52,593 nt of DNA from the NCBI GenBank assembly GCA_903879715.1, contig CAIRMR010000192.1, positions 1 through 52,593 on the forward strand, written 5' to 3'. The first letter of the stretch is position 1. Each line of letters starts with the position of its first letter. The notes beneath the pieces are model-generated. The model did no database searches, was not told the DNA's origin, and saw only the letters and a program-made list of their open reading frames with translations. The translations under genes were made by a program, and so were the position numbers. Source of the stretch: an uncultured Bacteroidales bacterium. GTDB taxonomy: Bacteria; Bacteroidota; Bacteroidia; Bacteroidales; UBA4417. This document shows, piece by piece, positions 1-52,593 of the stretch.

Positions 1-408
1 AATAAGGATCTGTCTTTTGCACTATCTAACTATAGACTATCTATGCAACAGCATTAAACCACAAGCAAACAAGGTAAAAAAACGAACCCAGTTGAGATTG
101 TTTAACGAAGATAATTCTCAACTAAAACTCAATCTATCTACGTAAACAAAGGCTTTCAGAAGGGTTTTCACTTAAATTTGAAAACTTCCGGACGGCTGTG
201 ACACAAAACATAAAATTTAAAAGTATCGTGAACGCCCTTACTTTATTGTTTTTGATTTAATGTTATGTGTTTTTCATTACTTTATGGCTTCGGCGTAAAC
301 TCAGTCGAATATACATACGAATGGTTCTGGCTTGTCCAGGTTAAGGCTTTAGAGCTGAGTTAAAATCCAATTGTGTATTTTTGCATATCAAAAAACTGAT
401 TTACACCT
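1..408. other. Left-margin intergenic region
   Basis: I see no convincing gene in this AT-rich stretch. The only recognisable element is a -7 type promoter box near its right end, which serves the small ORF that starts at 409. A gene ending just left of the window cannot be excluded. Confidence 0.5.
376..383 (+). promoter_or_regulatory. Probable -7 box of the small membrane-peptide gene
   Basis: TATTTTTG fits the Bacteroidota -7 consensus TAnnTTTG and lies 25 bp before the ATG at 409, which would give a short leader. No clean TTTG -33 box sits at the usual 19-21 bp spacing, so the call rests on the -7 box and its position. Confidence 0.45.
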
Positions 409-546
409 ATGACTTCGTTTCTGCTTCTTTTTACAGCCATAGTAATTGTGGTATCAATCATCTTTTCGATATACACTTCCGTAAATTCAGGTGCTTCGAA
501 ATTTGAGCGATGGTTTGAAAAGATATTTGACAATAAAAAAGACTAA
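409..546 (+). CDS. Small single-pass membrane peptide (45 aa), hypothetical
   Basis: An ATG at 409 opens 45 codons ending in TAA at 544-546. Residues about 4-24 are an unbroken run of hydrophobic residues (L, F, I, V, A) that reads as one transmembrane helix. The tail is polar and amphipathic, starting SVNSGASKFERWFEKIF and ending in a charged NKKD. This hydrophobic-then-charged layout, a -7 promoter box just upstream and a terminator-like hairpin at the 3' end favour a real gene over chance. I recognise no family. It is convergent with ahpF, whose terminator T-run overlaps its last codons. Function unknown; a regulatory or membrane-associated small protein is possible. The main doubt is its small size. 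Confidence 0.55.
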   Translation: MTSFLLLFTAIVIVVSIIFSIYTSVNSGASKFERWFEKIFDNKKD

Positions 547-565
547 GCTCCCTTTCGGAGAGCTT
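535..565 (-). terminator. Rho-independent terminator of ahpF
   Basis: Read on the minus strand, AAGCTC/GAGCTT arms (545-550 and 560-565, 9-nt loop) are followed by AGTC and a run of six T. It lies 24 bp beyond the ahpF stop. Its T-run is encoded by the AAAAAA in the last codons of the convergent small ORF. Confidence 0.6.
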
Positions 566-588
566 GTCACTCCAACATCTGTATTATT

Positions 589-2148
589 TCAATTCGCCAG
601 CAGTTTATCTTTGATCTTGTCCTCAAATGCGGTTAGTGCAGCCTTTGATCCTTCGCCCATAGCAATAATGATCTGCTTATAAGGAACATTGGTAACATCA
701 CCTGCAGCATAAACGCCGGGAACATTGGTACGGCAATGCGCATCAATCAGGATTTCGCCGTATTTGTTTAACTCAACCATGTTTTTAAAAATCTGGCTGT
801 TTGGCACTAACCCGATCTGAACAAAAACGCCATCCAGTTCCACTTTCTTTATGAGCCCGGAATTGCGATCTTTTAATTGTATCGATGTCACTTTAGATCC
901 ATCTCCATCAATGCTCATTGTTTCAGCACCAGTGATTACGCTCACATTTGACAATGATTTTATCTTGTCCTGTAAAACCTGGTCACCTTTCAGTTCATGC
1001 ATAAATTCAAGAACGGTAATTTCGGTTGCCAGGCCCGACAAATCAATCGCGGCTTCCAGACCGGAATTTCCACCGCCAACCACAGCAACACGTTTGTTTT
1101 TATAAAACGGTCCATCGCAATGGGCGCAAAACGCAACTCCCGAACCGATATAATCACTTTCACCGGGAACATTCAATCTTCTCCAGCTTGCACCAGATGC
1201 AATGATCAGGGCAGGAGCCATTAATAGTTCTCCCATCGAAGTGCGAACCTGTTTCAATCCTTCAACCAGCTCAACCTGTTCTATCTTCCTGTTTTCAAGG
1301 ATCTCCATGGGATATTCCTTTAAATGCAACCGCAGATCAGCTACAAGCCGGGTTCCTGTAGTTTTAGGTATGGAAATCATATTTTCGATACCCAGGGTTT
1401 CATTTAACTGGCCACCGATGTGATCGGAAACTACAACCACTTTGAGGCCTTTCCTGGCGGAATATATCGCGGCGGATACTCCGGCCGGACCGCCACCCAC
1501 AACAATTACATCGAAGTTTTTTACTTCGGCAGATGCAGGCTCATAATCGGTTCCGAATTTCTCCTCCAGTTTTGATAAAAGTTCACCAAGATCCGACCGT
1601 CCGACATGCAACAATCCACCATTGGCATACACTGTAGGAACAGCCTGGATATTCAGCTTCTCAATATCGCTTTTGTTAATTCCTCCGTCAATTATTTCGT
1701 GCTTAATGTTGCTGTTGAGGATAGCCATTACGTTGATCGCCTGCACGATATCGGGACAATTTGTACACGTAAGCGAGATAAAACTCTGAATATGAACCGG
1801 GCCTTTTAATGCCTGTATGCGTTTGATAACCAGTTCGTCAGGGATATTTTTACCAAGTCCGTCCATGTTCAGAATCGCCAGTAGCAATGAGCTGAACTCA
1901 TGCCCGGTTGGAACGGCCCTGAAAACAATGGAAGAAGCCACTCCGTCTTTCAGTATTGAGAATGACAAACTTTCTCCGTCTGAAATCTGGCAATCGATTT
2001 TATCGGAGCATGAAGCTACTTCCTGAAGAAGTTCAATTAATTCTGAACGGTTCGGATGACTTGGATTTACATCCATCTTAAAGGTAAAACTGGATTTTAA
2101 TCCCTCAAAAATTGAACGGATCTGATCTTTAAACGCCTGGTCTAACAT
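589..2148 (-). CDS. ahpF: Alkyl hydroperoxide reductase subunit F (AhpF)
   Basis: This flavoprotein disulfide reductase uses NADH to re-reduce AhpC after peroxide turnover in the cytoplasm. The 519 residues match the usual length of about 520. The N-terminal half is the tandem thioredoxin-like domain with redox pair C128-x-x-C131 (TCTNCPD). Then come the FAD Rossmann motif GGGPAG at about 218-223, the second redox pair C341-x-x-C344 (CAHCDGP), an NADH-binding GGGNSG near 358-363, and the C-terminal FAD motif AAGDV. Both disulfide centres are intact, so a full NADH to FAD to CxxC to CxxC to AhpC relay is expected. It is the second gene of the ahpC-ahpF unit, 65 bp after ahpC, with a hairpin between them. 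Identity is very secure. Confidence 0.97.
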   Translation of the reverse strand: MLDQAFKDQIRSIFEGLKSSFTFKMDVNPSHPNRSELIELLQEVASCSDKIDCQISDGESLSFSILKDGVASSIVFRAVPTGHEFSSLLLAILNMDGLGKNIPDELVIKRIQALKGPVHIQSFISLTCTNCPDIVQAINVMAILNSNIKHEIIDGGINKSDIEKLNIQAVPTVYANGGLLHVGRSDLGELLSKLEEKFGTDYEPASAEVKNFDVIVVGGGPAGVSAAIYSARKGLKVVVVSDHIGGQLNETLGIENMISIPKTTGTRLVADLRLHLKEYPMEILENRKIEQVELVEGLKQVRTSMGELLMAPALIIASGASWRRLNVPGESDYIGSGVAFCAHCDGPFYKNKRVAVVGGGNSGLEAAIDLSGLATEITVLEFMHELKGDQVLQDKIKSLSNVSVITGAETMSIDGDGSKVTSIQLKDRNSGLIKKVELDGVFVQIGLVPNSQIFKNMVELNKYGEILIDAHCRTNVPGVYAAGDVTNVPYKQIIIAMGEGSKAALTAFEDKIKDKLLAN

Positions 2149-2165
2149 AAAATAGTGTGTTAAAT

Positions 2166-2196
2166 AAAGGGAGAAACGTTAACGATTTCTCCCTTT
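2166..2196 (-). terminator. Intercistronic hairpin between ahpC and ahpF
   Basis: Perfect 11-bp arms AAAGGGAGAAA (2166-2176) and TTTCTCCCTTT (2186-2196) enclose a 9-nt loop. On the coding (minus) strand the stem ends in CCCTTTATTTAA, a modest T-rich tail. It probably acts as a partial terminator or 3' stabiliser that makes ahpC transcripts outnumber ahpF. Confidence 0.6.
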
Positions 2197-2213
2197 GATA
2201 ATGTTTGTTGTGA

Positions 2214-2777
2214 TTAAATTTTTCCTACCAGGTCGATGCTGGGCTTCAGAGTTTCGGAACCTTGTTCCCATTTAGCGGGGCAAACTTCGGAAGGATGGCT
2301 GGCCACAAACTGCAGTGCCTGCAAGCGACGCAGTAATTCGTCGGCATTACGGCCAATATTGCCGGCTACCACTTCGTAAGCCATAATTTTTCCTTCGGGA
2401 TTTACGATAAATGTACCGCGCTCAGCTAAGCCGACCTCTTCAATCATCACATCAAATCCGCGTGCCAAAACGGCTGTTGGATCAGCAAGCATTGGGTATT
2501 TGATTTTTTTGATGGTATCCGAAGTGTCGTGCCAGGCTTTGTGCACAAAATGTGTATCGCACGATACCGAATAAATTTCAGTATTAGCTGCTTTGAAGTC
2601 GCTGTACTTGTTAGCCAGGTCTTCCAGTTCAGTAGGGCATACAAATGTGAAATCAGCAGGGTAGAAGAAAAATACTGACCATTTGCCCAGTACATCGCTT
2701 TTTGATACTTCTTTGAATCCGTTGTTGCTGAAAGCCTGAACGTTGAAGTCCACAATCTCTTTTCCAATTAGTGACAT
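2214..2777 (-). CDS. ahpC: Peroxiredoxin, alkyl hydroperoxide reductase subunit C (AhpC)
   Basis: This typical 2-Cys peroxiredoxin reduces H2O2, organic peroxides and peroxynitrite and is recycled by AhpF. At 187 aa it has the standard length. The peroxidatic cysteine is C47 in FTFVCPTEL and the resolving cysteine is C166 in VCPAKW. The RGTFIVNPEG segment is characteristic of the AhpC/Prx1 group. It is the first gene of the ahpC-ahpF unit, with a well-formed promoter at 2836-2867 and a palindrome resembling an OxyR site just upstream. Peroxide induction by the divergent OxyR is therefore the likely control. Nothing is truncated or unusual. Confidence 0.98.
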   Translation of the reverse strand: MSLIGKEIVDFNVQAFSNNGFKEVSKSDVLGKWSVFFFYPADFTFVCPTELEDLANKYSDFKAANTEIYSVSCDTHFVHKAWHDTSDTIKKIKYPMLADPTAVLARGFDVMIEEVGLAERGTFIVNPEGKIMAYEVVAGNIGRNADELLRRLQALQFVASHPSEVCPAKWEQGSETLKPSIDLVGKI

Positions 2778-2835
2778 AATTTCTTTTTTTTTGAGTTAAT
2801 GATTATCTGAATACGTTTCTTTTTATTTGATGAGG

Positions 2836-2867
2836 CAAAATTATTCTAATTGGTAATATAGATCAAA
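2836..2867 (-). promoter_or_regulatory. ahpC promoter (-33 and -7 boxes)
   Basis: On the minus strand TTTG (2867-2864) is followed after 20 nt by TAATTTTG (2843-2836). This is an exact match to the Bacteroidota sigma consensus TTTG-N19-21-TAnnTTTG. It predicts transcription starting near 2829, about 50 nt before the ahpC ATG. Confidence 0.75.
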
Positions 2868-2873
2868 CAAATA

Positions 2874-2895
2874 TTATCTATCTTTGTATAGATAA
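2874..2895. promoter_or_regulatory. Probable OxyR operator in the ahpC-oxyR divergent region
   Basis: Perfect 8-bp arms TTATCTAT (2874-2881) and ATAGATAA (2888-2895) flank CTTTGT. The CTAT/ATAG half-sites resemble those in known OxyR sites. The centre lies about 55 bp upstream of the predicted ahpC start, just outside the -33 box, which suits an activator. On the plus strand the palindrome contains TATCTTTG (2879-2886), a -7 box that could belong to oxyR, so OxyR bound here might also repress its own gene. Confidence 0.6.
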
Positions 2896-2928
2896 AATCG
2901 ATATTCAGATGAGGTAGGTTATCAGGAG

Positions 2929-2956
2929 TTTCTTGTTTCAGGTTTCTTGTTTCAGG
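2929..2956. repeat. Two tandem copies of a 14-bp repeat
   Basis: TTTCTTGTTTCAGG occurs twice head to tail (2929-2942 and 2943-2956) in the oxyR leader. It looks like a local duplication, with no evident function. Confidence 0.7.
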
Positions 2957-3081
2957 TTCCGCTTGCCGCTGACAGAACAAGAATTATCAACTTTCAATCC
3001 TTGACCAAAGCACAATTAAAGTTAGCCTATGGAATTTAGTACCCGGCGCTTAAAAAAATCAACTAAATCAGTTAATTAGCT

Positions 3082-4005
3082 ATGACTCTCCAACAACTTG
3101 AATACATTGTTGCCCTCGACAAAACCCGTCATTTTGTGCGTGCCGCTGAAATGTGCAAAGTAACTCAGCCAACATTAAGTGCTATGATTCAAAAACTGGA
3201 AGAAGAGTTGGGCTGTCAGGTTTTCGACCGTTCATCGCACCCGATTGTTCCAACTGAAGTTGGAACAATTATAATTGGACAGGCGCAGGTAATCCTGTTT
3301 CATGTAAAACAGCTGAATGAAAATATATTAACTCAGAAAAATTCATTGACAGGTTCCCTTTCTCTGGCATTGATACCAACCGTCGCGCCTTATCTTTTGC
3401 CTGGAATTATTTCCTTATTCCGAAAAAATCACCCGGATATTTCGCTTAAAATATCGGAGATGCGCACCGAATCCATAATCCAGAAGCTTCAAATGGCAGA
3501 AATTGATATGGCTATTTTATCGACGCCACTGGATGATCCGAAAATACTTGAAGTGCCTTTGTATTACGAAAAATTTACAGCCTACATTTCACCGGACGAA
3601 CCCATTTTCGCACAAAAGGAAATATCGATTAATGAAATGCCACTGGAGCATCTTTGGGTTTTGGAAGAAGGGCACTGCCTGCGAAACCAGGTACTTAATT
3701 TCTGCGGAAATAAAACGCACACCTCCGTTTACGAAGCCGGGAGTATTGATACTTTGGTGAAAATTGTGGATATGAACGGAGGCTATACAATAATCCCTGA
3801 ATTGCATATTGATTTACTGAATGAAACCCAGAAGCTAAACCTGCGCAATATAGTTCGTCCCGAAGCAACCCGCGAAATATCACTCGTAATCCGCCACGAT
3901 TATGTTCGCGAAGGCATGATGAATGCGGTGGCTGAAATTGTGAAGCAACTTATTCCCGCTCATATGATAGATGCCAGGCTGAAAAAGTTTGCTATCAAGT
4001 TATAG
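3082..4005 (+). CDS. oxyR: Peroxide-sensing LysR-type regulator OxyR
   Basis: This LysR-family factor senses H2O2 by reversible disulfide formation and activates ahpC and related genes. At 307 aa it is normal for the family. The N-terminal winged HTH spans about residues 1-60 (MTLQQLEYIVAL, then TQPTLSAMIQKLEEELG), followed by a linker helix and the periplasmic-binding-type sensor domain. The segment EEGHCLRNQVLNFC places the redox pair at C199 and C208, the same numbers as in E. coli OxyR, so the sensor is intact. It is transcribed away from ahpC-ahpF across a region with an OxyR-like operator, the usual arrangement. The ATG at 3082 gives an exact family N-terminus. Confidence 0.96.
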   Translation: MTLQQLEYIVALDKTRHFVRAAEMCKVTQPTLSAMIQKLEEELGCQVFDRSSHPIVPTEVGTIIIGQAQVILFHVKQLNENILTQKNSLTGSLSLALIPTVAPYLLPGIISLFRKNHPDISLKISEMRTESIIQKLQMAEIDMAILSTPLDDPKILEVPLYYEKFTAYISPDEPIFAQKEISINEMPLEHLWVLEEGHCLRNQVLNFCGNKTHTSVYEAGSIDTLVKIVDMNGGYTIIPELHIDLLNETQKLNLRNIVRPEATREISLVIRHDYVREGMMNAVAEIVKQLIPAHMIDARLKKFAIKL

Positions 4006-4063
4006 AATCAGTTAAAGCTTTCTAAACTGAATTATTCAGAATAAATGATGTCTGATGTAAATA

Positions 4064-4206
4064 ATATTTCGTCCCTACGGGACTTTATTCTGACTCGTGA
4101 TTGCTTTCTACCAATATTTTGTCCCTACGGGACAGCCCCGTTAGGGGCTATATATTGGTAGAAAAAAGTAATCTCCCCTGATTTAAGTCCCGGAGGGACG
4201 AGATAT
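4064..4206. repeat. Nested inverted-repeat (REP-like) element
   Basis: Three hairpins are nested in two longer inverted repeats. The hairpins are GTCCC-TAC-GGGAC (4121-4133), AGCCCC-GTTA-GGGGCT (4134-4149) and GTCCC-GGA-GGGAC (4187-4199); a further GTCCC-TAC-GGGAC lies at 4071-4083. Perfect 13-bp arms at 4105-4117 and 4152-4164 enclose the central pair as a three-way junction. Outer arms at 4064-4075 and 4195-4206 match at 11 of 12 positions, the exception being a possible G-U pair. GTCCCTACGGGAC cores are familiar as dispersed Bacteroidota intergenic repeats. No coding capacity is seen. It sits between the 3' ends of oxyR and the carboxylesterase gene. Confidence 0.8.
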
Positions 4207-4259
4207 ATAAAGATTTAGAGTTTTTAAGAAATAGTTTACCCCAAAGTTGTGATTCAGAA

Positions 4260-5918
4260 TTAATTATTCTTGTATGCTTTGTCAAGGAAAAGATAACGGG
4301 CATCGTTTTCAGCCGGAACCATTTTTGATTCCACATCGATGATCATTATAGGCGGAGTTGCATCCTGTGCGGAAACTGCATTCCATTGAGGCAGTCCGGA
4401 TCCGTTTGGGTTACCTGTAAGGATGAAATTGGCAAAGTAGTTTTGCATGGTTTCTGATACTTTGTAATCGTCTTTTGTCCAGGCGTAATCCTTGATTAAA
4501 TGGAGATTTCCCATACAGTATTCAATTTCGCAGGCATGGGGCGCTCCAACGGCTTCGGGTGCTTTAACAGCATTTTCATCCTTTTTTAACGTGCCGCCGG
4601 CCAAACCTGAAGATAGGTCCTTGTCAACAAGAGGAGGACGCAATTTGCTGTATAAATACCTGTAAACCGGTTGGGTGCTGTTTTTCCGGTGCAGGTCGAA
4701 CCATTTCCATGTGCTGTAAGAAATAAACCGGTCGGATGCCAGGGCGGTTGCTGAAAATTCAATTTCTTTCTCCGAACCGTGGGAATAAAGCCTCAAGACT
4801 TCTTCATAATCATCCGGATAAGTAGCTTTTACCCTAGCCAGGTAATTTTCGTCGGTATAAGGCATTCCATACATAAAAGCCCCTCCGGGAATTTCAGCTG
4901 AATTCCACCCAAGCAGCAAAGGAACCTGGGACTGTTCTTTTGCATTGAAAACTTCGGGAACTGATTTTGTCATGAAATAACCATCAATAACTGCAGGAAA
5001 TTCAAAGCGTTTCGACTCGGCATAAATCTCATAAATCTCACGTGTACTCATGGTCCGCAATTGTTTGAGAGTTAGATTCCCTGCATTTTTTGCAAATTCA
5101 AGACCTTGTTTTTCTGCTTCGGCAAGTGTTACCGGTGCCATAGTTGGATTAATAGCAGCCCCGCTTTCGCCTATTGCCCCGGATATCAGTCCCTTGGATA
5201 AAGGAGATGCCATGTGCGAGCAAACATCAATTGACCCGGCTGATTCGCCGGCAATAGTAACCTTCTTTGGATCGCCACCGAAAGAGGCAATATTTTTACT
5301 CACCCATTTAAGAGCAGCATACTGATCGAGCAAACCGTAATTGCCGGATGCTTTGTATGATGCTTCGGCACTCAATTCGGGATGCGAAAAGAAACCAAAA
5401 ATATTGAGGCGGTAGTTAACCGTTACCACCACTATTCCTTTTTTAGCCATACTTGCGCCATCGTAGCGTGGCTCGGAAGCGTCGCCGGCAACATTGCCAC
5501 CGCCATAAAAATATACAAGTACCGGCAGCCCTTTGGTATTTCGATTGGCTGGTGTCCACACATTAAGGTAAAGACAATCCTCGCTGATTCCGTTTGAGCG
5601 TGAGTTCATATCACCAAAAACAATGGCCTGAACGGCTCTTGGGCCGAATTTTTTAGTTTCTTTAACGCCGGTCCATTTATCGGGAGCTTGTGGGGCTTTC
5701 CACCTCAGATCACCAACCGGTGGTTTTGCAAACGGAATACCAAGGTAAAGCTGTAATCCGGTTTGTGTGTCATAAAGGCCTTCAATAATGCCCGGTTCAA
5801 TCTTGGTTTGAATGGCAAAACTGTTGTTGTTTTGTGCTTTGGACGAAAGGAATCCCATGCTTATGATGGCCAGCAAAAAGCTGATTTTAATGAAGTTTTG
5901 GTTGAAAATGATTTTCAT
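4260..5918 (-). CDS. Secreted type-B carboxylesterase
   Basis: This alpha/beta-fold serine esterase of the carboxylesterase/lipase (COesterase) family is expected to cleave carboxylic esters outside the cytoplasm. The 552 aa fit the family. A signal peptide covers about residues 11-29 (KISFLLAIISMGFLSSKAQ). Family signatures are EDCLYLNVW at 113-121 and the nucleophile elbow GESAG with S227. A catalytic Glu lies probably in NSAEIPGG, and the catalytic His in GAPHACEIEY. The oxyanion loop reads FYGGGN, so a Tyr replaces the His of the usual HGGG motif. It is the last of four minus-strand genes for ester, sugar or redox chemistry, but a 349-bp gap suggests its own promoter. The natural substrate is unknown. 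Confidence 0.9.
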   Translation of the reverse strand: MKIIFNQNFIKISFLLAIISMGFLSSKAQNNNSFAIQTKIEPGIIEGLYDTQTGLQLYLGIPFAKPPVGDLRWKAPQAPDKWTGVKETKKFGPRAVQAIVFGDMNSRSNGISEDCLYLNVWTPANRNTKGLPVLVYFYGGGNVAGDASEPRYDGASMAKKGIVVVTVNYRLNIFGFFSHPELSAEASYKASGNYGLLDQYAALKWVSKNIASFGGDPKKVTIAGESAGSIDVCSHMASPLSKGLISGAIGESGAAINPTMAPVTLAEAEKQGLEFAKNAGNLTLKQLRTMSTREIYEIYAESKRFEFPAVIDGYFMTKSVPEVFNAKEQSQVPLLLGWNSAEIPGGAFMYGMPYTDENYLARVKATYPDDYEEVLRLYSHGSEKEIEFSATALASDRFISYSTWKWFDLHRKNSTQPVYRYLYSKLRPPLVDKDLSSGLAGGTLKKDENAVKAPEAVGAPHACEIEYCMGNLHLIKDYAWTKDDYKVSETMQNYFANFILTGNPNGSGLPQWNAVSAQDATPPIMIIDVESKMVPAENDARYLFLDKAYKNN

Positions 5919-6267
5919 AAATTTATTCGGGATTGAAATTTTTCGAATTATGGATTAGCCGCAGAATGCCGAATAATATTCGGACAAACCGTGAATGCTT
6001 TTTGTATTAATTTATTTCGCTGTCTGAGCAAAGCTAAAGATTTTACCTGTACTATACTCCAGAGGGTATTAATATTCAGCCGGAATAATTATCCTCGTGA
6101 GTGCAAATTGGAATTAGCAATGGTCTTAATCTTCATCTGATCTGAAATAAAAGAAGGGGAGTCCTTTCAGGCTTCCTTTTTCTTTTTCATAGCTAATACA
6201 ACTCTGGCATTGATCAAAAACCAGAAAAAGCATTTAAACGTTTTATTTTCAAATCATTTTGATGAGA
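5919..6267. other. Intergenic region upstream of the carboxylesterase gene
   Basis: No gene is seen. TAGCTTTG on the minus strand (6036-6029) matches the -7 consensus and could start the esterase transcript with a leader of about 100 nt. A pyrimidine-rich patch at 6155-6190 gives only an imperfect hairpin, which might terminate the upstream oxidoreductase gene. Confidence 0.4.
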
Positions 6268-7332
6268 TTATGATTTAGCTCTTGTATATTGTAATGGCCA
6301 TTTAATATCATCCCCTAAAATTTTTGCAGCATTCAACGCAAAATATGGATCACGTAATGATGCTCTTGCAATAAGGATAAGGTCAGCCTGACCTTTTTCC
6401 AAAATTTCTTCGGCTTGTTGTGCTTCTGTTATCAAACCTACAGCACCGGTTAAGATGCCTGTTTCTTTTTTGATGCGTTCCGCAAAAGCGACCTGGTAAC
6501 CGGGTCCCAGGGAAATTTTTTGGTGAGGAACTAATCCCCCCGATGAACAATCAATCAGATCAACTCCGTTTTGTTTTAAAATGGAAGAGAGTTTTACCGC
6601 TTCATCCACGTTCCATCCACCTTCGGCCCAGTCAGTAGAAGATATACGCACAAACAACGGAAGGTTTTGCGGCCATACTGTTTGAATTGCTTTTACAATT
6701 TCCAGCAGTAGCCGAATCCTGTTTTCAAAACTGCCGCCATAGTTGTCGGACCGGTGATTGCTGAGTGGCGAAAGGAACTGGTGAATCAGGTAGCCATGTG
6801 CCGCATGGATTTCTATCAGTTTATAACCGGCCTGAAGAGATCTTTGGGCAGCAACTTTAAAATCATCAATTACTTTGTTGATTCCATTCAAATCCAATGC
6901 TTCAGGAGCACTATCTTCCGGATTAAAAGCCAGGGCAGATGCAGAAACTGTCTTCCAGCCGCCTTCATTTTCCTTAAGTTGTTTGCCTCCGTCCCAGGGT
7001 TTGGCACAGCCTGCTTTTCGGCCGGCATGAGCCAGTTGGATTCCGGCTACAGCTCCATGCTGATGAATAAACGAAGTAATCCGCTGTAACATTTCAATAT
7101 GTTCTTCTTTATAAAGGCCTAAATCACCAGGCGAAATCCGGGCTTCAGGAGAAACGCCTGTTGCTTCCTGAATAATGAGAGCGGCGCCCCCAACAGCGCG
7201 ACTGCCATAATGTGCAAGGTGCCAGTCGTTTGCAAACCCATCAACAGCGGAATACTGGCACATGGGCGAAATGACTATCCGGTTTCTGAACGTGATCGCT
7301 TTAATAGTGAGTGGTGATAAAAGCTTTGACAT
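6268..7332 (-). CDS. NADH:flavin oxidoreductase, old yellow enzyme of the YqjM type
   Basis: This FMN-dependent ene-reductase reduces activated C=C bonds with NAD(P)H. The 354 aa fold as one TIM barrel. YqjM-class signatures are the redox-tuning cysteine in ISPMCQYSA (C25), the substrate-binding pair in HAAHGYLIHQFLSP, and the SDNYGGSFENRIR segment shared by the superfamily. QLAHAGRKA near residue 100 is also typical. It follows the alpha/beta hydrolase gene by 56 bp on the same strand and is probably co-transcribed. The physiological substrate is unknown; roles in electrophile or quinone detoxification are usual guesses. A second old yellow enzyme of the NemA class is encoded at 19923-21011. 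Confidence 0.92.
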   Translation of the reverse strand: MSKLLSPLTIKAITFRNRIVISPMCQYSAVDGFANDWHLAHYGSRAVGGAALIIQEATGVSPEARISPGDLGLYKEEHIEMLQRITSFIHQHGAVAGIQLAHAGRKAGCAKPWDGGKQLKENEGGWKTVSASALAFNPEDSAPEALDLNGINKVIDDFKVAAQRSLQAGYKLIEIHAAHGYLIHQFLSPLSNHRSDNYGGSFENRIRLLLEIVKAIQTVWPQNLPLFVRISSTDWAEGGWNVDEAVKLSSILKQNGVDLIDCSSGGLVPHQKISLGPGYQVAFAERIKKETGILTGAVGLITEAQQAEEILEKGQADLILIARASLRDPYFALNAAKILGDDIKWPLQYTRAKS

Positions 7333-7388
7333 AATTGGAATATCTTATTCTGAGGGTTTGATGATCGGGGAAAAACTGATAATTTGGT

Positions 7389-8393
7389 TTATTTAGCAGG
7401 ATTCAGGAATCCGTTAACAGTTTTAATGAAAAGATCAGGCTGATCCACGAAAGTCATGTGCCCGCTTTTGGGGAAGATTACAAGTTCTGAATTTTTTATT
7501 TTTGCGTGCATTTCTTCAGAAAGCGAAGGTGCGCACTCGTCGTTATCACCAACCGTGATAAGGGTAGGAACAGTAATTTTTGAAAGAAGTTCGGTATACT
7601 CAACAGATTTGAGGTTACCATCTATTACAAACTCCCCGTTTGATCCCCACATGGCTCGGTATAAATCCCAGGCCATATTCCCATTGGCAACCGGCTCGTA
7701 GTTGGCATCCGGATGGTTCTGGTAAAGATAAGGGTAATAGCCTTCGCCCCAGGCGGCTGTCATGTATTCAGCGGTATAACGGCCTTTTTCATACTCTTTT
7801 CCATGTCCGTATAATCCATCTTTTTCCATTTTCTCAATACGGGCCAGCAATTCAGGAGCCATCTTTTCTTTTATTTTTTTGAAAACTTCATTCATTTTTG
7901 ACGTGCTGTGAAACGTGCTGCATAGTACCAGGTGCGATAAGTTATCAGGATATTTCAATGCGTAAGCCTGGGCAAGAACTCCGCCGAAGGAATGGCCCAG
8001 CAGACTTATTTTTCCAAGATCAAGTGCTTGCCGGACATCTTCCACATCTTCAACCATTTTTTCAACCGTGTAAGCGGAGGTATCTTCCAGTTTCTGCGAT
8101 CGTCCTGATCCGCGTTCGTCGATGAAAATAAGACGGTTTGTGCGGGCTAAAGGTAATAGGTAAGGAAGAAAGTAATCGTGCGAAGCTCCGGGTCCTCCAT
8201 GAACGATTAATAGTGGCTGGCCCTGCCCTAATGCCTTGTAATAAATCAGAACACCGTGTGCATCCACAAAACCTTCTTCCATTTTTAAATTGGCTTGGGT
8301 TGAGTTTTTAGGAGAGCTTTTTTCGCTGGAAATGGGATTACACCCGGCAACTGTTATTGCCAGGGCAGTAAGCAGAATGAAAATATAGTTCAT
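7389..8393 (-). CDS. Lipoprotein alpha/beta hydrolase, proline iminopeptidase-like
   Basis: This is an alpha/beta hydrolase of the prolyl aminopeptidase (S33) type. The 334 aa begin with a lipoprotein signal peptide whose lipobox ends ITVAGC (C18), so the enzyme is membrane-anchored outside the cytoplasm. Motifs are the oxyanion HGGPG, the nucleophile elbow GHSFGG, an acid in VGDNDECAPS, and the catalytic His in SGHMTFVDQPD. HGGPG together with DERGSGRS is the hallmark of the proline iminopeptidase group, although many such proteins act on other amides or esters. It lies 100 bp after the glycoside hydrolase gene and 56 bp before the old yellow enzyme gene. Fold and anchoring are certain, the substrate is not. 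Confidence 0.88.
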   Translation of the reverse strand: MNYIFILLTALAITVAGCNPISSEKSSPKNSTQANLKMEEGFVDAHGVLIYYKALGQGQPLLIVHGGPGASHDYFLPYLLPLARTNRLIFIDERGSGRSQKLEDTSAYTVEKMVEDVEDVRQALDLGKISLLGHSFGGVLAQAYALKYPDNLSHLVLCSTFHSTSKMNEVFKKIKEKMAPELLARIEKMEKDGLYGHGKEYEKGRYTAEYMTAAWGEGYYPYLYQNHPDANYEPVANGNMAWDLYRAMWGSNGEFVIDGNLKSVEYTELLSKITVPTLITVGDNDECAPSLSEEMHAKIKNSELVIFPKSGHMTFVDQPDLFIKTVNGFLNPAK

Positions 8394-8493
8394 AGGGCGA
8401 TTATTTTTTAGAGATCACAACCGTAAAGATAGATTCCTTTTTTATGATAATTAAAGTTTAAGACAGCGTTTTATAATACATTTCAAACAGATC

Positions 8494-11154
8494 CTAGTTT
8501 TTCCTGATTACCCTCACATAATCTAACAAAGCATCGTTGATTTCCCCGTCCATATTGATGTTCCAGTCTTCGAACTTAATGCTAAGCTTGTTATTGCCTT
8601 TTTCGAGCGGAACTTCAATAATGTTGGAGAAACCCCAGTCGCTCCACTCATTGGTTCCCCTTTGCGGAAATACCCACACGCCTGCATGCTTTCCATCGAG
8701 ATAAACACTGCGGATTCCACAATTGTTGTCGGTATTCCATGGACCTGTTCCGTTTGCATAACGGCAATCGATAAGGAAAGTACCGCTTACAGAAGTAACT
8801 ATGTTTATGTCGATTTCACGGTTTTTACTACTGCTTATCTCCACAAATCCGTCGCCAGAGTAATTGGAATAAGGTAGTTTCGATTTTTCGACAACTCTTT
8901 CCATTTCAATAATCTTGAGGTCCGAATCCTTACAAACTAAAATGGGTTCGCTGCTGAACGATTCATTTTTCTTTTTGCCTATAGCAGTTACTTTGTATTC
9001 GGCAAATTCGTTTGTATCTATTTCAAATCTGTTTTCGGAAATGCTTTTTATCAAAACGCCATTTTTATAAATATTGTAAGCTGTTGTACCGGGAATAGCG
9101 TCCCAGATAAGCTGGTTTCCACTACGTTTAGTCTGCGGGTTGGGTAGCGAAAACTTATTTTCAACCAGGTTAATTTTGGTGTCGCCAAAGCTGTTGTTCT
9201 TCATTACAATTTCGATGGTGTGATCACCGCTTAAGCTGGCAGGGAAGTAAGCTTTTTCACTGATTTTGCCATCAAGTTTGAACGTAGCGATCTGGTTTCC
9301 GTAACCTTTCACGGTAATATTGAGCTTTGCCTTACGATAGCCGAAGTTGGAAAGCTTTCTGGTTCCTCCGTAAACTTCTGGTATCACTGGTTTAAAGGTG
9401 ATTCCATCAGCTTCGAAATTTAAGCCAACAAACACGCGATGAACCATTGCCATATTTCCTGCCATACTCCATAACATGCGGTCGGAGTTGATTTCGGTGC
9501 CCATATAATCGCCGTTCTGAGCTACAAAATTTTCGTAGTTGGTGAGGAACAAAGCTCCGGGACGGTAAATGGCTGCTAATCCGTGAAGCAAAGCGGCTTC
9601 GTTGCCGGTTTTTGCGGCAGCTAAATTCCAGAAAGACTGTACAAACGGCCAGATAGCATTGTTATGGTACGGCGGAATACCGGGTATTTGCGGATAAATG
9701 CAGGTAGTTCCGAAATCGGTAACAGGTGATTTTTCGATTATTGATTTTGCCCTCTCTAGATCAGCAACATCGAATAATACGGCCAAAGCTTCACCCAATG
9801 CTTCGAAACGTGGCGACAAGTTCATCGAGCTGCGTCCGTATAAATATTGCCCGTAGTAACCTTTATCGGCCATCCAAAGGTATTTGTTCATACCGGCCTT
9901 GATTTCACCGGCACGTTTCAGATATGTATCGCCAGGTTCGCCCAGTATTTTTGCCATTTCGGACAGGATGATATTAGCGCGGTAGTGAACGGCATTGGTT
10001 CCCAGGTTTTCCGACATGTAAATATCCATATTCGACATCCACTTCGGGTAGGTTTGCTCGCGCCAGTCGAGGAACGAAGATTCCCCTTTGTTCATCCCGG
10101 TTTTTGAAGAACGTATGGTTTTCTCATCATCGGCAAGCGTATTCTTAATTACTTCGAAAGCGGTTTTCAGCCAGGCTTCGTCACCGGTAACTTTATAAAT
10201 TTCCCATGCGGCCAAAGCCCAGGTTGTTCTGTCGGACGAAACAGGCCATGCGCCGCCGGAACCGGTATCCTGGATTATTCTTTTGCGCTTTACCTTTTTC
10301 ATCAGGCTGTTTTTGGCCACGGCAGGTTCGATATATGCAAAAGCCAGAAGTGTGCTGAAGCTTACATCGCGTGTCCAAACTCCGCCCCACTTGGCACCGG
10401 TTCGTAAAGTGCTGTCGGGTTCAATGGCAAGGCGGGCTTCTTCCAGCGAAAGATTGAAAAGCGCATCCACCAGCGGCTGATCCGATTTATAGGAAGGCTT
10501 TGTGGAAATATCCTGCGACAGTTCCCATGTTTTCACCATGTTCGCTTTTTCGTCAAACGGATTGAAGATCATTGTGATTTCGTAAATGCCATCACCATCG
10601 GGATCTTTCAGCGCAAAATTCTTTTCTTCAAGGTTTACAAAATCCCAGGTAAGCGGAGGTGTTCCCCCGGCAATAAACACGGCTTTGAAATCGGATTTGG
10701 CGATACGTGTACCGTCGAAAGTTTCGTAATAGCCTTTTTCGGCAAACTTTTTCAGCACCGGGTTCATATCCAGGCGGAAAGTGTATTCGTAGTTCACCGG
10801 AAGTTTGGTGCCGGGATCGGCCGGAAAGGATTTATTCTTTTCGCCGAAGACGATAGTGGGCGACTGGTGTTCATTTTCACCAATTACAATTCCGTGATTA
10901 AAACCTGATTGCAGTTCGTTGTCTTTCTCGTTAATACTGAACTTGAAAGTGATAAGGCGCGAAAAGTTTTCGTAAGCCAGGCTACGATAGTTTGAAACAA
11001 TCTTAACCGGTGATTCTACCAGGGCTGTAAAATTTTCCTGTACCACTTTGTCGGTATAAACCGTAAACTTTGGCGATTTATATAAAACTGCTGATTGCTT
11101 TGAACAGCCCATTATTACAATGATTGGAAAAATTATTGAAAAGTACTTCTTCAT
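8494..11154 (-). CDS. Lipoprotein glycoside hydrolase (six-hairpin type) with C-terminal CBM-like domain
   Basis: The reading frame extends to 11211, but the ATG at 11154 is preferred because it starts directly with a lipoprotein signal peptide (MKKYFSII, lipobox IVIMGC). That gives 886 aa. An N-terminal beta-rich region of about 230 residues precedes an (alpha/alpha)6 barrel resembling glucoamylase, trehalase or debranching enzymes; visible segments are WGGVWTRDVSFS, DWREQTYPKW, and the barrel end GTEINSDRMLWS. After it come a fibronectin-like stretch (IPGTTAYNIYKNG) and a final CBM6/35-like beta domain with DYVRVIRKN at the end. It probably trims alpha-linked oligosaccharides at the cell surface or in the periplasm. 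The exact GH family is not certain. No SusC/D pair is nearby. Confidence 0.78.
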   Translation of the reverse strand: MKKYFSIIFPIIVIMGCSKQSAVLYKSPKFTVYTDKVVQENFTALVESPVKIVSNYRSLAYENFSRLITFKFSINEKDNELQSGFNHGIVIGENEHQSPTIVFGEKNKSFPADPGTKLPVNYEYTFRLDMNPVLKKFAEKGYYETFDGTRIAKSDFKAVFIAGGTPPLTWDFVNLEEKNFALKDPDGDGIYEITMIFNPFDEKANMVKTWELSQDISTKPSYKSDQPLVDALFNLSLEEARLAIEPDSTLRTGAKWGGVWTRDVSFSTLLAFAYIEPAVAKNSLMKKVKRKRIIQDTGSGGAWPVSSDRTTWALAAWEIYKVTGDEAWLKTAFEVIKNTLADDEKTIRSSKTGMNKGESSFLDWREQTYPKWMSNMDIYMSENLGTNAVHYRANIILSEMAKILGEPGDTYLKRAGEIKAGMNKYLWMADKGYYGQYLYGRSSMNLSPRFEALGEALAVLFDVADLERAKSIIEKSPVTDFGTTCIYPQIPGIPPYHNNAIWPFVQSFWNLAAAKTGNEAALLHGLAAIYRPGALFLTNYENFVAQNGDYMGTEINSDRMLWSMAGNMAMVHRVFVGLNFEADGITFKPVIPEVYGGTRKLSNFGYRKAKLNITVKGYGNQIATFKLDGKISEKAYFPASLSGDHTIEIVMKNNSFGDTKINLVENKFSLPNPQTKRSGNQLIWDAIPGTTAYNIYKNGVLIKSISENRFEIDTNEFAEYKVTAIGKKKNESFSSEPILVCKDSDLKIIEMERVVEKSKLPYSNYSGDGFVEISSSKNREIDINIVTSVSGTFLIDCRYANGTGPWNTDNNCGIRSVYLDGKHAGVWVFPQRGTNEWSDWGFSNIIEVPLEKGNNKLSIKFEDWNINMDGEINDALLDYVRVIRKN

Positions 11155-11312
11155 TTGGTTGATATTTTCTGTTTCACCATTTGAGTGTTTGTTTTTGTTG
11201 TGTAAAGCCAAGTTTCACTAATGATTAGTGTGCCAATAATACTTTCTCAGTTTTTGAGGAACTCTTCCAAATACCTGCTTAAGCAAATTGAACACGCATT
11301 TACAGCAAAGTA

Positions 11313-11320
11313 CAAAGATA
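11313..11320 (-). promoter_or_regulatory. Possible -7 box of the glycoside hydrolase gene
   Basis: TATCTTTG on the minus strand (11320-11313) matches TAnnTTTG. It predicts a start near 11306 and a leader of about 150 nt. No -33 box is evident. Confidence 0.35.
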
Positions 11321-11395
11321 AGTAGTTGATTTTTTATAATGACAGTTCAGTTGAAAGAGAATCGTAATGTATCAATTTTGGAAAAACAATAATGG

Positions 11396-12097
11396 CTATT
11401 TGTCCATTTTACTCCGTATTTCTTCCAGAATCTCAATCTGCATTTCCTGTATCCGCATCATTTTCGACCATTGATCGAGCAGCAGGTGATCCACTTTTTC
11501 GTGTAAGGTCCGGATTTCAATTTCCGACTTCAGGTTAATTTTGTAATCATTTTCCGACCTTATGCGATCTTTCTTTTCCTGGCGGTTCTGGCTCATCATG
11601 ATAATCGGTGCCTGCATGGCTGCAACGCACGAAAGGATCAGGTTTAACAGGATAAACGGAAATGGATCGAATGGTTTAAACAACAGTACGAGGCTGTTTA
11701 TAATAATCCAAACAACAAGAATTATGGAAAAGGAAATGATAAATTTCCAGCTTCCGCCAAAAGAGGCAACCTTATCCGAAATCCGATCGCCTAATTTAGA
11801 GGGAACATCAGTGGAATTAGTATCAACAGTTATAAATTCATTCTGGATAATACTTTTAACAATTACATCTTTAAGTGTTTCAACACTTCCCTCTTCATCT
11901 TCTATCAGACCGGAAATGTATTTTACCTGGTAAATATTAAAATCATCCAGGCAAATCAAGCTTTTGTCATTCCAGGTTGGATGATCTTTGACAATCAGGT
12001 GCTCAATTTCGTGGCGGATACCATGGCCGGATATTAACTGGCCTTCGGGGAATGTTTTTCCGCAGATTTCGCATTTTGTTCCATTTGGTTTTGTCAT
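11396..12097 (-). CDS. DUF1003 membrane protein with N-terminal Cys-rich motif
   Basis: The 233 aa contain the DUF1003 core. A GSWKFI segment leads into a first transmembrane helix (about 118-140), then FDPFPFILLN and a second helix, then the signature IIMMSQNRQEKKDR. A charged, probably coiled C-terminal tail (HEKVDHLLLDQWSKMMR) follows. The N-terminus carries CEICGKTFPEGQLISGHGIRHEI, a Cys-x-x-Cys plus His arrangement that could bind a metal and is an extension beyond the bare DUF1003 domain. DUF1003 has no settled function. It stands alone between the glycoside hydrolase gene and the leu operon. Confidence 0.85.
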   Translation of the reverse strand: MTKPNGTKCEICGKTFPEGQLISGHGIRHEIEHLIVKDHPTWNDKSLICLDDFNIYQVKYISGLIEDEEGSVETLKDVIVKSIIQNEFITVDTNSTDVPSKLGDRISDKVASFGGSWKFIISFSIILVVWIIINSLVLLFKPFDPFPFILLNLILSCVAAMQAPIIMMSQNRQEKKDRIRSENDYKINLKSEIEIRTLHEKVDHLLLDQWSKMMRIQEMQIEILEEIRSKMDK

Positions 12098-12265
12098 TGC
12101 TGTAAGACACTAAACAAATTGTGATAATTTTTAAGTTGAAATTTTAGCCAGATAAAGATACGTACAAACCATGAATCAAAAAGTTTATTTCCACTTGTAG
12201 AAAGTATAATATATAAATTGACGCATTTCAACTCTGTATGTTTCTATTCTGAAATTGGCTGGAGG

Positions 12266-12309
12266 TATAAATTAAAAGGAGGCCAAGTCATGCCTCCTTT
12301 TAATTTATA
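12266..12309 (-). terminator. Terminator of the leu operon
   Basis: Perfect 18-bp arms (12266-12283 and 12292-12309) enclose an 8-nt loop. The core is AAAAGGAGGC with its complement, and the distal half is A/T-only, so both strands have a T-run. It lies about 38 bp past the leuB stop and could also protect the DUF1003 gene side. Confidence 0.85.
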
Positions 12310-12346
12310 TTCCGGGAATTGATCAATAACTGATCAGTCAATTTAT

Positions 12347-13420
12347 TTACAATTGTTTCAGAACTTCTTCTCCCATCGCATCCGTACCTAAAATTTTGTC
12401 GGCAGGAGTAGTGCTGTCGGCTATATCCCGTGTACGGAAACCTGCTTTAAGTACCGCGTCAACAGCTTTTATAATTGCATCAGCTTCGGCTTTCAGGCCA
12501 AAGGAAATGTCCAACATCAAAGAAACTGATAGGATTGATGCCAGCGGATTTGCAACTCCTTTGCCTGTTATATCGTGTGCCGAACCGTGAATAGGTTCGT
12601 AAACACCTGTTCCGTCTCCAATGGATGCGGAAGCCAGCATTCCCATCGAACCGGCAATCTGCGATGCTTCGTCGGTTAAAATATCGCCGAATAAATTTGC
12701 GGTAACAATTACATCGAACCGGCATGGATCCTTGATGAGCATCATCGCTGTTGAATCAACAAACATATGCTCTACTTCCACATCAGGATAATCCAGGGCA
12801 ACTTTCTGAACGACTTCTCTCCATAGACGACTTGTTTCAAGTACGTTTGCTTTGTCAACCGAGCATAGTTTATTCCGGCGTGTGCGTGCTGCGATAAATG
12901 CCTTGTGGGCAATGCGCTCCACTTCGTAGCGGCTGTATTCAGCTACGTCGAAAGCGGTATCTCCATCGTTTTTTCTGCCTTTTTCACCAAAATACAAGTC
13001 GCCGGTCAGTTCCCTGAAAAAGAGGATATCGGCACCTTTCAGTATTTCAGGTTTGATGCTGGAAGCACTTAAAAGTTCGTCGAAAAGTTTGATCGGGCGA
13101 ATATTTGCATACAGCCCTAATTCCTTTCTCATTCGCAATAAACCTTGTTCCGGGCGGACTTTAGCCGAAGGATCGTTATCGTATTTCGGGTGGCCGACGG
13201 CACCAAATAATACGGCGTCGGATTGTTTCATTTTATTCAATGATTCTTCAGGTAACGGATTGCCTGTTGCTTCGATGGCTGCATGGCCGATCAAAGCTTC
13301 ATCATATGTAAAAGTGTGTTTAAACCTTGCCGCGATTTTGTCCAGTACTTTCTTTCCTACTGCGGTTACTTCCTGTCCGATGCCATCACCGGGAACGATT
13401 AAAATGTGTTTTGATGCCAT
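12347..13420 (-). CDS. leuB: 3-isopropylmalate dehydrogenase (LeuB)
   Basis: LeuB oxidises and decarboxylates 3-isopropylmalate to 2-oxoisocaproate with NAD+ and Mg2+, the third step of leucine synthesis. The 357 aa match the family. Signatures are GDGIGQEV near the N-terminus, the substrate loop RPEQGLLRMRKELGLYANIRP, FFRELTGDLYFG, and the GSAHDITGKGVANP nucleotide loop followed by an N-P-x-A pattern. It is the last gene of the operon, separated from the synthase gene by 238 bp that hold a heptamer tandem repeat. It is followed closely by a strong terminator. Identity is certain. Confidence 0.97.
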   Translation of the reverse strand: MASKHILIVPGDGIGQEVTAVGKKVLDKIAARFKHTFTYDEALIGHAAIEATGNPLPEESLNKMKQSDAVLFGAVGHPKYDNDPSAKVRPEQGLLRMRKELGLYANIRPIKLFDELLSASSIKPEILKGADILFFRELTGDLYFGEKGRKNDGDTAFDVAEYSRYEVERIAHKAFIAARTRRNKLCSVDKANVLETSRLWREVVQKVALDYPDVEVEHMFVDSTAMMLIKDPCRFDVIVTANLFGDILTDEASQIAGSMGMLASASIGDGTGVYEPIHGSAHDITGKGVANPLASILSVSLMLDISFGLKAEADAIIKAVDAVLKAGFRTRDIADSTTPADKILGTDAMGEEVLKQL

Positions 13421-13553
13421 GGTTTATTTTGATCTTAATTATAATTCTGTTTTAAATTGTAATTTCTAACATAAAGATGGGGCGAAGGGTGACAAGGCGA
13501 GGGGCGAGGCATGAAATTGTGTTTTCAGGTCGTGTATCCCGTATTTTTGGATT

Positions 13554-13614
13554 CTTCCGTCTTCCGTCTTCCGTCTTCCGTCTTCCGACTTCCGACTTCC
13601 GACTTCGGTCTTCC
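13554..13614. repeat. Heptanucleotide tandem repeat in the leu operon
   Basis: The 7-bp unit CTTCCGT is repeated four times, then drifts to CTTCCGA three times and CTTCGGT once, plus a partial unit: about 8.7 units in 61 bp. It lies between the synthase gene and leuB. A purine-rich GGGCGA/GACAAGGCGA stretch precedes it at about 13479-13509. Confidence 0.9.
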
Positions 13615-13658
13615 TTACTATTATTTGTTATGCCTTTATTAATTTAATCTTCCAGCGC

Positions 13659-15182
13659 CTAAATCCCATTCAGCATTTTCACCGTCGCCACAATTGCCGA
13701 TACCGTTTGGTCACTATCCAACCCGTGTGTCTTGAATTCCTTTCCGTTTGAACGCCATGTGATAATGGATTCGCATAAAGCGTCGGACTGGCCGCCGGGT
13801 GGAATATGAACTACATAGTCTGTTAATGAAGGCAGTTCCAGCGATTTCTTTTTATAAATCTTTTTCAGGGCATTCATAAACGCATCATACTGTCCGTCGC
13901 CCTGGGCACCAGCTTCAAAGATTTCGCCTTTGATATTGATACGCACAGTGGCTGATGGCCTCAAACCCTTAGCGTTTGTAAGCACATAGTTTTCTATAAA
14001 AACGGTCTCTTCATAAGTGCCGCCATCCAGAACATCGGAAAGAATATAAGGCAGATCCGACTGTGAAACCGTTTCTTTTTTGTCACCCAGTTCTATGATC
14101 CTGGCGGTTACTTTTTTCAGATCGGCATCCGACAACTCGATTCCTAACTGGAGTAAATTGTTTTCAATATTGGCTTTTCCGCTTGTTTTACCCAATGCAT
14201 ATTTCCGCTGACGGCCAAATCGCTCTGGCATCAGATCGTTAAAATAAAGGTTGTTTTTTTTATCGCCATCGGCATGGATTCCGGCGGTTTGGGTGAACAC
14301 ATTTTCACCAACAACCGGTTTGTTCATAGGAATACGAAGCCCGGAAAAGGTTTCGATCAACCTGCTTGCCGGGTATAGTGATTTTTCAACAACCGATGTT
14401 TTTACGTCTTTCACAAAATCATGCAACACTGCTATAGCGCTTGCTAACGGCGCGTTTCCGGCCCGTTCACCCATTCCGTTAACGGTAAGGTGCAAACCTT
14501 GGATGCCTGCTTTAACGGCTTCAAGTACATTAGCTGTTCCCAGGTCGTAATCGTTGTGAGCATGAAAATCGAAATGTATAGCCGGGTATCGTTTAACAAT
14601 TGCGGATAAGTATTCGAAGGTTTCGGAAGGAATTAAAATGCCAAGTGTATCGGGTAAAAGAATCCTTTTAACCGGTTGTTTTGTAAGGAAATCCAGGTAC
14701 TGATAGACATATTCGGGCGAATGCCGCATTCCATTGCTCCAGTCTTCGAGGTACACGTTGCAGGCAATGTTGTTTTTCGCGGCAAGGGCAATCACTTCAG
14801 CTATTTCCTTAAAATGCTGTTCAGGGGTTTTCTTTAACTGATGCGTAAGATGGTTTAACGAGCCTTTGGTAAGCAGGTTCATTACTTTAGCGCCGGTTTC
14901 TTTCATCCAGTTCACCGAGGTTTCGCCATCCACAAAAGTGAGGACTTCAATCCTGTCGATTAAACCTTTGCTGCTTGCCCATTCCACAATCTTTTTTACT
15001 GCCTGAAATTCGCCTTCCGATACGCGGGCCGATGCAACTTCAATCCTGTCAACCTTTACCTCGGTGAGCAACATCTGGGCAATAGTAAGTTTTTCGGAAG
15101 CTGAAAATGAAACACCGCTGGTTTGTTCACCATCGCGCAGCGTGGTATCCATGATTTCGATATGACGTAATTTACCTGGCAT
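13659..15182 (-). CDS. 2-isopropylmalate synthase / citramalate synthase family protein
   Basis: This DRE-TIM metallolyase condenses acetyl-CoA with a 2-oxo acid. The catalytic barrel shows DTTLRDGEQ (12-20), the metal ligands in FHAHND (206-211) and NGMGERAGN (235-243). The C-terminal third is the LeuA allosteric/dimer domain, ending with the QSDALCESIITW segment. At 507 aa it resembles the group annotated either as an alternative isopropylmalate synthase (LeuA2) or (R)-citramalate synthase (CimA). The substrate, 2-oxoisovalerate for leucine or pyruvate for isoleucine, cannot be told by eye. It sits between leuD (38 bp away) and leuB, and no separate leuA is in the window. Confidence 0.9.
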   Translation of the reverse strand: MPGKLRHIEIMDTTLRDGEQTSGVSFSASEKLTIAQMLLTEVKVDRIEVASARVSEGEFQAVKKIVEWASSKGLIDRIEVLTFVDGETSVNWMKETGAKVMNLLTKGSLNHLTHQLKKTPEQHFKEIAEVIALAAKNNIACNVYLEDWSNGMRHSPEYVYQYLDFLTKQPVKRILLPDTLGILIPSETFEYLSAIVKRYPAIHFDFHAHNDYDLGTANVLEAVKAGIQGLHLTVNGMGERAGNAPLASAIAVLHDFVKDVKTSVVEKSLYPASRLIETFSGLRIPMNKPVVGENVFTQTAGIHADGDKKNNLYFNDLMPERFGRQRKYALGKTSGKANIENNLLQLGIELSDADLKKVTARIIELGDKKETVSQSDLPYILSDVLDGGTYEETVFIENYVLTNAKGLRPSATVRINIKGEIFEAGAQGDGQYDAFMNALKKIYKKKSLELPSLTDYVVHIPPGGQSDALCESIITWRSNGKEFKTHGLDSDQTVSAIVATVKMLNGI

Positions 15183-15220
15183 AATTATCCTTTTACTTAT
15201 TAAATATTTTTCCGGAAAGT

Positions 15221-15817
15221 TTAGAGAACCATTTGTTTTGCGAATGACTGTATTTCGCTTTTCATCGCCTGCAGATAGTCGATATCGTCGAAACCATTCA
15301 GCATATTGTGTTTTTTGTACCCGTCGATAGCGAATGTTTCTTTTTCTCCTGTTGCCAGTAAAGTAATAGTTTGATCAGGCAGGTTCACTTCCAGTTCGGT
15401 TTTGGGATCAGCATCTAAAGCCGCGTAAATTTTAACTAAAAATTCAGGGCTTACTGTAACCGGAAGAACGCCGATATTGAGTGTATTGTTTTTAAAAATG
15501 TCAGCAAAAAAGCTGGAAACTACACAACGGAATCCATAATCGTAAATAGCCCAGGCTGCATGTTCGCGGCTGCTTCCGCTGCCGAAGTTTTTACCGCCTA
15601 CCAGGATTTTCCCGGAATATCTGGAATTGTTTAAAACGAAATCTGCCTTTGGTGATCCATCGGTATTGTAGCGCCAATCCCTGAAAAGGTTGTCGCCAAA
15701 TTCTTTTCGCTCTGTTGCTTTCAGGAAACGGGCAGGAATAATCTGGTCGGTATCTACGTTTTCGATTGGAAGAGGAACTGCCGTACTTTTTAATATGTTG
15801 AATTTATCGTAAGCCAT
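15221..15817 (-). CDS. leuD: 3-isopropylmalate dehydratase small subunit (LeuD)
   Basis: LeuD forms the swivelling small subunit of isopropylmalate isomerase with LeuC. The 198 aa are standard. Motifs are NVDTDQIIPARFL near the N-terminus and the substrate-binding GKNFGSGSSREHAAWAI. It lies 57 bp after leuC and 38 bp before the synthase gene, a normal operon arrangement. Confidence 0.97.
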   Translation of the reverse strand: MAYDKFNILKSTAVPLPIENVDTDQIIPARFLKATERKEFGDNLFRDWRYNTDGSPKADFVLNNSRYSGKILVGGKNFGSGSSREHAAWAIYDYGFRCVVSSFFADIFKNNTLNIGVLPVTVSPEFLVKIYAALDADPKTELEVNLPDQTITLLATGEKETFAIDGYKKHNMLNGFDDIDYLQAMKSEIQSFAKQMVL

Positions 15818-15874
15818 TTTTTGTCTGATTTTCTTGATTTAAAACTAATGCCTGATACTTGTTAAACGGATCTC

Positions 15875-17278
15875 TTATAACAGATCTCTCGGATCAGTTA
15901 CCATACCTGTAACCGCAGCAGCTGCAGCAACAAACGGGCTAGCAAGTAATGTCCGGCTTCCAGGTCCCTGGCGGCCTTCGAAATTCCGGTTGCTGGTGCT
16001 TACTGCATATTTTCCGGCGGGAATCTTATCATCATTCATTGCCAGGCAGGCCGAACAACCCGGCTGGCGTAATTGAAAACCGGCGGCGGTTATAATATCA
16101 AGAATGCCTTCATCTTTAATCTGCTGTTCAACCACGTGCGATCCGGGAACCAGCCATGCTGTAATGTTATCGGCTTTTTTCCGGCCTTTAACAATGGATG
16201 CAAATGCGCGGAAATCTTCGATACGTCCGTTGGTACAACTTCCCAGGAATACGTAATCTACTTTCTTGCCAATGAGTTTTTCGCCTTCGGCAAAGCCCAT
16301 GTAGGCAAGTGATTTTTTATAGGAAGCTTCGCCGTCTTTTACGGTTGAGGCAAAAGGTATATTTTGGGAGATGCCGGTTCCAAGTCCCGGATTTGTGCCG
16401 TAAGTGATCTGAGGTTCAATTTCGTCGGCATTATAATTTAGTTCCTTATCAAATTGGGCACCTTCATCAGTTTTGAGTGTTTTCCAGTATTCAAGCGCGG
16501 TATCCCAGGCATCTCCTTTTGGGGCTTTTTCTTTTCCTTTCAGGTATGCAAAAGTCGTTTCGTCGGGAGCAATCATACCGCCCCGCGCACCGCTTTCAAT
16601 CGAAAGGTTGCAAACCGTCATACGGCCTTCCATGCTCATGTTTTCAAATACTTCGCCTGCATATTCTACAAAATATCCGGTAGCGCCGCTGGCCGAAATC
16701 TGTGATATGATAAAAAGTGCAACATCTTTAGACGTAACGCCTTTACCTAATTTGCCGTTCACATTGATGCGCATCTTTTTCGCCTTGGCCTGCATAATGC
16801 ATTGGGACGAAAGCACCATCTCAACTTCCGAAGTGCCAATTCCAAATGCAATAGCTCCGAAAGCACCGTGAGTAGAAGTGTGTGAGTCGCCACAAACCAC
16901 AGTCATTCCCGGAAGTGTAATACCATTTTCGGGCCCTACAACATGGACAATACCATTTTTAGGATTGCCCAAACCCCAGTGAGAGATTCCGTGTGCGGCC
17001 GCGTTTTCTTCCAATGCTTTTAACTGGTTGGCCGACAAAGGATCTTCAACCGGCAAATGCTGGTTGATGGTAGGTGTATTATGATCGGCTGTAGCAAATG
17101 TTTTTTCAGGAAACATTACCTTAACTCCCCTGTTTTTCAGTCCAAGGAAAGCTACAGGGCTGGTAACTTCATGAATAAAATGCCTGTCGATAAAAAATAC
17201 ATCAGGACCGTCCTGAATGCTTCTCACCACATGGGCATCCCATACTTTGTCAAATAATGTTTTAGGCGTATTGCTCAT
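15875..17278 (-). CDS. leuC: 3-isopropylmalate dehydratase large subunit (LeuC)
   Basis: LeuC is the aconitase-type catalytic subunit that isomerises 2-isopropylmalate to 3-isopropylmalate; with a citramalate synthase it would also process citramalate. The 467 aa carry the three [4Fe-4S] cysteines C348 (GSCTNGR), C408 and C411 (GCSACLAM). [14 protein letters not shown] (129-142) and the C-terminal [15 protein letters not shown] are intact. It is the first gene of the operon. Upstream there is a 450-bp gap to a divergent gene. Confidence 0.97.
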
Positions 17279-17727
17279 TTTTGAAAATTTAAAACTCTGA
17301 TTGAATTTACTTTAAGAAATGCAAATTTCGGTAAAACAGTCGGTAAATACTGCTGTTTTAATTTTTTTGCTGGCTTTTTAGGTGAAATACGTAAGGATTT
17401 TTGGGGTGTTGGTTCAAAATAGTGAACCTGCCAGTCTAAGATTTTGATCAGATAATTTTAACAAATCTTAAACAACCAATGTGCGTTTTTGTTGTAAAAC
17501 CTTAATATTTGTGGCTTTAAACCATTTTTTAACGTATTAGCCGTTTTGAAAAATGACTTTTTTCAGCGGTTTTATTTTTTGGGGATATTATCTGTCCCGC
17601 TTCATTATTTTTAACTTTTAACAATATCGACAATACAAAATGTATACCTTTGAAGCCCGTTAGCAATATCAAAAGCTGATAGTGCTATTCTATGTTTTAC
17701 TTAAAAGATTCAATAAAAATCAATTTT
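17279..17727. other. Divergent intergenic region between leuC and an orphan secreted-protein gene
   Basis: It must hold the leu operon promoter, but I find no exact TAnnTTTG on the minus strand. A stem AAAACAG/CTGTTTT (17333-17339 and 17353-17359) lies in the leuC leader. On the plus strand TACCTTTG (17645-17652) is a candidate -7 box for the gene at 17728. I saw no leucine-rich leader peptide. Confidence 0.4.
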
Positions 17728-18420
17728 ATGAAAAAGTATGCTTTCCTCTTCTTTGTGGTTTTGTTTGGGCTTCAGTTTTGTGTTACAGCACAGGTTAGTA
17801 TAAATAGTGAGGCAACGCCTTTTCATTGGGATTTTCCTCCAGGATACAACAAAGTGGTTTCGGCTGAAAAAGAGAAAGGATTAGAAGGTACGCCTTGGCT
17901 TACGGAATCCTGGGTTCCCGGAACTGTGTTGACAATCAATGGTACAAAAATCAATGGACTGAATTACAGGTATAATGTGTACCGGAACCGCTTGTATTTC
18001 CAATTCGACAATAAAGATTATGTAGTTAGCTCGCCGGATAGTATCCAGGAATTAGTAATGGATAATGGCGTATTTGTTTATGATGACTCTGATCCATCAG
18101 ATAAAGTGAATAAACGATTTATGAAAGTTGTTATTGACGGTAAGGCCAGACTTTATGTTAATTATTATCCACAAATAATTCCAGCCAATTTCAATATTAT
18201 ACTCGGGACCGGTAGTCCGAACGAAACTGTTTCCGTGAAAGAAAACTACCTGATAAAAGTTGGTGATGTGATTACCGCAGTCGACAAAAAAGGCAAACTT
18301 ATCCCGGTTGCTCTTGGAGATAAGAATAAGGAAATAACTGAATTTCTCAAAAAAGAGAAAATATCCCCAAAGAACATATCTGATCTTGAAAAAGTTGTCA
18401 GGTATTATAATTCCTTGTAA
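17728..18420 (+). CDS. Secreted hypothetical protein
   Basis: I do not recognise this protein. The frame opens at 17692, but the ATG at 17728 is preferred because it begins at once with a signal peptide (MKKYAFLFFVVLFGLQF, cleavage probably after TAQ). That leaves about 210 mature residues in a 230-aa precursor. The mature part is rich in beta-prone and aromatic residues (LNYRYNVYRNRLYFQF, FMKVVIDGKARLYVNYY), with a charged C-terminal helix (FLKKEKISPKNISDLEKVVRYY). A periplasmic or outer-membrane-associated beta protein is a reasonable guess. It is a single gene, divergent from leuC. Confidence 0.7.
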   Translation: MKKYAFLFFVVLFGLQFCVTAQVSINSEATPFHWDFPPGYNKVVSAEKEKGLEGTPWLTESWVPGTVLTINGTKINGLNYRYNVYRNRLYFQFDNKDYVVSSPDSIQELVMDNGVFVYDDSDPSDKVNKRFMKVVIDGKARLYVNYYPQIIPANFNIILGTGSPNETVSVKENYLIKVGDVITAVDKKGKLIPVALGDKNKEITEFLKKEKISPKNISDLEKVVRYYNSL

Positions 18421-18566
18421 AACTTAATTGAAAGGAATTTTTCGGGAATTGAAGGATTGCAGATGAGGCTGTTTGTTGGCACAAAAAAATAAAAATATTT
18501 TAATTGCTGACAACCAGGCCTTTCGTGACAATCCTTAAATTCCCGTTCCTGTTTTTATTTATGTCT
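18421..18566. other. Intergenic stretch after the orphan secreted-protein gene
   Basis: AT-rich, with no ORF or strong terminator hairpin that I can support. Together with the following remnant and leader sequence it makes a 689-bp gap without an intact gene (18421-19109). Confidence 0.4.
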
Positions 18567-18770
18567 TTATTTACCGGAATATTTTTTATATCCCACTAAT
18601 ACATTGTATGTTAATGCTTTGCCAAATAGTTTTGTATTGGTAAAAAAGCTGACGAAATGTTTTAACACAAAATATAGCGGACTGAAAACAGCATACAGTG
18701 CATTGTAAAAACCGATTTTTCATCTGATGAGTCCATTCATTGGCAATAAAACCAATGAAATATGAATCAT
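18567..18770 (-). pseudogene. Remnant of an NAD-dependent epimerase-like gene (C-terminal piece)
   Basis: The minus strand encodes about 50 residues up to a stop at 18567-18569, containing FYNALYAVFSPLYFVLKHF, then TNTKLFGKAL and VLVGYKK. This order (WYNALY-x4-PLYP, then TTT-x-x-G-x-AMI, then GY-x-KK) is what I remember at the C-terminus of NAD(P)-binding epimerase proteins common in Bacteroidota. An in-frame TGA lies just upstream (18720-18722), preceded in the same frame by PMNGLIR, which resembles the P-x-x-GI-x-SKT segment of that family. A frame change is also needed to keep GFIA. No N-terminal Rossmann domain follows. It looks like a decayed fragment; chance similarity is not excluded. 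Confidence 0.42.
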
Positions 18771-19008
18771 TTCAATAATGGAAGGCTTGTAACGCGTCTT
18801 TGTAATTATCATAGCTTGATATTTTAGTAATAATTTTAAGTAGTATTCCCTCCTTTCGGGGAGTTTATGTGTTTCGAATACTTCGAACTTATAACTTTAA
18901 TTTAAATCAACGTCAAATATAACGCATCTGATTAAGAGCAGGACTTCTGGTTTCAAAGATTCCAGGTCTGGAATGGGGATGATGAAATCCCAAAAAGGAA
19001 TAAAAAAA

Positions 19009-19027
19009 AGAGGCTACAGCTGCCTCT
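19009..19027 (-). terminator. Terminator of the YceI gene
   Basis: Arms AGAGGC (19009-19014) and GCCTCT (19022-19027) enclose a 7-nt loop. On the minus strand the stem runs into a tract of eight T (A-run at 19002-19009). It lies about 80 bp past the yceI stop. Confidence 0.6.
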
Positions 19028-19109
19028 CTTTAACTCAAAATAAAATATTGTTTCTCCTGTTTTTATCCTTTAACAGTAATTCTGACAGGTAGTTGTTTCC
19101 TGGATTTTC

Positions 19110-19694
19110 TTAGTTCTTAACAAACTCAGCATTTGCGTCAATCAGAACTTCGTCGCTTACAATAGCTGAAGGGGTGCTGCCACCAATTCCGAAATCGGAA
19201 CGTTTCAGTTGACCTGTGATTTTGAAACCAACAATGCTTTTTTTGCTCATCGGATTTGTTCCGGTTTTAGCTAAAGCTGACAGAGTAACCGGCTTAGTAA
19301 CACCGTGCATGGTAAGGTTTCCTTTTACCACATAGGTATTGGCAGTTTTTGTTTTCTTAAAAGAAGTACTTTTAAAAGTAAGTGTCGGGAATTGAGCTAC
19401 ATCAAAGAAGTCAGCGCTTTGCAGATGGCCGTCTCTTTTTTCGTTATCCGTATTAATTGAAGCAGCTTCAGCCGTCATTTCAACTACCGCATCGGTAAAA
19501 TCTTCTTTTGTTGTGGTAAGAGTTACATTGGCTGTTTTAAAATAGCCTTCAACATCCGAAATCATCATATGAGTAACGGTGAATCCAATTTTAGCGTGGT
19601 TCTTGTCGTAGGTCCAGATTGTGCTTGTTACAACTGTAAAAGCAAATAAAATGGCTGATATTGCTATGGTAGCAACTAGGGTGAGTTTTTTCAT
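19110..19694 (-). CDS. YceI family polyisoprenoid-binding-like periplasmic protein
   Basis: YceI proteins are periplasmic lipocalin-like beta barrels that bind polyisoprenoids or amphiphiles. The 194 aa include a signal peptide (residues 1 to about 22). The mature start WTYDKNHAKIGFTVTHMMISDVEGYF is diagnostic, followed by HLQSADFFDVAQFPTLTFKST and GNLTMHGVTKPVTL. The C-terminal SDFGIGGSTPSAIVSDEV is also typical. It is monocistronic, with a -7 box upstream and a terminator downstream. The ligand in Bacteroidota is not known; stress-related expression is usual for the family. Confidence 0.93.
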   Translation of the reverse strand: MKKLTLVATIAISAILFAFTVVTSTIWTYDKNHAKIGFTVTHMMISDVEGYFKTANVTLTTTKEDFTDAVVEMTAEAASINTDNEKRDGHLQSADFFDVAQFPTLTFKSTSFKKTKTANTYVVKGNLTMHGVTKPVTLSALAKTGTNPMSKKSIVGFKITGQLKRSDFGIGGSTPSAIVSDEVLIDANAEFVKN

Positions 19695-19739
19695 TTTCGT
19701 TTAATTTTAATGGTTTGTAAATGATCAGTTTTGATAATG

Positions 19740-19747
19740 CAAAGATA
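19740..19747 (-). promoter_or_regulatory. Probable -7 box of the YceI gene
   Basis: TATCTTTG on the minus strand (19747-19740) fits TAnnTTTG. It places the start near 19733 and gives a leader of about 40 nt. No -33 TTTG is visible at the expected distance. Confidence 0.45.
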
Positions 19748-19822
19748 CATCCGGGTAAAAGCCAGGGAGTTACACATTTAGGAAGAAGTGTGGTACTTTT
19801 AGGAAAGACCCGGATTATAAGA

Positions 19823-19901
19823 CCCAAATTTCAAATTTCAAGACCCAAATCCCAAGAAGGTTTGACGTGAAAGTCTTTGAATTTGAAGCTTGAAATTTGG
19901 G
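19823..19901. repeat. Imperfect inverted repeat of CAAATTTCAA-type sequence
   Basis: CCCAAATTTCAA (19823-19834) is answered by TTGAAATTTGGG (19890-19901). The flanks repeat the same words (GACCCAAAT, CCCAAG, GACTTGG). Such low-complexity elements recur between genes in Bacteroidota genomes. It lies just past the stop of the NemA-like gene. Confidence 0.6.
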
Positions 19902-19922
19902 ACTTGGAATTTAAAAAGATGA

Positions 19923-21011
19923 TTAGTTGCCATAAACCGGATAATCAGTATATCCTTTTTCATCAGCGGAATAAAACATATCCATCCTGAGATCTTCAGA
20001 TAATTCCTGGTTGTTTTTAAGCCTTTCGACAAGATCAGGATTGTTAATAAAGGGCCGTCCGAATGCCACAATATCGCCAAGTCCGCTTTCGATATCAGCT
20101 TCAGCTCTTTCCTTATCGTATCCGCCGGAGAGGATAATGGTATTTTTAAAAATACTGCGTATCGTTTTCTTTAATTCAACCGGAACTGCAGGAGCTCCCA
20201 TTGATGAATGATCAACAATATGAATGTAAACAATACCTAATGAATTGAGTTTCTCCGAAAGGTATGTGTAGGTTTCATCAATTTCGGGATAATGCGGCAT
20301 ATCGCTTGCAACTCCGAAAGGTGATAGACGAATACCGGTTTTATTTTTGCCAATGGCTTTAGCTACAGCAGCAACTACTTCAAGAACAAAACGACTGCGG
20401 TTTTCAACACTTCCGCCATAATTATCAGTGCGGATATTGCTTACAGGCGAAAGAAACTGCTCGAGCAAATACCCGTTTGCTGAATGGAGTTCAACACCAT
20501 CGAAACCAGCCTTTACCGAATTTAAGGCCGCAGCTACAAATTCTGCTTTTGTCAGTGCAAGGTCATCAGCGGTCATTGCTTTAGGTGTAGGAAAATCCTG
20601 CATCTGGTGTGAGTCCGTCCACATCTGGCCAGCGGCTTTAACGGCTGAAGGAGCCAGAAGTTCCGATCCTTCAGGCATATTATGTTCATGACTGATGCGC
20701 CCGGTATGCATTAACTGAACGAAAATTTTGCCACCATTTGCATGAACTGCTGAGGTTGTTTTTTGCCAGCCTTCGACCTGTGCCTTGCTGAAAATGCCGG
20801 GAATACGTGCATAACCAAGGCCGTTAGGCGAAGGCGAAACTCCTTCGGTAATGATTAAACCGGCACCTGAACGTTGTTTATAATATTTGGCTATCAAATC
20901 ATTCGGTACATTTCCGATTGCGCGGCAACGGGTCATGGGTGCCATAACAATACGGTTTTTCAATTCAATTGTTCCTGTTTTGTATGGTGTTAACAATTTA
21001 TATTCTTTCAT
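19923..21011 (-). CDS. nemA: Alkene reductase, old yellow enzyme of the NemA/OYE type
   Basis: This FMN ene-reductase acts on enones, nitro compounds or maleimides. The 362 aa show the classical OYE signatures: IVMAPMTRCRA at about 20-30, QLMHTGRISH, the His-x-x-Asn pair in ELHSANGYLLEQFLSP, TDNYGGSVENRSRF, and GDIVAFGRPFINNPDLVERL at the FMN phosphate site. The His/Asn pair and MTR segment separate it from the YqjM-type paralogue at 6268-7332. It appears monocistronic. A role in handling reactive electrophiles is a family-based inference; there is no visible nemR-like regulator next to it. Confidence 0.93.
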   Translation of the reverse strand: MKEYKLLTPYKTGTIELKNRIVMAPMTRCRAIGNVPNDLIAKYYKQRSGAGLIITEGVSPSPNGLGYARIPGIFSKAQVEGWQKTTSAVHANGGKIFVQLMHTGRISHEHNMPEGSELLAPSAVKAAGQMWTDSHQMQDFPTPKAMTADDLALTKAEFVAAALNSVKAGFDGVELHSANGYLLEQFLSPVSNIRTDNYGGSVENRSRFVLEVVAAVAKAIGKNKTGIRLSPFGVASDMPHYPEIDETYTYLSEKLNSLGIVYIHIVDHSSMGAPAVPVELKKTIRSIFKNTIILSGGYDKERAEADIESGLGDIVAFGRPFINNPDLVERLKNNQELSEDLRMDMFYSADEKGYTDYPVYGN

Positions 21012-21472
21012 AAGTAATGTTTATTATTTTGATTTTATGAATAAACAGATTATTGCCCGGAAAGTTCTGCCTGATTGTCAAAACAATCATTATTTCCATC
21101 TTTTAATTAGGGCTTTAGCTTTAGAAATGGCCAGTAAATATGATGGTATGAAAGTTAAATAAAGAAAAAAGTGTTACCTTTTTGGTGGTGTAAATCCCGA
21201 TTTAAACAGAGTTTATAAAATATTTTCGAAACCATAAAACATAAACCTTGTTTTAATTGTTTAGATAAGCCAGGCAGTTAATGCAATAATAAAGTTAATT
21301 AAATCACTAGTTTGCGAGGTCTTATGATATTTTCTTTTTTTACTGTATTATCTAACTTCGTATCCCGGGATAATTATTTTTGTAAATTTTAGTAAGGGAT
21401 ACCGTCATATACACAATTCAAACAAAACATACTTTAATCCTCCTCGCAAGAGATCAAACCAAAAATATAAAA
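21012..21472. other. Intergenic region with a 12-bp palindrome and a -7 box
   Basis: The divergent gap between the NemA-like gene and a small secreted-protein gene. TATCCCGGGATA, a perfect 12-bp palindrome (21361-21372), is followed at once by the -7 box TATTTTTG (21375-21382) on the plus strand, about 90 bp before the ATG at 21473. A 41-codon frame at 21037-21162 (+) has no supporting features and is not called. Confidence 0.45.
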
Positions 21473-21820
21473 ATGAAAACTTCAAAAATCATCCTAACCC
21501 TTGCTACTCTGAACCTTGTATTGTTCATGTCAGTTTCCTCAATTGCAAAACCTGTCACCAATTATGAAGGTGATATTATTAAATCAGGTGTTAAAAAACA
21601 ATTAGAAGCAGTTAAAACTTCGATCAGTGTAAGTGCTACACCAGTATCTTTCGAAAACGAGTTTAGTAACCTTCGTTTCGACATAAATAAATTCATAAAT
21701 ACCAATACTGAAATATCCGAACTTCCTGTCGCAACTGAGTTTGATTACCTGCGTTTCGATGTGAAGAATTATTCAGATGAAACGAACATGACAAAATCAA
21801 CCAATTTTGTCTCACAGTAG
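21473..21820 (+). CDS. Small secreted protein with internal duplication, hypothetical
   Basis: The 115 aa start with a signal peptide (MKTSKIILTLATLNLVLFMSVSSIAKP). The mature part of about 90 residues is hydrophilic and contains a repeated motif: ENEFSNLRFDINKFI at about 62-76 and ATEFDYLRFDVKNY at about 87-100. The shared pattern is EF-x-x-LRFD-[IV]-x-x-[FY]. I know no named domain for it. It has its own -7 box and palindrome upstream, and a strong hairpin 184 bp downstream. A small periplasmic or surface-exposed binding module is possible but unproven. Confidence 0.7.
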   Translation: MKTSKIILTLATLNLVLFMSVSSIAKPVTNYEGDIIKSGVKKQLEAVKTSISVSATPVSFENEFSNLRFDINKFINTNTEISELPVATEFDYLRFDVKNYSDETNMTKSTNFVSQ

Positions 21821-22003
21821 CATGATATTATTTTGTCATGGAGTTCCATGTGACCCGTTAAAAATACCTGCGAAGTAAGCATTAATACCGCTGAGAATAA
21901 GTAATGAATTAATAAATAATAACACATGAAATTTCTGCTGTAATTGATTAATTGCATGTTGAATAACAAGTTAATGGGGAATAGTTAATAGAAAATAGTG
22001 CAG

Positions 22004-22044
22004 TAAATAAAAAAGTCCTGTGATGAGCAGGACTTTTTTATTTA
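22004..22044 (+). terminator. Strong rho-independent terminator
   Basis: Perfect 17-bp arms (22004-22020 and 22028-22044) enclose a 7-nt loop. The GC core is GTCCTG/CAGGAC, followed by TTTTTTA. It lies 184 bp past the small secreted-protein gene. The A-run on the other arm makes it bidirectional. Confidence 0.85.
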
Positions 22045-22073
22045 TACATTGCTTCGGATAAATTCTACAGATC

Positions 22074-22208
22074 TATTGACCCCGACCTTCTGCCCGGGTC
22101 AATAAAAACAAGCCAAGACTTTTTTAATATTATTCCCCAAAAGTTCTCTATTTCTTTATATCCATTGCCCCGACCTTTAGATCCATTGCCCCGACCTTTA
22201 GGTCGGGG
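22074..22208. repeat. Three copies of an ATTG-CCCCGACCTT repeat with hairpins
   Basis: A 21-bp unit (ATCCATTGCCCC followed by GACCTTTAG) occurs in perfect tandem at 22160-22180 and 22181-22201. A diverged copy, ATTGACCCCGACCTTCTG, starts at 22075. The last copy closes a hairpin CCCCGACC-TTTA-GGTCGGGG (22189-22208). The first lies inside TATTGACCC/GGGTCAATA (22074-22082 and 22096-22104). It sits just past the 3' end of the SPFH gene. Confidence 0.8.
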
Positions 22209-22231
22209 AAGAGAATTAAAAATCTAAAATC

Positions 22232-23128
22232 TTATTTCGCATCAATAATAAAAGGAGCACTTTTTTTAGTATCCATGATAATCAATTTCGCATTGGGCGA
22301 AGTTGCAATAGCTTTGATCATTTCATACTGCAACTGTTTGTCGCTAAGTCCGGTACTTAAAATTTTCTGATAATCAGCAATACCCTGCGCTTCCACGCGT
22401 TTACGTTCAGCTTCCTGCTTTTCTTTCTGAAGTACAAAAGTCATTTTCTGAGCTTCCTGTTCTGCGTTGATTTTCGATTCGATGGTGGTTTTTACCGAAG
22501 CCGGTAAGGTTATATTTCGTACCAGTAATTGTTCAAGTACAAGGCCACGGCTTTTGAAATCACTTTCGATGGTTTTGAAAATCCGCCCCTGGAATTCATC
22601 ACGCTTGGTTGAATACAACGCAATAGCATCATAATATACGGCATTATCCCTGATCTTTGTTCTGCAAATCGGCCTTACAATCGTATTCCTGTAATCGGTT
22701 CCGATTTCTTTCAGAATCCGGGGTGCTTCGCTTGGTAAAACTTTATACAAAACTGTCAGATCAACAATAACTTCGAGCCCATCAGCCGAAAGCACACGGA
22801 TGGCATCATCGCCACCTTTATCTCCTTCATCATGCACACCCGACATGGTATAATTCTGGGTGCGGATATCAAAAGTAACCACTTCCACCAGAGGATTGAT
22901 TACATTAAGTCCACTTTCAAGGGTGTTATTGCTAACTTTCCCGAACAGTTTCTGAACGCCTACATAACCGGGTTCAATTTGTTTTACTGCCGATAATCCT
23001 GCACCTGTTAATACCATCAGAAATCCAACAATTTTGAATATCCCGGTATATGGTTTTACCGGCGAATCGGTTTTGGCCAGTACAAATCCGACAACAATTA
23101 TGATAATTCCGAGCACACTTAAAAACAT
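22232..23128 (-). CDS. SPFH/Band 7 (prohibitin-like) membrane protein
   Basis: The 298 aa start with two hydrophobic segments (about 1-18 and 29-45). The SPFH domain follows (EPGYVGVQKLFGKVSNNTLESGLNVINP, then the DIRTQNYTMSG strand), and an alpha-helical coiled tail (INAEQEAQKMTFVLQKEKQEAERKRVEAQGIADY). This is the prohibitin layout. Such proteins form large membrane-bound rings that organise lipid domains or modulate membrane proteases. No NfeD or FtsH gene is adjacent, so partners cannot be named. It appears monocistronic. Confidence 0.9.
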   Translation of the reverse strand: MFLSVLGIIIIVVGFVLAKTDSPVKPYTGIFKIVGFLMVLTGAGLSAVKQIEPGYVGVQKLFGKVSNNTLESGLNVINPLVEVVTFDIRTQNYTMSGVHDEGDKGGDDAIRVLSADGLEVIVDLTVLYKVLPSEAPRILKEIGTDYRNTIVRPICRTKIRDNAVYYDAIALYSTKRDEFQGRIFKTIESDFKSRGLVLEQLLVRNITLPASVKTTIESKINAEQEAQKMTFVLQKEKQEAERKRVEAQGIADYQKILSTGLSDKQLQYEMIKAIATSPNAKLIIMDTKKSAPFIIDAK

Positions 23129-23323
23129 ATTTTTACGGTTTAAAGGTTAATAATCTGGTTGAGAAATAAACGGTAAATATACTATAAATGACTTTGATAT
23201 TAAACATCCGGATTATTATGCAAACATGCTGAACCAGAAGTGTTTTCGGATTGTTTTTTATGGTTACTGAAGTTGTTTAGGGAATACTTTCCCGGAAACA
23301 CGATATAAAACATCAGTAAACAT

Positions 23324-23331
23324 TAATTTTG
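23324..23331 (+). promoter_or_regulatory. Probable -7 box of lplA
   Basis: TAATTTTG fits TAnnTTTG. It ends 16 bp before the ATG at 23348, so the leader would be only about 10 nt. No -33 TTTG is seen. Confidence 0.45.
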
Positions 23332-23347
23332 GCCAAAAATTTACCTC

Positions 23348-24331
23348 ATGCTAATCATAAAGCGTCATCATACAAACCCATATTTCAACCTTGCTGCCGA
23401 AGAATATTTCCTGAAAGAAACGGAAGAAGATATTTTCATGCTCTGGCGCAACGAACCATCCATTATTGTTGGGAAACATCAGAACACACTTTCAGAAATC
23501 AATCTCGATTATGTGAAGGAAAACAATATCCGCGTGGTTCGCAGGCTTACCGGCGGCGGTGCCGTTTTTCACGATCTGGGTAACCTGAATTTTACTTTTA
23601 TACAATCCAATAAAGATCATACGCTGAACGATTTCCGAAAATATACCGAACCTATTCTGGATGTACTTCAGCAACTGGGAATAGATGCCCGTTTCGAAGG
23701 CCGGAATGACCTGACTATTGATGGGAAAAAATTTTCCGGAAATGCTGAAATGGTTTGGAAAAACCGTGTTTTGCACCATGGAACCCTGCTGTTTTCAGCA
23801 ACAATGACGGACTTGAGTCAGGCGCTGAAAGTAAACGAAGCAAAATTCCAGGATAAAGCAGTTAAATCGGTCCGCAGCCGTGTAACCAATATCAGCGGGC
23901 ATTTGCAACAGCCGATGAATGTGTTGCAATTTTCGGAACTCATCGAAAAGCATATTGTCACTATGTATCCGGCTGCACTGTTTTATGAACTTACACAAAA
24001 AGATGAACAGATAATTAAGGAAATGGTGCTTACGAAATACGGAACCTGGGATTGGAATTTTGGCAATTCGCCCGACTATAATTTCCGCAAGGTAATGCGT
24101 ACCGAAAACAGCGGCACCATTGAGTTTTGTATGGATGTTCAAAATGGAATGATCATGCAGACACGCATTTTCGGTGATTATTTTTCGCATTCTGATCCAA
24201 AAGAAATCGAAGCTGTTCTGACTGATATTCCACATCAGGAAATTGCCATTCGCAATGCTGTTGCGCCATTTGAAATAAGTTCCTATTTCTCGAAACTTAC
24301 AGTGGATGAGTTGGTGAAGGGATTGTTCTGA
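23348..24331 (+). CDS. lplA: Lipoate-protein ligase A
   Basis: This enzyme activates free lipoate with ATP and attaches it to lipoyl domains of 2-oxoacid dehydrogenases or GcvH. The 327 aa fit the long form with an accessory C-terminal domain. The catalytic domain shows NTLSEIN, RRLTGGGAVFHDLGNLNF (65-82) and the conserved lysine in DGKKFSGNAE (K128). The HHGTLLF segment is also characteristic. The C-terminal part (about 240-327) resembles the Lip_prot_lig_C domain. It stands alone, 141 bp before the Gate protein gene. Confidence 0.94.
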   Translation: MLIIKRHHTNPYFNLAAEEYFLKETEEDIFMLWRNEPSIIVGKHQNTLSEINLDYVKENNIRVVRRLTGGGAVFHDLGNLNFTFIQSNKDHTLNDFRKYTEPILDVLQQLGIDARFEGRNDLTIDGKKFSGNAEMVWKNRVLHHGTLLFSATMTDLSQALKVNEAKFQDKAVKSVRSRVTNISGHLQQPMNVLQFSELIEKHIVTMYPAALFYELTQKDEQIIKEMVLTKYGTWDWNFGNSPDYNFRKVMRTENSGTIEFCMDVQNGMIMQTRIFGDYFSHSDPKEIEAVLTDIPHQEIAIRNAVAPFEISSYFSKLTVDELVKGLF

Positions 24332-24472
24332 TTATTCTAAGAAAGTTAAACGCTATTACATGTGAAACAACGTTGATCTTTATTATTCACATACTGTTTT
24401 CCTTTTAACAGTTCGTAATGCAACTTCGGCAGAAAGTGTACCTTTGCCTTAACAATTCTTCACCCTCAATAG

Positions 24473-25426
24473 TTGGATCAACCCACCACCATACAACGAC
24501 TTAAACGCAGTGTAATTTCTGCCTTGCCCAAAGGCATGAAAACCGCATGGTGGCTTATCAAGATTACAATTCCGGTTTCTTTCGGGGTTATGTTGCTCGA
24601 CTATTTCGGTGTTCTTGCCTTGATGGCGCAATATACAGGACCGGTTTTCAGGCATTTGGGATTACCGGGAATTTCAGCCATTGTTCTTGTTACAAGTATT
24701 TTTACAAATATTTACTCGGTGGTTGCGGTGCTTTCAATGCTTCAGCTTCCTGTGCGTGAAGGAGTAATACTGGCGTCGATGTGCCTGGTTTCGCATGCTT
24801 TCCCGATCGAAACAACAGTAATGAAACGCACCGGGTCATCTGTAATAAGAATGCTGTTGCTGAGACTTACCGGAAGTTTTGTAATTGGCTGGTTGCTGAA
24901 TATGTTAATACCTGGTACCATGTCGACCGACATACACACAATTATACAAAATCAACAGGATTTCAGCATTGTATTTATGCATTGGCTGAGTTCTGTTTCC
25001 AGGACCACTTTAAAAATCCTGATACTGGTAAATTTGCTCCTGGTTTTTCAGCAATTACTGGATGAGTTCGGCTGGATCGGTGCCATCGAAAAACCTTTGG
25101 TTCCGATTATGAAAATAATGGGATTGCCGCGAAGCACAACCTTGTCGTGGGTGGTTGCCAACCTCATAGGGCTGGCATATGGCTCAGCCATCATGATCGA
25201 TGAATCGGAAAAAGGCAAAATGAACCGCGAAGATGCCGATTTGCTCAACCACCATATTGCCCTTTCGCATTCGCAGCTCGAAGATCCATTACTTTTTTTA
25301 ACGCTAGGATATGCCATCCACTGGCTTATCTGGCCGCGGATACTTATTGCTATTGCTTCCGTCTGGCTCCGAAAAGCAGAACTCAAAATTTCTGCAGTTT
25401 ATAGGAGTAAAAGAGTACCGGTATAA
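24473..25426 (+). CDS. Nucleoside recognition (Gate) domain membrane protein
   Basis: The 317 aa form a polytopic membrane protein of the nucleoside recognition/Gate family. Features are KTAWWLIKITIPVSFGVMLL, GLPGISAIVLVTSIFTNIYS, and the loop SHAFPIETTVMKRTGSS, with a second half around PRSTTLSWVVANLIGLAYGSA. The frame opens with TTG at 24473, right after an in-frame TAG. The first ATG is at 24536, but it would remove the family-typical N-terminal stretch (LKRSVISALPKGM), so a non-ATG start is favoured. Transport or gating of an unknown solute is assumed for the family. A related two-Gate SpmA/SpmB fusion is encoded at 46207-47439. Confidence 0.82.
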   Translation: MDQPTTIQRLKRSVISALPKGMKTAWWLIKITIPVSFGVMLLDYFGVLALMAQYTGPVFRHLGLPGISAIVLVTSIFTNIYSVVAVLSMLQLPVREGVILASMCLVSHAFPIETTVMKRTGSSVIRMLLLRLTGSFVIGWLLNMLIPGTMSTDIHTIIQNQQDFSIVFMHWLSSVSRTTLKILILVNLLLVFQQLLDEFGWIGAIEKPLVPIMKIMGLPRSTTLSWVVANLIGLAYGSAIMIDESEKGKMNREDADLLNHHIALSHSQLEDPLLFLTLGYAIHWLIWPRILIAIASVWLRKAELKISAVYRSKRVPV

Positions 25427-25578
25427 CTTCCCGATTTCTTTTTTACAGTCTTCAGTTATCATTTGCCGGAATAGTATATGCGGCTCCAACAAATGTAGTT
25501 TCTGAACTATGTTAAGCGCTTAACCCTCAGCATCTTTAAGGGAAGCCCATTTTTTAATTTGCCTCTTTACCGATAACA

Positions 25579-25609
25579 TTTGCATATATTACTAAGATTT
25601 ATAACTTTG
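25579..25609 (+). promoter_or_regulatory. fusA2 promoter (-33 and -7 boxes)
   Basis: TTTG (25579-25582), a 19-nt spacer, then TAACTTTG (25602-25609) match the Bacteroidota consensus exactly. The start would be near 25616, about 47 nt before the ATG at 25663. Confidence 0.75.
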
Positions 25610-25662
25610 CAACCCATTTATCTCTGAATAACAGTTTCAATCACAATAAATTTACTTTTAAA

Positions 25663-27798
25663 ATGAGAGTCTACAAGACAAGCGAAGTAAGAAATATTGC
25701 ACTTATTGGTGGAGCCAAATCAGGAAAGACTACCACAGCCGAAGCAATGCTTTTTGAAGGCGGAATAATTTCCCGCCGTGGAACAATTGAAGATAAAAAT
25801 ACTGTTTCCGATTATCGGGAGATCGAGTTGGAAAGACAGAATTCAGTTTGCTCAACCCTGATGTATGCAGAATACAAGGGAAAGAAATTAAACATCATGG
25901 ACACCCCTGGTTTCGATGATTTTATCGGAGAGGTAGTTGCATCACTCAATGTTGCCGATACTGCAATAATGCTTGTCAATGCTCACAATGGCGTTGAAGT
26001 TGGAACTGAAATCACCTGGAGGCAAACTACTAAAAACCAGACCCCCGTTATTTTTGTACTGAACCAGCTGGATCATGAAAAAACCAATTTCGAGGAAACC
26101 CTTCGGCAGCTGAAAACCCAGTTTGGTGGAAATGTTACCTTGTTACAATATCCTCTTAACGAAGGTCTTGGCTTTAACTCCATCATCGACCTGATGCAGA
26201 TGAAAATGCTGAAGTACCCTGACGGTGGCGGAAAACCAGAAGTTCTGGATATTCCTGCCGGCGAAATGGCCAAAGCTGAAAACCTGCAAGGCGTACTTAT
26301 CGAAAAAGCTGCCGAAAGTGATGAATCCCTGATGGAAGCTTTCTTCGAAAATGGAACACTTACCGAAGAACAACTCGAAAAGGGACTGAAAGCGGGTATA
26401 ATCGCCCGTGGACTATACCCCGTTTTCTGTATTTCCGCAAAGAAAAATATGGGCGTGGGCCGTTTGATGGAATTTGTTTGTTCCTCCGTTCCTGCTCCCG
26501 ACGAAATGCCTGCTAAATTAACCACAAGTGGCAAAGAACTGAGATGCAATGCTGCCGACCCGACATGTTTACAGGTTGTAAAAGTTTCGGTTGAAGAGCA
26601 CCTTGGCGAAATCGCTTTCTTTAAAGTGTATGGCGGTGAAGTAACTGAAGCCATGGACCTTGTGAACAGCACAAACTCTGGTAAAGAGCGTATTTCCCAA
26701 TTACTGTTTATTGCCGGTAAAAAGCGCGAAAAAGTTGAAAGAGTATGTGCCGGTGATATTGCAGCTACTATAAAATTAAAAAATACCCGTACCGGAGATA
26801 CATTGAATTCAGCTAAAAATGCTGAGGATAAAGTTGTTCCGATCCAGTTTCCATCACCTAAAATCAGCATGGCTATCAAGCCAAAGAATTCAAGTGATGA
26901 TGAAAAACTGGGAGCTCGTCTCAATGAAATGCACAAAGTGGATCAGACGCTTTTAGTTGAATATTCAAAAGAACTGAAACAAATTATTATCAAAGGCCAG
27001 GGCGAACTCCATTTGAATATTGCCAAATGGTACCTTGAGCACCTCGATAAAATCCCTGTTGAATACATAGCACCTAAAATCCCTTACCGCGAAACCATTA
27101 CCAAATCAGCAAAAGCCATGTACCGCCACAAAAAGCAGTCGGGTGGAGCTGGTCAGTTTGGCGAAGTGCATATGCTTATTGAACCATACACTGAAGGTAT
27201 GAAGTTCCAGAGCGAATTCCCTGTACGTGGTACCGATGAGCAAAAACTTGCTTGGGGCGGGAAACTGGTTTTCAACAACTGTATTGTTGGCGGAGCCATT
27301 GATGCACGCTTCTTACCGGCCATACTCAAAGGTATAATGGAAAAAATTGAAGAAGGCCCGCTAACAGGTTCCTATGCACGCGATATAGTTGTAAATGTTT
27401 ACGACGGTAAAATGCACCCTGTTGATTCAAACGAACTTGCATTCAAATTAGCCGGACGTCACGCTTTCCGCGAAGCGTTTAAAAATGCCGGGCCAAAAAT
27501 TCTCGAACCTATTTATGATGTTGAAGTTATGGTTCCTGCCGAACGCATGGGCGATATCATGACCGATTTACAAGGCCGTCGTGCCATCATCATGGGAATG
27601 GACAGTGAAGGAAACTACCAGAAAATAAAAGCTAAAGTTCCTTTGGCTGAAATGAACCGGTATTCAACCGCACTCAGCTCACTAACTTCAGGTAGCGGTA
27701 CCTATTCGCTCGCCTTTGGAGAGTATTCACAGGTTCCGCCAGATGTACAGACCACATTGCTGAAAGCTTACGAAGATCAGGAGAAAGAAGAAGAATAG
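25663..27798 (+). CDS. fusA2: Elongation factor G-like GTPase (FusA2 type)
   Basis: This translational GTPase has EF-G domain order over 711 aa. G1 is GGAKSGKT (16-23), switch region RGTIEDKNTVSDY, G3 DTPGF (80-84), and then domains II to V including YRHKKQSGGAGQFGEVHM and VPAERMGDIMTDLQGRR. The G4 motif reads NQLD (134-137) instead of NKxD, so the lysine contacting guanine is replaced by Gln. The switch I sequence also departs from canonical EF-G. These traits mark a paralogue like those alongside the main fusA in Bacteroidota; the canonical fusA, normally in the str operon, is not here. Its precise role is open. It is monocistronic, with a clear promoter and terminator. Confidence 0.9.
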   Translation: MRVYKTSEVRNIALIGGAKSGKTTTAEAMLFEGGIISRRGTIEDKNTVSDYREIELERQNSVCSTLMYAEYKGKKLNIMDTPGFDDFIGEVVASLNVADTAIMLVNAHNGVEVGTEITWRQTTKNQTPVIFVLNQLDHEKTNFEETLRQLKTQFGGNVTLLQYPLNEGLGFNSIIDLMQMKMLKYPDGGGKPEVLDIPAGEMAKAENLQGVLIEKAAESDESLMEAFFENGTLTEEQLEKGLKAGIIARGLYPVFCISAKKNMGVGRLMEFVCSSVPAPDEMPAKLTTSGKELRCNAADPTCLQVVKVSVEEHLGEIAFFKVYGGEVTEAMDLVNSTNSGKERISQLLFIAGKKREKVERVCAGDIAATIKLKNTRTGDTLNSAKNAEDKVVPIQFPSPKISMAIKPKNSSDDEKLGARLNEMHKVDQTLLVEYSKELKQIIIKGQGELHLNIAKWYLEHLDKIPVEYIAPKIPYRETITKSAKAMYRHKKQSGGAGQFGEVHMLIEPYTEGMKFQSEFPVRGTDEQKLAWGGKLVFNNCIVGGAIDARFLPAILKGIMEKIEEGPLTGSYARDIVVNVYDGKMHPVDSNELAFKLAGRHAFREAFKNAGPKILEPIYDVEVMVPAERMGDIMTDLQGRRAIIMGMDSEGNYQKIKAKVPLAEMNRYSTALSSLTSGSGTYSLAFGEYSQVPPDVQTTLLKAYEDQEKEEE

Positions 27799-27824
27799 TT
27801 TTTGGAAGATCTCTTTTAATAACG

Positions 27825-27854
27825 AAAAACCCTGGCTTTTAGCTGGGGTTTTTT
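27825..27854 (+). terminator. Terminator of fusA2
   Basis: Arms AAAAACCC (27825-27832) and GGGTTTTT (27846-27853) with a 13-nt loop end in TTTTTT. It lies 27 bp past the stop. Confidence 0.75.
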
Positions 27855-27870
27855 ATTGGGCAATTTTATT

Positions 27871-27903
27871 AGTCTGGGCGCGACTCAAAGTCGCACCCGG
27901 ACT
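27871..27903. repeat. REP-like hairpin with GCGACT-CAA-AGTCGC core
   Basis: 15-bp arms (27871-27885 and 27889-27903) match at 13 positions, both mismatches being possible G-U pairs, around a CAA loop. The core GCGACTCAAAGTCGC is a type I associate with dispersed Bacteroidota repeats. It lies just before the rnhA start and so may be carried in its leader. Confidence 0.7.
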
Positions 27904-27934
27904 ATAAATAAAATCCCTACTTTTGCACCCTTCT

Positions 27935-28570
27935 ATGAGTAAACAGAAAAGTAAATATTATGTAGTATGGGAAGGCCATCAGAAAGGCATTTTCGATTCC
28001 TGGGATAAATGCAAGAAACAGGTTGACGGTTATACCGCCGCAAAATATAAAAGCTTTGAATCGCTCGAAGAAGCAAAAAAGGCATTTGGTGGCAATCCCT
28101 GGAATTATTTCAACAAAACCGCCAAAGCTCCTGTAAACAGTGAACTTCGCAAACAATTCGGCGAGCCGCTTAAGCAGGCAATTTGTGTGGATGCTGCCTG
28201 TAGCGGAAATCCCGGCGTACTTGAATACCGCGGAGTCGATATAGCCACAGGCCAGGAAATATTCCGCCGCGGACCATTCCCGGAAGGAACAAACAATATA
28301 GGCGAATTCCTGGCAATCGTAAGCGGACTTGTCTATCTGAAGCAAAATGGATTGTCGTTGCCGCTTTACAGCGATTCAGCCAATGCTATTTTATGGATAA
28401 AAGGAAAACGGGCGAATACGAAGTTAGTGCCAAATGCAAAAAACAAGGAATTGTTTGAACTTTTGGACCGGGCAGTCAATTGGCTTCATAATAATTCGTA
28501 CGATACCAGAATATTAAAATGGGAAACCAAAGCCTGGGGTGAAATTCCGGCTGATTTCGGGCGAAAATAG
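27935..28570 (+). CDS. rnhA: Ribonuclease HI with N-terminal viroplasmin domain
   Basis: It degrades the RNA strand of RNA-DNA hybrids. The ATG at 27935 is preferred over a TTG at 27923, giving 211 aa that begin MSKQKSKYYVVWEG. The N-terminal hybrid-binding/viroplasmin domain (about 5-50) shows YYVVWEGHQKGIFDSWDKCKKQVDG. The RNase H domain follows, with acidic residues D86 (CVDAACSGNPG), E124 (NNIGEFLAI) and D147 (LYSDSANAI). The fourth acidic residue is less obvious by eye. This two-domain form is common in Bacteroidota. Confidence 0.92.
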   Translation: MSKQKSKYYVVWEGHQKGIFDSWDKCKKQVDGYTAAKYKSFESLEEAKKAFGGNPWNYFNKTAKAPVNSELRKQFGEPLKQAICVDAACSGNPGVLEYRGVDIATGQEIFRRGPFPEGTNNIGEFLAIVSGLVYLKQNGLSLPLYSDSANAILWIKGKRANTKLVPNAKNKELFELLDRAVNWLHNNSYDTRILKWETKAWGEIPADFGRK

Positions 28571-28670
28571 TGTTAATAAATGCTAAATGAAATCCACCAT
28601 TTACCACACCTAATAGCTGAGCCGGTGTAACAGCGGGACTTAGCGCCAATAAATATCTGCAAAACAAGTG

Positions 28671-28702
28671 TTTGGTATTTAAATTAGGATTTTGTAATTT
28701 TG
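28671..28702 (+). promoter_or_regulatory. Promoter of the yceD-rpmF-plsX-fabH operon
   Basis: TTTG (28671-28674), a 20-nt spacer, then TAATTTTG (28695-28702) fit the Bacteroidota consensus perfectly. The start near 28709 would leave a leader of about 20 nt before the GTG at 28729. Confidence 0.8.
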
Positions 28703-28728
28703 CGCCCCTCAATTTAATATTGATAACA

Positions 28729-29253
28729 GTGAATCGACTCAAAGAATATAATATTCAGTTCGTTGGGCTTGAGCCTGGGAACCATCAGTTTGAGTTTGAA
28801 GTAAATGATTCGTTCTTTGAACATTTTGAGTTTTCGCAAATTCAGCATGGAAAGATACATGTTACGGTTGACCTTGAAAAGATGGAGAGAATGATGATTT
28901 TCAACATCGGAATCGAAGGAGAAGCCCTGGTAACCTGTGATCGTTGCACTGAAGAGTTCAACTTTCCAATATCTGACACACAGCAGCTTATCGTAAAATT
29001 GGGTGCTGAGTATATGGAAGAAAGTGAAGATGTGGTTATAATTCCGGAAACGGATTACCAATTCGATCTTTCAACTTATATCTATGAATTCATTCACCTG
29101 GCATTGCCTGTACGCCTGCTTCATCCGGATGATGAAAACGGCAATAGTACCTGTGACCCGGATATGCTGCGATTACTTGAAACACTTACTCCAACCGGAG
29201 ATACTCTTGATCCACGCTGGGAAGCGCTTAAAAAACTTAATACTGATCAATAA
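28729..29253 (+). CDS. yceD: YceD/DUF177 family protein
   Basis: DUF177 proteins are encoded next to rpmF in most bacteria and have been linked to 23S rRNA accumulation. The frame extends to 28672, but that start would lie inside the promoter. The GTG at 28729 is preferred and gives 174 aa beginning VNRLKEYNIQFVGLEPG (V read as M). The family core is GEALVTCDRCTEEFNFPI, with the Cys-x-x-Cys pair, then the acidic IIPETDYQFDLSTYIYEFIHLALPVRLLHPD. It is the first gene of the operon, 32 bp before rpmF. The GTG start is decided by position and homology, not by a visible ribosome-binding site. Confidence 0.88.
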   Translation: MNRLKEYNIQFVGLEPGNHQFEFEVNDSFFEHFEFSQIQHGKIHVTVDLEKMERMMIFNIGIEGEALVTCDRCTEEFNFPISDTQQLIVKLGAEYMEESEDVVIIPETDYQFDLSTYIYEFIHLALPVRLLHPDDENGNSTCDPDMLRLLETLTPTGDTLDPRWEALKKLNTDQ

Positions 29254-29285
29254 ATAGTTTGAACTAACAATAAATAAATAATACA

Positions 29286-29471
29286 ATGCCAAATCCAAAA
29301 CACAGGTTCTCCAAAACGAGAACAGCAAAACGCAGGACACATTATAAACTTGAAGCTCCAACCTTCATTCTTTGCTCAAACTGTGGCACTTCAGTACTTT
29401 ATCACAGGGTATGCCCTGAATGTGGCTACTATAAAGGCCGTCTCGCTATTGAGAAAAATACAACAGCTTAA
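29286..29471 (+). CDS. rpmF: 50S ribosomal protein L32
   Basis: A small zinc-ribbon protein of the large ribosomal subunit. The 61 aa start MPNPKHRFSKTRTAKRRTHYKL. They carry two Cys pairs, CSNC (30-33) and CPEC (44-47), the C+ (zinc-binding) form. It lies between yceD and plsX, the widely conserved order. Confidence 0.98.
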   Translation: MPNPKHRFSKTRTAKRRTHYKLEAPTFILCSNCGTSVLYHRVCPECGYYKGRLAIEKNTTA

Positions 29472-29517
29472 TTGTGCCTTTAACACGGCAAATCATGTAC
29501 TGTAAAAGATTCTTTAA

Positions 29518-30483
29518 ATGAGAATCGGGTTAGATGTAATGGGCGGCGATTTCGCGCCGGTAGCTGCCATCGATGGGGCTATTCTTGCAGCTAAGGAGCT
29601 ATCAGGCAACGATAAGATCGTTTTGATAGGTCAGGAAGCCGTTATCCGTTCGTTATTGCTCGAACGCGGTTGCGAAGCTTCCTTATTTGATATTGTACAT
29701 GCTCCGGATGTTATCGAAATGGGAGAGCATCCCACCAAAGCCATGGCCCGCAAGCCTGATTCCAGTATAAGTGTCGGGTTTCAGATGCTGAAACACAAAA
29801 AACTTGATTCCTTCGCCAGTGCTGGAAATAGCGGCGCTATGCTGGTAGGATCAATTTTCAGTGTAAACACAATTCCGGGGATAGTCAGGCCGCTTACAAC
29901 TGCCATTATCCCACAGGAAGTTGGCGGTTATAGCTTGCTTGTGGATGTAGGAACCAATCCGGATGCGAAACCTGATGTGTTTTACCAATTTGGATTAATT
30001 GGCTCCATCTATGCGCAAAATGTGTATCACGTTGAAAACCCTAGGGTTGCACTACTTAACATCGGACATGAAGAGGAAAAGGGTAATCTGACCACTCAAG
30101 CAGCTTACCACCTGATGAAAGGATCGAAAGACTTTAATTTTATCGGTAATATAGAAGGCCGGGATATTCTCCGGGATAAAGCTGATGTAATAGTATGCGA
30201 TGGGTTTACAGGAAATATTATCCTCAAACTTGTTGAATCCTTTTATAACATCATGGAGAACCGTAACCTACTGGATGATTATGTCCGCCGGCTGAATTAT
30301 GAAAATTATGGAGGAACACCTATACTCGGTGTAAATGGTGCTGTGATAATGGGCCACGGTATTTCGAATAATATCGCTATTAAAAATATGGTTTTACTTG
30401 GTCGTGATGTATTTAAAGCAAAAATTGCTTCCAAGATCAAACATGCTCTTTTAAACCTCAATGGAGGTTTTGTAGTGGAATAA
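29518..30483 (+). CDS. plsX: Phosphate acyltransferase PlsX
   Basis: PlsX converts acyl-ACP and phosphate to acyl-phosphate for phospholipid synthesis by PlsY and PlsC. The 321 aa start with the diagnostic MRIGLDVMGGDFAP. Also present are MARKPDSSISVGFQMLK, SAGNSGAMLVGS, DVGTNPDAKP, and VCDGFTGNIILKL. It is the third gene of the operon, 46 bp after rpmF and 94 bp before fabH, so lipid precursor enzymes are co-expressed with a ribosomal protein. Confidence 0.98.
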   Translation: MRIGLDVMGGDFAPVAAIDGAILAAKELSGNDKIVLIGQEAVIRSLLLERGCEASLFDIVHAPDVIEMGEHPTKAMARKPDSSISVGFQMLKHKKLDSFASAGNSGAMLVGSIFSVNTIPGIVRPLTTAIIPQEVGGYSLLVDVGTNPDAKPDVFYQFGLIGSIYAQNVYHVENPRVALLNIGHEEEKGNLTTQAAYHLMKGSKDFNFIGNIEGRDILRDKADVIVCDGFTGNIILKLVESFYNIMENRNLLDDYVRRLNYENYGGTPILGVNGAVIMGHGISNNIAIKNMVLLGRDVFKAKIASKIKHALLNLNGGFVVE

Positions 30484-30577
30484 TTTATCGAACCTGAGCA
30501 CAACCTAGGCTTCCAAACCGAAATTTGTAAACTGTGTTTGCTTAAACTACTTTTTTACAACTGGAAAATAAAAACTT

Positions 30578-31576
30578 ATGACTGAACTAAGAGCCGCTAT
30601 TACCGGAGTTGCTGGATATGCCCCCGATTATATTCTCAATAACGAGGAATTAAGCCGCATGGTTGATACTACCGACGAATGGATAATGACACGCATAGGT
30701 ATCCGCGAAAGGCATATTCTTAAAGGCGAAGGCCTTGCTTCTTCCGATATGGGAACTGAAGCGGTTAAACTACTTTTAGCCAAAACTAACACAAATCCTG
30801 AGGATGTTGACCTGGTAATCTGTGCCACCGTTACTCCTGATATGATGTTTCCGGCTACGGCCAACATTATCAGTGATAAATGCGGAATTACGAATGCCTT
30901 CAGCTTTGATATGAATGCAGCTTGTTCCAGCTTTCTTTACGCGCTTACCACAGCTCAGAAATTTGTTGAATCAGGAACACATAAAAAGGTAATCGTTGTT
31001 GGAACGGATAAGATGTCGGCCATCACTGATTATACCGACAGGGCTGTTTGTCCGCTCTTCGGCGACGCTGCTGCCGCAATAATGCTTGAACCTACAACCG
31101 AAGAAGTAGGTATTGTAGATTCCATTTTCAGAACAAATGGTACCGGCCGTCATCATTTGTATATGAAAGCCGGCGGTTCACAACGTCCTGCTTCACACGA
31201 AACGGTTGATAACAAAGAACATTTTATTTATCAGGACGGTCAGACCGTTTTCAAATGGGCTGTTTCAAAAATGGCTGATGTATCTGTTGAGATGATGGAG
31301 AAACATAACATGAAAGCAGAAGATCTTTCGTGGCTGGTTCCTCACCAGGCAAACATGCGTATCATTGATGCTGTTGCTAACCGCATGGGACTTGCAAAAG
31401 AAAAGGTAATGATCAATATCGAAAGATACGGAAACACTACTTCAGCAACTATTCCACTTTGTTTGTGGGAATGGGAATCAAAGCTTCATAAAGGTGATAA
31501 TATAATACTTGCTGCTTTCGGGGGTGGATTTACCTGGGGTTCTACTTATCTGAAATGGGCATATGATCCTAAGTAG
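30578..31576 (+). CDS. fabH: 3-oxoacyl-ACP synthase III (FabH)
   Basis: FabH starts fatty-acid chains by condensing acyl-CoA with malonyl-ACP. The 332 aa contain the catalytic triad C116 ([12 protein letters not shown]), H256 ([10 protein letters not shown]) and N286 ([13 protein letters not shown]). The [15 protein letters not shown] segment near the N-terminus and the C-terminal [12 protein letters not shown] are also typical. It closes the yceD-rpmF-plsX-fabH operon and is followed by a terminator. Branched-primer use cannot be judged from sequence alone. Confidence 0.97.
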
Positions 31577-31659
31577 GACAAGTTTATTGAGTGGTTGAGA
31601 GACAGGAGAGAGGAGAAGGGTCGACTGGGCAAGGAGCGACAAGGCGACAAAATAAATTC

Positions 31660-31684
31660 AAACCCTGCTGTAATGGCGGGGTTT
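31660..31684 (+). terminator. Terminator of the plsX-fabH operon
   Basis: A 9-bp stem (AAACCCTGC at 31660-31668 with GCGGGGTTT at 31676-31684, including one G-T pair) encloses a 7-nt loop and is followed by CTTATTT. The gap before it (31577-31659) contains a purine-rich GAGAG/GGAGCGACAAGGCGACAA stretch but no gene. Confidence 0.7.
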
Positions 31685-31792
31685 CTTATTTCTGAAAACC
31701 AGGAATGTTTGTTTTGAATACTAGAAAAGTGATCAATGCCGTAATCAAATTATTTAAAATCAGGATGCTTCAAATCCTGTACAATCAATCGT

Positions 31793-31842
31793 CCTTCTCC
31801 TTCTGGTGGCTGAGCGGAGCCGAAGCCATCAGAAGGAGAAGG
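31793..31842. repeat. Long-stem hairpin with GGCTGAGCGGAGCCGAAGCC core
   Basis: 19-bp arms (31793-31811 and 31824-31842) match except for one G-T position, around a 12-nt loop. The core TGGCTGAGCGGAGCCGAAGCCA is one I associate with dispersed Bacteroidota elements. It lies in the 304-bp convergent gap (31577-31880) between fabH and the dihydrouridine synthase gene, where no gene is seen. Confidence 0.8.
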
Positions 31843-31880
31843 GGATGAGGTCCTAATCCAATTTATAAAGTGGAATTTTT

Positions 31881-32879
31881 TCAGAATAAACTTAAGGCCG
31901 GTTCTCCTGACTGCGTTTTTCCTTCTGATCCAACCCACTCATATTCTCCAAATACTACATCAACGGCATCTTCGTATTCATCAAACTTTTTCACCTTTTT
32001 CAGCTTCTTAAAAACTTTGTGGGGATTGTCAAAAGATTCAGCCAGGTAATGCCAGTATTCTTTCAATATTCCCAGCACGGCAGGGTTATCGTTCAGTTGC
32101 TTTCGGTAAGCGAAATAGAGTTTGCCAATAAATTGCCTGATAGTTGCCGGGCGATCAGTTTCTATTGGTAAACCTTTAATGATAGCCGGCAGAAAAGGAT
32201 CCGAAAGCAAACCGCGGCCTATCATCCAGGTATTTATGGCAGGAAAGCGATCACTGACTTTTTGGAAATTGCTCAGTGAAAAAATATCTCCGTTATAAAC
32301 CGCAGGAACAGAAAGTAGCGATATTGCTTTTTGAAAAGTATCCTGATCCGTTTCTCCGCTGTAGAGTTGTTTCCCGATTCGGGCATGAATGGTAAGTTCT
32401 GAAATGCGTTGTTTATTAAAAACCGGAATCAGTTTAAAAATTTCTTCCGGCGAAAAATATCCAAGCCTGCATTTTACCGAAAAACGAATGCTTGTTTCTA
32501 CCATTACCTTCTGCAGGATTTCATCAACCATTTCTGGATATGGAAGCATTCCCGAACCTCGTTTTTTATTGGCTACCATAGGATAAGGGCAACCCAGGTT
32601 CCAGTTCAGTTCCTTAAAACCCTGTTTTTCGCAAAAGAGTGCGAAGCGGATAATTTCTTCGGCATCTTTACTTAAAATCTGAGGTACCACTTCCACTCCG
32701 TTTTCAGAAATACTCCCTAGTTCAGCCAGCTTCCGGGGTGATAGTTTCATTTCGTTATTTATAGCTGTAAAAAACGGGGTATAGAGTTTATCAACACCTT
32801 GAAAATGGCTGGAATAAACTTTCCGGAAAGTGACACCGGTAATTCCCTGGAATGGCGCGAGATAGATGGAAGTTGTCAA
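31881..32879 (-). CDS. tRNA-dihydrouridine synthase family protein
   Basis: This FMN enzyme reduces uridines in tRNA D-loops. The 332 aa form a TIM barrel with IYLAPFQGITGVTFR, the catalytic cysteine C97 in WNLGCPYP, the KCRLGY segment and the ELTIHARIGKQLYSG loop. GDIFSLSNFQ and WMIGRGLLSDP complete the FMN site. The start is a TTG at 32879: the frame has no upstream ATG before a stop, and the N-terminus fits the family. The Dus subtype is not assigned. It is monocistronic. Confidence 0.9.
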   Translation of the reverse strand: MTTSIYLAPFQGITGVTFRKVYSSHFQGVDKLYTPFFTAINNEMKLSPRKLAELGSISENGVEVVPQILSKDAEEIIRFALFCEKQGFKELNWNLGCPYPMVANKKRGSGMLPYPEMVDEILQKVMVETSIRFSVKCRLGYFSPEEIFKLIPVFNKQRISELTIHARIGKQLYSGETDQDTFQKAISLLSVPAVYNGDIFSLSNFQKVSDRFPAINTWMIGRGLLSDPFLPAIIKGLPIETDRPATIRQFIGKLYFAYRKQLNDNPAVLGILKEYWHYLAESFDNPHKVFKKLKKVKKFDEYEDAVDVVFGEYEWVGSEGKTQSGEPALSLF

Positions 32880-32984
32880 GAATTTAGGGATTGGGGGTTA
32901 GGATTTAGAGTTGAAGAAATTTGATATTAGGTATCTAAAAACTCATTTATGCTCTGATTCGAATAGGAATATAGCGATTTGTTG

Positions 32985-33004
32985 CCATGCCTTTTAAGGC
33001 ATGG
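32985..33004. repeat. Perfect 20-bp palindrome
   Basis: CCATGCCTT/AAGGCATGG with a TT centre reads identically on both strands. It lies between the dihydrouridine synthase gene and the 3' end of the ABC exporter operon. On the plus strand a T-rich tract follows after 6 nt, but no plus-strand gene needs a terminator here. It is probably another dispersed repeat. Confidence 0.75.
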
Positions 33005-33050
33005 ATCTGTATTTTTCTTTTTAAGAAATAATTCACAAAAATCCATCTAC

Positions 33051-33764
33051 CTATTTCTGCTTAAAAAACGCATCCTTCAATCCTTGATTTATCCTATAAT
33101 TCTTCAGTTCAATAACAACAGTTCCTTTTTTTGATTCTTTTTCTTTGCCTTTGGGCGTTTTATCCCCGTTTTGAATATCCGTTGCTATGGCTTTCGGGAC
33201 TTTAAATTTCTTAACATCAACTGTAAAAATCATTTTATCAGGAAGCCCCAGTATAGCTTGTGTGGCGTAGAAATACTCAATCAGCATTGTTCCGGTTGAC
33301 CGCGTGGTGAGTTGCGATTTGAGAACCAGGTTTCGGGAAACATCAATCCAGAATTTTGCCAGTATCAGGTCGCCTGTATCAATGGATGGAATTAAACTTA
33401 GAATGTTGGCTTTTACGTTACCGATAATTTCATTGCCCGTGTAAACAGCTGTGTATGAGTTTGTATCTTTAATGATACGTGATAAATCACTGAATCCCTG
33501 GCGAGGCATTATGGCTATACCTTTCGAATCAACCTTAAACTTATCCGGTTGTTTGAAATAAATGGTGGCATTTGCCGGCAGAATCCGGATAAGCGGAATA
33601 TCTGCTTTAATATTGGCATTGACGGTATAATCTTTCACCTTTATCAGCTTCTGATAAACGGAACGAAGCTCCTGATTAGCCGTTTTTTGTGCTTTGGCTG
33701 TAAATCCGGCAAGGAGTATAAGGATGAGACTTGCGATTTTTATATTTGTTATGAAGCGACTCAT
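33051..33764 (-). CDS. LolA-like / outer-membrane lipoprotein-sorting-type periplasmic protein
   Basis: The 237 aa start with a signal peptide (about 1-25, ending AKAQ). The mature part reads like the LolA/LolB half-barrel: LRSVYQKLIKVKDYTVNANIKADIPL, ATIYFKQPDKFKVDSKG, a central strand region, and a lysine-rich tail insert (KTPKGKEKESKKG). Such folds carry lipids or lipoproteins across the periplasm. The start codon overlaps the stop of the ABC permease gene by 4 bp (ATGA), which implies translational coupling and a shared function. The assignment is by fold pattern, not by a catalytic motif. Confidence 0.7.
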   Translation of the reverse strand: MSRFITNIKIASLILILLAGFTAKAQKTANQELRSVYQKLIKVKDYTVNANIKADIPLIRILPANATIYFKQPDKFKVDSKGIAIMPRQGFSDLSRIIKDTNSYTAVYTGNEIIGNVKANILSLIPSIDTGDLILAKFWIDVSRNLVLKSQLTTRSTGTMLIEYFYATQAILGLPDKMIFTVDVKKFKVPKAIATDIQNGDKTPKGKEKESKKGTVVIELKNYRINQGLKDAFFKQK

Positions 33765-34603
33765 GATAAAATATCCTTCCTGTTGAATTTATACAAAGCA
33801 ATAGATAACAAAATCATTATATGTGCAACCAATACTACAACTGATCTGATAATAGCAGGCACAGGAAGCGGATCTTCGAAAAAACTCCGCCAGGCAGCCA
33901 TGTGTGTTGTAAAAAGAAACGGCCGGATCGGATCAAAAACGGATACATCCAATGTTCCGATGATAGTGAAAAGAACTATTATCGCCATTGTAGCTACGAT
34001 TGGTCCGATTGAATTATCCGTAAAACAAGATAGTGTGATTGATAAAGTTGCGATAGTTACCAGTGCAAGGTAAGCCACGGATAAACCGCTGAAAAATCGC
34101 CATATCACATCGCTGCTTTGCAGGATAAAAAGTCCCTGGCTGTTGAGAACCATAAGGTCACCGGTTCCGAATAGTAATTTCCCAAATCCTAACGCCATAA
34201 CCCCAAACCAAACAGTGATTATAAGAGTGTATGCGCTACCGGCAGCAAATTTTGACATAAGGAGTTGCGTGCGAGAAATGGGCTTGGTACAAAGCATGCG
34301 AATACTGCCTGACGCAGCTTCACCAGAAACCAGGTCGCCGGTTACCAGCGCTACCAGGAGTGGAATATGAATTATAAGGAGTTGGAGAACAATAAATGCC
34401 ATCAGGTTGCCATTCAAAACACTTCCCTGGAATGATAAAGTTTGCTCAAATGAACCTGTTATAAACGAAAGATAGGATTGCCCATCCATGCGCATGGCAA
34501 ACAGGATTACGGCAACAAGCAGGGTAATAGCTCCAAGACCAATATAACTGCGCGGTTTGGCAGCTATTTTAATGAATTCGTTATACGTGCTTTTCCAGAA
34601 CAT
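33761..34603 (-). CDS. ABC-2 type transporter permease
   Basis: The 280 aa contain six hydrophobic segments: about 18-38, 61-85, a long one near 107-135, and three more to the C-terminus. The ATP-binding gene ends on its first base, and its stop overlaps the next gene by 4 bp. The loop LVSGEAASGSIRMLCTKPISRTQLLMSK is typical of ABC-2 permeases of the NosY/YhaP kind. The substrate is unknown; lipid, peptide or copper-related roles occur in this family. The LolA-like partner points to an envelope lipid or lipoprotein substrate. Confidence 0.88.
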   Translation of the reverse strand: MFWKSTYNEFIKIAAKPRSYIGLGAITLLVAVILFAMRMDGQSYLSFITGSFEQTLSFQGSVLNGNLMAFIVLQLLIIHIPLLVALVTGDLVSGEAASGSIRMLCTKPISRTQLLMSKFAAGSAYTLIITVWFGVMALGFGKLLFGTGDLMVLNSQGLFILQSSDVIWRFFSGLSVAYLALVTIATLSITLSCFTDNSIGPIVATMAIIVLFTIIGTLDVSVFDPIRPFLFTTHMAAWRSFFEDPLPVPAIIRSVVVLVAHIMILLSIALYKFNRKDILS

Positions 34604-35514
34604 CAGTTACCGATTAATTTCAAAAAATATTCCTCCAGTTGACGCTTCGGGTCAATCCGGAATACATTAACATCATTCGCCAAAAACAAGCGGTTAATAT
34701 CAGGGATTAATTCATGCGTAGCGGTAATTTGAAGAATATCAATACCTGAAAGTATACACGTAATGCCTGGAAATTTCTGAAAAATGAGCTGAAGTGCCTT
34801 TTCGGGCTGATCAACCTGGAATGACACTACAAGTTCCTGTTCATTTAAAAGTTCAGTAACACTACCCTGGGCAACTGATTTACCTTTATTGAGTATTACC
34901 ATTCGGTTGGCAATAAGTTCAATTTCCGAAAGAATGTGCGACGAAAGCACAATTGTTTTGTTGCGTTCGTTTTTCAGCTGCAGTATAAGGTTCCGGATGT
35001 CAATAATTCCTTTTGGGTCGAGGCCGGTAGTTGGTTCGTCGAGGATGATAAGCTCGGGATCGTGAAGTAATGCCTGGGCAATACCAAGCCGCTGTTTCAT
35101 TCCATGCGAAAAGCTGCCGACTTTATCCTTTTCCCGTCCTTTTAAACCAACAAATTCAATCATTTCGTGAATCCGTATTCGCGAAACATGGGAACCGGAA
35201 ATACGGGCAAAAATCTCAAGATTTTTCTGGGCGGAGAGATAATGATAGAAATCTGGTTTTTCGACAATGCAACCAATTTTTGACAGAATGAAACTTCGGT
35301 TGGCATTCAGGCTTTTCCCGAAGAGGCTGATTTCTCCTGAAGTCGGAGTAATTAACGAAAGCATTACACGGATGGTAGTGCTTTTACCGGCACCGTTCGG
35401 ACCAAGGAACCCAAATACATCGCCTTTATAAACATCAAAACTTACATCTTCAACAGCCTTGATCTTGCCGAAATGCTTTGAAAGGTTTTTTACTTCTATA
35501 ATTTTTTCCGGCAT
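34603..35514 (-). CDS. ABC transporter ATP-binding protein
   Basis: The 303-aa nucleotide-binding subunit has Walker A GPNGAGKST, the ABC signature SFSHGMKQR, Walker B LIILDEPTTGLDP, and the H-loop VLSSHIL. The C-terminal 80 residues form a domain typical of exporters such as the CcmA/NatA group. Its stop shares one base with the permease start, so the three genes ATPase, permease and LolA-like protein are translated as one block. A dimer with the permease would form the exporter. Confidence 0.96.
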   Translation of the reverse strand: MPEKIIEVKNLSKHFGKIKAVEDVSFDVYKGDVFGFLGPNGAGKSTTIRVMLSLITPTSGEISLFGKSLNANRSFILSKIGCIVEKPDFYHYLSAQKNLEIFARISGSHVSRIRIHEMIEFVGLKGREKDKVGSFSHGMKQRLGIAQALLHDPELIILDEPTTGLDPKGIIDIRNLILQLKNERNKTIVLSSHILSEIELIANRMVILNKGKSVAQGSVTELLNEQELVVSFQVDQPEKALQLIFQKFPGITCILSGIDILQITATHELIPDINRLFLANDVNVFRIDPKRQLEEYFLKLIGN

Positions 35515-35660
35515 AGTGTTTCAGAACTCCATTAAAGCTGCAACTAATTATCAACAGATAATCGAAAAATCACAAAATATTGTTTATTGCCACAGTATAA
35601 ACAGAATGCGCAATCATTTGTTTGGAGATAAAGAGCCGAATCCCAAACATGTTACAGAGA

Positions 35661-36164
35661 TTATTTCTTTTGTTTTGAATCCAGGAATTCTTTCAGTTTA
35701 TCCTGGTTTTTAGCATCGATCAATTTTTTAACCTCACCCTTGGGTTTAAAATTGTTACCCGGATTTTCACAATACTTTGCGAGAAGCAGATAGGCGTTGT
35801 ATTTTAATTCTTCACGGTCAACTCCCTTGCCTTTGTCCAGTGCATATTTGGCCAGGCATACAAAATACATACCCAGGACATCATTGTCCCCGCCAGCGAT
35901 TTTACTGATAGTTTCGTCCATACCAAATGAATAATCCGAAGTACCTCCCATCCATTTCATTATGAAAGCAATGGCATTTTTCCTGTTCATGTTTTCTTTA
36001 TCAACAGGGGATGAATACACATAATCGGAGGCAAGTATCACCTGTGGTTCAGCTTTTCGGTAATTGGCGGCTGAAGTCAGAGGTATGTTATCGTATTGCG
36101 AAGTATTTTGTGAAAATACACTGAACGCTAAACAGCTTAACAGGATTGAGAATAGGGCTTTCAT
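35661..36164 (-). CDS. Secreted hypothetical protein
   Basis: I recognise no domain. The 167 aa have a signal peptide (MKALFSILLSCLAFSVFSQ). The mature part is mostly alpha-helical by composition: ENMNRKNAIAFIMKWMGGTSDYSF, then DVLGMYFVCLAKYALDKG, then EELKYNAYLLLAKYCENPGNNF. The C-terminus is lysine-rich. The gene is 146 bp upstream of the ABC exporter operon on the same strand, so it could be co-transcribed, but no overlap suggests a shared task. It is most likely periplasmic. Confidence 0.7.
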   Translation of the reverse strand: MKALFSILLSCLAFSVFSQNTSQYDNIPLTSAANYRKAEPQVILASDYVYSSPVDKENMNRKNAIAFIMKWMGGTSDYSFGMDETISKIAGGDNDVLGMYFVCLAKYALDKGKGVDREELKYNAYLLLAKYCENPGNNFKPKGEVKKLIDAKNQDKLKEFLDSKQKK

Positions 36165-36381
36165 AGAATTGTACTAAGGTTTTAAAATCAGGTGTAAGTT
36201 CATTTGGTATTATTACTCAAATGGTTCTACCGGAAAGCAAATATAGAATTTTAATAGTTAACCATATATCCGGCTTGTAAAAGCATATCAAATATTGGTC
36301 CTTCAGTGAATTCCTAATTCCTATATCTGGAGACAATCCGATAGGCCGTACAACATAATCAAAAACATATTGCCAGATTTA

Positions 36382-39348
36382 TCACATAAATATTTCCAGG
36401 ATTTCCTCTTTTGTCATGCCTGCAATAGAGGAATCGGATGTTACAAACAATTCTGCAAGGTCTTTTTTCTTTTGCTGAAGCTGTACTATTTTTTCCTCAA
36501 CCGTTTCCCTGGTAATAAACCGGTACACGAAAACATTTTTATCCTGGCCAATGCGATGTGCCCGATTTAGCGCCTGCATTTCAGCTGCCGGGTTCCACCA
36601 CGGATCGAGGATAAATACATAATCGGCTTCGGTGAGGTTTAGTCCTACTCCCCCGGCTTTAAGCGAAATCAGGAAAAGCTGGATATCACTCCTGCTTTTA
36701 AAGGAACTGATCACTTTTTCACGGTTGGTTGTTGAACCGGTAAGCAACGCATATTTGAAACCTTTTTCGTTGCAGTATTCTTCAACAAGATTAAGATGCT
36801 TAACAAACGAAGAAAATATCAGTACTTTATGATTTTCGGCAAGTACGGTTTCGAGACTATCGGTAACCTCCTTAAATTTCCCGCTCCCGGCATCGGAACT
36901 CTTGTCGAGCATACGCGGATGATTGGCTAATTGCCTGAGCATGGTTAAAGCACGTAAAACTAAAACTGCAGAATTTTTTATTCCGCCCGATTCAAAATTT
37001 TCGATGATCAGGTTACGGACCTTTGATTTTTCTGTTAGATACAAACTCTGCTGTTCTTCAGTCATTTCACAAAAAACAGCGGTTTCGGTTATAGGCGGCA
37101 GTTCGGGAGCCACTTCTTTCTTGGTTCGGCGCAGAATAAACGGGTTGATAAGCTTTTTGAGCTTTTCAGCTACCGGATCCTCCTGGTTTTTCGACAAGGG
37201 GATAGCATAGTATTTCATAAAATGCTGATGAGTCCCCAGCATTTCGGGATTTAGGAAATTAAACTGCGACCAGATATCCGATAGGGAGTTTTGGATGGGA
37301 GTTCCGGTAAGCACCATCCTGTGATCACACTGAAGTTTAAAAACTGCCAATGTTGCCTTTGCTGTAGGTGTTTTGATGGTTTGACTTTCATCAAGGATGA
37401 TATACCCAAACCGGAAAGCGCTCATCATTTCAATGTCGTTGCGCATGGTGCCGTAGGTGGTTAGAATAATATCATACCGTTTAAAAACTGAGGTACGGTT
37501 CACCCTGTTCGCGCCTGAGTGAATATATATCCGCAACCAGGGTGCAAACCGTGAAAATTCATTTAACCAGTTGTGAATAAGCGAAGCGGGCAGCACAATC
37601 AGGCTGCAAGGTGGCTGGGTAACAGGTACTGCGTAAGGTGTAATGGTTTTTATGACAGGATCAGCTTCAGATTGTGTAAACAAATCAAGTTGCAAAACAG
37701 GGGCGGAGGCTTGAGCACTCCTGCTGAAATCTTCGGAATAGGGAGCCCAATCTTTTTTCGGATAATAGGATGCCAGCAACGCAATGGTTTGCAGCGTTTT
37801 GCCCAGTCCCATATCGTCAGCTAAAATTCCGCCCAGCCCGTTCTGCTTCAGCGAATGCATCCAGTAAAAGCCCGAAAGCTGGTAAGGACGGAGCGTAACA
37901 TTTGTAAGTTCGGGCAAGTTGACGGGTTCCGGCGACGACAAGGATTCGTCAAGTTGTTGAATTTCGGGATTGAAAACTGAGCTTAGCAATGTATAATGAT
38001 GTTTGCTGATCCGTATGGATTGTGAATGCTCTTTGGCATACAGCATAATTTCCTGGTAACGCGAAAACCATTCGTCGGGCAGGATTACAATTTCGCCTGT
38101 TGGCAGTTCGTATTCTTTCCTGTTATTGGCAATGTGGTTCCTGAACTTGCTGAAGGGAATTGCGAAATTCTTTAAAACTACGGTACCGTTCAGATCGAAC
38201 CAATCCTTGCCTGCCTGCATTTCGAGGTTCAGCACGGGAATTTCTAAAAGGTATTTAGCATTTTCCGGTTGTTTTATCGAAAATGAGTGTTGTAAAAGTT
38301 GCGGCCGGTTTGCTGATAACCAATCAATCAACTGGTATTCTTTGTTTAGAAGCGGTTCCTTTTCATGTAATAAAAAAGTGGCTTCAACCTGTTTCAGATT
38401 CAGCGATTTCAGGAATACAATATTTTTAGCTTCCCAGGCCAGGTTCCGACTGAACCGGTTGAAAATAAAGCCGTTTTCATCGGCAATCAATGTTGTAAAT
38501 GTTTTTTGCGTGTTGTTGGACAAAAGAAGCTTATCTCCATATTGAAATGACAGGATCAATGCCATGCGGCCCTGCCAGTCAGTTTCGAGTGAAAGTATGG
38601 CATCAGGCACAGGATCAAGGTCGTTTATCCTGAATCCTTCGGCTTCAATATCGCAGCGGTTTGCAATTTTCCGGATAAAGGTGCTGAAGTATTTGTATTC
38701 AATATGCTTCGGAATAACAACAAAATCTTTGTTCTTAAACGGAGTCAGCAGTTTACCGTTAATATTTTCAGGGAACCGGAACAATTTATTGCCAGCCATG
38801 TACCAGCAAGGTTCGTTTACAAGAATTTTATTGCCGGGTCTGTTCAGAACGATTTCCTTATTCAAATGATAAGCCTTAAGCTTATATTGGGTGCCCTCAT
38901 CAGTGCGTGTAAACTTTAACCTGGCTTGCGGGTTTTCATTTTCAATGGTTATAAGATCTTCGGGATGAAGGTTCGTACTTTCACTTTCGTAAAATGGAAT
39001 TTCATTCGTTTGTAATAGTTCGATAATTTTCGAAAGTTTCCGCTCCACAAATGGCCGGATCATCTCATCAAGCAGACTTTTATCCAGGTGTGTATAAAAA
39101 TCCTTGGGTGTCTGACTTTTCTTCGAAAATTGTTTAATAATGGCCTGGTTCGAGAAGCTTTCAGTAAGTTTGATAAACTCCGACTCAGCATTGCTCAGTT
39201 CGTGATAGCGGCCTATATTCAGAGAAGTCAGCCTCTCATGAACAGTGATAAAATTATCATTATCCCTGTAGCACGAATAAGGCAATATCACATAACCAAT
39301 TGGTTTTATGAATGATAGTAGCGCTACAACAAAAGTCTGTTTCTCCAT
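36382..39348 (-). CDS. SNF2-family helicase-like ATPase
   Basis: A Snf2-type DNA translocase. The frame opens with TTG at 39390, but the ATG at 39348 is preferred (988 aa) because a -7 box at 39405-39412 puts the start close to it. The C-terminal half holds the motor: Walker A in DDMGLGKTLQTIALLA (about residue 510), a DESQ Walker B (ILDESQTIKTPTAK), LTGTPIQNSLSDIWS, and the second lobe with FSSFVKHLNLVEEY, LISLKAGGVGLNLTEADYV, and LNRAHRIGQ (motif VI). The N-terminal half has no recognisable SWIM zinc motif. The role, in transcription or repair, is unknown. Confidence 0.93.
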   Translation of the reverse strand: MEKQTFVVALLSFIKPIGYVILPYSCYRDNDNFITVHERLTSLNIGRYHELSNAESEFIKLTESFSNQAIIKQFSKKSQTPKDFYTHLDKSLLDEMIRPFVERKLSKIIELLQTNEIPFYESESTNLHPEDLITIENENPQARLKFTRTDEGTQYKLKAYHLNKEIVLNRPGNKILVNEPCWYMAGNKLFRFPENINGKLLTPFKNKDFVVIPKHIEYKYFSTFIRKIANRCDIEAEGFRINDLDPVPDAILSLETDWQGRMALILSFQYGDKLLLSNNTQKTFTTLIADENGFIFNRFSRNLAWEAKNIVFLKSLNLKQVEATFLLHEKEPLLNKEYQLIDWLSANRPQLLQHSFSIKQPENAKYLLEIPVLNLEMQAGKDWFDLNGTVVLKNFAIPFSKFRNHIANNRKEYELPTGEIVILPDEWFSRYQEIMLYAKEHSQSIRISKHHYTLLSSVFNPEIQQLDESLSSPEPVNLPELTNVTLRPYQLSGFYWMHSLKQNGLGGILADDMGLGKTLQTIALLASYYPKKDWAPYSEDFSRSAQASAPVLQLDLFTQSEADPVIKTITPYAVPVTQPPCSLIVLPASLIHNWLNEFSRFAPWLRIYIHSGANRVNRTSVFKRYDIILTTYGTMRNDIEMMSAFRFGYIILDESQTIKTPTAKATLAVFKLQCDHRMVLTGTPIQNSLSDIWSQFNFLNPEMLGTHQHFMKYYAIPLSKNQEDPVAEKLKKLINPFILRRTKKEVAPELPPITETAVFCEMTEEQQSLYLTEKSKVRNLIIENFESGGIKNSAVLVLRALTMLRQLANHPRMLDKSSDAGSGKFKEVTDSLETVLAENHKVLIFSSFVKHLNLVEEYCNEKGFKYALLTGSTTNREKVISSFKSRSDIQLFLISLKAGGVGLNLTEADYVFILDPWWNPAAEMQALNRAHRIGQDKNVFVYRFITRETVEEKIVQLQQKKKDLAELFVTSDSSIAGMTKEEILEIFM

Positions 39349-39404
39349 TCCATGTGTTTGATATTCAATACCAGCGAGCGGTATTTTCAATCCATTATCG
39401 GGTG

Positions 39405-39412
39405 CAAATGTA
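39405..39412 (-). promoter_or_regulatory. Probable -7 box of the SNF2 gene
   Basis: TACATTTG on the minus strand (39412-39405) fits TAnnTTTG. It suggests a start near 39398, supporting the ATG at 39348 as the true start. Confidence 0.45.
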
Positions 39413-39629
39413 AGAGGATATAAAATGCCTTTTTAGTGAATGAAGAGAAATATAAAAGGGTTAATGTTTCCCAGGCAACTGTTTTGGGTTGAATGAAATC
39501 AGAATTGCAGATGTCAAATCGTATTAAATCTACAAATCAGCCTAATAAAATATAAACCTGTACTATTTACTTAATTTAATCTTCTTATTTTCGCCTGATA
39601 AAATGATTTGTATCCATACCCCTGGCAAG

Positions 39630-41231
39630 ATGCTTAAAAACTTAAAAGTCCCTAACAACATCGTAATTGTATTTTCGATTATCATCCTGGCTGCTGTACT
39701 AACCTGGATTGTTCCCGGAGGTAAATATGACAGGCAGACCATTAAGGTAAATGGCGTTGAAAGGACCGTAATCGTGAATGATACATACAAACAAGTTGAC
39801 AGCCAGCCCCAGACATGGCAGATATTTTCAGCTTTTTATAAAGGATTTATCAATATGTCTCACATCGTCGTATTCATTTTGATGATAGGGGGAGCGTTCT
39901 GGATCATGAATGAAACAAGAGCGATAGACATAGGCATTCTTTCATTTCTGACACTGACCAAGCGATTCGAAAAGTGGAAAGTTATCCGCTTTTTAGGAGT
40001 TGACAATATCATTATGACATTTATTATGATCATTTTTAGTTCTTTTGGAGCGATTTTCGGCATGGCAGAAGAAACCCTGGCTTTCACCCTGATATTTGTT
40101 CAACTATCTATCCGGATGGGTTATGATTCGCTGGTAGGTATCGGCTTATGTTATTTTGCTGCTCATGTGGGTTTTGCCGGAGCTATTTTGAACCCGTTTA
40201 CCATAGGAATAGCGCAGGGATTGTCGAGTATTCCCCTTTTCTCCGGAATTGAATACCGTGTAATTTGCTGGCTGATTTTTACTTTTGTGGCTATTGCTTT
40301 TGTGCTTTGGTACGCCCATAGAGTAAAAAAGAATCCGAAAAAATCCATCATTTTTACTGAGGATGAATACTGGAGAAAAAGAAGTGAATCGGATACTGAA
40401 AAGATTGAATATTATACGCCAAAATCAGCATGGATAGTTGGTGGAGTGCTTTTTGTAATTATGCTGGCTTATTCTTATTACTACCCATCAACCAGTCTCA
40501 AGGTAGGGCTCAATATTGTTAAAGGTCCGTTTATTCCCATTTTAACTGCTATTTTCGGGTTGACCAGCTATATTGCTTTGCGTAAATCACTGCATTTCTT
40601 TGTTCTGAATATTTTAGCGTTCACTATTTTCTACCTTATTCTTGGCGTACTTGGTTACGACTGGTATATTATGGAAATTGCCGCTTTGTTCCTGGCTATG
40701 GGCGTATTTACCGGGTTTGCTGCCGGGAAGAAGAATTCGGAAATTACCAGGCTTTTTCTGGAAGGTGTAAAAGATATTGTTTCTGCTGCCCTTGTGGTTG
40801 GTTTTGCCGGTGGGATTATTGCAATACTTAATGATGGCCAGATAATTGATACGGTACTTTTTTCGCTTTCAAATTCGCTTAAAGGCGCAGGGCAGATTGC
40901 GGCAATTACCATTATGTATGGATTCCAGTCGTTGCTAAATTTGGTTATTACTTCAGGTTCGGCCAAAGCCGCACTTACCATTCCGATCATGGCTCAGTTC
41001 TCTGATATTATCGGTCTCTCCCGGCAGGCAACCATTATGGCTTTTCAATTCGGATCAGGTATTACCGATATGATCGCACCTACTTCAGGAGTTCTGATCG
41101 GCGTTTTGGGAATAGCAAAGATTCCTTATGGCAAATGGGTTAAATTTATTATCCCGTTTGTGCTGGGACTTGCATTTATTGCCTGGTTACTGCTAATACC
41201 TACAGTGACCATGACGTTAAACGGATTTTAA
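39630..41231 (+). CDS. YfcC-family (DcuC-like) membrane carrier
   Basis: A polytopic carrier with about 12 hydrophobic segments. It has an N-terminal IVFSIIILAAVLTWIVPGGKYDR, the FGMAEETLAF loop, and the C-terminal SGSAKAALTIPIMAQFSDIIGLSRQ followed by TSGVLIGVLGIAKIPYGKW. These are marks of the YfcC branch of the C4-dicarboxylate carrier (DcuC) clan, members of which move dicarboxylates, arginine/ornithine or peptides. The frame opens at ATG 39603, but a -7-like box (TATTTTCG, 39586-39593) would place transcription near there, so ATG 39630 is preferred (533 aa). The substrate is unknown. Confidence 0.88.
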   Translation: MLKNLKVPNNIVIVFSIIILAAVLTWIVPGGKYDRQTIKVNGVERTVIVNDTYKQVDSQPQTWQIFSAFYKGFINMSHIVVFILMIGGAFWIMNETRAIDIGILSFLTLTKRFEKWKVIRFLGVDNIIMTFIMIIFSSFGAIFGMAEETLAFTLIFVQLSIRMGYDSLVGIGLCYFAAHVGFAGAILNPFTIGIAQGLSSIPLFSGIEYRVICWLIFTFVAIAFVLWYAHRVKKNPKKSIIFTEDEYWRKRSESDTEKIEYYTPKSAWIVGGVLFVIMLAYSYYYPSTSLKVGLNIVKGPFIPILTAIFGLTSYIALRKSLHFFVLNILAFTIFYLILGVLGYDWYIMEIAALFLAMGVFTGFAAGKKNSEITRLFLEGVKDIVSAALVVGFAGGIIAILNDGQIIDTVLFSLSNSLKGAGQIAAITIMYGFQSLLNLVITSGSAKAALTIPIMAQFSDIIGLSRQATIMAFQFGSGITDMIAPTSGVLIGVLGIAKIPYGKWVKFIIPFVLGLAFIAWLLLIPTVTMTLNGF

Positions 41232-41570
41232 TCAGTAGAGAATTGTCGATAGATTAAGTAATTAAGTTAGGGCCTACGCCGTGAGTCGCGAATACTTTTT
41301 TTACTTCCAATAATTACTATTTGCCGAAAGTGCTATTAAATAATAAAGTTTAAATAATCAAGGGAATTAATTCCTTTTATCCAGGAATAGTTAAAAGCAT
41401 ATTAATAAAAATTCGGAACAATTAAAGTTCTGCGAGATAAGGTTGTCTCACAGTTTAAATAAAAGGAAGTCGGGGAAATCCAGGGAAAAGAAAATAATAT
41501 CAGAACTAAACTTGTATACAATTTTATCACATTATACTATCAAAACTATCACTATTTAAAATTAAAGAAT
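41232..41570. other. Intergenic region with no clear element
   Basis: AT-rich. A 12-bp palindrome GGAATTAATTCC lies at 41363-41374. No gene, terminator or clean promoter is seen. Confidence 0.4.
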
Positions 41571-42392
41571 ATGATTAAATCTATGCTTTTTACTATCATG
41601 ATGATAGCTGGCATTTCAGGATTTAGCCAGGTATTCCTTTTACAAGAGTTTTTTGATAATCCCGATAATCTTCCTGCGACATGGACAACCATAGATAAGG
41701 ACGGAGATGGCAATAATTGGCGTATATATTCTGCCGGTTCAGAGGTTTTTGCCGTTTCTGATTCGTGGATCAGCGGAGTTGCGGGTACTCTTACACCGGA
41801 GAATTATCTTATTTCCCCGAAAATTAACCTGGAGGGACTTTCCGGAACAGTGAAACTCCGGTATACGATCCAGATTCCTGATCCGGTTTCGGTTGAAGAG
41901 CATTACAAAGTAGCTGTTTCAGCCTCAGGGAACAAGGCTGTAGACTTTAATGACATTGTTATGGAAGAAACCTGTACTGTGGCTGAGTATTACGAGAATT
42001 TGCCGGAATGGAAAGAACGACTGGTTGATCTTACGCCCTATATCGGGCAAAGTATATATATCACCTGGTGTCATTTTAATTGCACCAACATGTACCAGAT
42101 ACTTCTTGATTCAATACAGGTTTCATATTCAACTGATGTTAACCTGGCTAATCGGGAACAAGGGCAAGTTGTTGTATATCCAAATCCTGCAAATGATAAA
42201 ATTTTAATAACAGGCTCGTTTGAAAATGCACGAGTGCAATTGTTTACATCGGGTGGGCGACAGGTTTATCAATCAGCAAAAGAAACTAAACAAGCCATTG
42301 TTGATGTGTCACAATTTGAAAATGGAATTTATATCCTAAAAGTAAATTCACAAAAAGAAGTAGTTACGAAGAAAGTAAGTATTTCGCATTAA
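41571..42392 (+). CDS. Secreted choice-of-anchor J protein with T9SS sorting tail
   Basis: The 273 aa begin with a signal peptide (MIKSMLFTIMMIAGISGFSQ). The central domain is the cleaved-adhesin/choice-of-anchor J beta sandwich: LLQEFFDNPDNLPATWTTIDKDGDGNNW, TPENYLISPKINL, and YITWCHFNC near the end. The last 80 residues are the type A C-terminal domain (VVVYPNPANDKILI, then the GIYILKVNS ending), which targets proteins to the type IX secretion system. It is therefore expected on the cell surface or released. Such domains often bind carbohydrates. It is monocistronic. Confidence 0.9.
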   Translation: MIKSMLFTIMMIAGISGFSQVFLLQEFFDNPDNLPATWTTIDKDGDGNNWRIYSAGSEVFAVSDSWISGVAGTLTPENYLISPKINLEGLSGTVKLRYTIQIPDPVSVEEHYKVAVSASGNKAVDFNDIVMEETCTVAEYYENLPEWKERLVDLTPYIGQSIYITWCHFNCTNMYQILLDSIQVSYSTDVNLANREQGQVVVYPNPANDKILITGSFENARVQLFTSGGRQVYQSAKETKQAIVDVSQFENGIYILKVNSQKEVVTKKVSISH

Positions 42393-42394
42393 AC

Positions 42395-42430
42395 GAAAAA
42401 GGGCTGTCCTGCATGGGATGACTTTTCCTT
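42395..42430. terminator. Possible bidirectional terminator between convergent genes
   Basis: AAAAAGGG (42396-42403) and a CTTTTCCTTTTT tract (42422-42433) flank a weak GC-rich hairpin in the 39-bp gap. The stem is imperfect, but an A-run on one side and a T-run on the other suit termination from both directions. Confidence 0.35.
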
Positions 42431-42431
42431 T

Positions 42432-45107
42432 TTAATCCAAGTCTTTCCCGCTGTAACGCTTCGGGTATTTTTCCTTACCTTTCATCGCAAACCATAAAAT
42501 ACGGTTAAAAAGATCGTCATCACCCGAATCAATACCATCAAATTGCGGCTCCATGCTTTTTTGAGCATAATGAAGAGCGGCGCCTTTCAGGCTCGACAGT
42601 TTAGGATTCATCTCATCAAGAGGAATCAGGTTATCAAGGGCTTTGTAAGGTGTGAGATCAGCTTCCTGTGCAAAACAATCGAACATAGGCATGGCAGTGG
42701 CATCCATCACATTCATCGGAGGAATGCCTAAAATTTGCTCAATGGTACGCACCATCGATGGCTGGTTGTAATTGGTATGAATAACGGCTCCGGTTTTAGT
42801 GTAGGGACTTATAACCATTCCAACGGTGAGATAAGCCGAAACGTGATCCCAGCCAGCCTGTGAGTCATCTTCCGTTACAAAAATCACTGTATTCTTCCAG
42901 AACCGGCTTTTACTCATGGCTTCCACAATCCGCCCAAGCGAAACATCATTATCGGCCACCATGGCACGTGGAGTAGGAAGACCTTCTCTTGTGCCGCCGG
43001 TATGATCGCACGGCAGCGCCATTATCATCAACTCGGGAAGCTGGTCTCCATCTATCTGTTCATAGGATTTTAATTCCTGTATAAATGCTTCAGCCCTAAC
43101 AACATCCGGAATTTTATGATCATCGTAGGAAGGATACGTTTCACTCAATATTTTCTCAACGGGTTTGATAGTGGTTTTATTTTTGAATTCGAATTTCTTA
43201 TGATTCAGAAAGTCATTGTAAATGGAAGTCCAGGTGAATTGTTGATCATATTCAGGGACTGAAGCTTCGCCATATATCCTTACATTTTTCCCGTATTTCA
43301 ATGCATTGTCCCAAAGAAATCCGGTTGGAGCGTAAACCAAAGCATCTTCCTGCACATGCGGATAACTGCGGAACCAGGCGCGCATATCTTTCTCAATGTA
43401 GTCAGTTACTATGGAAGCATCAGTCCATTGATGCCCTTCGGCTGAGCATTTGCCTGATGCATAAAAATTATCGAGTAAAATGAATTTATCGCAAAGATCA
43501 TGCGAATTGGGCGTGATTTGTTTCCCAAAAATGGTCAGTGTCGAATCACCATCTCCTTTTTTTATATCACCTAAAACCTGGTCATAGGTTCGGTTTTCTT
43601 TAATGATATATAAAACATGTTTAAAAACGGATGGTTCTCCGATCCTTTCGGGAACTGCCACAGGTTTAGCCTGTTTCCGTGGAAGTTTAGCGGTAAGGGC
43701 AATCCTGAAAAGCTGGTGCGAAGCTTCTACCCTTTTGGTATACGCTTTAAGCTCATTTTCTTTAGGTACCGGAATTACTGAAACTGATGCCAACTGCTGA
43801 TGCGAATTGTATTCCGGTTTTGATGAGCCTTCAGTCTGTGTTGGTACATGCGCGCCCTCCGCTTCAATGTTAGCGACAAATATTTGTCCACTCTCCGAAA
43901 TTGCAATTGCGCCCGGATATGCCCCTGTTGGTATAAAACCGTCAATTTCACTTACTTTATCATCAGCATTACTGCATGATTTCTCACCCAGTTCAACCAC
44001 AGCAATGGCATTGTCCATCCCATTGGCAACATAAAGCGTTTTGTCGTCATGCGAAATTGCCAGCCCATTTGGCGAATCGCCCCAATACGGATTTTTTTCG
44101 CCGGTTAATCTTACCGAAATAGTTTCGGTTACCATATCAGTTGATGTCGCGATCGAACTTACATTATCGCTGTTAGCGTTTGCAACATATACAAATCTAC
44201 CGTCATTGCTTGCCACCAGGTCGTTTGGATGAAGGCCAACCATAATTTCGCTTAGAACATTGCCTGATTTTGGATCCAAAACCGACACAGTTCCTTCACG
44301 CGTTGACCCGTTAATTGAATCAACTTTAGCGCTTCCCCATGGTACGCCGGCCACATTTTTATCTGTACTATCAGGAATTCCTCCGGCCCAGTTTGTTACA
44401 TATATTTTTCCGCTTGCCGAAGCAATTCCGAAAGGAGCTACTCCAACCTGGGCAGTCCATATTCTTTTTTTGGAAGCAATATCAATTTTTACTACCGTAT
44501 TGTTGCCATTTAAAACAACATACAGGTATTGTTTGCCCTCTTCTTTTTGAACAATCATCTCATTGGGAATGGCAACCTTGGCAGGTTCTGCAGCTTCAAA
44601 AGTCATAAATTCGCTTCCGGATAACTTTTCATTATCCCATTCGGCCCTCACAACACTTGAAAAAGAAGTATAGCTTGCTACGCCCCAAAAAAGGCTGTAA
44701 TGATTACCTTCCTGCACCCAGCAAATGCCTGAGAACGTATTCATAATATTTTTTTCTTTATAAATTTTATTCAGCGGTAAGGAAGCAACAATCTCATTGT
44801 TTTTGGGCGAAATGATAAGTATCTCATAGCGGCCTTCTACTGCCAGCCATTTCCCATCAGGCGAAAACACCACATCCATTGCATGATTCTCAAGATCCGG
44901 ATTTCCAAAATAAATTTGCGTTCCGGCCGGATCTATCCACCTGTTAAAAGGCAGTAAGTTTGGATATTGTGTGGGTGAAAGCGTTTTCTCATCATAGCCG
45001 CTCCTATAACTGGATTGCCCTTTTGTTTTCTTGCCTGGCTGAGCCTGCAGAATCAAGGTTACAGATAAAAACAACACGGTGTATTTTATAGACTTTGGAA
45101 TATTCAT
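42432..45107 (-). CDS. YncE-type beta-propeller fused to a phosphoesterase domain
   Basis: An 891-aa secreted protein. The signal peptide is about residues 1-22. The first half is a seven-bladed propeller with repeats such as VSVLDPKSGNVLSEIMVGLHPNDLVASNDGRFVYVANANSDN. The second half is the phosphoesterase family domain (PLC/acid phosphatase-like): HVLYIIKENRTYDQVLGDIKKGDGD, an EGHQWTDASI segment and VIFVTEDDSQAGWDHV with the metal-binding acidic residues. It probably hydrolyses a phosphomonoester or phospholipid outside the cell, the propeller aiding substrate contact. It lies 96 bp beyond the Gfo/Idh gene on the same strand. Confidence 0.88.
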   Translation of the reverse strand: MNIPKSIKYTVLFLSVTLILQAQPGKKTKGQSSYRSGYDEKTLSPTQYPNLLPFNRWIDPAGTQIYFGNPDLENHAMDVVFSPDGKWLAVEGRYEILIISPKNNEIVASLPLNKIYKEKNIMNTFSGICWVQEGNHYSLFWGVASYTSFSSVVRAEWDNEKLSGSEFMTFEAAEPAKVAIPNEMIVQKEEGKQYLYVVLNGNNTVVKIDIASKKRIWTAQVGVAPFGIASASGKIYVTNWAGGIPDSTDKNVAGVPWGSAKVDSINGSTREGTVSVLDPKSGNVLSEIMVGLHPNDLVASNDGRFVYVANANSDNVSSIATSTDMVTETISVRLTGEKNPYWGDSPNGLAISHDDKTLYVANGMDNAIAVVELGEKSCSNADDKVSEIDGFIPTGAYPGAIAISESGQIFVANIEAEGAHVPTQTEGSSKPEYNSHQQLASVSVIPVPKENELKAYTKRVEASHQLFRIALTAKLPRKQAKPVAVPERIGEPSVFKHVLYIIKENRTYDQVLGDIKKGDGDSTLTIFGKQITPNSHDLCDKFILLDNFYASGKCSAEGHQWTDASIVTDYIEKDMRAWFRSYPHVQEDALVYAPTGFLWDNALKYGKNVRIYGEASVPEYDQQFTWTSIYNDFLNHKKFEFKNKTTIKPVEKILSETYPSYDDHKIPDVVRAEAFIQELKSYEQIDGDQLPELMIMALPCDHTGGTREGLPTPRAMVADNDVSLGRIVEAMSKSRFWKNTVIFVTEDDSQAGWDHVSAYLTVGMVISPYTKTGAVIHTNYNQPSMVRTIEQILGIPPMNVMDATAMPMFDCFAQEADLTPYKALDNLIPLDEMNPKLSSLKGAALHYAQKSMEPQFDGIDSGDDDLFNRILWFAMKGKEKYPKRYSGKDLD

Positions 45108-45203
45108 AGCAGTATTTTAAGATTATTAATTTAATGCGATAAAACTGTTGTTAAGCCATTTTACGTTCCATTTATCGCCCATAAGTATTTATCGGATTTA
45201 CTC

Positions 45204-46184
45204 TTAAGAAGTAATCCATTCCATTATCATCGTCGAACAGATTCCTGTTTTCCCGGTTGAAGGCGATTCTCCTTTTCCGAGTAACTCATCAACTATAGTC
45301 TGAATAAGTGGTTGCTGTATGTTTTCGGGGTGAGGAATATTAAAATGTTGTTGACTGCCATCACTTTTTTCAACTAAAATGTTTTGATGCTCAAAAAATG
45401 AAAAAGTGATTTTCCCTTCAGATCCAATAATTACTGCGGTATCGGTTTTAAGATTTTCGTGAACCGAAAAACACCAGGAGCCTGTTCCAACCACGCCCGA
45501 TTCAAAAAGAAATGTAGCTGCTACCACATCATCAGCCGGATAATGACCTGTTTGGTTTATGGATATGCCTTTTGCTTCTTTTATTGGCCCAAGCAGGTAC
45601 TCAAGATAATCGAATTCATGAGCAGCCAGGTCATGAAAATGGCCGCCGCCCGATATTTCAGGAAAAACCCGCCATCCGGGTGTCTGTTCAGGATCAATTT
45701 CTTCAGGTCTCAACGGATTGTGCAATTGAACATGCAGGTATTTTACGTCACCTATTACTTTGTTATCAACCAATTCCTTGATCTTTAAAAAAACCGGAAG
45801 TCTCCGGCGATAATAAGCAACAAACAAAGGCTGTCCCGTTTCTTCACTAACACGTATCATTTCCTCACATTCGGCAGTGGTGCGAGCCATGGGTTTTTCA
45901 ACATACACGGCTTTGCCGGCTTTCATTGCTTCGATGGCATATTTTGCATGCGTATCAGGAGGAGTTGCAATATAAACCGCATTTACATCAGGATCGTTGA
46001 TCAATAAAGTTGCATCGGTATGGAATTTAGGGACACCATGACGACGTGCATAATCTTCTGCTTTGGAAGCATCACGCCGCATCACTGCAACCAATTTTGA
46101 TCCTTCAATTTTGTTGAATGCCGGCCCGCTTTTTTTCTCGGTAACATTTCCACAACCAATTATCCCCCAATTAACATGGTTCAT
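45204..46184 (-). CDS. Gfo/Idh/MocA family oxidoreductase
   Basis: A 326-aa NAD(P)-dependent sugar or cyclitol dehydrogenase. The N-terminal Rossmann motif is WGIIGCGNVTEKKSGPA. The catalytic EKP is in VYVEKPMA near residue 97. The HDLAAHEFDYLEYLLGP segment is the conserved region with active-site His and Asp. The C-terminal half is the alpha/beta substrate domain. It starts 22 bp after the SpmAB gene and is probably in one transcript with it. The substrate is unknown. Confidence 0.93.
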   Translation of the reverse strand: MNHVNWGIIGCGNVTEKKSGPAFNKIEGSKLVAVMRRDASKAEDYARRHGVPKFHTDATLLINDPDVNAVYIATPPDTHAKYAIEAMKAGKAVYVEKPMARTTAECEEMIRVSEETGQPLFVAYYRRRLPVFLKIKELVDNKVIGDVKYLHVQLHNPLRPEEIDPEQTPGWRVFPEISGGGHFHDLAAHEFDYLEYLLGPIKEAKGISINQTGHYPADDVVAATFLFESGVVGTGSWCFSVHENLKTDTAVIIGSEGKITFSFFEHQNILVEKSDGSQQHFNIPHPENIQQPLIQTIVDELLGKGESPSTGKTGICSTMIMEWITS

Positions 46185-46206
46185 CTTTTATAATTTTAAA
46201 GTACTC

Positions 46207-47439
46207 CTAATGAAAGAACAAATAAGCAACAAAAATGGCCGCAATAAAACCTGCAAGGTCAGCAATCAGTCCGGCAGTTATAGCATACCGTGTATTTTTA
46301 ATCCCAACTGATCCAAAGTAAACTGCAACAATATAAAATGTTGTATCAGCCGCACCCTGAAAAATACAGGATAGCCTGCCTGCAAATGAATCTGCTCCAT
46401 ATTGTTTCATCGTATCCACCATCATTCCCCTTGCTCCTGAGCCGCTGAGAGGTTTCATAAAGGCGGTGGGTAATGCATCAACAAAGTCAGTATTTAATCC
46501 CATGGCTGCAACCATTTGCCCGATTCCTTTCACCAGGAAATCCAGTGCGCCGCAGGTGCGGAACACGCCAACAGCAACAAGGATTGCAACCAGGTATGGT
46601 ATAATCCGGATAGCAACGCCAAAACCTTCTTTGGCTCCTTCAATAAATGCGTCATATACATTAATACGCTTCACCAGACCTAAAACGATAAAGGAAAAAA
46701 TAATCGTGAACAGAATAAGGTTTCCTGAAACGGAAGAAATTGTGGTGACCTGTTCCTGGCTTATCGTGCTGAAATACCAGATAAGGGTCGAAACCAGTAT
46801 TGTGAACGTACCAAGATAGAGCAGGATAACCTTATTAAAAAGATTTATCTGTTGAAAAATCGAAACAGTAATTATTCCGGTTAGTGTGGAACAAAATGTC
46901 GCAAGCAGAATTGGAATAAATATATCCGAAGGATCAGCTGCACCCAATTGGGTGCGGTAAACCATAATGCTTATCGGTATTATCGTAAGTCCCGATGCAT
47001 TCAGCACCAGGAACATGATCATGGAATTAGATGCGGTATCCTTGTCCTTGTTCAATTCCTGGAGTTGTGTCATAGCTTTCAGACCTAAAGGCGTGGCGGC
47101 GTTATCGAGCCCAAGCATATTGGCAGCAATATTCATCATCATCGAGCCTACAGCCGGGTGATCTTTCGGGATTTCAGGGAAAAGCCGCCGGAATAACGGT
47201 CCGACAGCTTTCGACATCAATCCGATAATTCCACCTGTTTCCCCAACTTTCATTAATCCCATCCATAGCGTCATCACACCGGTAAGACCAATCGAAATCT
47301 CGAACCCGGTTTTGGCCATATCAAATGTGCCGTTCATCATTAGAGGAAAAATCTCTGTATCTCCAAAGAAAATCAGCCTGATCAACCCTACAATGAAGGC
47401 AATTATGAAAAAGGCAATCCAGATATAATTCAGTACCAT
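46207..47439 (-). CDS. Fused SpmA/SpmB nucleoside-recognition membrane protein
   Basis: In Bacillus, SpmA and SpmB are separate spore-maturation proteins. Here a single 410-aa polypeptide joins two Gate domains. The first has FEISIGLTGVMTLWMGLMKVGETGG, AVGSMMMNIAANMLGLDNAATPLG and SNSMIMFLVLNASGLTIIPISIM. The second has FVDALPTAFMKPLSGSGARGM and LSCIFQGAADTTFYIVAVYFGSVGIKNTRYA. The organism is not a spore former by lineage, so the role is different, perhaps transport of an unknown solute. It precedes the Gfo/Idh gene by 22 bp. A -7 box lies 25 bp upstream. Confidence 0.92.
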   Translation of the reverse strand: MVLNYIWIAFFIIAFIVGLIRLIFFGDTEIFPLMMNGTFDMAKTGFEISIGLTGVMTLWMGLMKVGETGGIIGLMSKAVGPLFRRLFPEIPKDHPAVGSMMMNIAANMLGLDNAATPLGLKAMTQLQELNKDKDTASNSMIMFLVLNASGLTIIPISIMVYRTQLGAADPSDIFIPILLATFCSTLTGIITVSIFQQINLFNKVILLYLGTFTILVSTLIWYFSTISQEQVTTISSVSGNLILFTIIFSFIVLGLVKRINVYDAFIEGAKEGFGVAIRIIPYLVAILVAVGVFRTCGALDFLVKGIGQMVAAMGLNTDFVDALPTAFMKPLSGSGARGMMVDTMKQYGADSFAGRLSCIFQGAADTTFYIVAVYFGSVGIKNTRYAITAGLIADLAGFIAAIFVAYLFFH

Positions 47440-47463
47440 ACTCTCCTGCTGTTAATCAATTTT

Positions 47464-47471
47464 CAAATTTA
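47464..47471 (-). promoter_or_regulatory. Probable -7 box of the SpmAB gene
   Basis: TAAATTTG on the minus strand (47471-47464) fits TAnnTTTG. It would start transcription near 47457, about 18 nt before the ATG. No -33 box is seen. Confidence 0.45.
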
Positions 47472-47563
47472 TTGTTTTTACCTGAAGGCTGTAATTGATG
47501 TAGAATTGTTTTTATCGAATCCTGAAGCACTACCGGAAACTGGTCCGGCAGCACTTTCTTTTA

Positions 47564-48748
47564 TCAGAACAACTCCAATGGATTTATCAACAAAAATTCT
47601 TCCCATGGAATTCCGTCTTTGCCAACCAACATAATTTTTGAATCAGGATAGTGTTTCCTGAACTGAACCATGCCTGCAGTCCGAAGGCTATGCCCGCTTT
47701 TTACTTCCAGGGCCACGACACGGCCTTTATGTTCAAGCACAAAATCAACTTCATAATTACCTTCACGCCAGTAAAATAAGGAATACCCTTGCGAATATGC
47801 GTTATTTATCAGGTGTGCCCCAACTGCTGATTCCACAATCCGTCCCCATTTTTCCCTTTCTTTAACGATCATCTCAAAATCAAGCGGATGCAACGCGCTC
47901 ACAAAGGCGGTATTGTGAACCTGGAACTTCGGGCTTGATGATCGTTTGCGGACCGTATCGCGCGAAAATTTCTCTAATCCTCCAAGCATTCCGGCGGAAT
48001 CGAGCAAATCCAGATAATGTGATAATGTGGTTGTATTGCCGGCATCCAGCAACTGGCCTAAAATTTTATTAAACGAGAGCATCTGCCCCGAATAGGAACA
48101 TCCCAGGTCGAATAACCTCCGCATTAAAGCAGGTTTGTCTATACGCGACATCATCAGAATATCGCGCGAAATGCTTGTTTCAGCCAATGAATTGCTTACA
48201 TAATTCTTCCACCGCATCTCATCCGATATCAGTGACGCCGCACCCGGGAATCCTCCGTACCAGGCATATTGATCAGCATTCCAGCCAAAAGCTTCACGCA
48301 TTTCGGCAAGTGACCAGTGACTTATGTACATGGTTTCGTACCTCCCGGCGAGGGATTCAGTCATTCCTGTTTGCAGCAACAGCCGTGATGAGCCAAGCAG
48401 AATCACGTGAAGCGGAATGTTTTCGCGGCTATCGGAATCCCACAAGCGCTTTACAGTCTCGCTCCAGTTTGGGATTTTCTGTATTTCATCGATGATCAGA
48501 ACATACGAATCCGTTCCGGCAAGTTTCAATCTCTGCCTTGCGGTTTCCCATTGCATCTCTATCCAGGCAAGCCCGATGCCCGAAATATCATCGGCAGCTA
48601 CATAAAACCCCTGAATTCCAGGTTCTTTAAGTAATTGTAAGACTAACGTAGTTTTGCCCACCTGCCTCGGTCCGGCAAGCACTTGCATAAACCTCCGCTG
48701 CTCTTTGATCCTGCTTACAACTAACTGTAAATGCGATCGTTTGATCAT
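47564..48748 (-). CDS. DUF4143 AAA-type ATPase with PD-(D/E)XK-like C-terminus
   Basis: The 394 aa show Walker A GPRQVGKT (26-33), Walker B YVLIIDEIQK with D87 E88, and a sensor-like VILLGSSRLLLQTGM. The C-terminal DUF4143 region ends with EVDFVLEH (D335) and ALEVKSG (E348, K350), a D-x(n)-E-x-K pattern of PD-(D/E)XK folds. The family is widespread, often single-gene and horizontally mobile, with unclear function; links to defence or toxin-like roles have been suggested. No partner gene is adjacent. The start codon lies 10 bp from an array of 22-bp repeats that covers its probable promoter. Self-regulation through that array is likely. Confidence 0.9.
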   Translation of the reverse strand: MIKRSHLQLVVSRIKEQRRFMQVLAGPRQVGKTTLVLQLLKEPGIQGFYVAADDISGIGLAWIEMQWETARQRLKLAGTDSYVLIIDEIQKIPNWSETVKRLWDSDSRENIPLHVILLGSSRLLLQTGMTESLAGRYETMYISHWSLAEMREAFGWNADQYAWYGGFPGAASLISDEMRWKNYVSNSLAETSISRDILMMSRIDKPALMRRLFDLGCSYSGQMLSFNKILGQLLDAGNTTTLSHYLDLLDSAGMLGGLEKFSRDTVRKRSSSPKFQVHNTAFVSALHPLDFEMIVKEREKWGRIVESAVGAHLINNAYSQGYSLFYWREGNYEVDFVLEHKGRVVALEVKSGHSLRTAGMVQFRKHYPDSKIMLVGKDGIPWEEFLLINPLELF

Positions 48749-48758
48749 AATAATAATT

Positions 48759-48870
48759 TTTACTCAATGCATAATGCAAATTTACTCAATATACTGAGTA
48801 TTTATACTCAATATTTTATTTATTTTTACTCATTTAGTTGAGTATATTTACTCAATATATTGAGTAAATA
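48759..48870. repeat. Iteron-like array of five 22-bp units with TACTCA-N6-TGAGTA palindromes
   Basis: TACTCA starts at 48761, 48783, 48805, 48827 and 48849, an exact 22-bp period. In units 2, 4 and 5 it is completed to TACTCA-N6-TGAGTA (48783-48800, 48827-48844, 48849-48866). In units 1 and 3 the second half is degenerate. Four of five boxes are preceded by TT. A 22-bp step is about two helical turns, so bound proteins would sit on one face of the DNA. The rest of the 327-bp gap (48749-49075) is AT-rich and holds only the promoters described here. Confidence 0.9.
48777..48784 (-). promoter_or_regulatory. Probable -7 box of the DUF4143 ATPase gene, inside the array
   Basis: TAAATTTG on the minus strand (48784-48777) fits TAnnTTTG and spans the junction of units 1 and 2. 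It predicts a start near 48770 and a leader of about 20 nt. Units 3-5 lie upstream of it and unit 1 over the start site, a layout expected for repression. Confidence 0.5.
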
Positions 48871-49036
48871 TTATAAATGGCATATATATTATTGATATAG
48901 AATTATTTGTGTTATTTATTTTAACTTATAGTTTGGGGCTATTGGCGTATTTAACAGAATAAAATCCGGAACATAATTTTTAAAATATCAATGAATATGT
49001 TCTGCTTTTATTTGCATTTGGCAAATCTATATAAAG

Positions 49037-49044
49037 TACATTTG
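49037..49044 (+). promoter_or_regulatory. Probable promoter of the beta-CASP hydrolase gene
   Basis: TACATTTG fits TAnnTTTG. A TTTG at 49011-49014 lies 22 nt upstream, slightly beyond the usual spacing. The start would be near 49051, 25 nt before the ATG. Confidence 0.5.
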
Positions 49045-49075
49045 ATGACATTAAACAATCTATTCAGACTGTATT

Positions 49076-50479
49076 ATGAAAATAAAATTTATCGGCGCCG
49101 CCCGCGAAGTTACCGGGAGCAAACACCTGGTAACCACCGATAGTGGCAAAAAAATTCTGCTCGACTGTGGGATGTTCCAGGGCAAAGGCCTTGAAACGGA
49201 CGGAATGAATCGTAACCTGATGTTCGACCCGGCAGAGATTGATCACGTAATACTTACGCATGCGCATATCGATCACTCGGGTTTGATCCCATATATTTAC
49301 AGTCTTGGTTTTCGGGGCTCGGTTATCTGTACCAGCGCAACCCGCGACCTTTGTGCCATTATGCTTGCCGACAGCGGCCATATACAGGAAGGTGATGTGA
49401 AATGGTTCAATAAACGCCGTGTACAAAAAGGACTTCCAACTGTTGAACCAATATACACGGAGAAGGATGCACGTGCCTGCCTTGAATTATTTATAGGAGT
49501 GGCTTACGATAGAAAGTTTCGCATTGACGAAAATATCAAAGTGAAATTCACTAATACCGGCCATATGCTGGGCAGTGGAACAGCCTTGCTCGAAATAAAC
49601 GAAAATGGTAAAACTACCCGCATTGCATACACCGGAGATATCGGTCGTCCGGAAAGCAGGATTCTGAAATCACCTCAGCCTTTTCCACAATGCGATTACC
49701 TGATTACCGAGGCTACTTATGGCAACAGGCTGCATCCGCAATTGCAGGAAGCGGAAGGTGAACTTTTGCGAGTGATCCGCGAAACGTGTGTTGACAGGGG
49801 CGGCAGGGTAATTATACCTTCCTTTGCCATCGGCCGGACCCAGGAAGTAGTTTATGCTTTGAATAAGTTTTTCAATGAAGGACTATTGCCAAAAGTGAAT
49901 ATCTATGTAGATAGCCCGCTGGCCGTAAATGCTACCGATATTTTCAGGTTGCATACCGATATTTTGAATGCCGATGTGGCCAATGAGATGCTTACCGATC
50001 CGGATCCATTCGGATTTAATTCGCTGTTTTATATTAAAAGCCCCGAAGAATCGAAGAAGCTGAATGATAATAAGAAGCCGTGTGTTATTATTTCGGCATC
50101 AGGTATGATGGAAGCCGGCAGGATAAAACATCACCTGGCTAACAATATTGAAAACCCGAAAAACACCATCCTGGCAGTAGGATATTGCGGACCAAGAACA
50201 TTAGGCGCACGGATTTTGGAGGGTGCTGATGAAGTATCGATATTTGGTATCCGGCATCCTGTAAGAGCAAAAATTGAAAGGATTGAAGCATTCTCGGGGC
50301 ATGGAGATTATAACGAAATGGCAGATTTCATAAGTTGCCAGGATAAATCACAGGTTAAAAAGATTTTTCTGGTACATGGGGAATATGGGGCACAAACGGC
50401 ATATAAAAACGTTCTTGAACAAAGAGGCTTCAGGAATATAGAAATTCCGACAGCAGGGGAAGAGAGTGAGTTGGTATAA
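49076..50479 (+). CDS. MBL-fold beta-CASP RNA metallohydrolase
   Basis: This 467-aa enzyme is of the CPSF/Ysh1-like metallo-beta-lactamase group. The zinc site is THAHIDHSG (61-69), the second ligand region TGHMLGSGTAL and the aspartate in IAYTGDIGR. The beta-CASP domain follows (VIIPSFAIGRTQEVVYAL, ISASGMMEAGRIKHHL), and the RMMBL-type C-terminus contains AFSGHGDYNEM and IFLVHGE. It is expected to cut RNA endo- or exonucleolytically. Its biological target is unknown. It is monocistronic, with promoter and terminator visible. Confidence 0.94.
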   Translation: MKIKFIGAAREVTGSKHLVTTDSGKKILLDCGMFQGKGLETDGMNRNLMFDPAEIDHVILTHAHIDHSGLIPYIYSLGFRGSVICTSATRDLCAIMLADSGHIQEGDVKWFNKRRVQKGLPTVEPIYTEKDARACLELFIGVAYDRKFRIDENIKVKFTNTGHMLGSGTALLEINENGKTTRIAYTGDIGRPESRILKSPQPFPQCDYLITEATYGNRLHPQLQEAEGELLRVIRETCVDRGGRVIIPSFAIGRTQEVVYALNKFFNEGLLPKVNIYVDSPLAVNATDIFRLHTDILNADVANEMLTDPDPFGFNSLFYIKSPEESKKLNDNKKPCVIISASGMMEAGRIKHHLANNIENPKNTILAVGYCGPRTLGARILEGADEVSIFGIRHPVRAKIERIEAFSGHGDYNEMADFISCQDKSQVKKIFLVHGEYGAQTAYKNVLEQRGFRNIEIPTAGEESELV

Positions 50480-50563
50480 TAATAATCTGGCAGTTATCCT
50501 GCATATTAAATTCGGGGCATACTATCTGGAAAATACACTGCAGAGAATACTAAACTTGGCCGG

Positions 50564-50598
50564 ATGGCATCTGTCAGAAATTACAGATGCCATTTTTC
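50564..50598 (+). terminator. Terminator of the beta-CASP hydrolase gene
   Basis: Perfect 11-bp arms ATGGCATCTGT (50564-50574) and ACAGATGCCAT (50583-50593) enclose an 8-nt loop and are followed by TTTTCTGTTTTT. It lies about 85 bp past the stop. Confidence 0.85.
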
Positions 50599-50646
50599 TG
50601 TTTTTACAAAATGAAATCCCGAGGCACATTTCGTAAAGTTTATTCG

Positions 50647-50654
50647 TATATTTG
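50647..50654 (+). promoter_or_regulatory. Probable -7 box of the subtilase gene
   Basis: TATATTTG fits TAnnTTTG and lies just after the preceding terminator. It predicts a leader of about 150 nt before the ATG at 50813. The 333-bp gap (50480-50812) holds nothing else I can support. Confidence 0.45.
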
Positions 50655-50812
50655 GTATTAATTTTTATGAAACCTTATTCTCAATAAAGCTATTATCGGC
50701 TAACTATCCCTGTTCTCTAAGAACTGTAATAATTTTCGTTTTCCCTGTTCGGGATAAGATAAAAGTAAAAAGCAATTCAAAATATTTAAGCAACCCTAAA
50801 ACTTCCATATCT

Positions 50813-52447
50813 ATGAAAAAACTTTTATTCGAAACAATACTCTTGTTAATTGCAGCAGGTATTTATGCCCAACAGCAAGTACCACCTCAAACCAACCAGG
50901 TTATTGTCAGGTTCAGGAGTGATTTTGTTTTAAATGAGTTATCTAAATCCAGATTGCAGACTGGTGCCGTTCAGGTTGACCGTATCATAGCTGAATACAG
51001 TGGACAAAGTATACGAAAGTTAAATACCGGCAATAAATCAGGCTATCAGGCTGTTACTTTAAAATTTAATGCTGGTGCTGATATCGGCAAAATAGTGTCT
51101 GAACTTTCAAGAGCAGATGTGGTTGCTTATGCGGAGCCTGATTTTATCGGGCAAGGAAGTGGAGCGCCCGGTACAACCCCAAATGATCAATACTTCAACC
51201 GCCAATGGGGTTTAAAAAATGATGGTTCTTTTTCTCTTTCTGCAGCAATTGCCGGAGCTGATATCGAAATGGAAGAAGGATGGGCACTTGAAAAAGGGGA
51301 TTCCTCAATAATCGTAGGTATTATTGATTCGGGATGTAAACTCGATCATCCTGACCTGCAAGGCAGGATATGGAAAAATTACGATGAGATTCCCGGCAAT
51401 GGAATTGATGAAGGCAACAATGGATATATTGATGATGATCAGGGTTGGGATTTTGCCAAAAGCGACAGCCTTCCTGCTGATGATTATGGGCACGGAACAA
51501 ATGTAGCTGGTATCATAGGTGCTAAGGCGAATAACGGCATCGGATATGCCGGTGTGGACTGGAATTGCAAACTGATGATTTTGAAAGGCCTGAACAGCGG
51601 AAATTGGGGTTATTATTCGTGGTGGAGTGATGCCATTCATTATGCAGTCGACAATGGAGCAAAAGTGATTAATATGTCACTCGGTGGAACAGGTGCTTCA
51701 ACCACGTTGAATGATGCTGTTAATTATGCATTAATCCATAATGTAACAATAGTTGCCTGTATGATGAATACCAATAGTAAAACTGCTTTTTATCCTGCGG
51801 CTTACCCGGGCGTTATTGCTGTTGGTTCAACTAATCCGGACGATAAAAGAAGCCATCCGTTTTTCTGGAGTAATACAAGTGGAAGCAATTACGGCCCTCA
51901 TATTTCGGTAGTAGCTCCTGGTAATTATATCTATGGGTTGGATTACCAATCAAATTCAGAATATGGCTATTATTGGGGCGGTACATCACAGGCTACGCCT
52001 CTTGTGTGTGGGCTTGCAGCATTAATACTGGCTCAAGATCCGGGTATGACACCCGCCCAGATTAAAACACTCATACAGAGCACAGCCGAAGACCAGGTTG
52101 GCGATCCTGCTGAAGATGCACCCGGTTGGGATCAGTATTTCGGATATGGAAGAATAAATGCGCATAATGCCTTGCTGCAGCTATCAGGTGAAAGTGAAAA
52201 AGACAAAAAAAACCAGAATTTTGTTGTGTATCCTAATCCGAGTGATGGAATCATCAATTTAAACCTGCTGGATGCTCCCGAAAACAATTCAGTTGTTACT
52301 ATTATCAACTCCCTTGGACAGACGGTTTATCAGAATGAAATCAAAAATCAGATGAGCACAATTCATATTTCACGGGTACCGGGAATTTATTTCATCAAAG
52401 TAAAACAAGGGACCGTAGAGCAGTCATCAAAAATCGTGATCAATTAG
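50813..52447 (+). CDS. Secreted S8 (subtilisin-type) serine protease with T9SS sorting tail
   Basis: The 544 aa contain a signal peptide (about 1-20), then an N-terminal inhibitor-like propeptide (about 28-112, NQVIVRFRSDFV ending in AEPDFIGQG). The S8 domain has catalytic D172 (VGIIDSGCKLDHP), H227 (DDYGHGTNVAGI) and S392 (GGTSQATPLVCG; Gln replaces the usual Met of GTSMATP). The C-terminal 75 residues are a type A sorting domain (NFVVYPNPSDGIINL), so export by the type IX system is expected. It is monocistronic and probably works at the cell surface or in the medium. A possible IS element begins soon after its stop. Confidence 0.95.
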   Translation: MKKLLFETILLLIAAGIYAQQQVPPQTNQVIVRFRSDFVLNELSKSRLQTGAVQVDRIIAEYSGQSIRKLNTGNKSGYQAVTLKFNAGADIGKIVSELSRADVVAYAEPDFIGQGSGAPGTTPNDQYFNRQWGLKNDGSFSLSAAIAGADIEMEEGWALEKGDSSIIVGIIDSGCKLDHPDLQGRIWKNYDEIPGNGIDEGNNGYIDDDQGWDFAKSDSLPADDYGHGTNVAGIIGAKANNGIGYAGVDWNCKLMILKGLNSGNWGYYSWWSDAIHYAVDNGAKVINMSLGGTGASTTLNDAVNYALIHNVTIVACMMNTNSKTAFYPAAYPGVIAVGSTNPDDKRSHPFFWSNTSGSNYGPHISVVAPGNYIYGLDYQSNSEYGYYWGGTSQATPLVCGLAALILAQDPGMTPAQIKTLIQSTAEDQVGDPAEDAPGWDQYFGYGRINAHNALLQLSGESEKDKKNQNFVVYPNPSDGIINLNLLDAPENNSVVTIINSLGQTVYQNEIKNQMSTIHISRVPGIYFIKVKQGTVEQSSKIVIN

Positions 52448-52506
52448 GCATATAAATAGGGTCTGCTGTTTAAATAAGAAGGACTTGTTTGCCAGGTAAT
52501 TATGGT

Positions 52507-52514
52507 TATATTTG
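52507..52514 (+). promoter_or_regulatory. Possible -7 box of the partial transposase gene
   Basis: TATATTTG fits TAnnTTTG and lies 21 bp before the ATG at 52536. A TTG at 52485-52487 lies 19 nt upstream. Confidence 0.4.
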
Positions 52515-52535
52515 AACAATCAAATGCACGGGAAT

Positions 52536-52593
52536 ATGAACAAGACCCACAGAAAGGTTGCACCTACCCCGCAATATGTCAGTCCTAATCAGC
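52536..52593 (+). CDS. Partial gene, possibly an IS transposase N-terminus
   Basis: The ATG at 52536 opens a frame that runs to the window edge without a stop: MNKTHRKVAPTPQYVSPNQ. The PQYVSPNQ opening resembles N-termini I remember for IS5/IS1182-type transposases of Bacteroidota. Nineteen residues are too few for a firm call. Its left inverted repeat might lie around 52459-52475 (GGGTCTGCTG), 12 bp past the subtilase stop, but the other end is outside the window. Confidence 0.45.
   Translation, partial: MNKTHRKVAPTPQYVSPNQ

What the first reader, a model, noticed from the sequence alone, without database searches (positions are those of the whole stretch)
48759..48870. Five-unit 22-bp iteron-like array over the promoter of a DUF4143 ATPase gene
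TACTCA boxes start at 48761, 48783, 48805, 48827 and 48849, exactly 22 bp apart. Three are full TACTCA-N6-TGAGTA palindromes. The array starts 10 bp from the ATPase start codon and contains a TAAATTTG -7 box. Dimeric factors on sites two helical turns apart would line up on one DNA face. DUF4143 ATPases have no settled role, and such an array suggests self-regulation by the ATPase itself or by a co-moving factor. This is the best candidate here for an undescribed regulatory module.
Basis: partly seen in the sequence, partly recalled or inferred. Interest (0 to 1): 0.72.

Follow-up and report, generated by a model that had tools for sequence, protein, structure and literature searches.

The report
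Defence-candidate ATPase's own operator array
A bacterial ATPase gene suspected of phage defence carries repeated palindromes on its promoter; relatives in many phyla carry them too, and they change with the protein's own DNA-reading helix, so the protein most likely switches its own gene off.

Summary
The array is real: TACTCA at 48761, 48783, 48805, 48827 and 48849, three exact TACTCA-N6-TGAGTA palindromes, just upstream of a DUF4143 ATPase gene (47564-48748, -). The protein matches PADLOC's defence candidate PDC-S01 full length (587 bits). Exact half-sites lie within 200 bp upstream of 77 of 80 homologues from many phyla, 46 times denser than elsewhere in those loci, with N4/N6/22-bp spacing. 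Outside one two-gene clade (26 loci) no neighbour gene is shared by more than 7 of 54 loci. A DNA-only search of 395 Bacteroidota genomes led to this gene, a fragment or a probable remnant at 30 of 34 sites. The model shows a winged helix; residues 239 and 240 open its recognition helix. All four tree changes of operator base 4 coincide with a residue-239 change, all three of base 3 with residue 240 (0 of 2000 permutations each). Two 88%-identical proteins differ V240A in that helix and carry TGAGTA or TGCGTA. Many sites lie on promoter elements. Best explanation: autorepression by the ATPase's winged helix; binding and sign of control are untested. One large phage group carries a three-half-site copy with no ATPase in the stretches read.

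The parts
48761..48866 (.). operator array: five TACTCA and three TGAGTA half-sites, 22-bp period
   Evidence: conserved upstream of homologues
48783..48800 (.). palindrome TACTCA-N6-TGAGTA, copy 1
   Evidence: 0 mismatches
48827..48844 (.). palindrome TACTCA-N6-TGAGTA, copy 2
   Evidence: 0 mismatches
48849..48866 (.). palindrome TACTCA-N6-TGAGTA, copy 3
   Evidence: 0 mismatches
48795..48810 (.). TGAGTA-N4-TACTCA unit 1 (the unit shared most widely by homologues)
   Evidence: read; unit in 67 of 80 loci at up to 2 mismatches
48839..48854 (.). TGAGTA-N4-TACTCA unit 2
   Evidence: read
48761..48766 (.). gene-proximal single half-site TACTCA
48777..48784 (-). Bacteroidota-type -7 box TAAATTTG fused to a half-site (TGAGTAAATTTG), 28 bp from the ATG
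   Evidence: read; the same fusion in 17 of 122 genes outside the two-gene clade, 12 of the 17 at 27-28 bp from the ATG; box consensus recalled
47564..48748 (-). AAA_14 + DUF4143 ATPase, 394 aa, PADLOC PDC-S01
   Evidence: Pfam AAA_14 5.9e-24 and DUF4143 2.6e-27; PDLC04791 586.9 bits over residues 1-392
48647..48673 (-). Walker A segment, residues 26-34
   Evidence: G26, G31 and K32 invariant in 49 sequences
47996..48073 (-). helix-turn-helix: helix 226-232, turn, recognition helix 239-251
   Evidence: AlphaFold2 model, mean pLDDT 89.1; that it is a DNA-reading HTH is my reading of the order of elements
48029..48034 (-). T239 and T240, first residues of the recognition helix, covarying with operator bases 4 and 3
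47699..47746 (-). predicted PD-(D/E)XK nuclease core, D335 to E348-x-K350
   Evidence: D335 invariant, E348 and K350 in at least 90% of 49; strands; PD-(D/E)XK membership of PDC-S01 is stated in PMC12988326 (passage)

Best explanation
The array is the self-operator of the PDC-S01/DUF4143 ATPase. The protein's winged helix binds TGAGTA half-sites as dimers (units TGAGTA-N4-TACTCA and TACTCA-N6-TGAGTA). Units two helical turns apart let several dimers, or one AAA+ oligomer, sit on one DNA face across the promoter and block RNA polymerase, so the gene is kept low until the protein leaves the DNA, for example on ATP state change, on meeting a target, or by titration. Shown by computation: conservation, geometry, promoter overlap in many loci, lack of a widely shared partner gene in the window's type, and covariation of operator bases with the protein's recognition helix. 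Inferred: that the ATPase binds, that binding represses, the oligomeric state and the inducing signal.
For: Exact half-sites within 200 bp upstream in 77 of 80 homologue loci, 1.17 per 100 bp against 0.025 elsewhere in the same loci; offsets concentrated at 10, 12 and 22 bp. The 3 loci without one, L047, L060 and L070, all have A or V at residue 239. In 68 further distinct genes reached through a protein search of 395 genomes, 54 have an exact half-site within 160 bp. Outside the two-gene clade no neighbour is shared by more than 7 of 54 loci. DNA-first search: 34 sites in 32 of 395 genomes; 24 lie 14-56 bp upstream of a PDC-S01 gene or sizeable fragment, 5 beside short probable remnants, 1 just after such a gene. 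Residue 239 against base 4 and residue 240 against base 3: Fisher 1.1e-6 and 8e-5 after dropping one truncated gene (2.4e-6 and 1.5e-4 with it); all 4 base-4 and all 3 base-3 changes fall on branches where the residue changes, 0 of 2000 permutations each. Sister proteins L135/L136, 88% identical, differ V240A in the recognition helix and carry TGAGTA and TGCGTA. Promoter overlap: 15 of 26 two-gene-clade loci and 17 of 122 others. Only two other exact palindromes in the 6.07-Mb assembly.
Against: No binding or expression data exist. Three proteins with A/V at 239 keep mainly TGAG sites (L034, L037, L058), L175 (V239) keeps TGAGTA, and L050 (A240) keeps a TGAGTA half-site, so the code is permissive. 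L135 and L136 differ at 47 positions in all, among them E222G and D250N near the helix start and in the helix. In the tree one of the three base-3 changes is a reversion and the grouping of L055 is odd. 55 of 148 genes have no strict complementary pair, and 17 of 148 have no exact half-site within 160 bp. 25 of the 34 DNA-first sites come from one family of genomes, so they are not independent. Seven other DUF4143 genes in the same genome lack this array. Phages carry the array without the ATPase in the stretches read. Overlap with a promoter fits repression but does not prove it, and 105 of 122 genes outside the two-gene clade lack the -7 fusion.
Confidence: 0.8

Rival explanations
1. A separate, unlinked transcription factor of the host binds the array and the ATPase gene is one target of its regulon.
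For: Most bacterial operators are bound by dedicated factors (general knowledge). One single palindrome lies upstream of an HtrA-like protease gene at C65, as a small regulon might show.
Against: The sites are almost confined to this gene family in the genomes searched; the same sequence persists beside it across phyla; operator bases change together with the ATPase's own recognition helix.
Confidence: 0.1
2. The ATPase binds the array to activate rather than repress its gene (positive feedback, as with some restriction-modification control proteins; recalled).
For: In the window the array reaches about 80 bp upstream of the -7 box, where activators can also sit.
Against: In the two-gene clade the unit covers a -35-like box and the spacer in 15 of 26 loci, and in 17 of 122 other genes a half-site is fused to a -7 box; the last half-site ends a median 18 bp before the ATG. 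Such positions favour repression.
Confidence: 0.08
3. The array is mainly a loading site, where the ATPase-nuclease assembles, cuts or is stored, and transcription control is secondary; an ORC/Cdc6-like use of iterated sites.
For: Foldseek puts ORC/Cdc6 subunits on top, including Cdc6/Orc1 bound to origin DNA; a PD-(D/E)XK core is predicted; phages carry the site too.
Against: TM-scores of the ORC/Cdc6 hits are only about 0.3 with rmsd above 10; the array sits by promoters; no replication gene or nuclease site was seen.
Confidence: 0.1
4. The array is an incidental AT-rich repeat without function.
For: The region is AT-rich and short repeats abound there.
Against: Cross-phylum conservation and fixed spacing; 93 of 148 genes with strict complementary pairs against 0.3 expected in shuffles.
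Confidence: 0.01

Closest known systems
PDC-S01 (PADLOC single-gene phage-defence candidate; Pfam AAA_14 + DUF4143; COG1373 recalled)
   Same: The window protein matches PDLC04791 end to end, 586.9 bits; ATPase plus PD-(D/E)XK architecture as described in PMC12988326 (passage).
   Different: No description of a self-operator or of its DNA-reading code turned up in my searches; PMC12988326 says validation is pending for most of these candidates.
Self-repressing operators of type II toxin-antitoxin and restriction-modification C proteins (recalled)
   Same: Repeated palindromes on the promoter, bound by a product of the operon.
   Different: Here the predicted repressor is a single AAA+ ATPase with a predicted nuclease domain; no partner gene is widely shared in the window's type.
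Dedicated repressors of phage-defence islands: RptR (PMC12255303) and the WYL regulators (PMC9122601); search listing and start of abstract only
   Same: Control of defence genes by a DNA-binding protein.
   Different: Those are described as separate regulators; here regulator and candidate effector appear to be one protein.
NACHT antiphage proteins EruA/HyoA (NCBIfam NF058535/NF058534)
   Same: In the two-gene clade an EruA-like gene follows the ATPase gene in 25 of 26 loci (tblastn); directly downstream and full length at 805-972 bits in 9 of 13 genomes searched (with coordinates).
   Different: All scores lie under the curated cut-off of 1000 bits; none of the 54 other loci has such a partner within the stretch held.
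Plasmid iterons bound by Rep proteins (recalled)
   Same: About 22-bp repeats next to the gene of their presumed binder.
   Different: Palindromic units by a promoter; no replicon features seen, though none were searched for.

Membership tests
PDC-S01 | match to a PADLOC PDC-S01 profile over the full length | tested here: met
   PDLC04791, 3.8e-177, residues 1-392 of 394
PDC-S01 | ATPase domain joined to a PD-(D/E)XK-type domain | tested here: met
   AAA_14 and DUF4143; Walker A and D335/E348/K350 conserved; strands in the model. The nuclease assignment itself rests on PMC12988326 and motif reading; no profile of that superfamily was run apart.
PDC-S01 | antiphage activity | not testable with these tools
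   needs infection assays
Autorepressor with its own operator | conserved palindromic sites by the gene's own promoter | tested here: met
   promoter elements by consensus only
Autorepressor with its own operator | DNA-binding domain whose base-reading residues covary with the site | tested here: met
   exceptions L034, L037, L058, L175, L050
Autorepressor with its own operator | binding and repression shown | not testable with these tools
   needs gel shift and reporter assays
Type II toxin-antitoxin | adjacent toxin and antitoxin genes | tested here: not met
   no neighbour shared by more than 7 of 54 loci outside the two-gene clade; ORFs under 80 aa were not clustered
Rep/iteron replicon | replication initiator gene and plasmid or origin context | not tested
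   only incidental: nearby window genes are a Gate-domain protein, an oxidoreductase and a beta-CASP metallo-hydrolase
ORC/Cdc6 initiators | AAA+ domain followed by a winged helix that binds DNA | tested here: inconclusive
   Foldseek top hits with TM-scores about 0.3; architecture similar, superposition poor
EruA (two-gene clade partner) | score above the NCBIfam cut-off of 1000 bits | tested here: not met
   best 971.9 bits, 0 of 13 genomes over the cut-off

The most novel reading that the evidence does not exclude
DUF4143/PDC-S01 ATPases are self-addressed machines: each clade reads its own palindromic address on its own promoter through a simple helix-to-base code, and phages of at least one large group carry one copy of that address in non-coding DNA to titrate or hijack the host ATPase, so the operator would be a contact point between phage and a very common defence candidate.
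Probability: 0.22. Interest if true: 0.88.

Novelty: new variant of a known kind. Interest (0 to 1): 0.74.

Why it matters
[quoted passage not shown] A predicted binding site, a predicted DNA-reading helix and a natural pair of close relatives that differ in that helix and in the site give this family a first concrete biochemical handle: what it binds, where, and with which residues. It also predicts that a candidate effector is its own regulator, and raises the question why phages carry the same site.

Tried and rejected
Co-moving regulator gene: rejected for the window's type, no neighbour shared by more than 7 of 54 loci; in the two-gene clade the partner is a NACHT protein, not a classical regulator. 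One operator shared by all DUF4143 genes: rejected, the seven paralogues lack it. Three of them (L009, L012, L013) have other inverted repeats upstream (0, 0 and 1 of 200 shuffles as good); the other four (L006, L007, L008, L011) do not stand out (14, 40, 54 and 33 of 200). The L012 repeat was not seen in the four other relatives whose upstream the script printed, so a family-wide rule is not shown. Phage arrays as copies beside phage-borne ATPases: not supported, 0 PDC-S01 or winged-helix profile hits in the 126 array-bearing stretches, which are parts of contigs. By gene-sharing groups, however, it is 12 groups, 2 of them inside reading frames, one group holding 107 of 126 stretches (108 by the linking), so the number of independent phage lineages is uncertain. 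The variant word TGAACA is at background in phages (5). Other palindromes of the phage region in hosts: one tested, 0 of 395 genomes. Isolated phages with the region: no match for the region, and one weak partial match in a Vibrio phage for an idealised array. Outer-arm pairing in the two-gene clade: some excess over column composition at a few positions, not pursued. Solved structures by sequence: none useful. Literature: DUF4143 1 paper, COG1373 7 papers, AAA_14 with ATPase 1 unrelated paper, EruA/HyoA/antiphage in pairs none, PDC-S01 or 'phage defence candidate' 7 papers, the two half-sites together a broad listing of 1,707 papers, top 15 seen; two searches were unspecific.

Full report
OBSERVATION. 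Three are complete TACTCA-N6-TGAGTA palindromes; no dinucleotide shuffle out of 100 gives as many matches in the window. The gene behind it (47564-48748, minus strand) is AAA_14 + DUF4143 and matches PADLOC's PDC-S01 over its full length. In the whole assembly the palindrome occurs five times: these three, one upstream of an HtrA-like protease gene and one inside a coding sequence. Seven further DUF4143 genes in the assembly lack the array.

CONSERVATION. The first search gave 132 relatives and kept the best 80. Upstream of their starts the same boxes appear, by record titles, in Bacteroidota, Chlamydiota, Gemmatimonadota, Nitrospirota, Pseudomonadota, Verrucomicrobiota, Spirochaetota, Acidobacteriota and others; many records are metagenome bins, so single assignments may be wrong. 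Exact half-sites occur within 200 bp upstream in 77 of 80 loci, at 1.17 per 100 bp against 0.025 in the rest of the same loci. The offsets are 10 bp (< >, 31 times), 12 bp (> <, 36 times) and 22 bp (< < 41, > > 14). TGAGTA-N4-TACTCA at up to 2 mismatches is in 67 of 80 loci, TACTCA-N6-TGAGTA in 47 of 80. The three loci without an exact half-site are L047, L060 and L070; all three have A or V where the others nearly always have T at residue 239. A protein search of 395 Bacteroidota genomes gave 72 places in 58 genomes; of 68 distinct genes with a usable start that this search added, 54 have an exact half-site within 160 bp.

NEIGHBOURS. In 26 of the 80 loci (here the two-gene clade: L061, L065, L066, L068, L069, L072-L080, L082-L093) a large gene follows, usually overlapping the ATPase gene by a few bases; a gene-clustering script found it in 21 and tblastn in 25 of 26, all but L079, with only a short match in L083. 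It matches NCBIfam's NACHT antiphage protein EruA full length at 805-972 bits, directly downstream, in 9 of 13 genomes searched; one more (L077) has the adjacent copy in two pieces, one (L072) is cut by its contig, L083's is a fragment and L079 has none; all are below the cut-off of 1000. In the other 54 loci the largest neighbour clusters are shared by 7 and 6 loci: an MBL exonuclease, mostly in close relatives of the window, and a second DUF4143-like ATPase. The array therefore travels with the ATPase alone in the window's type.

CONVERSE TEST. I searched 395 Bacteroidota genomes for TTGAGTAANNTTACTCAA without reference to any protein: 34 sites in 32 genomes and none for the backwards control. 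Reading the surroundings: 24 sites lie 14-56 bp upstream of a PDC-S01 gene or sizeable fragment; L104 has a weak C-terminal fragment; L108, L110, L114 and L132 show what looks like the start of such a gene in decay (similarity clearly above its null for L108 and L132, only slightly for L104, L110 and L114); L119 has the site just behind an intact gene that also has its own array; L123 has an array and no visible gene; L111, L120 and L127 are single sites inside coding sequences. Thus 30 of 34 sites are with the gene, a fragment or a probable remnant, five of these resting on short remnants. 25 of the 34 sites come from 23 genomes of one family (f19), so they are not independent.

THE PROTEIN READS IT. 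AlphaFold2 on the window protein with 48 relatives gives a confident model (mean pLDDT 89.1): AAA+ core, then helix 226-232, turn, helix 239-251 and two strands like a wing, then a PD-(D/E)XK-like core. From 175 profile hits I kept 148 distinct genes (dropped: duplicates, weak or N-terminally incomplete hits): 79 from the first search, 68 reached by the phylum protein search and one, L125, known only from the operator search. A strict complementary pair TGxy[T/C]A with N4 or N6 spacing is present in 93 of 148, against 0.3 expected in mononucleotide shuffles. L125 is truncated and its helix misread; without it, base 4 is G in 84 of 84 genes with T239 and in 3 of 8 without, and base 3 is A in 87 of 87 with T240 and in 2 of 5 without (Fisher 1.1e-6 and 8e-5; with L125 2.4e-6 and 1.5e-4). 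On a FastTree tree of those 92 genes built with the helix masked, all four changes of base 4 fall on branches with a residue-239 change, and all three of base 3 on branches with a change of residue 240 to or from A or S; 0 of 2000 label permutations do as well in either case. One of those three is a reversion. The cleanest case lies outside that count: L135 and L136 are 88% identical (47 differences), V240 against A240, with TGAGTA and TGCGTA half-sites; E222G and D250N also differ nearby. Exceptions are listed under evidence against.

PROMOTER POSITION. In the two-gene clade 16 of 26 loci match TTGA[GC][TA]-N16-18-TAnnnT; in 15 of these (not L065) the first box is part of the operator, and in 14 the -10-like box ends 6 bp before the ATG. 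In the other 122 genes 37 have TAnnTTTG in the last 110 bp (shuffles: mean 10, largest 17), 17 of them fused to a half-site; 12 of the 17 lie 27-28 bp before the ATG. The promoter type thus differs between groups while the operator stays, which fits a repressor that brings its own site with it. The median gap from the last half-site to the ATG is 18 bp, over the 131 of 148 genes with an exact half-site within 160 bp. No start site has been mapped; these are consensus matches.

MECHANISM. Winged-helix dimers on units repeated every two turns would cover the promoter and shut it. Foldseek's best matches are ORC/Cdc6 subunits, one of them bound to origin DNA, at low TM-scores, so AAA+ oligomerisation on iterated sites is conceivable. 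The inducing signal is unknown. Steps shown: conservation, geometry, linkage, covariation. Steps inferred: binding, repression, oligomerisation, release.

PHAGES. The 18-base site occurs in 36 viral stretches, none next to a PDC-S01 gene. Of 126 stretches examined 121 are intergenic (not inside an ORF of 80 aa or more) and none holds a PDC-S01 profile hit; the stretches are parts of contigs. They form 12 gene-sharing groups, one of 107 stretches, in which the site sits between many different gene pairs. Twelve of 12 phage records tested hold exactly one TGAGTA-N4-TACTCA; the records may be fragments. In several the non-coding stretch also holds other palindromes (read by eye; not tested). Function unknown; decoy or hijack is a guess.

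LITERATURE. PMC12988326 (passages) and PMC13356809 (passages) report PDC-S01 as among the commonest defence candidates. PMC4406477 (passage) lists a Thermus gene with AAA 14, DUF4143 and HTH motifs in a table on expression changes. PMC10782964 (passage) lists COG1373 among horizontally shared genes. None of the passages I saw describes an operator. No paper on this operator turned up or 95-97; the library lacks most subscription papers and preprints.

Noticed in passing
L245-L358 and L209-L243 (IMG/VR stretches): A large phage group carries a three-half-site copy of the operator in intergenic DNA, one site per record in 12 of 12 tested, with no ATPase in the stretches read; in several the same stretch holds other palindromes.
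   Followed up: partly
L061, L065, L066, L068, L069, L072-L078, L080, L082-L093: In this clade the ATPase gene is followed, usually with a few bases overlap, by a large NACHT protein near EruA (805-972 bits where full length and adjacent, cut-off 1000).
   Followed up: partly
L009, L012, L013 (paralogues in the same genome), about 100 bp upstream: Three other DUF4143 genes have different inverted repeats just upstream (e.g. TTTGTCAATTACAATTGACAAA before L012's gene), perhaps clade-specific operators.
   Followed up: partly
L244:2435-2473 (Thermus oshimai plasmid pTHEOS01): A homologue 49.6% identical has TACTAG-N6-CTAGTA-N4-TACTCA directly before its annotated ATG: the same geometry with a changed word, in a further phylum; its helix reads NTVT.
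   Followed up: partly
L001:1501-1518 (G000 contig C65): A single exact palindrome lies about 45 bp upstream of an HtrA/DegP-like protease gene; chance or a second target.
   Followed up: no
L102, L104, L108, L110, L113, L114, L132: Broken, fragmentary or nearly lost ATPase genes whose operator site is still intact, in one family of genomes.
   Followed up: partly
two-gene clade loci, e.g. L082, L083, L092: The operator is extended to a 34-38 bp palindrome whose outer arms differ in sequence between species but stay complementary; also a -10-like box that often ends 6 bp before the ATG, as for near-leaderless transcripts.
   Followed up: partly
window 13553-13614: Nearly nine copies of a 7-bp repeat TCTTCCG (Tandem Repeats Finder score 96).
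   Followed up: no
window 22154-22201: 21-bp repeat CTTTAGATCCATTGCCCCGAC, 2.3 copies, 96% match.
   Followed up: no
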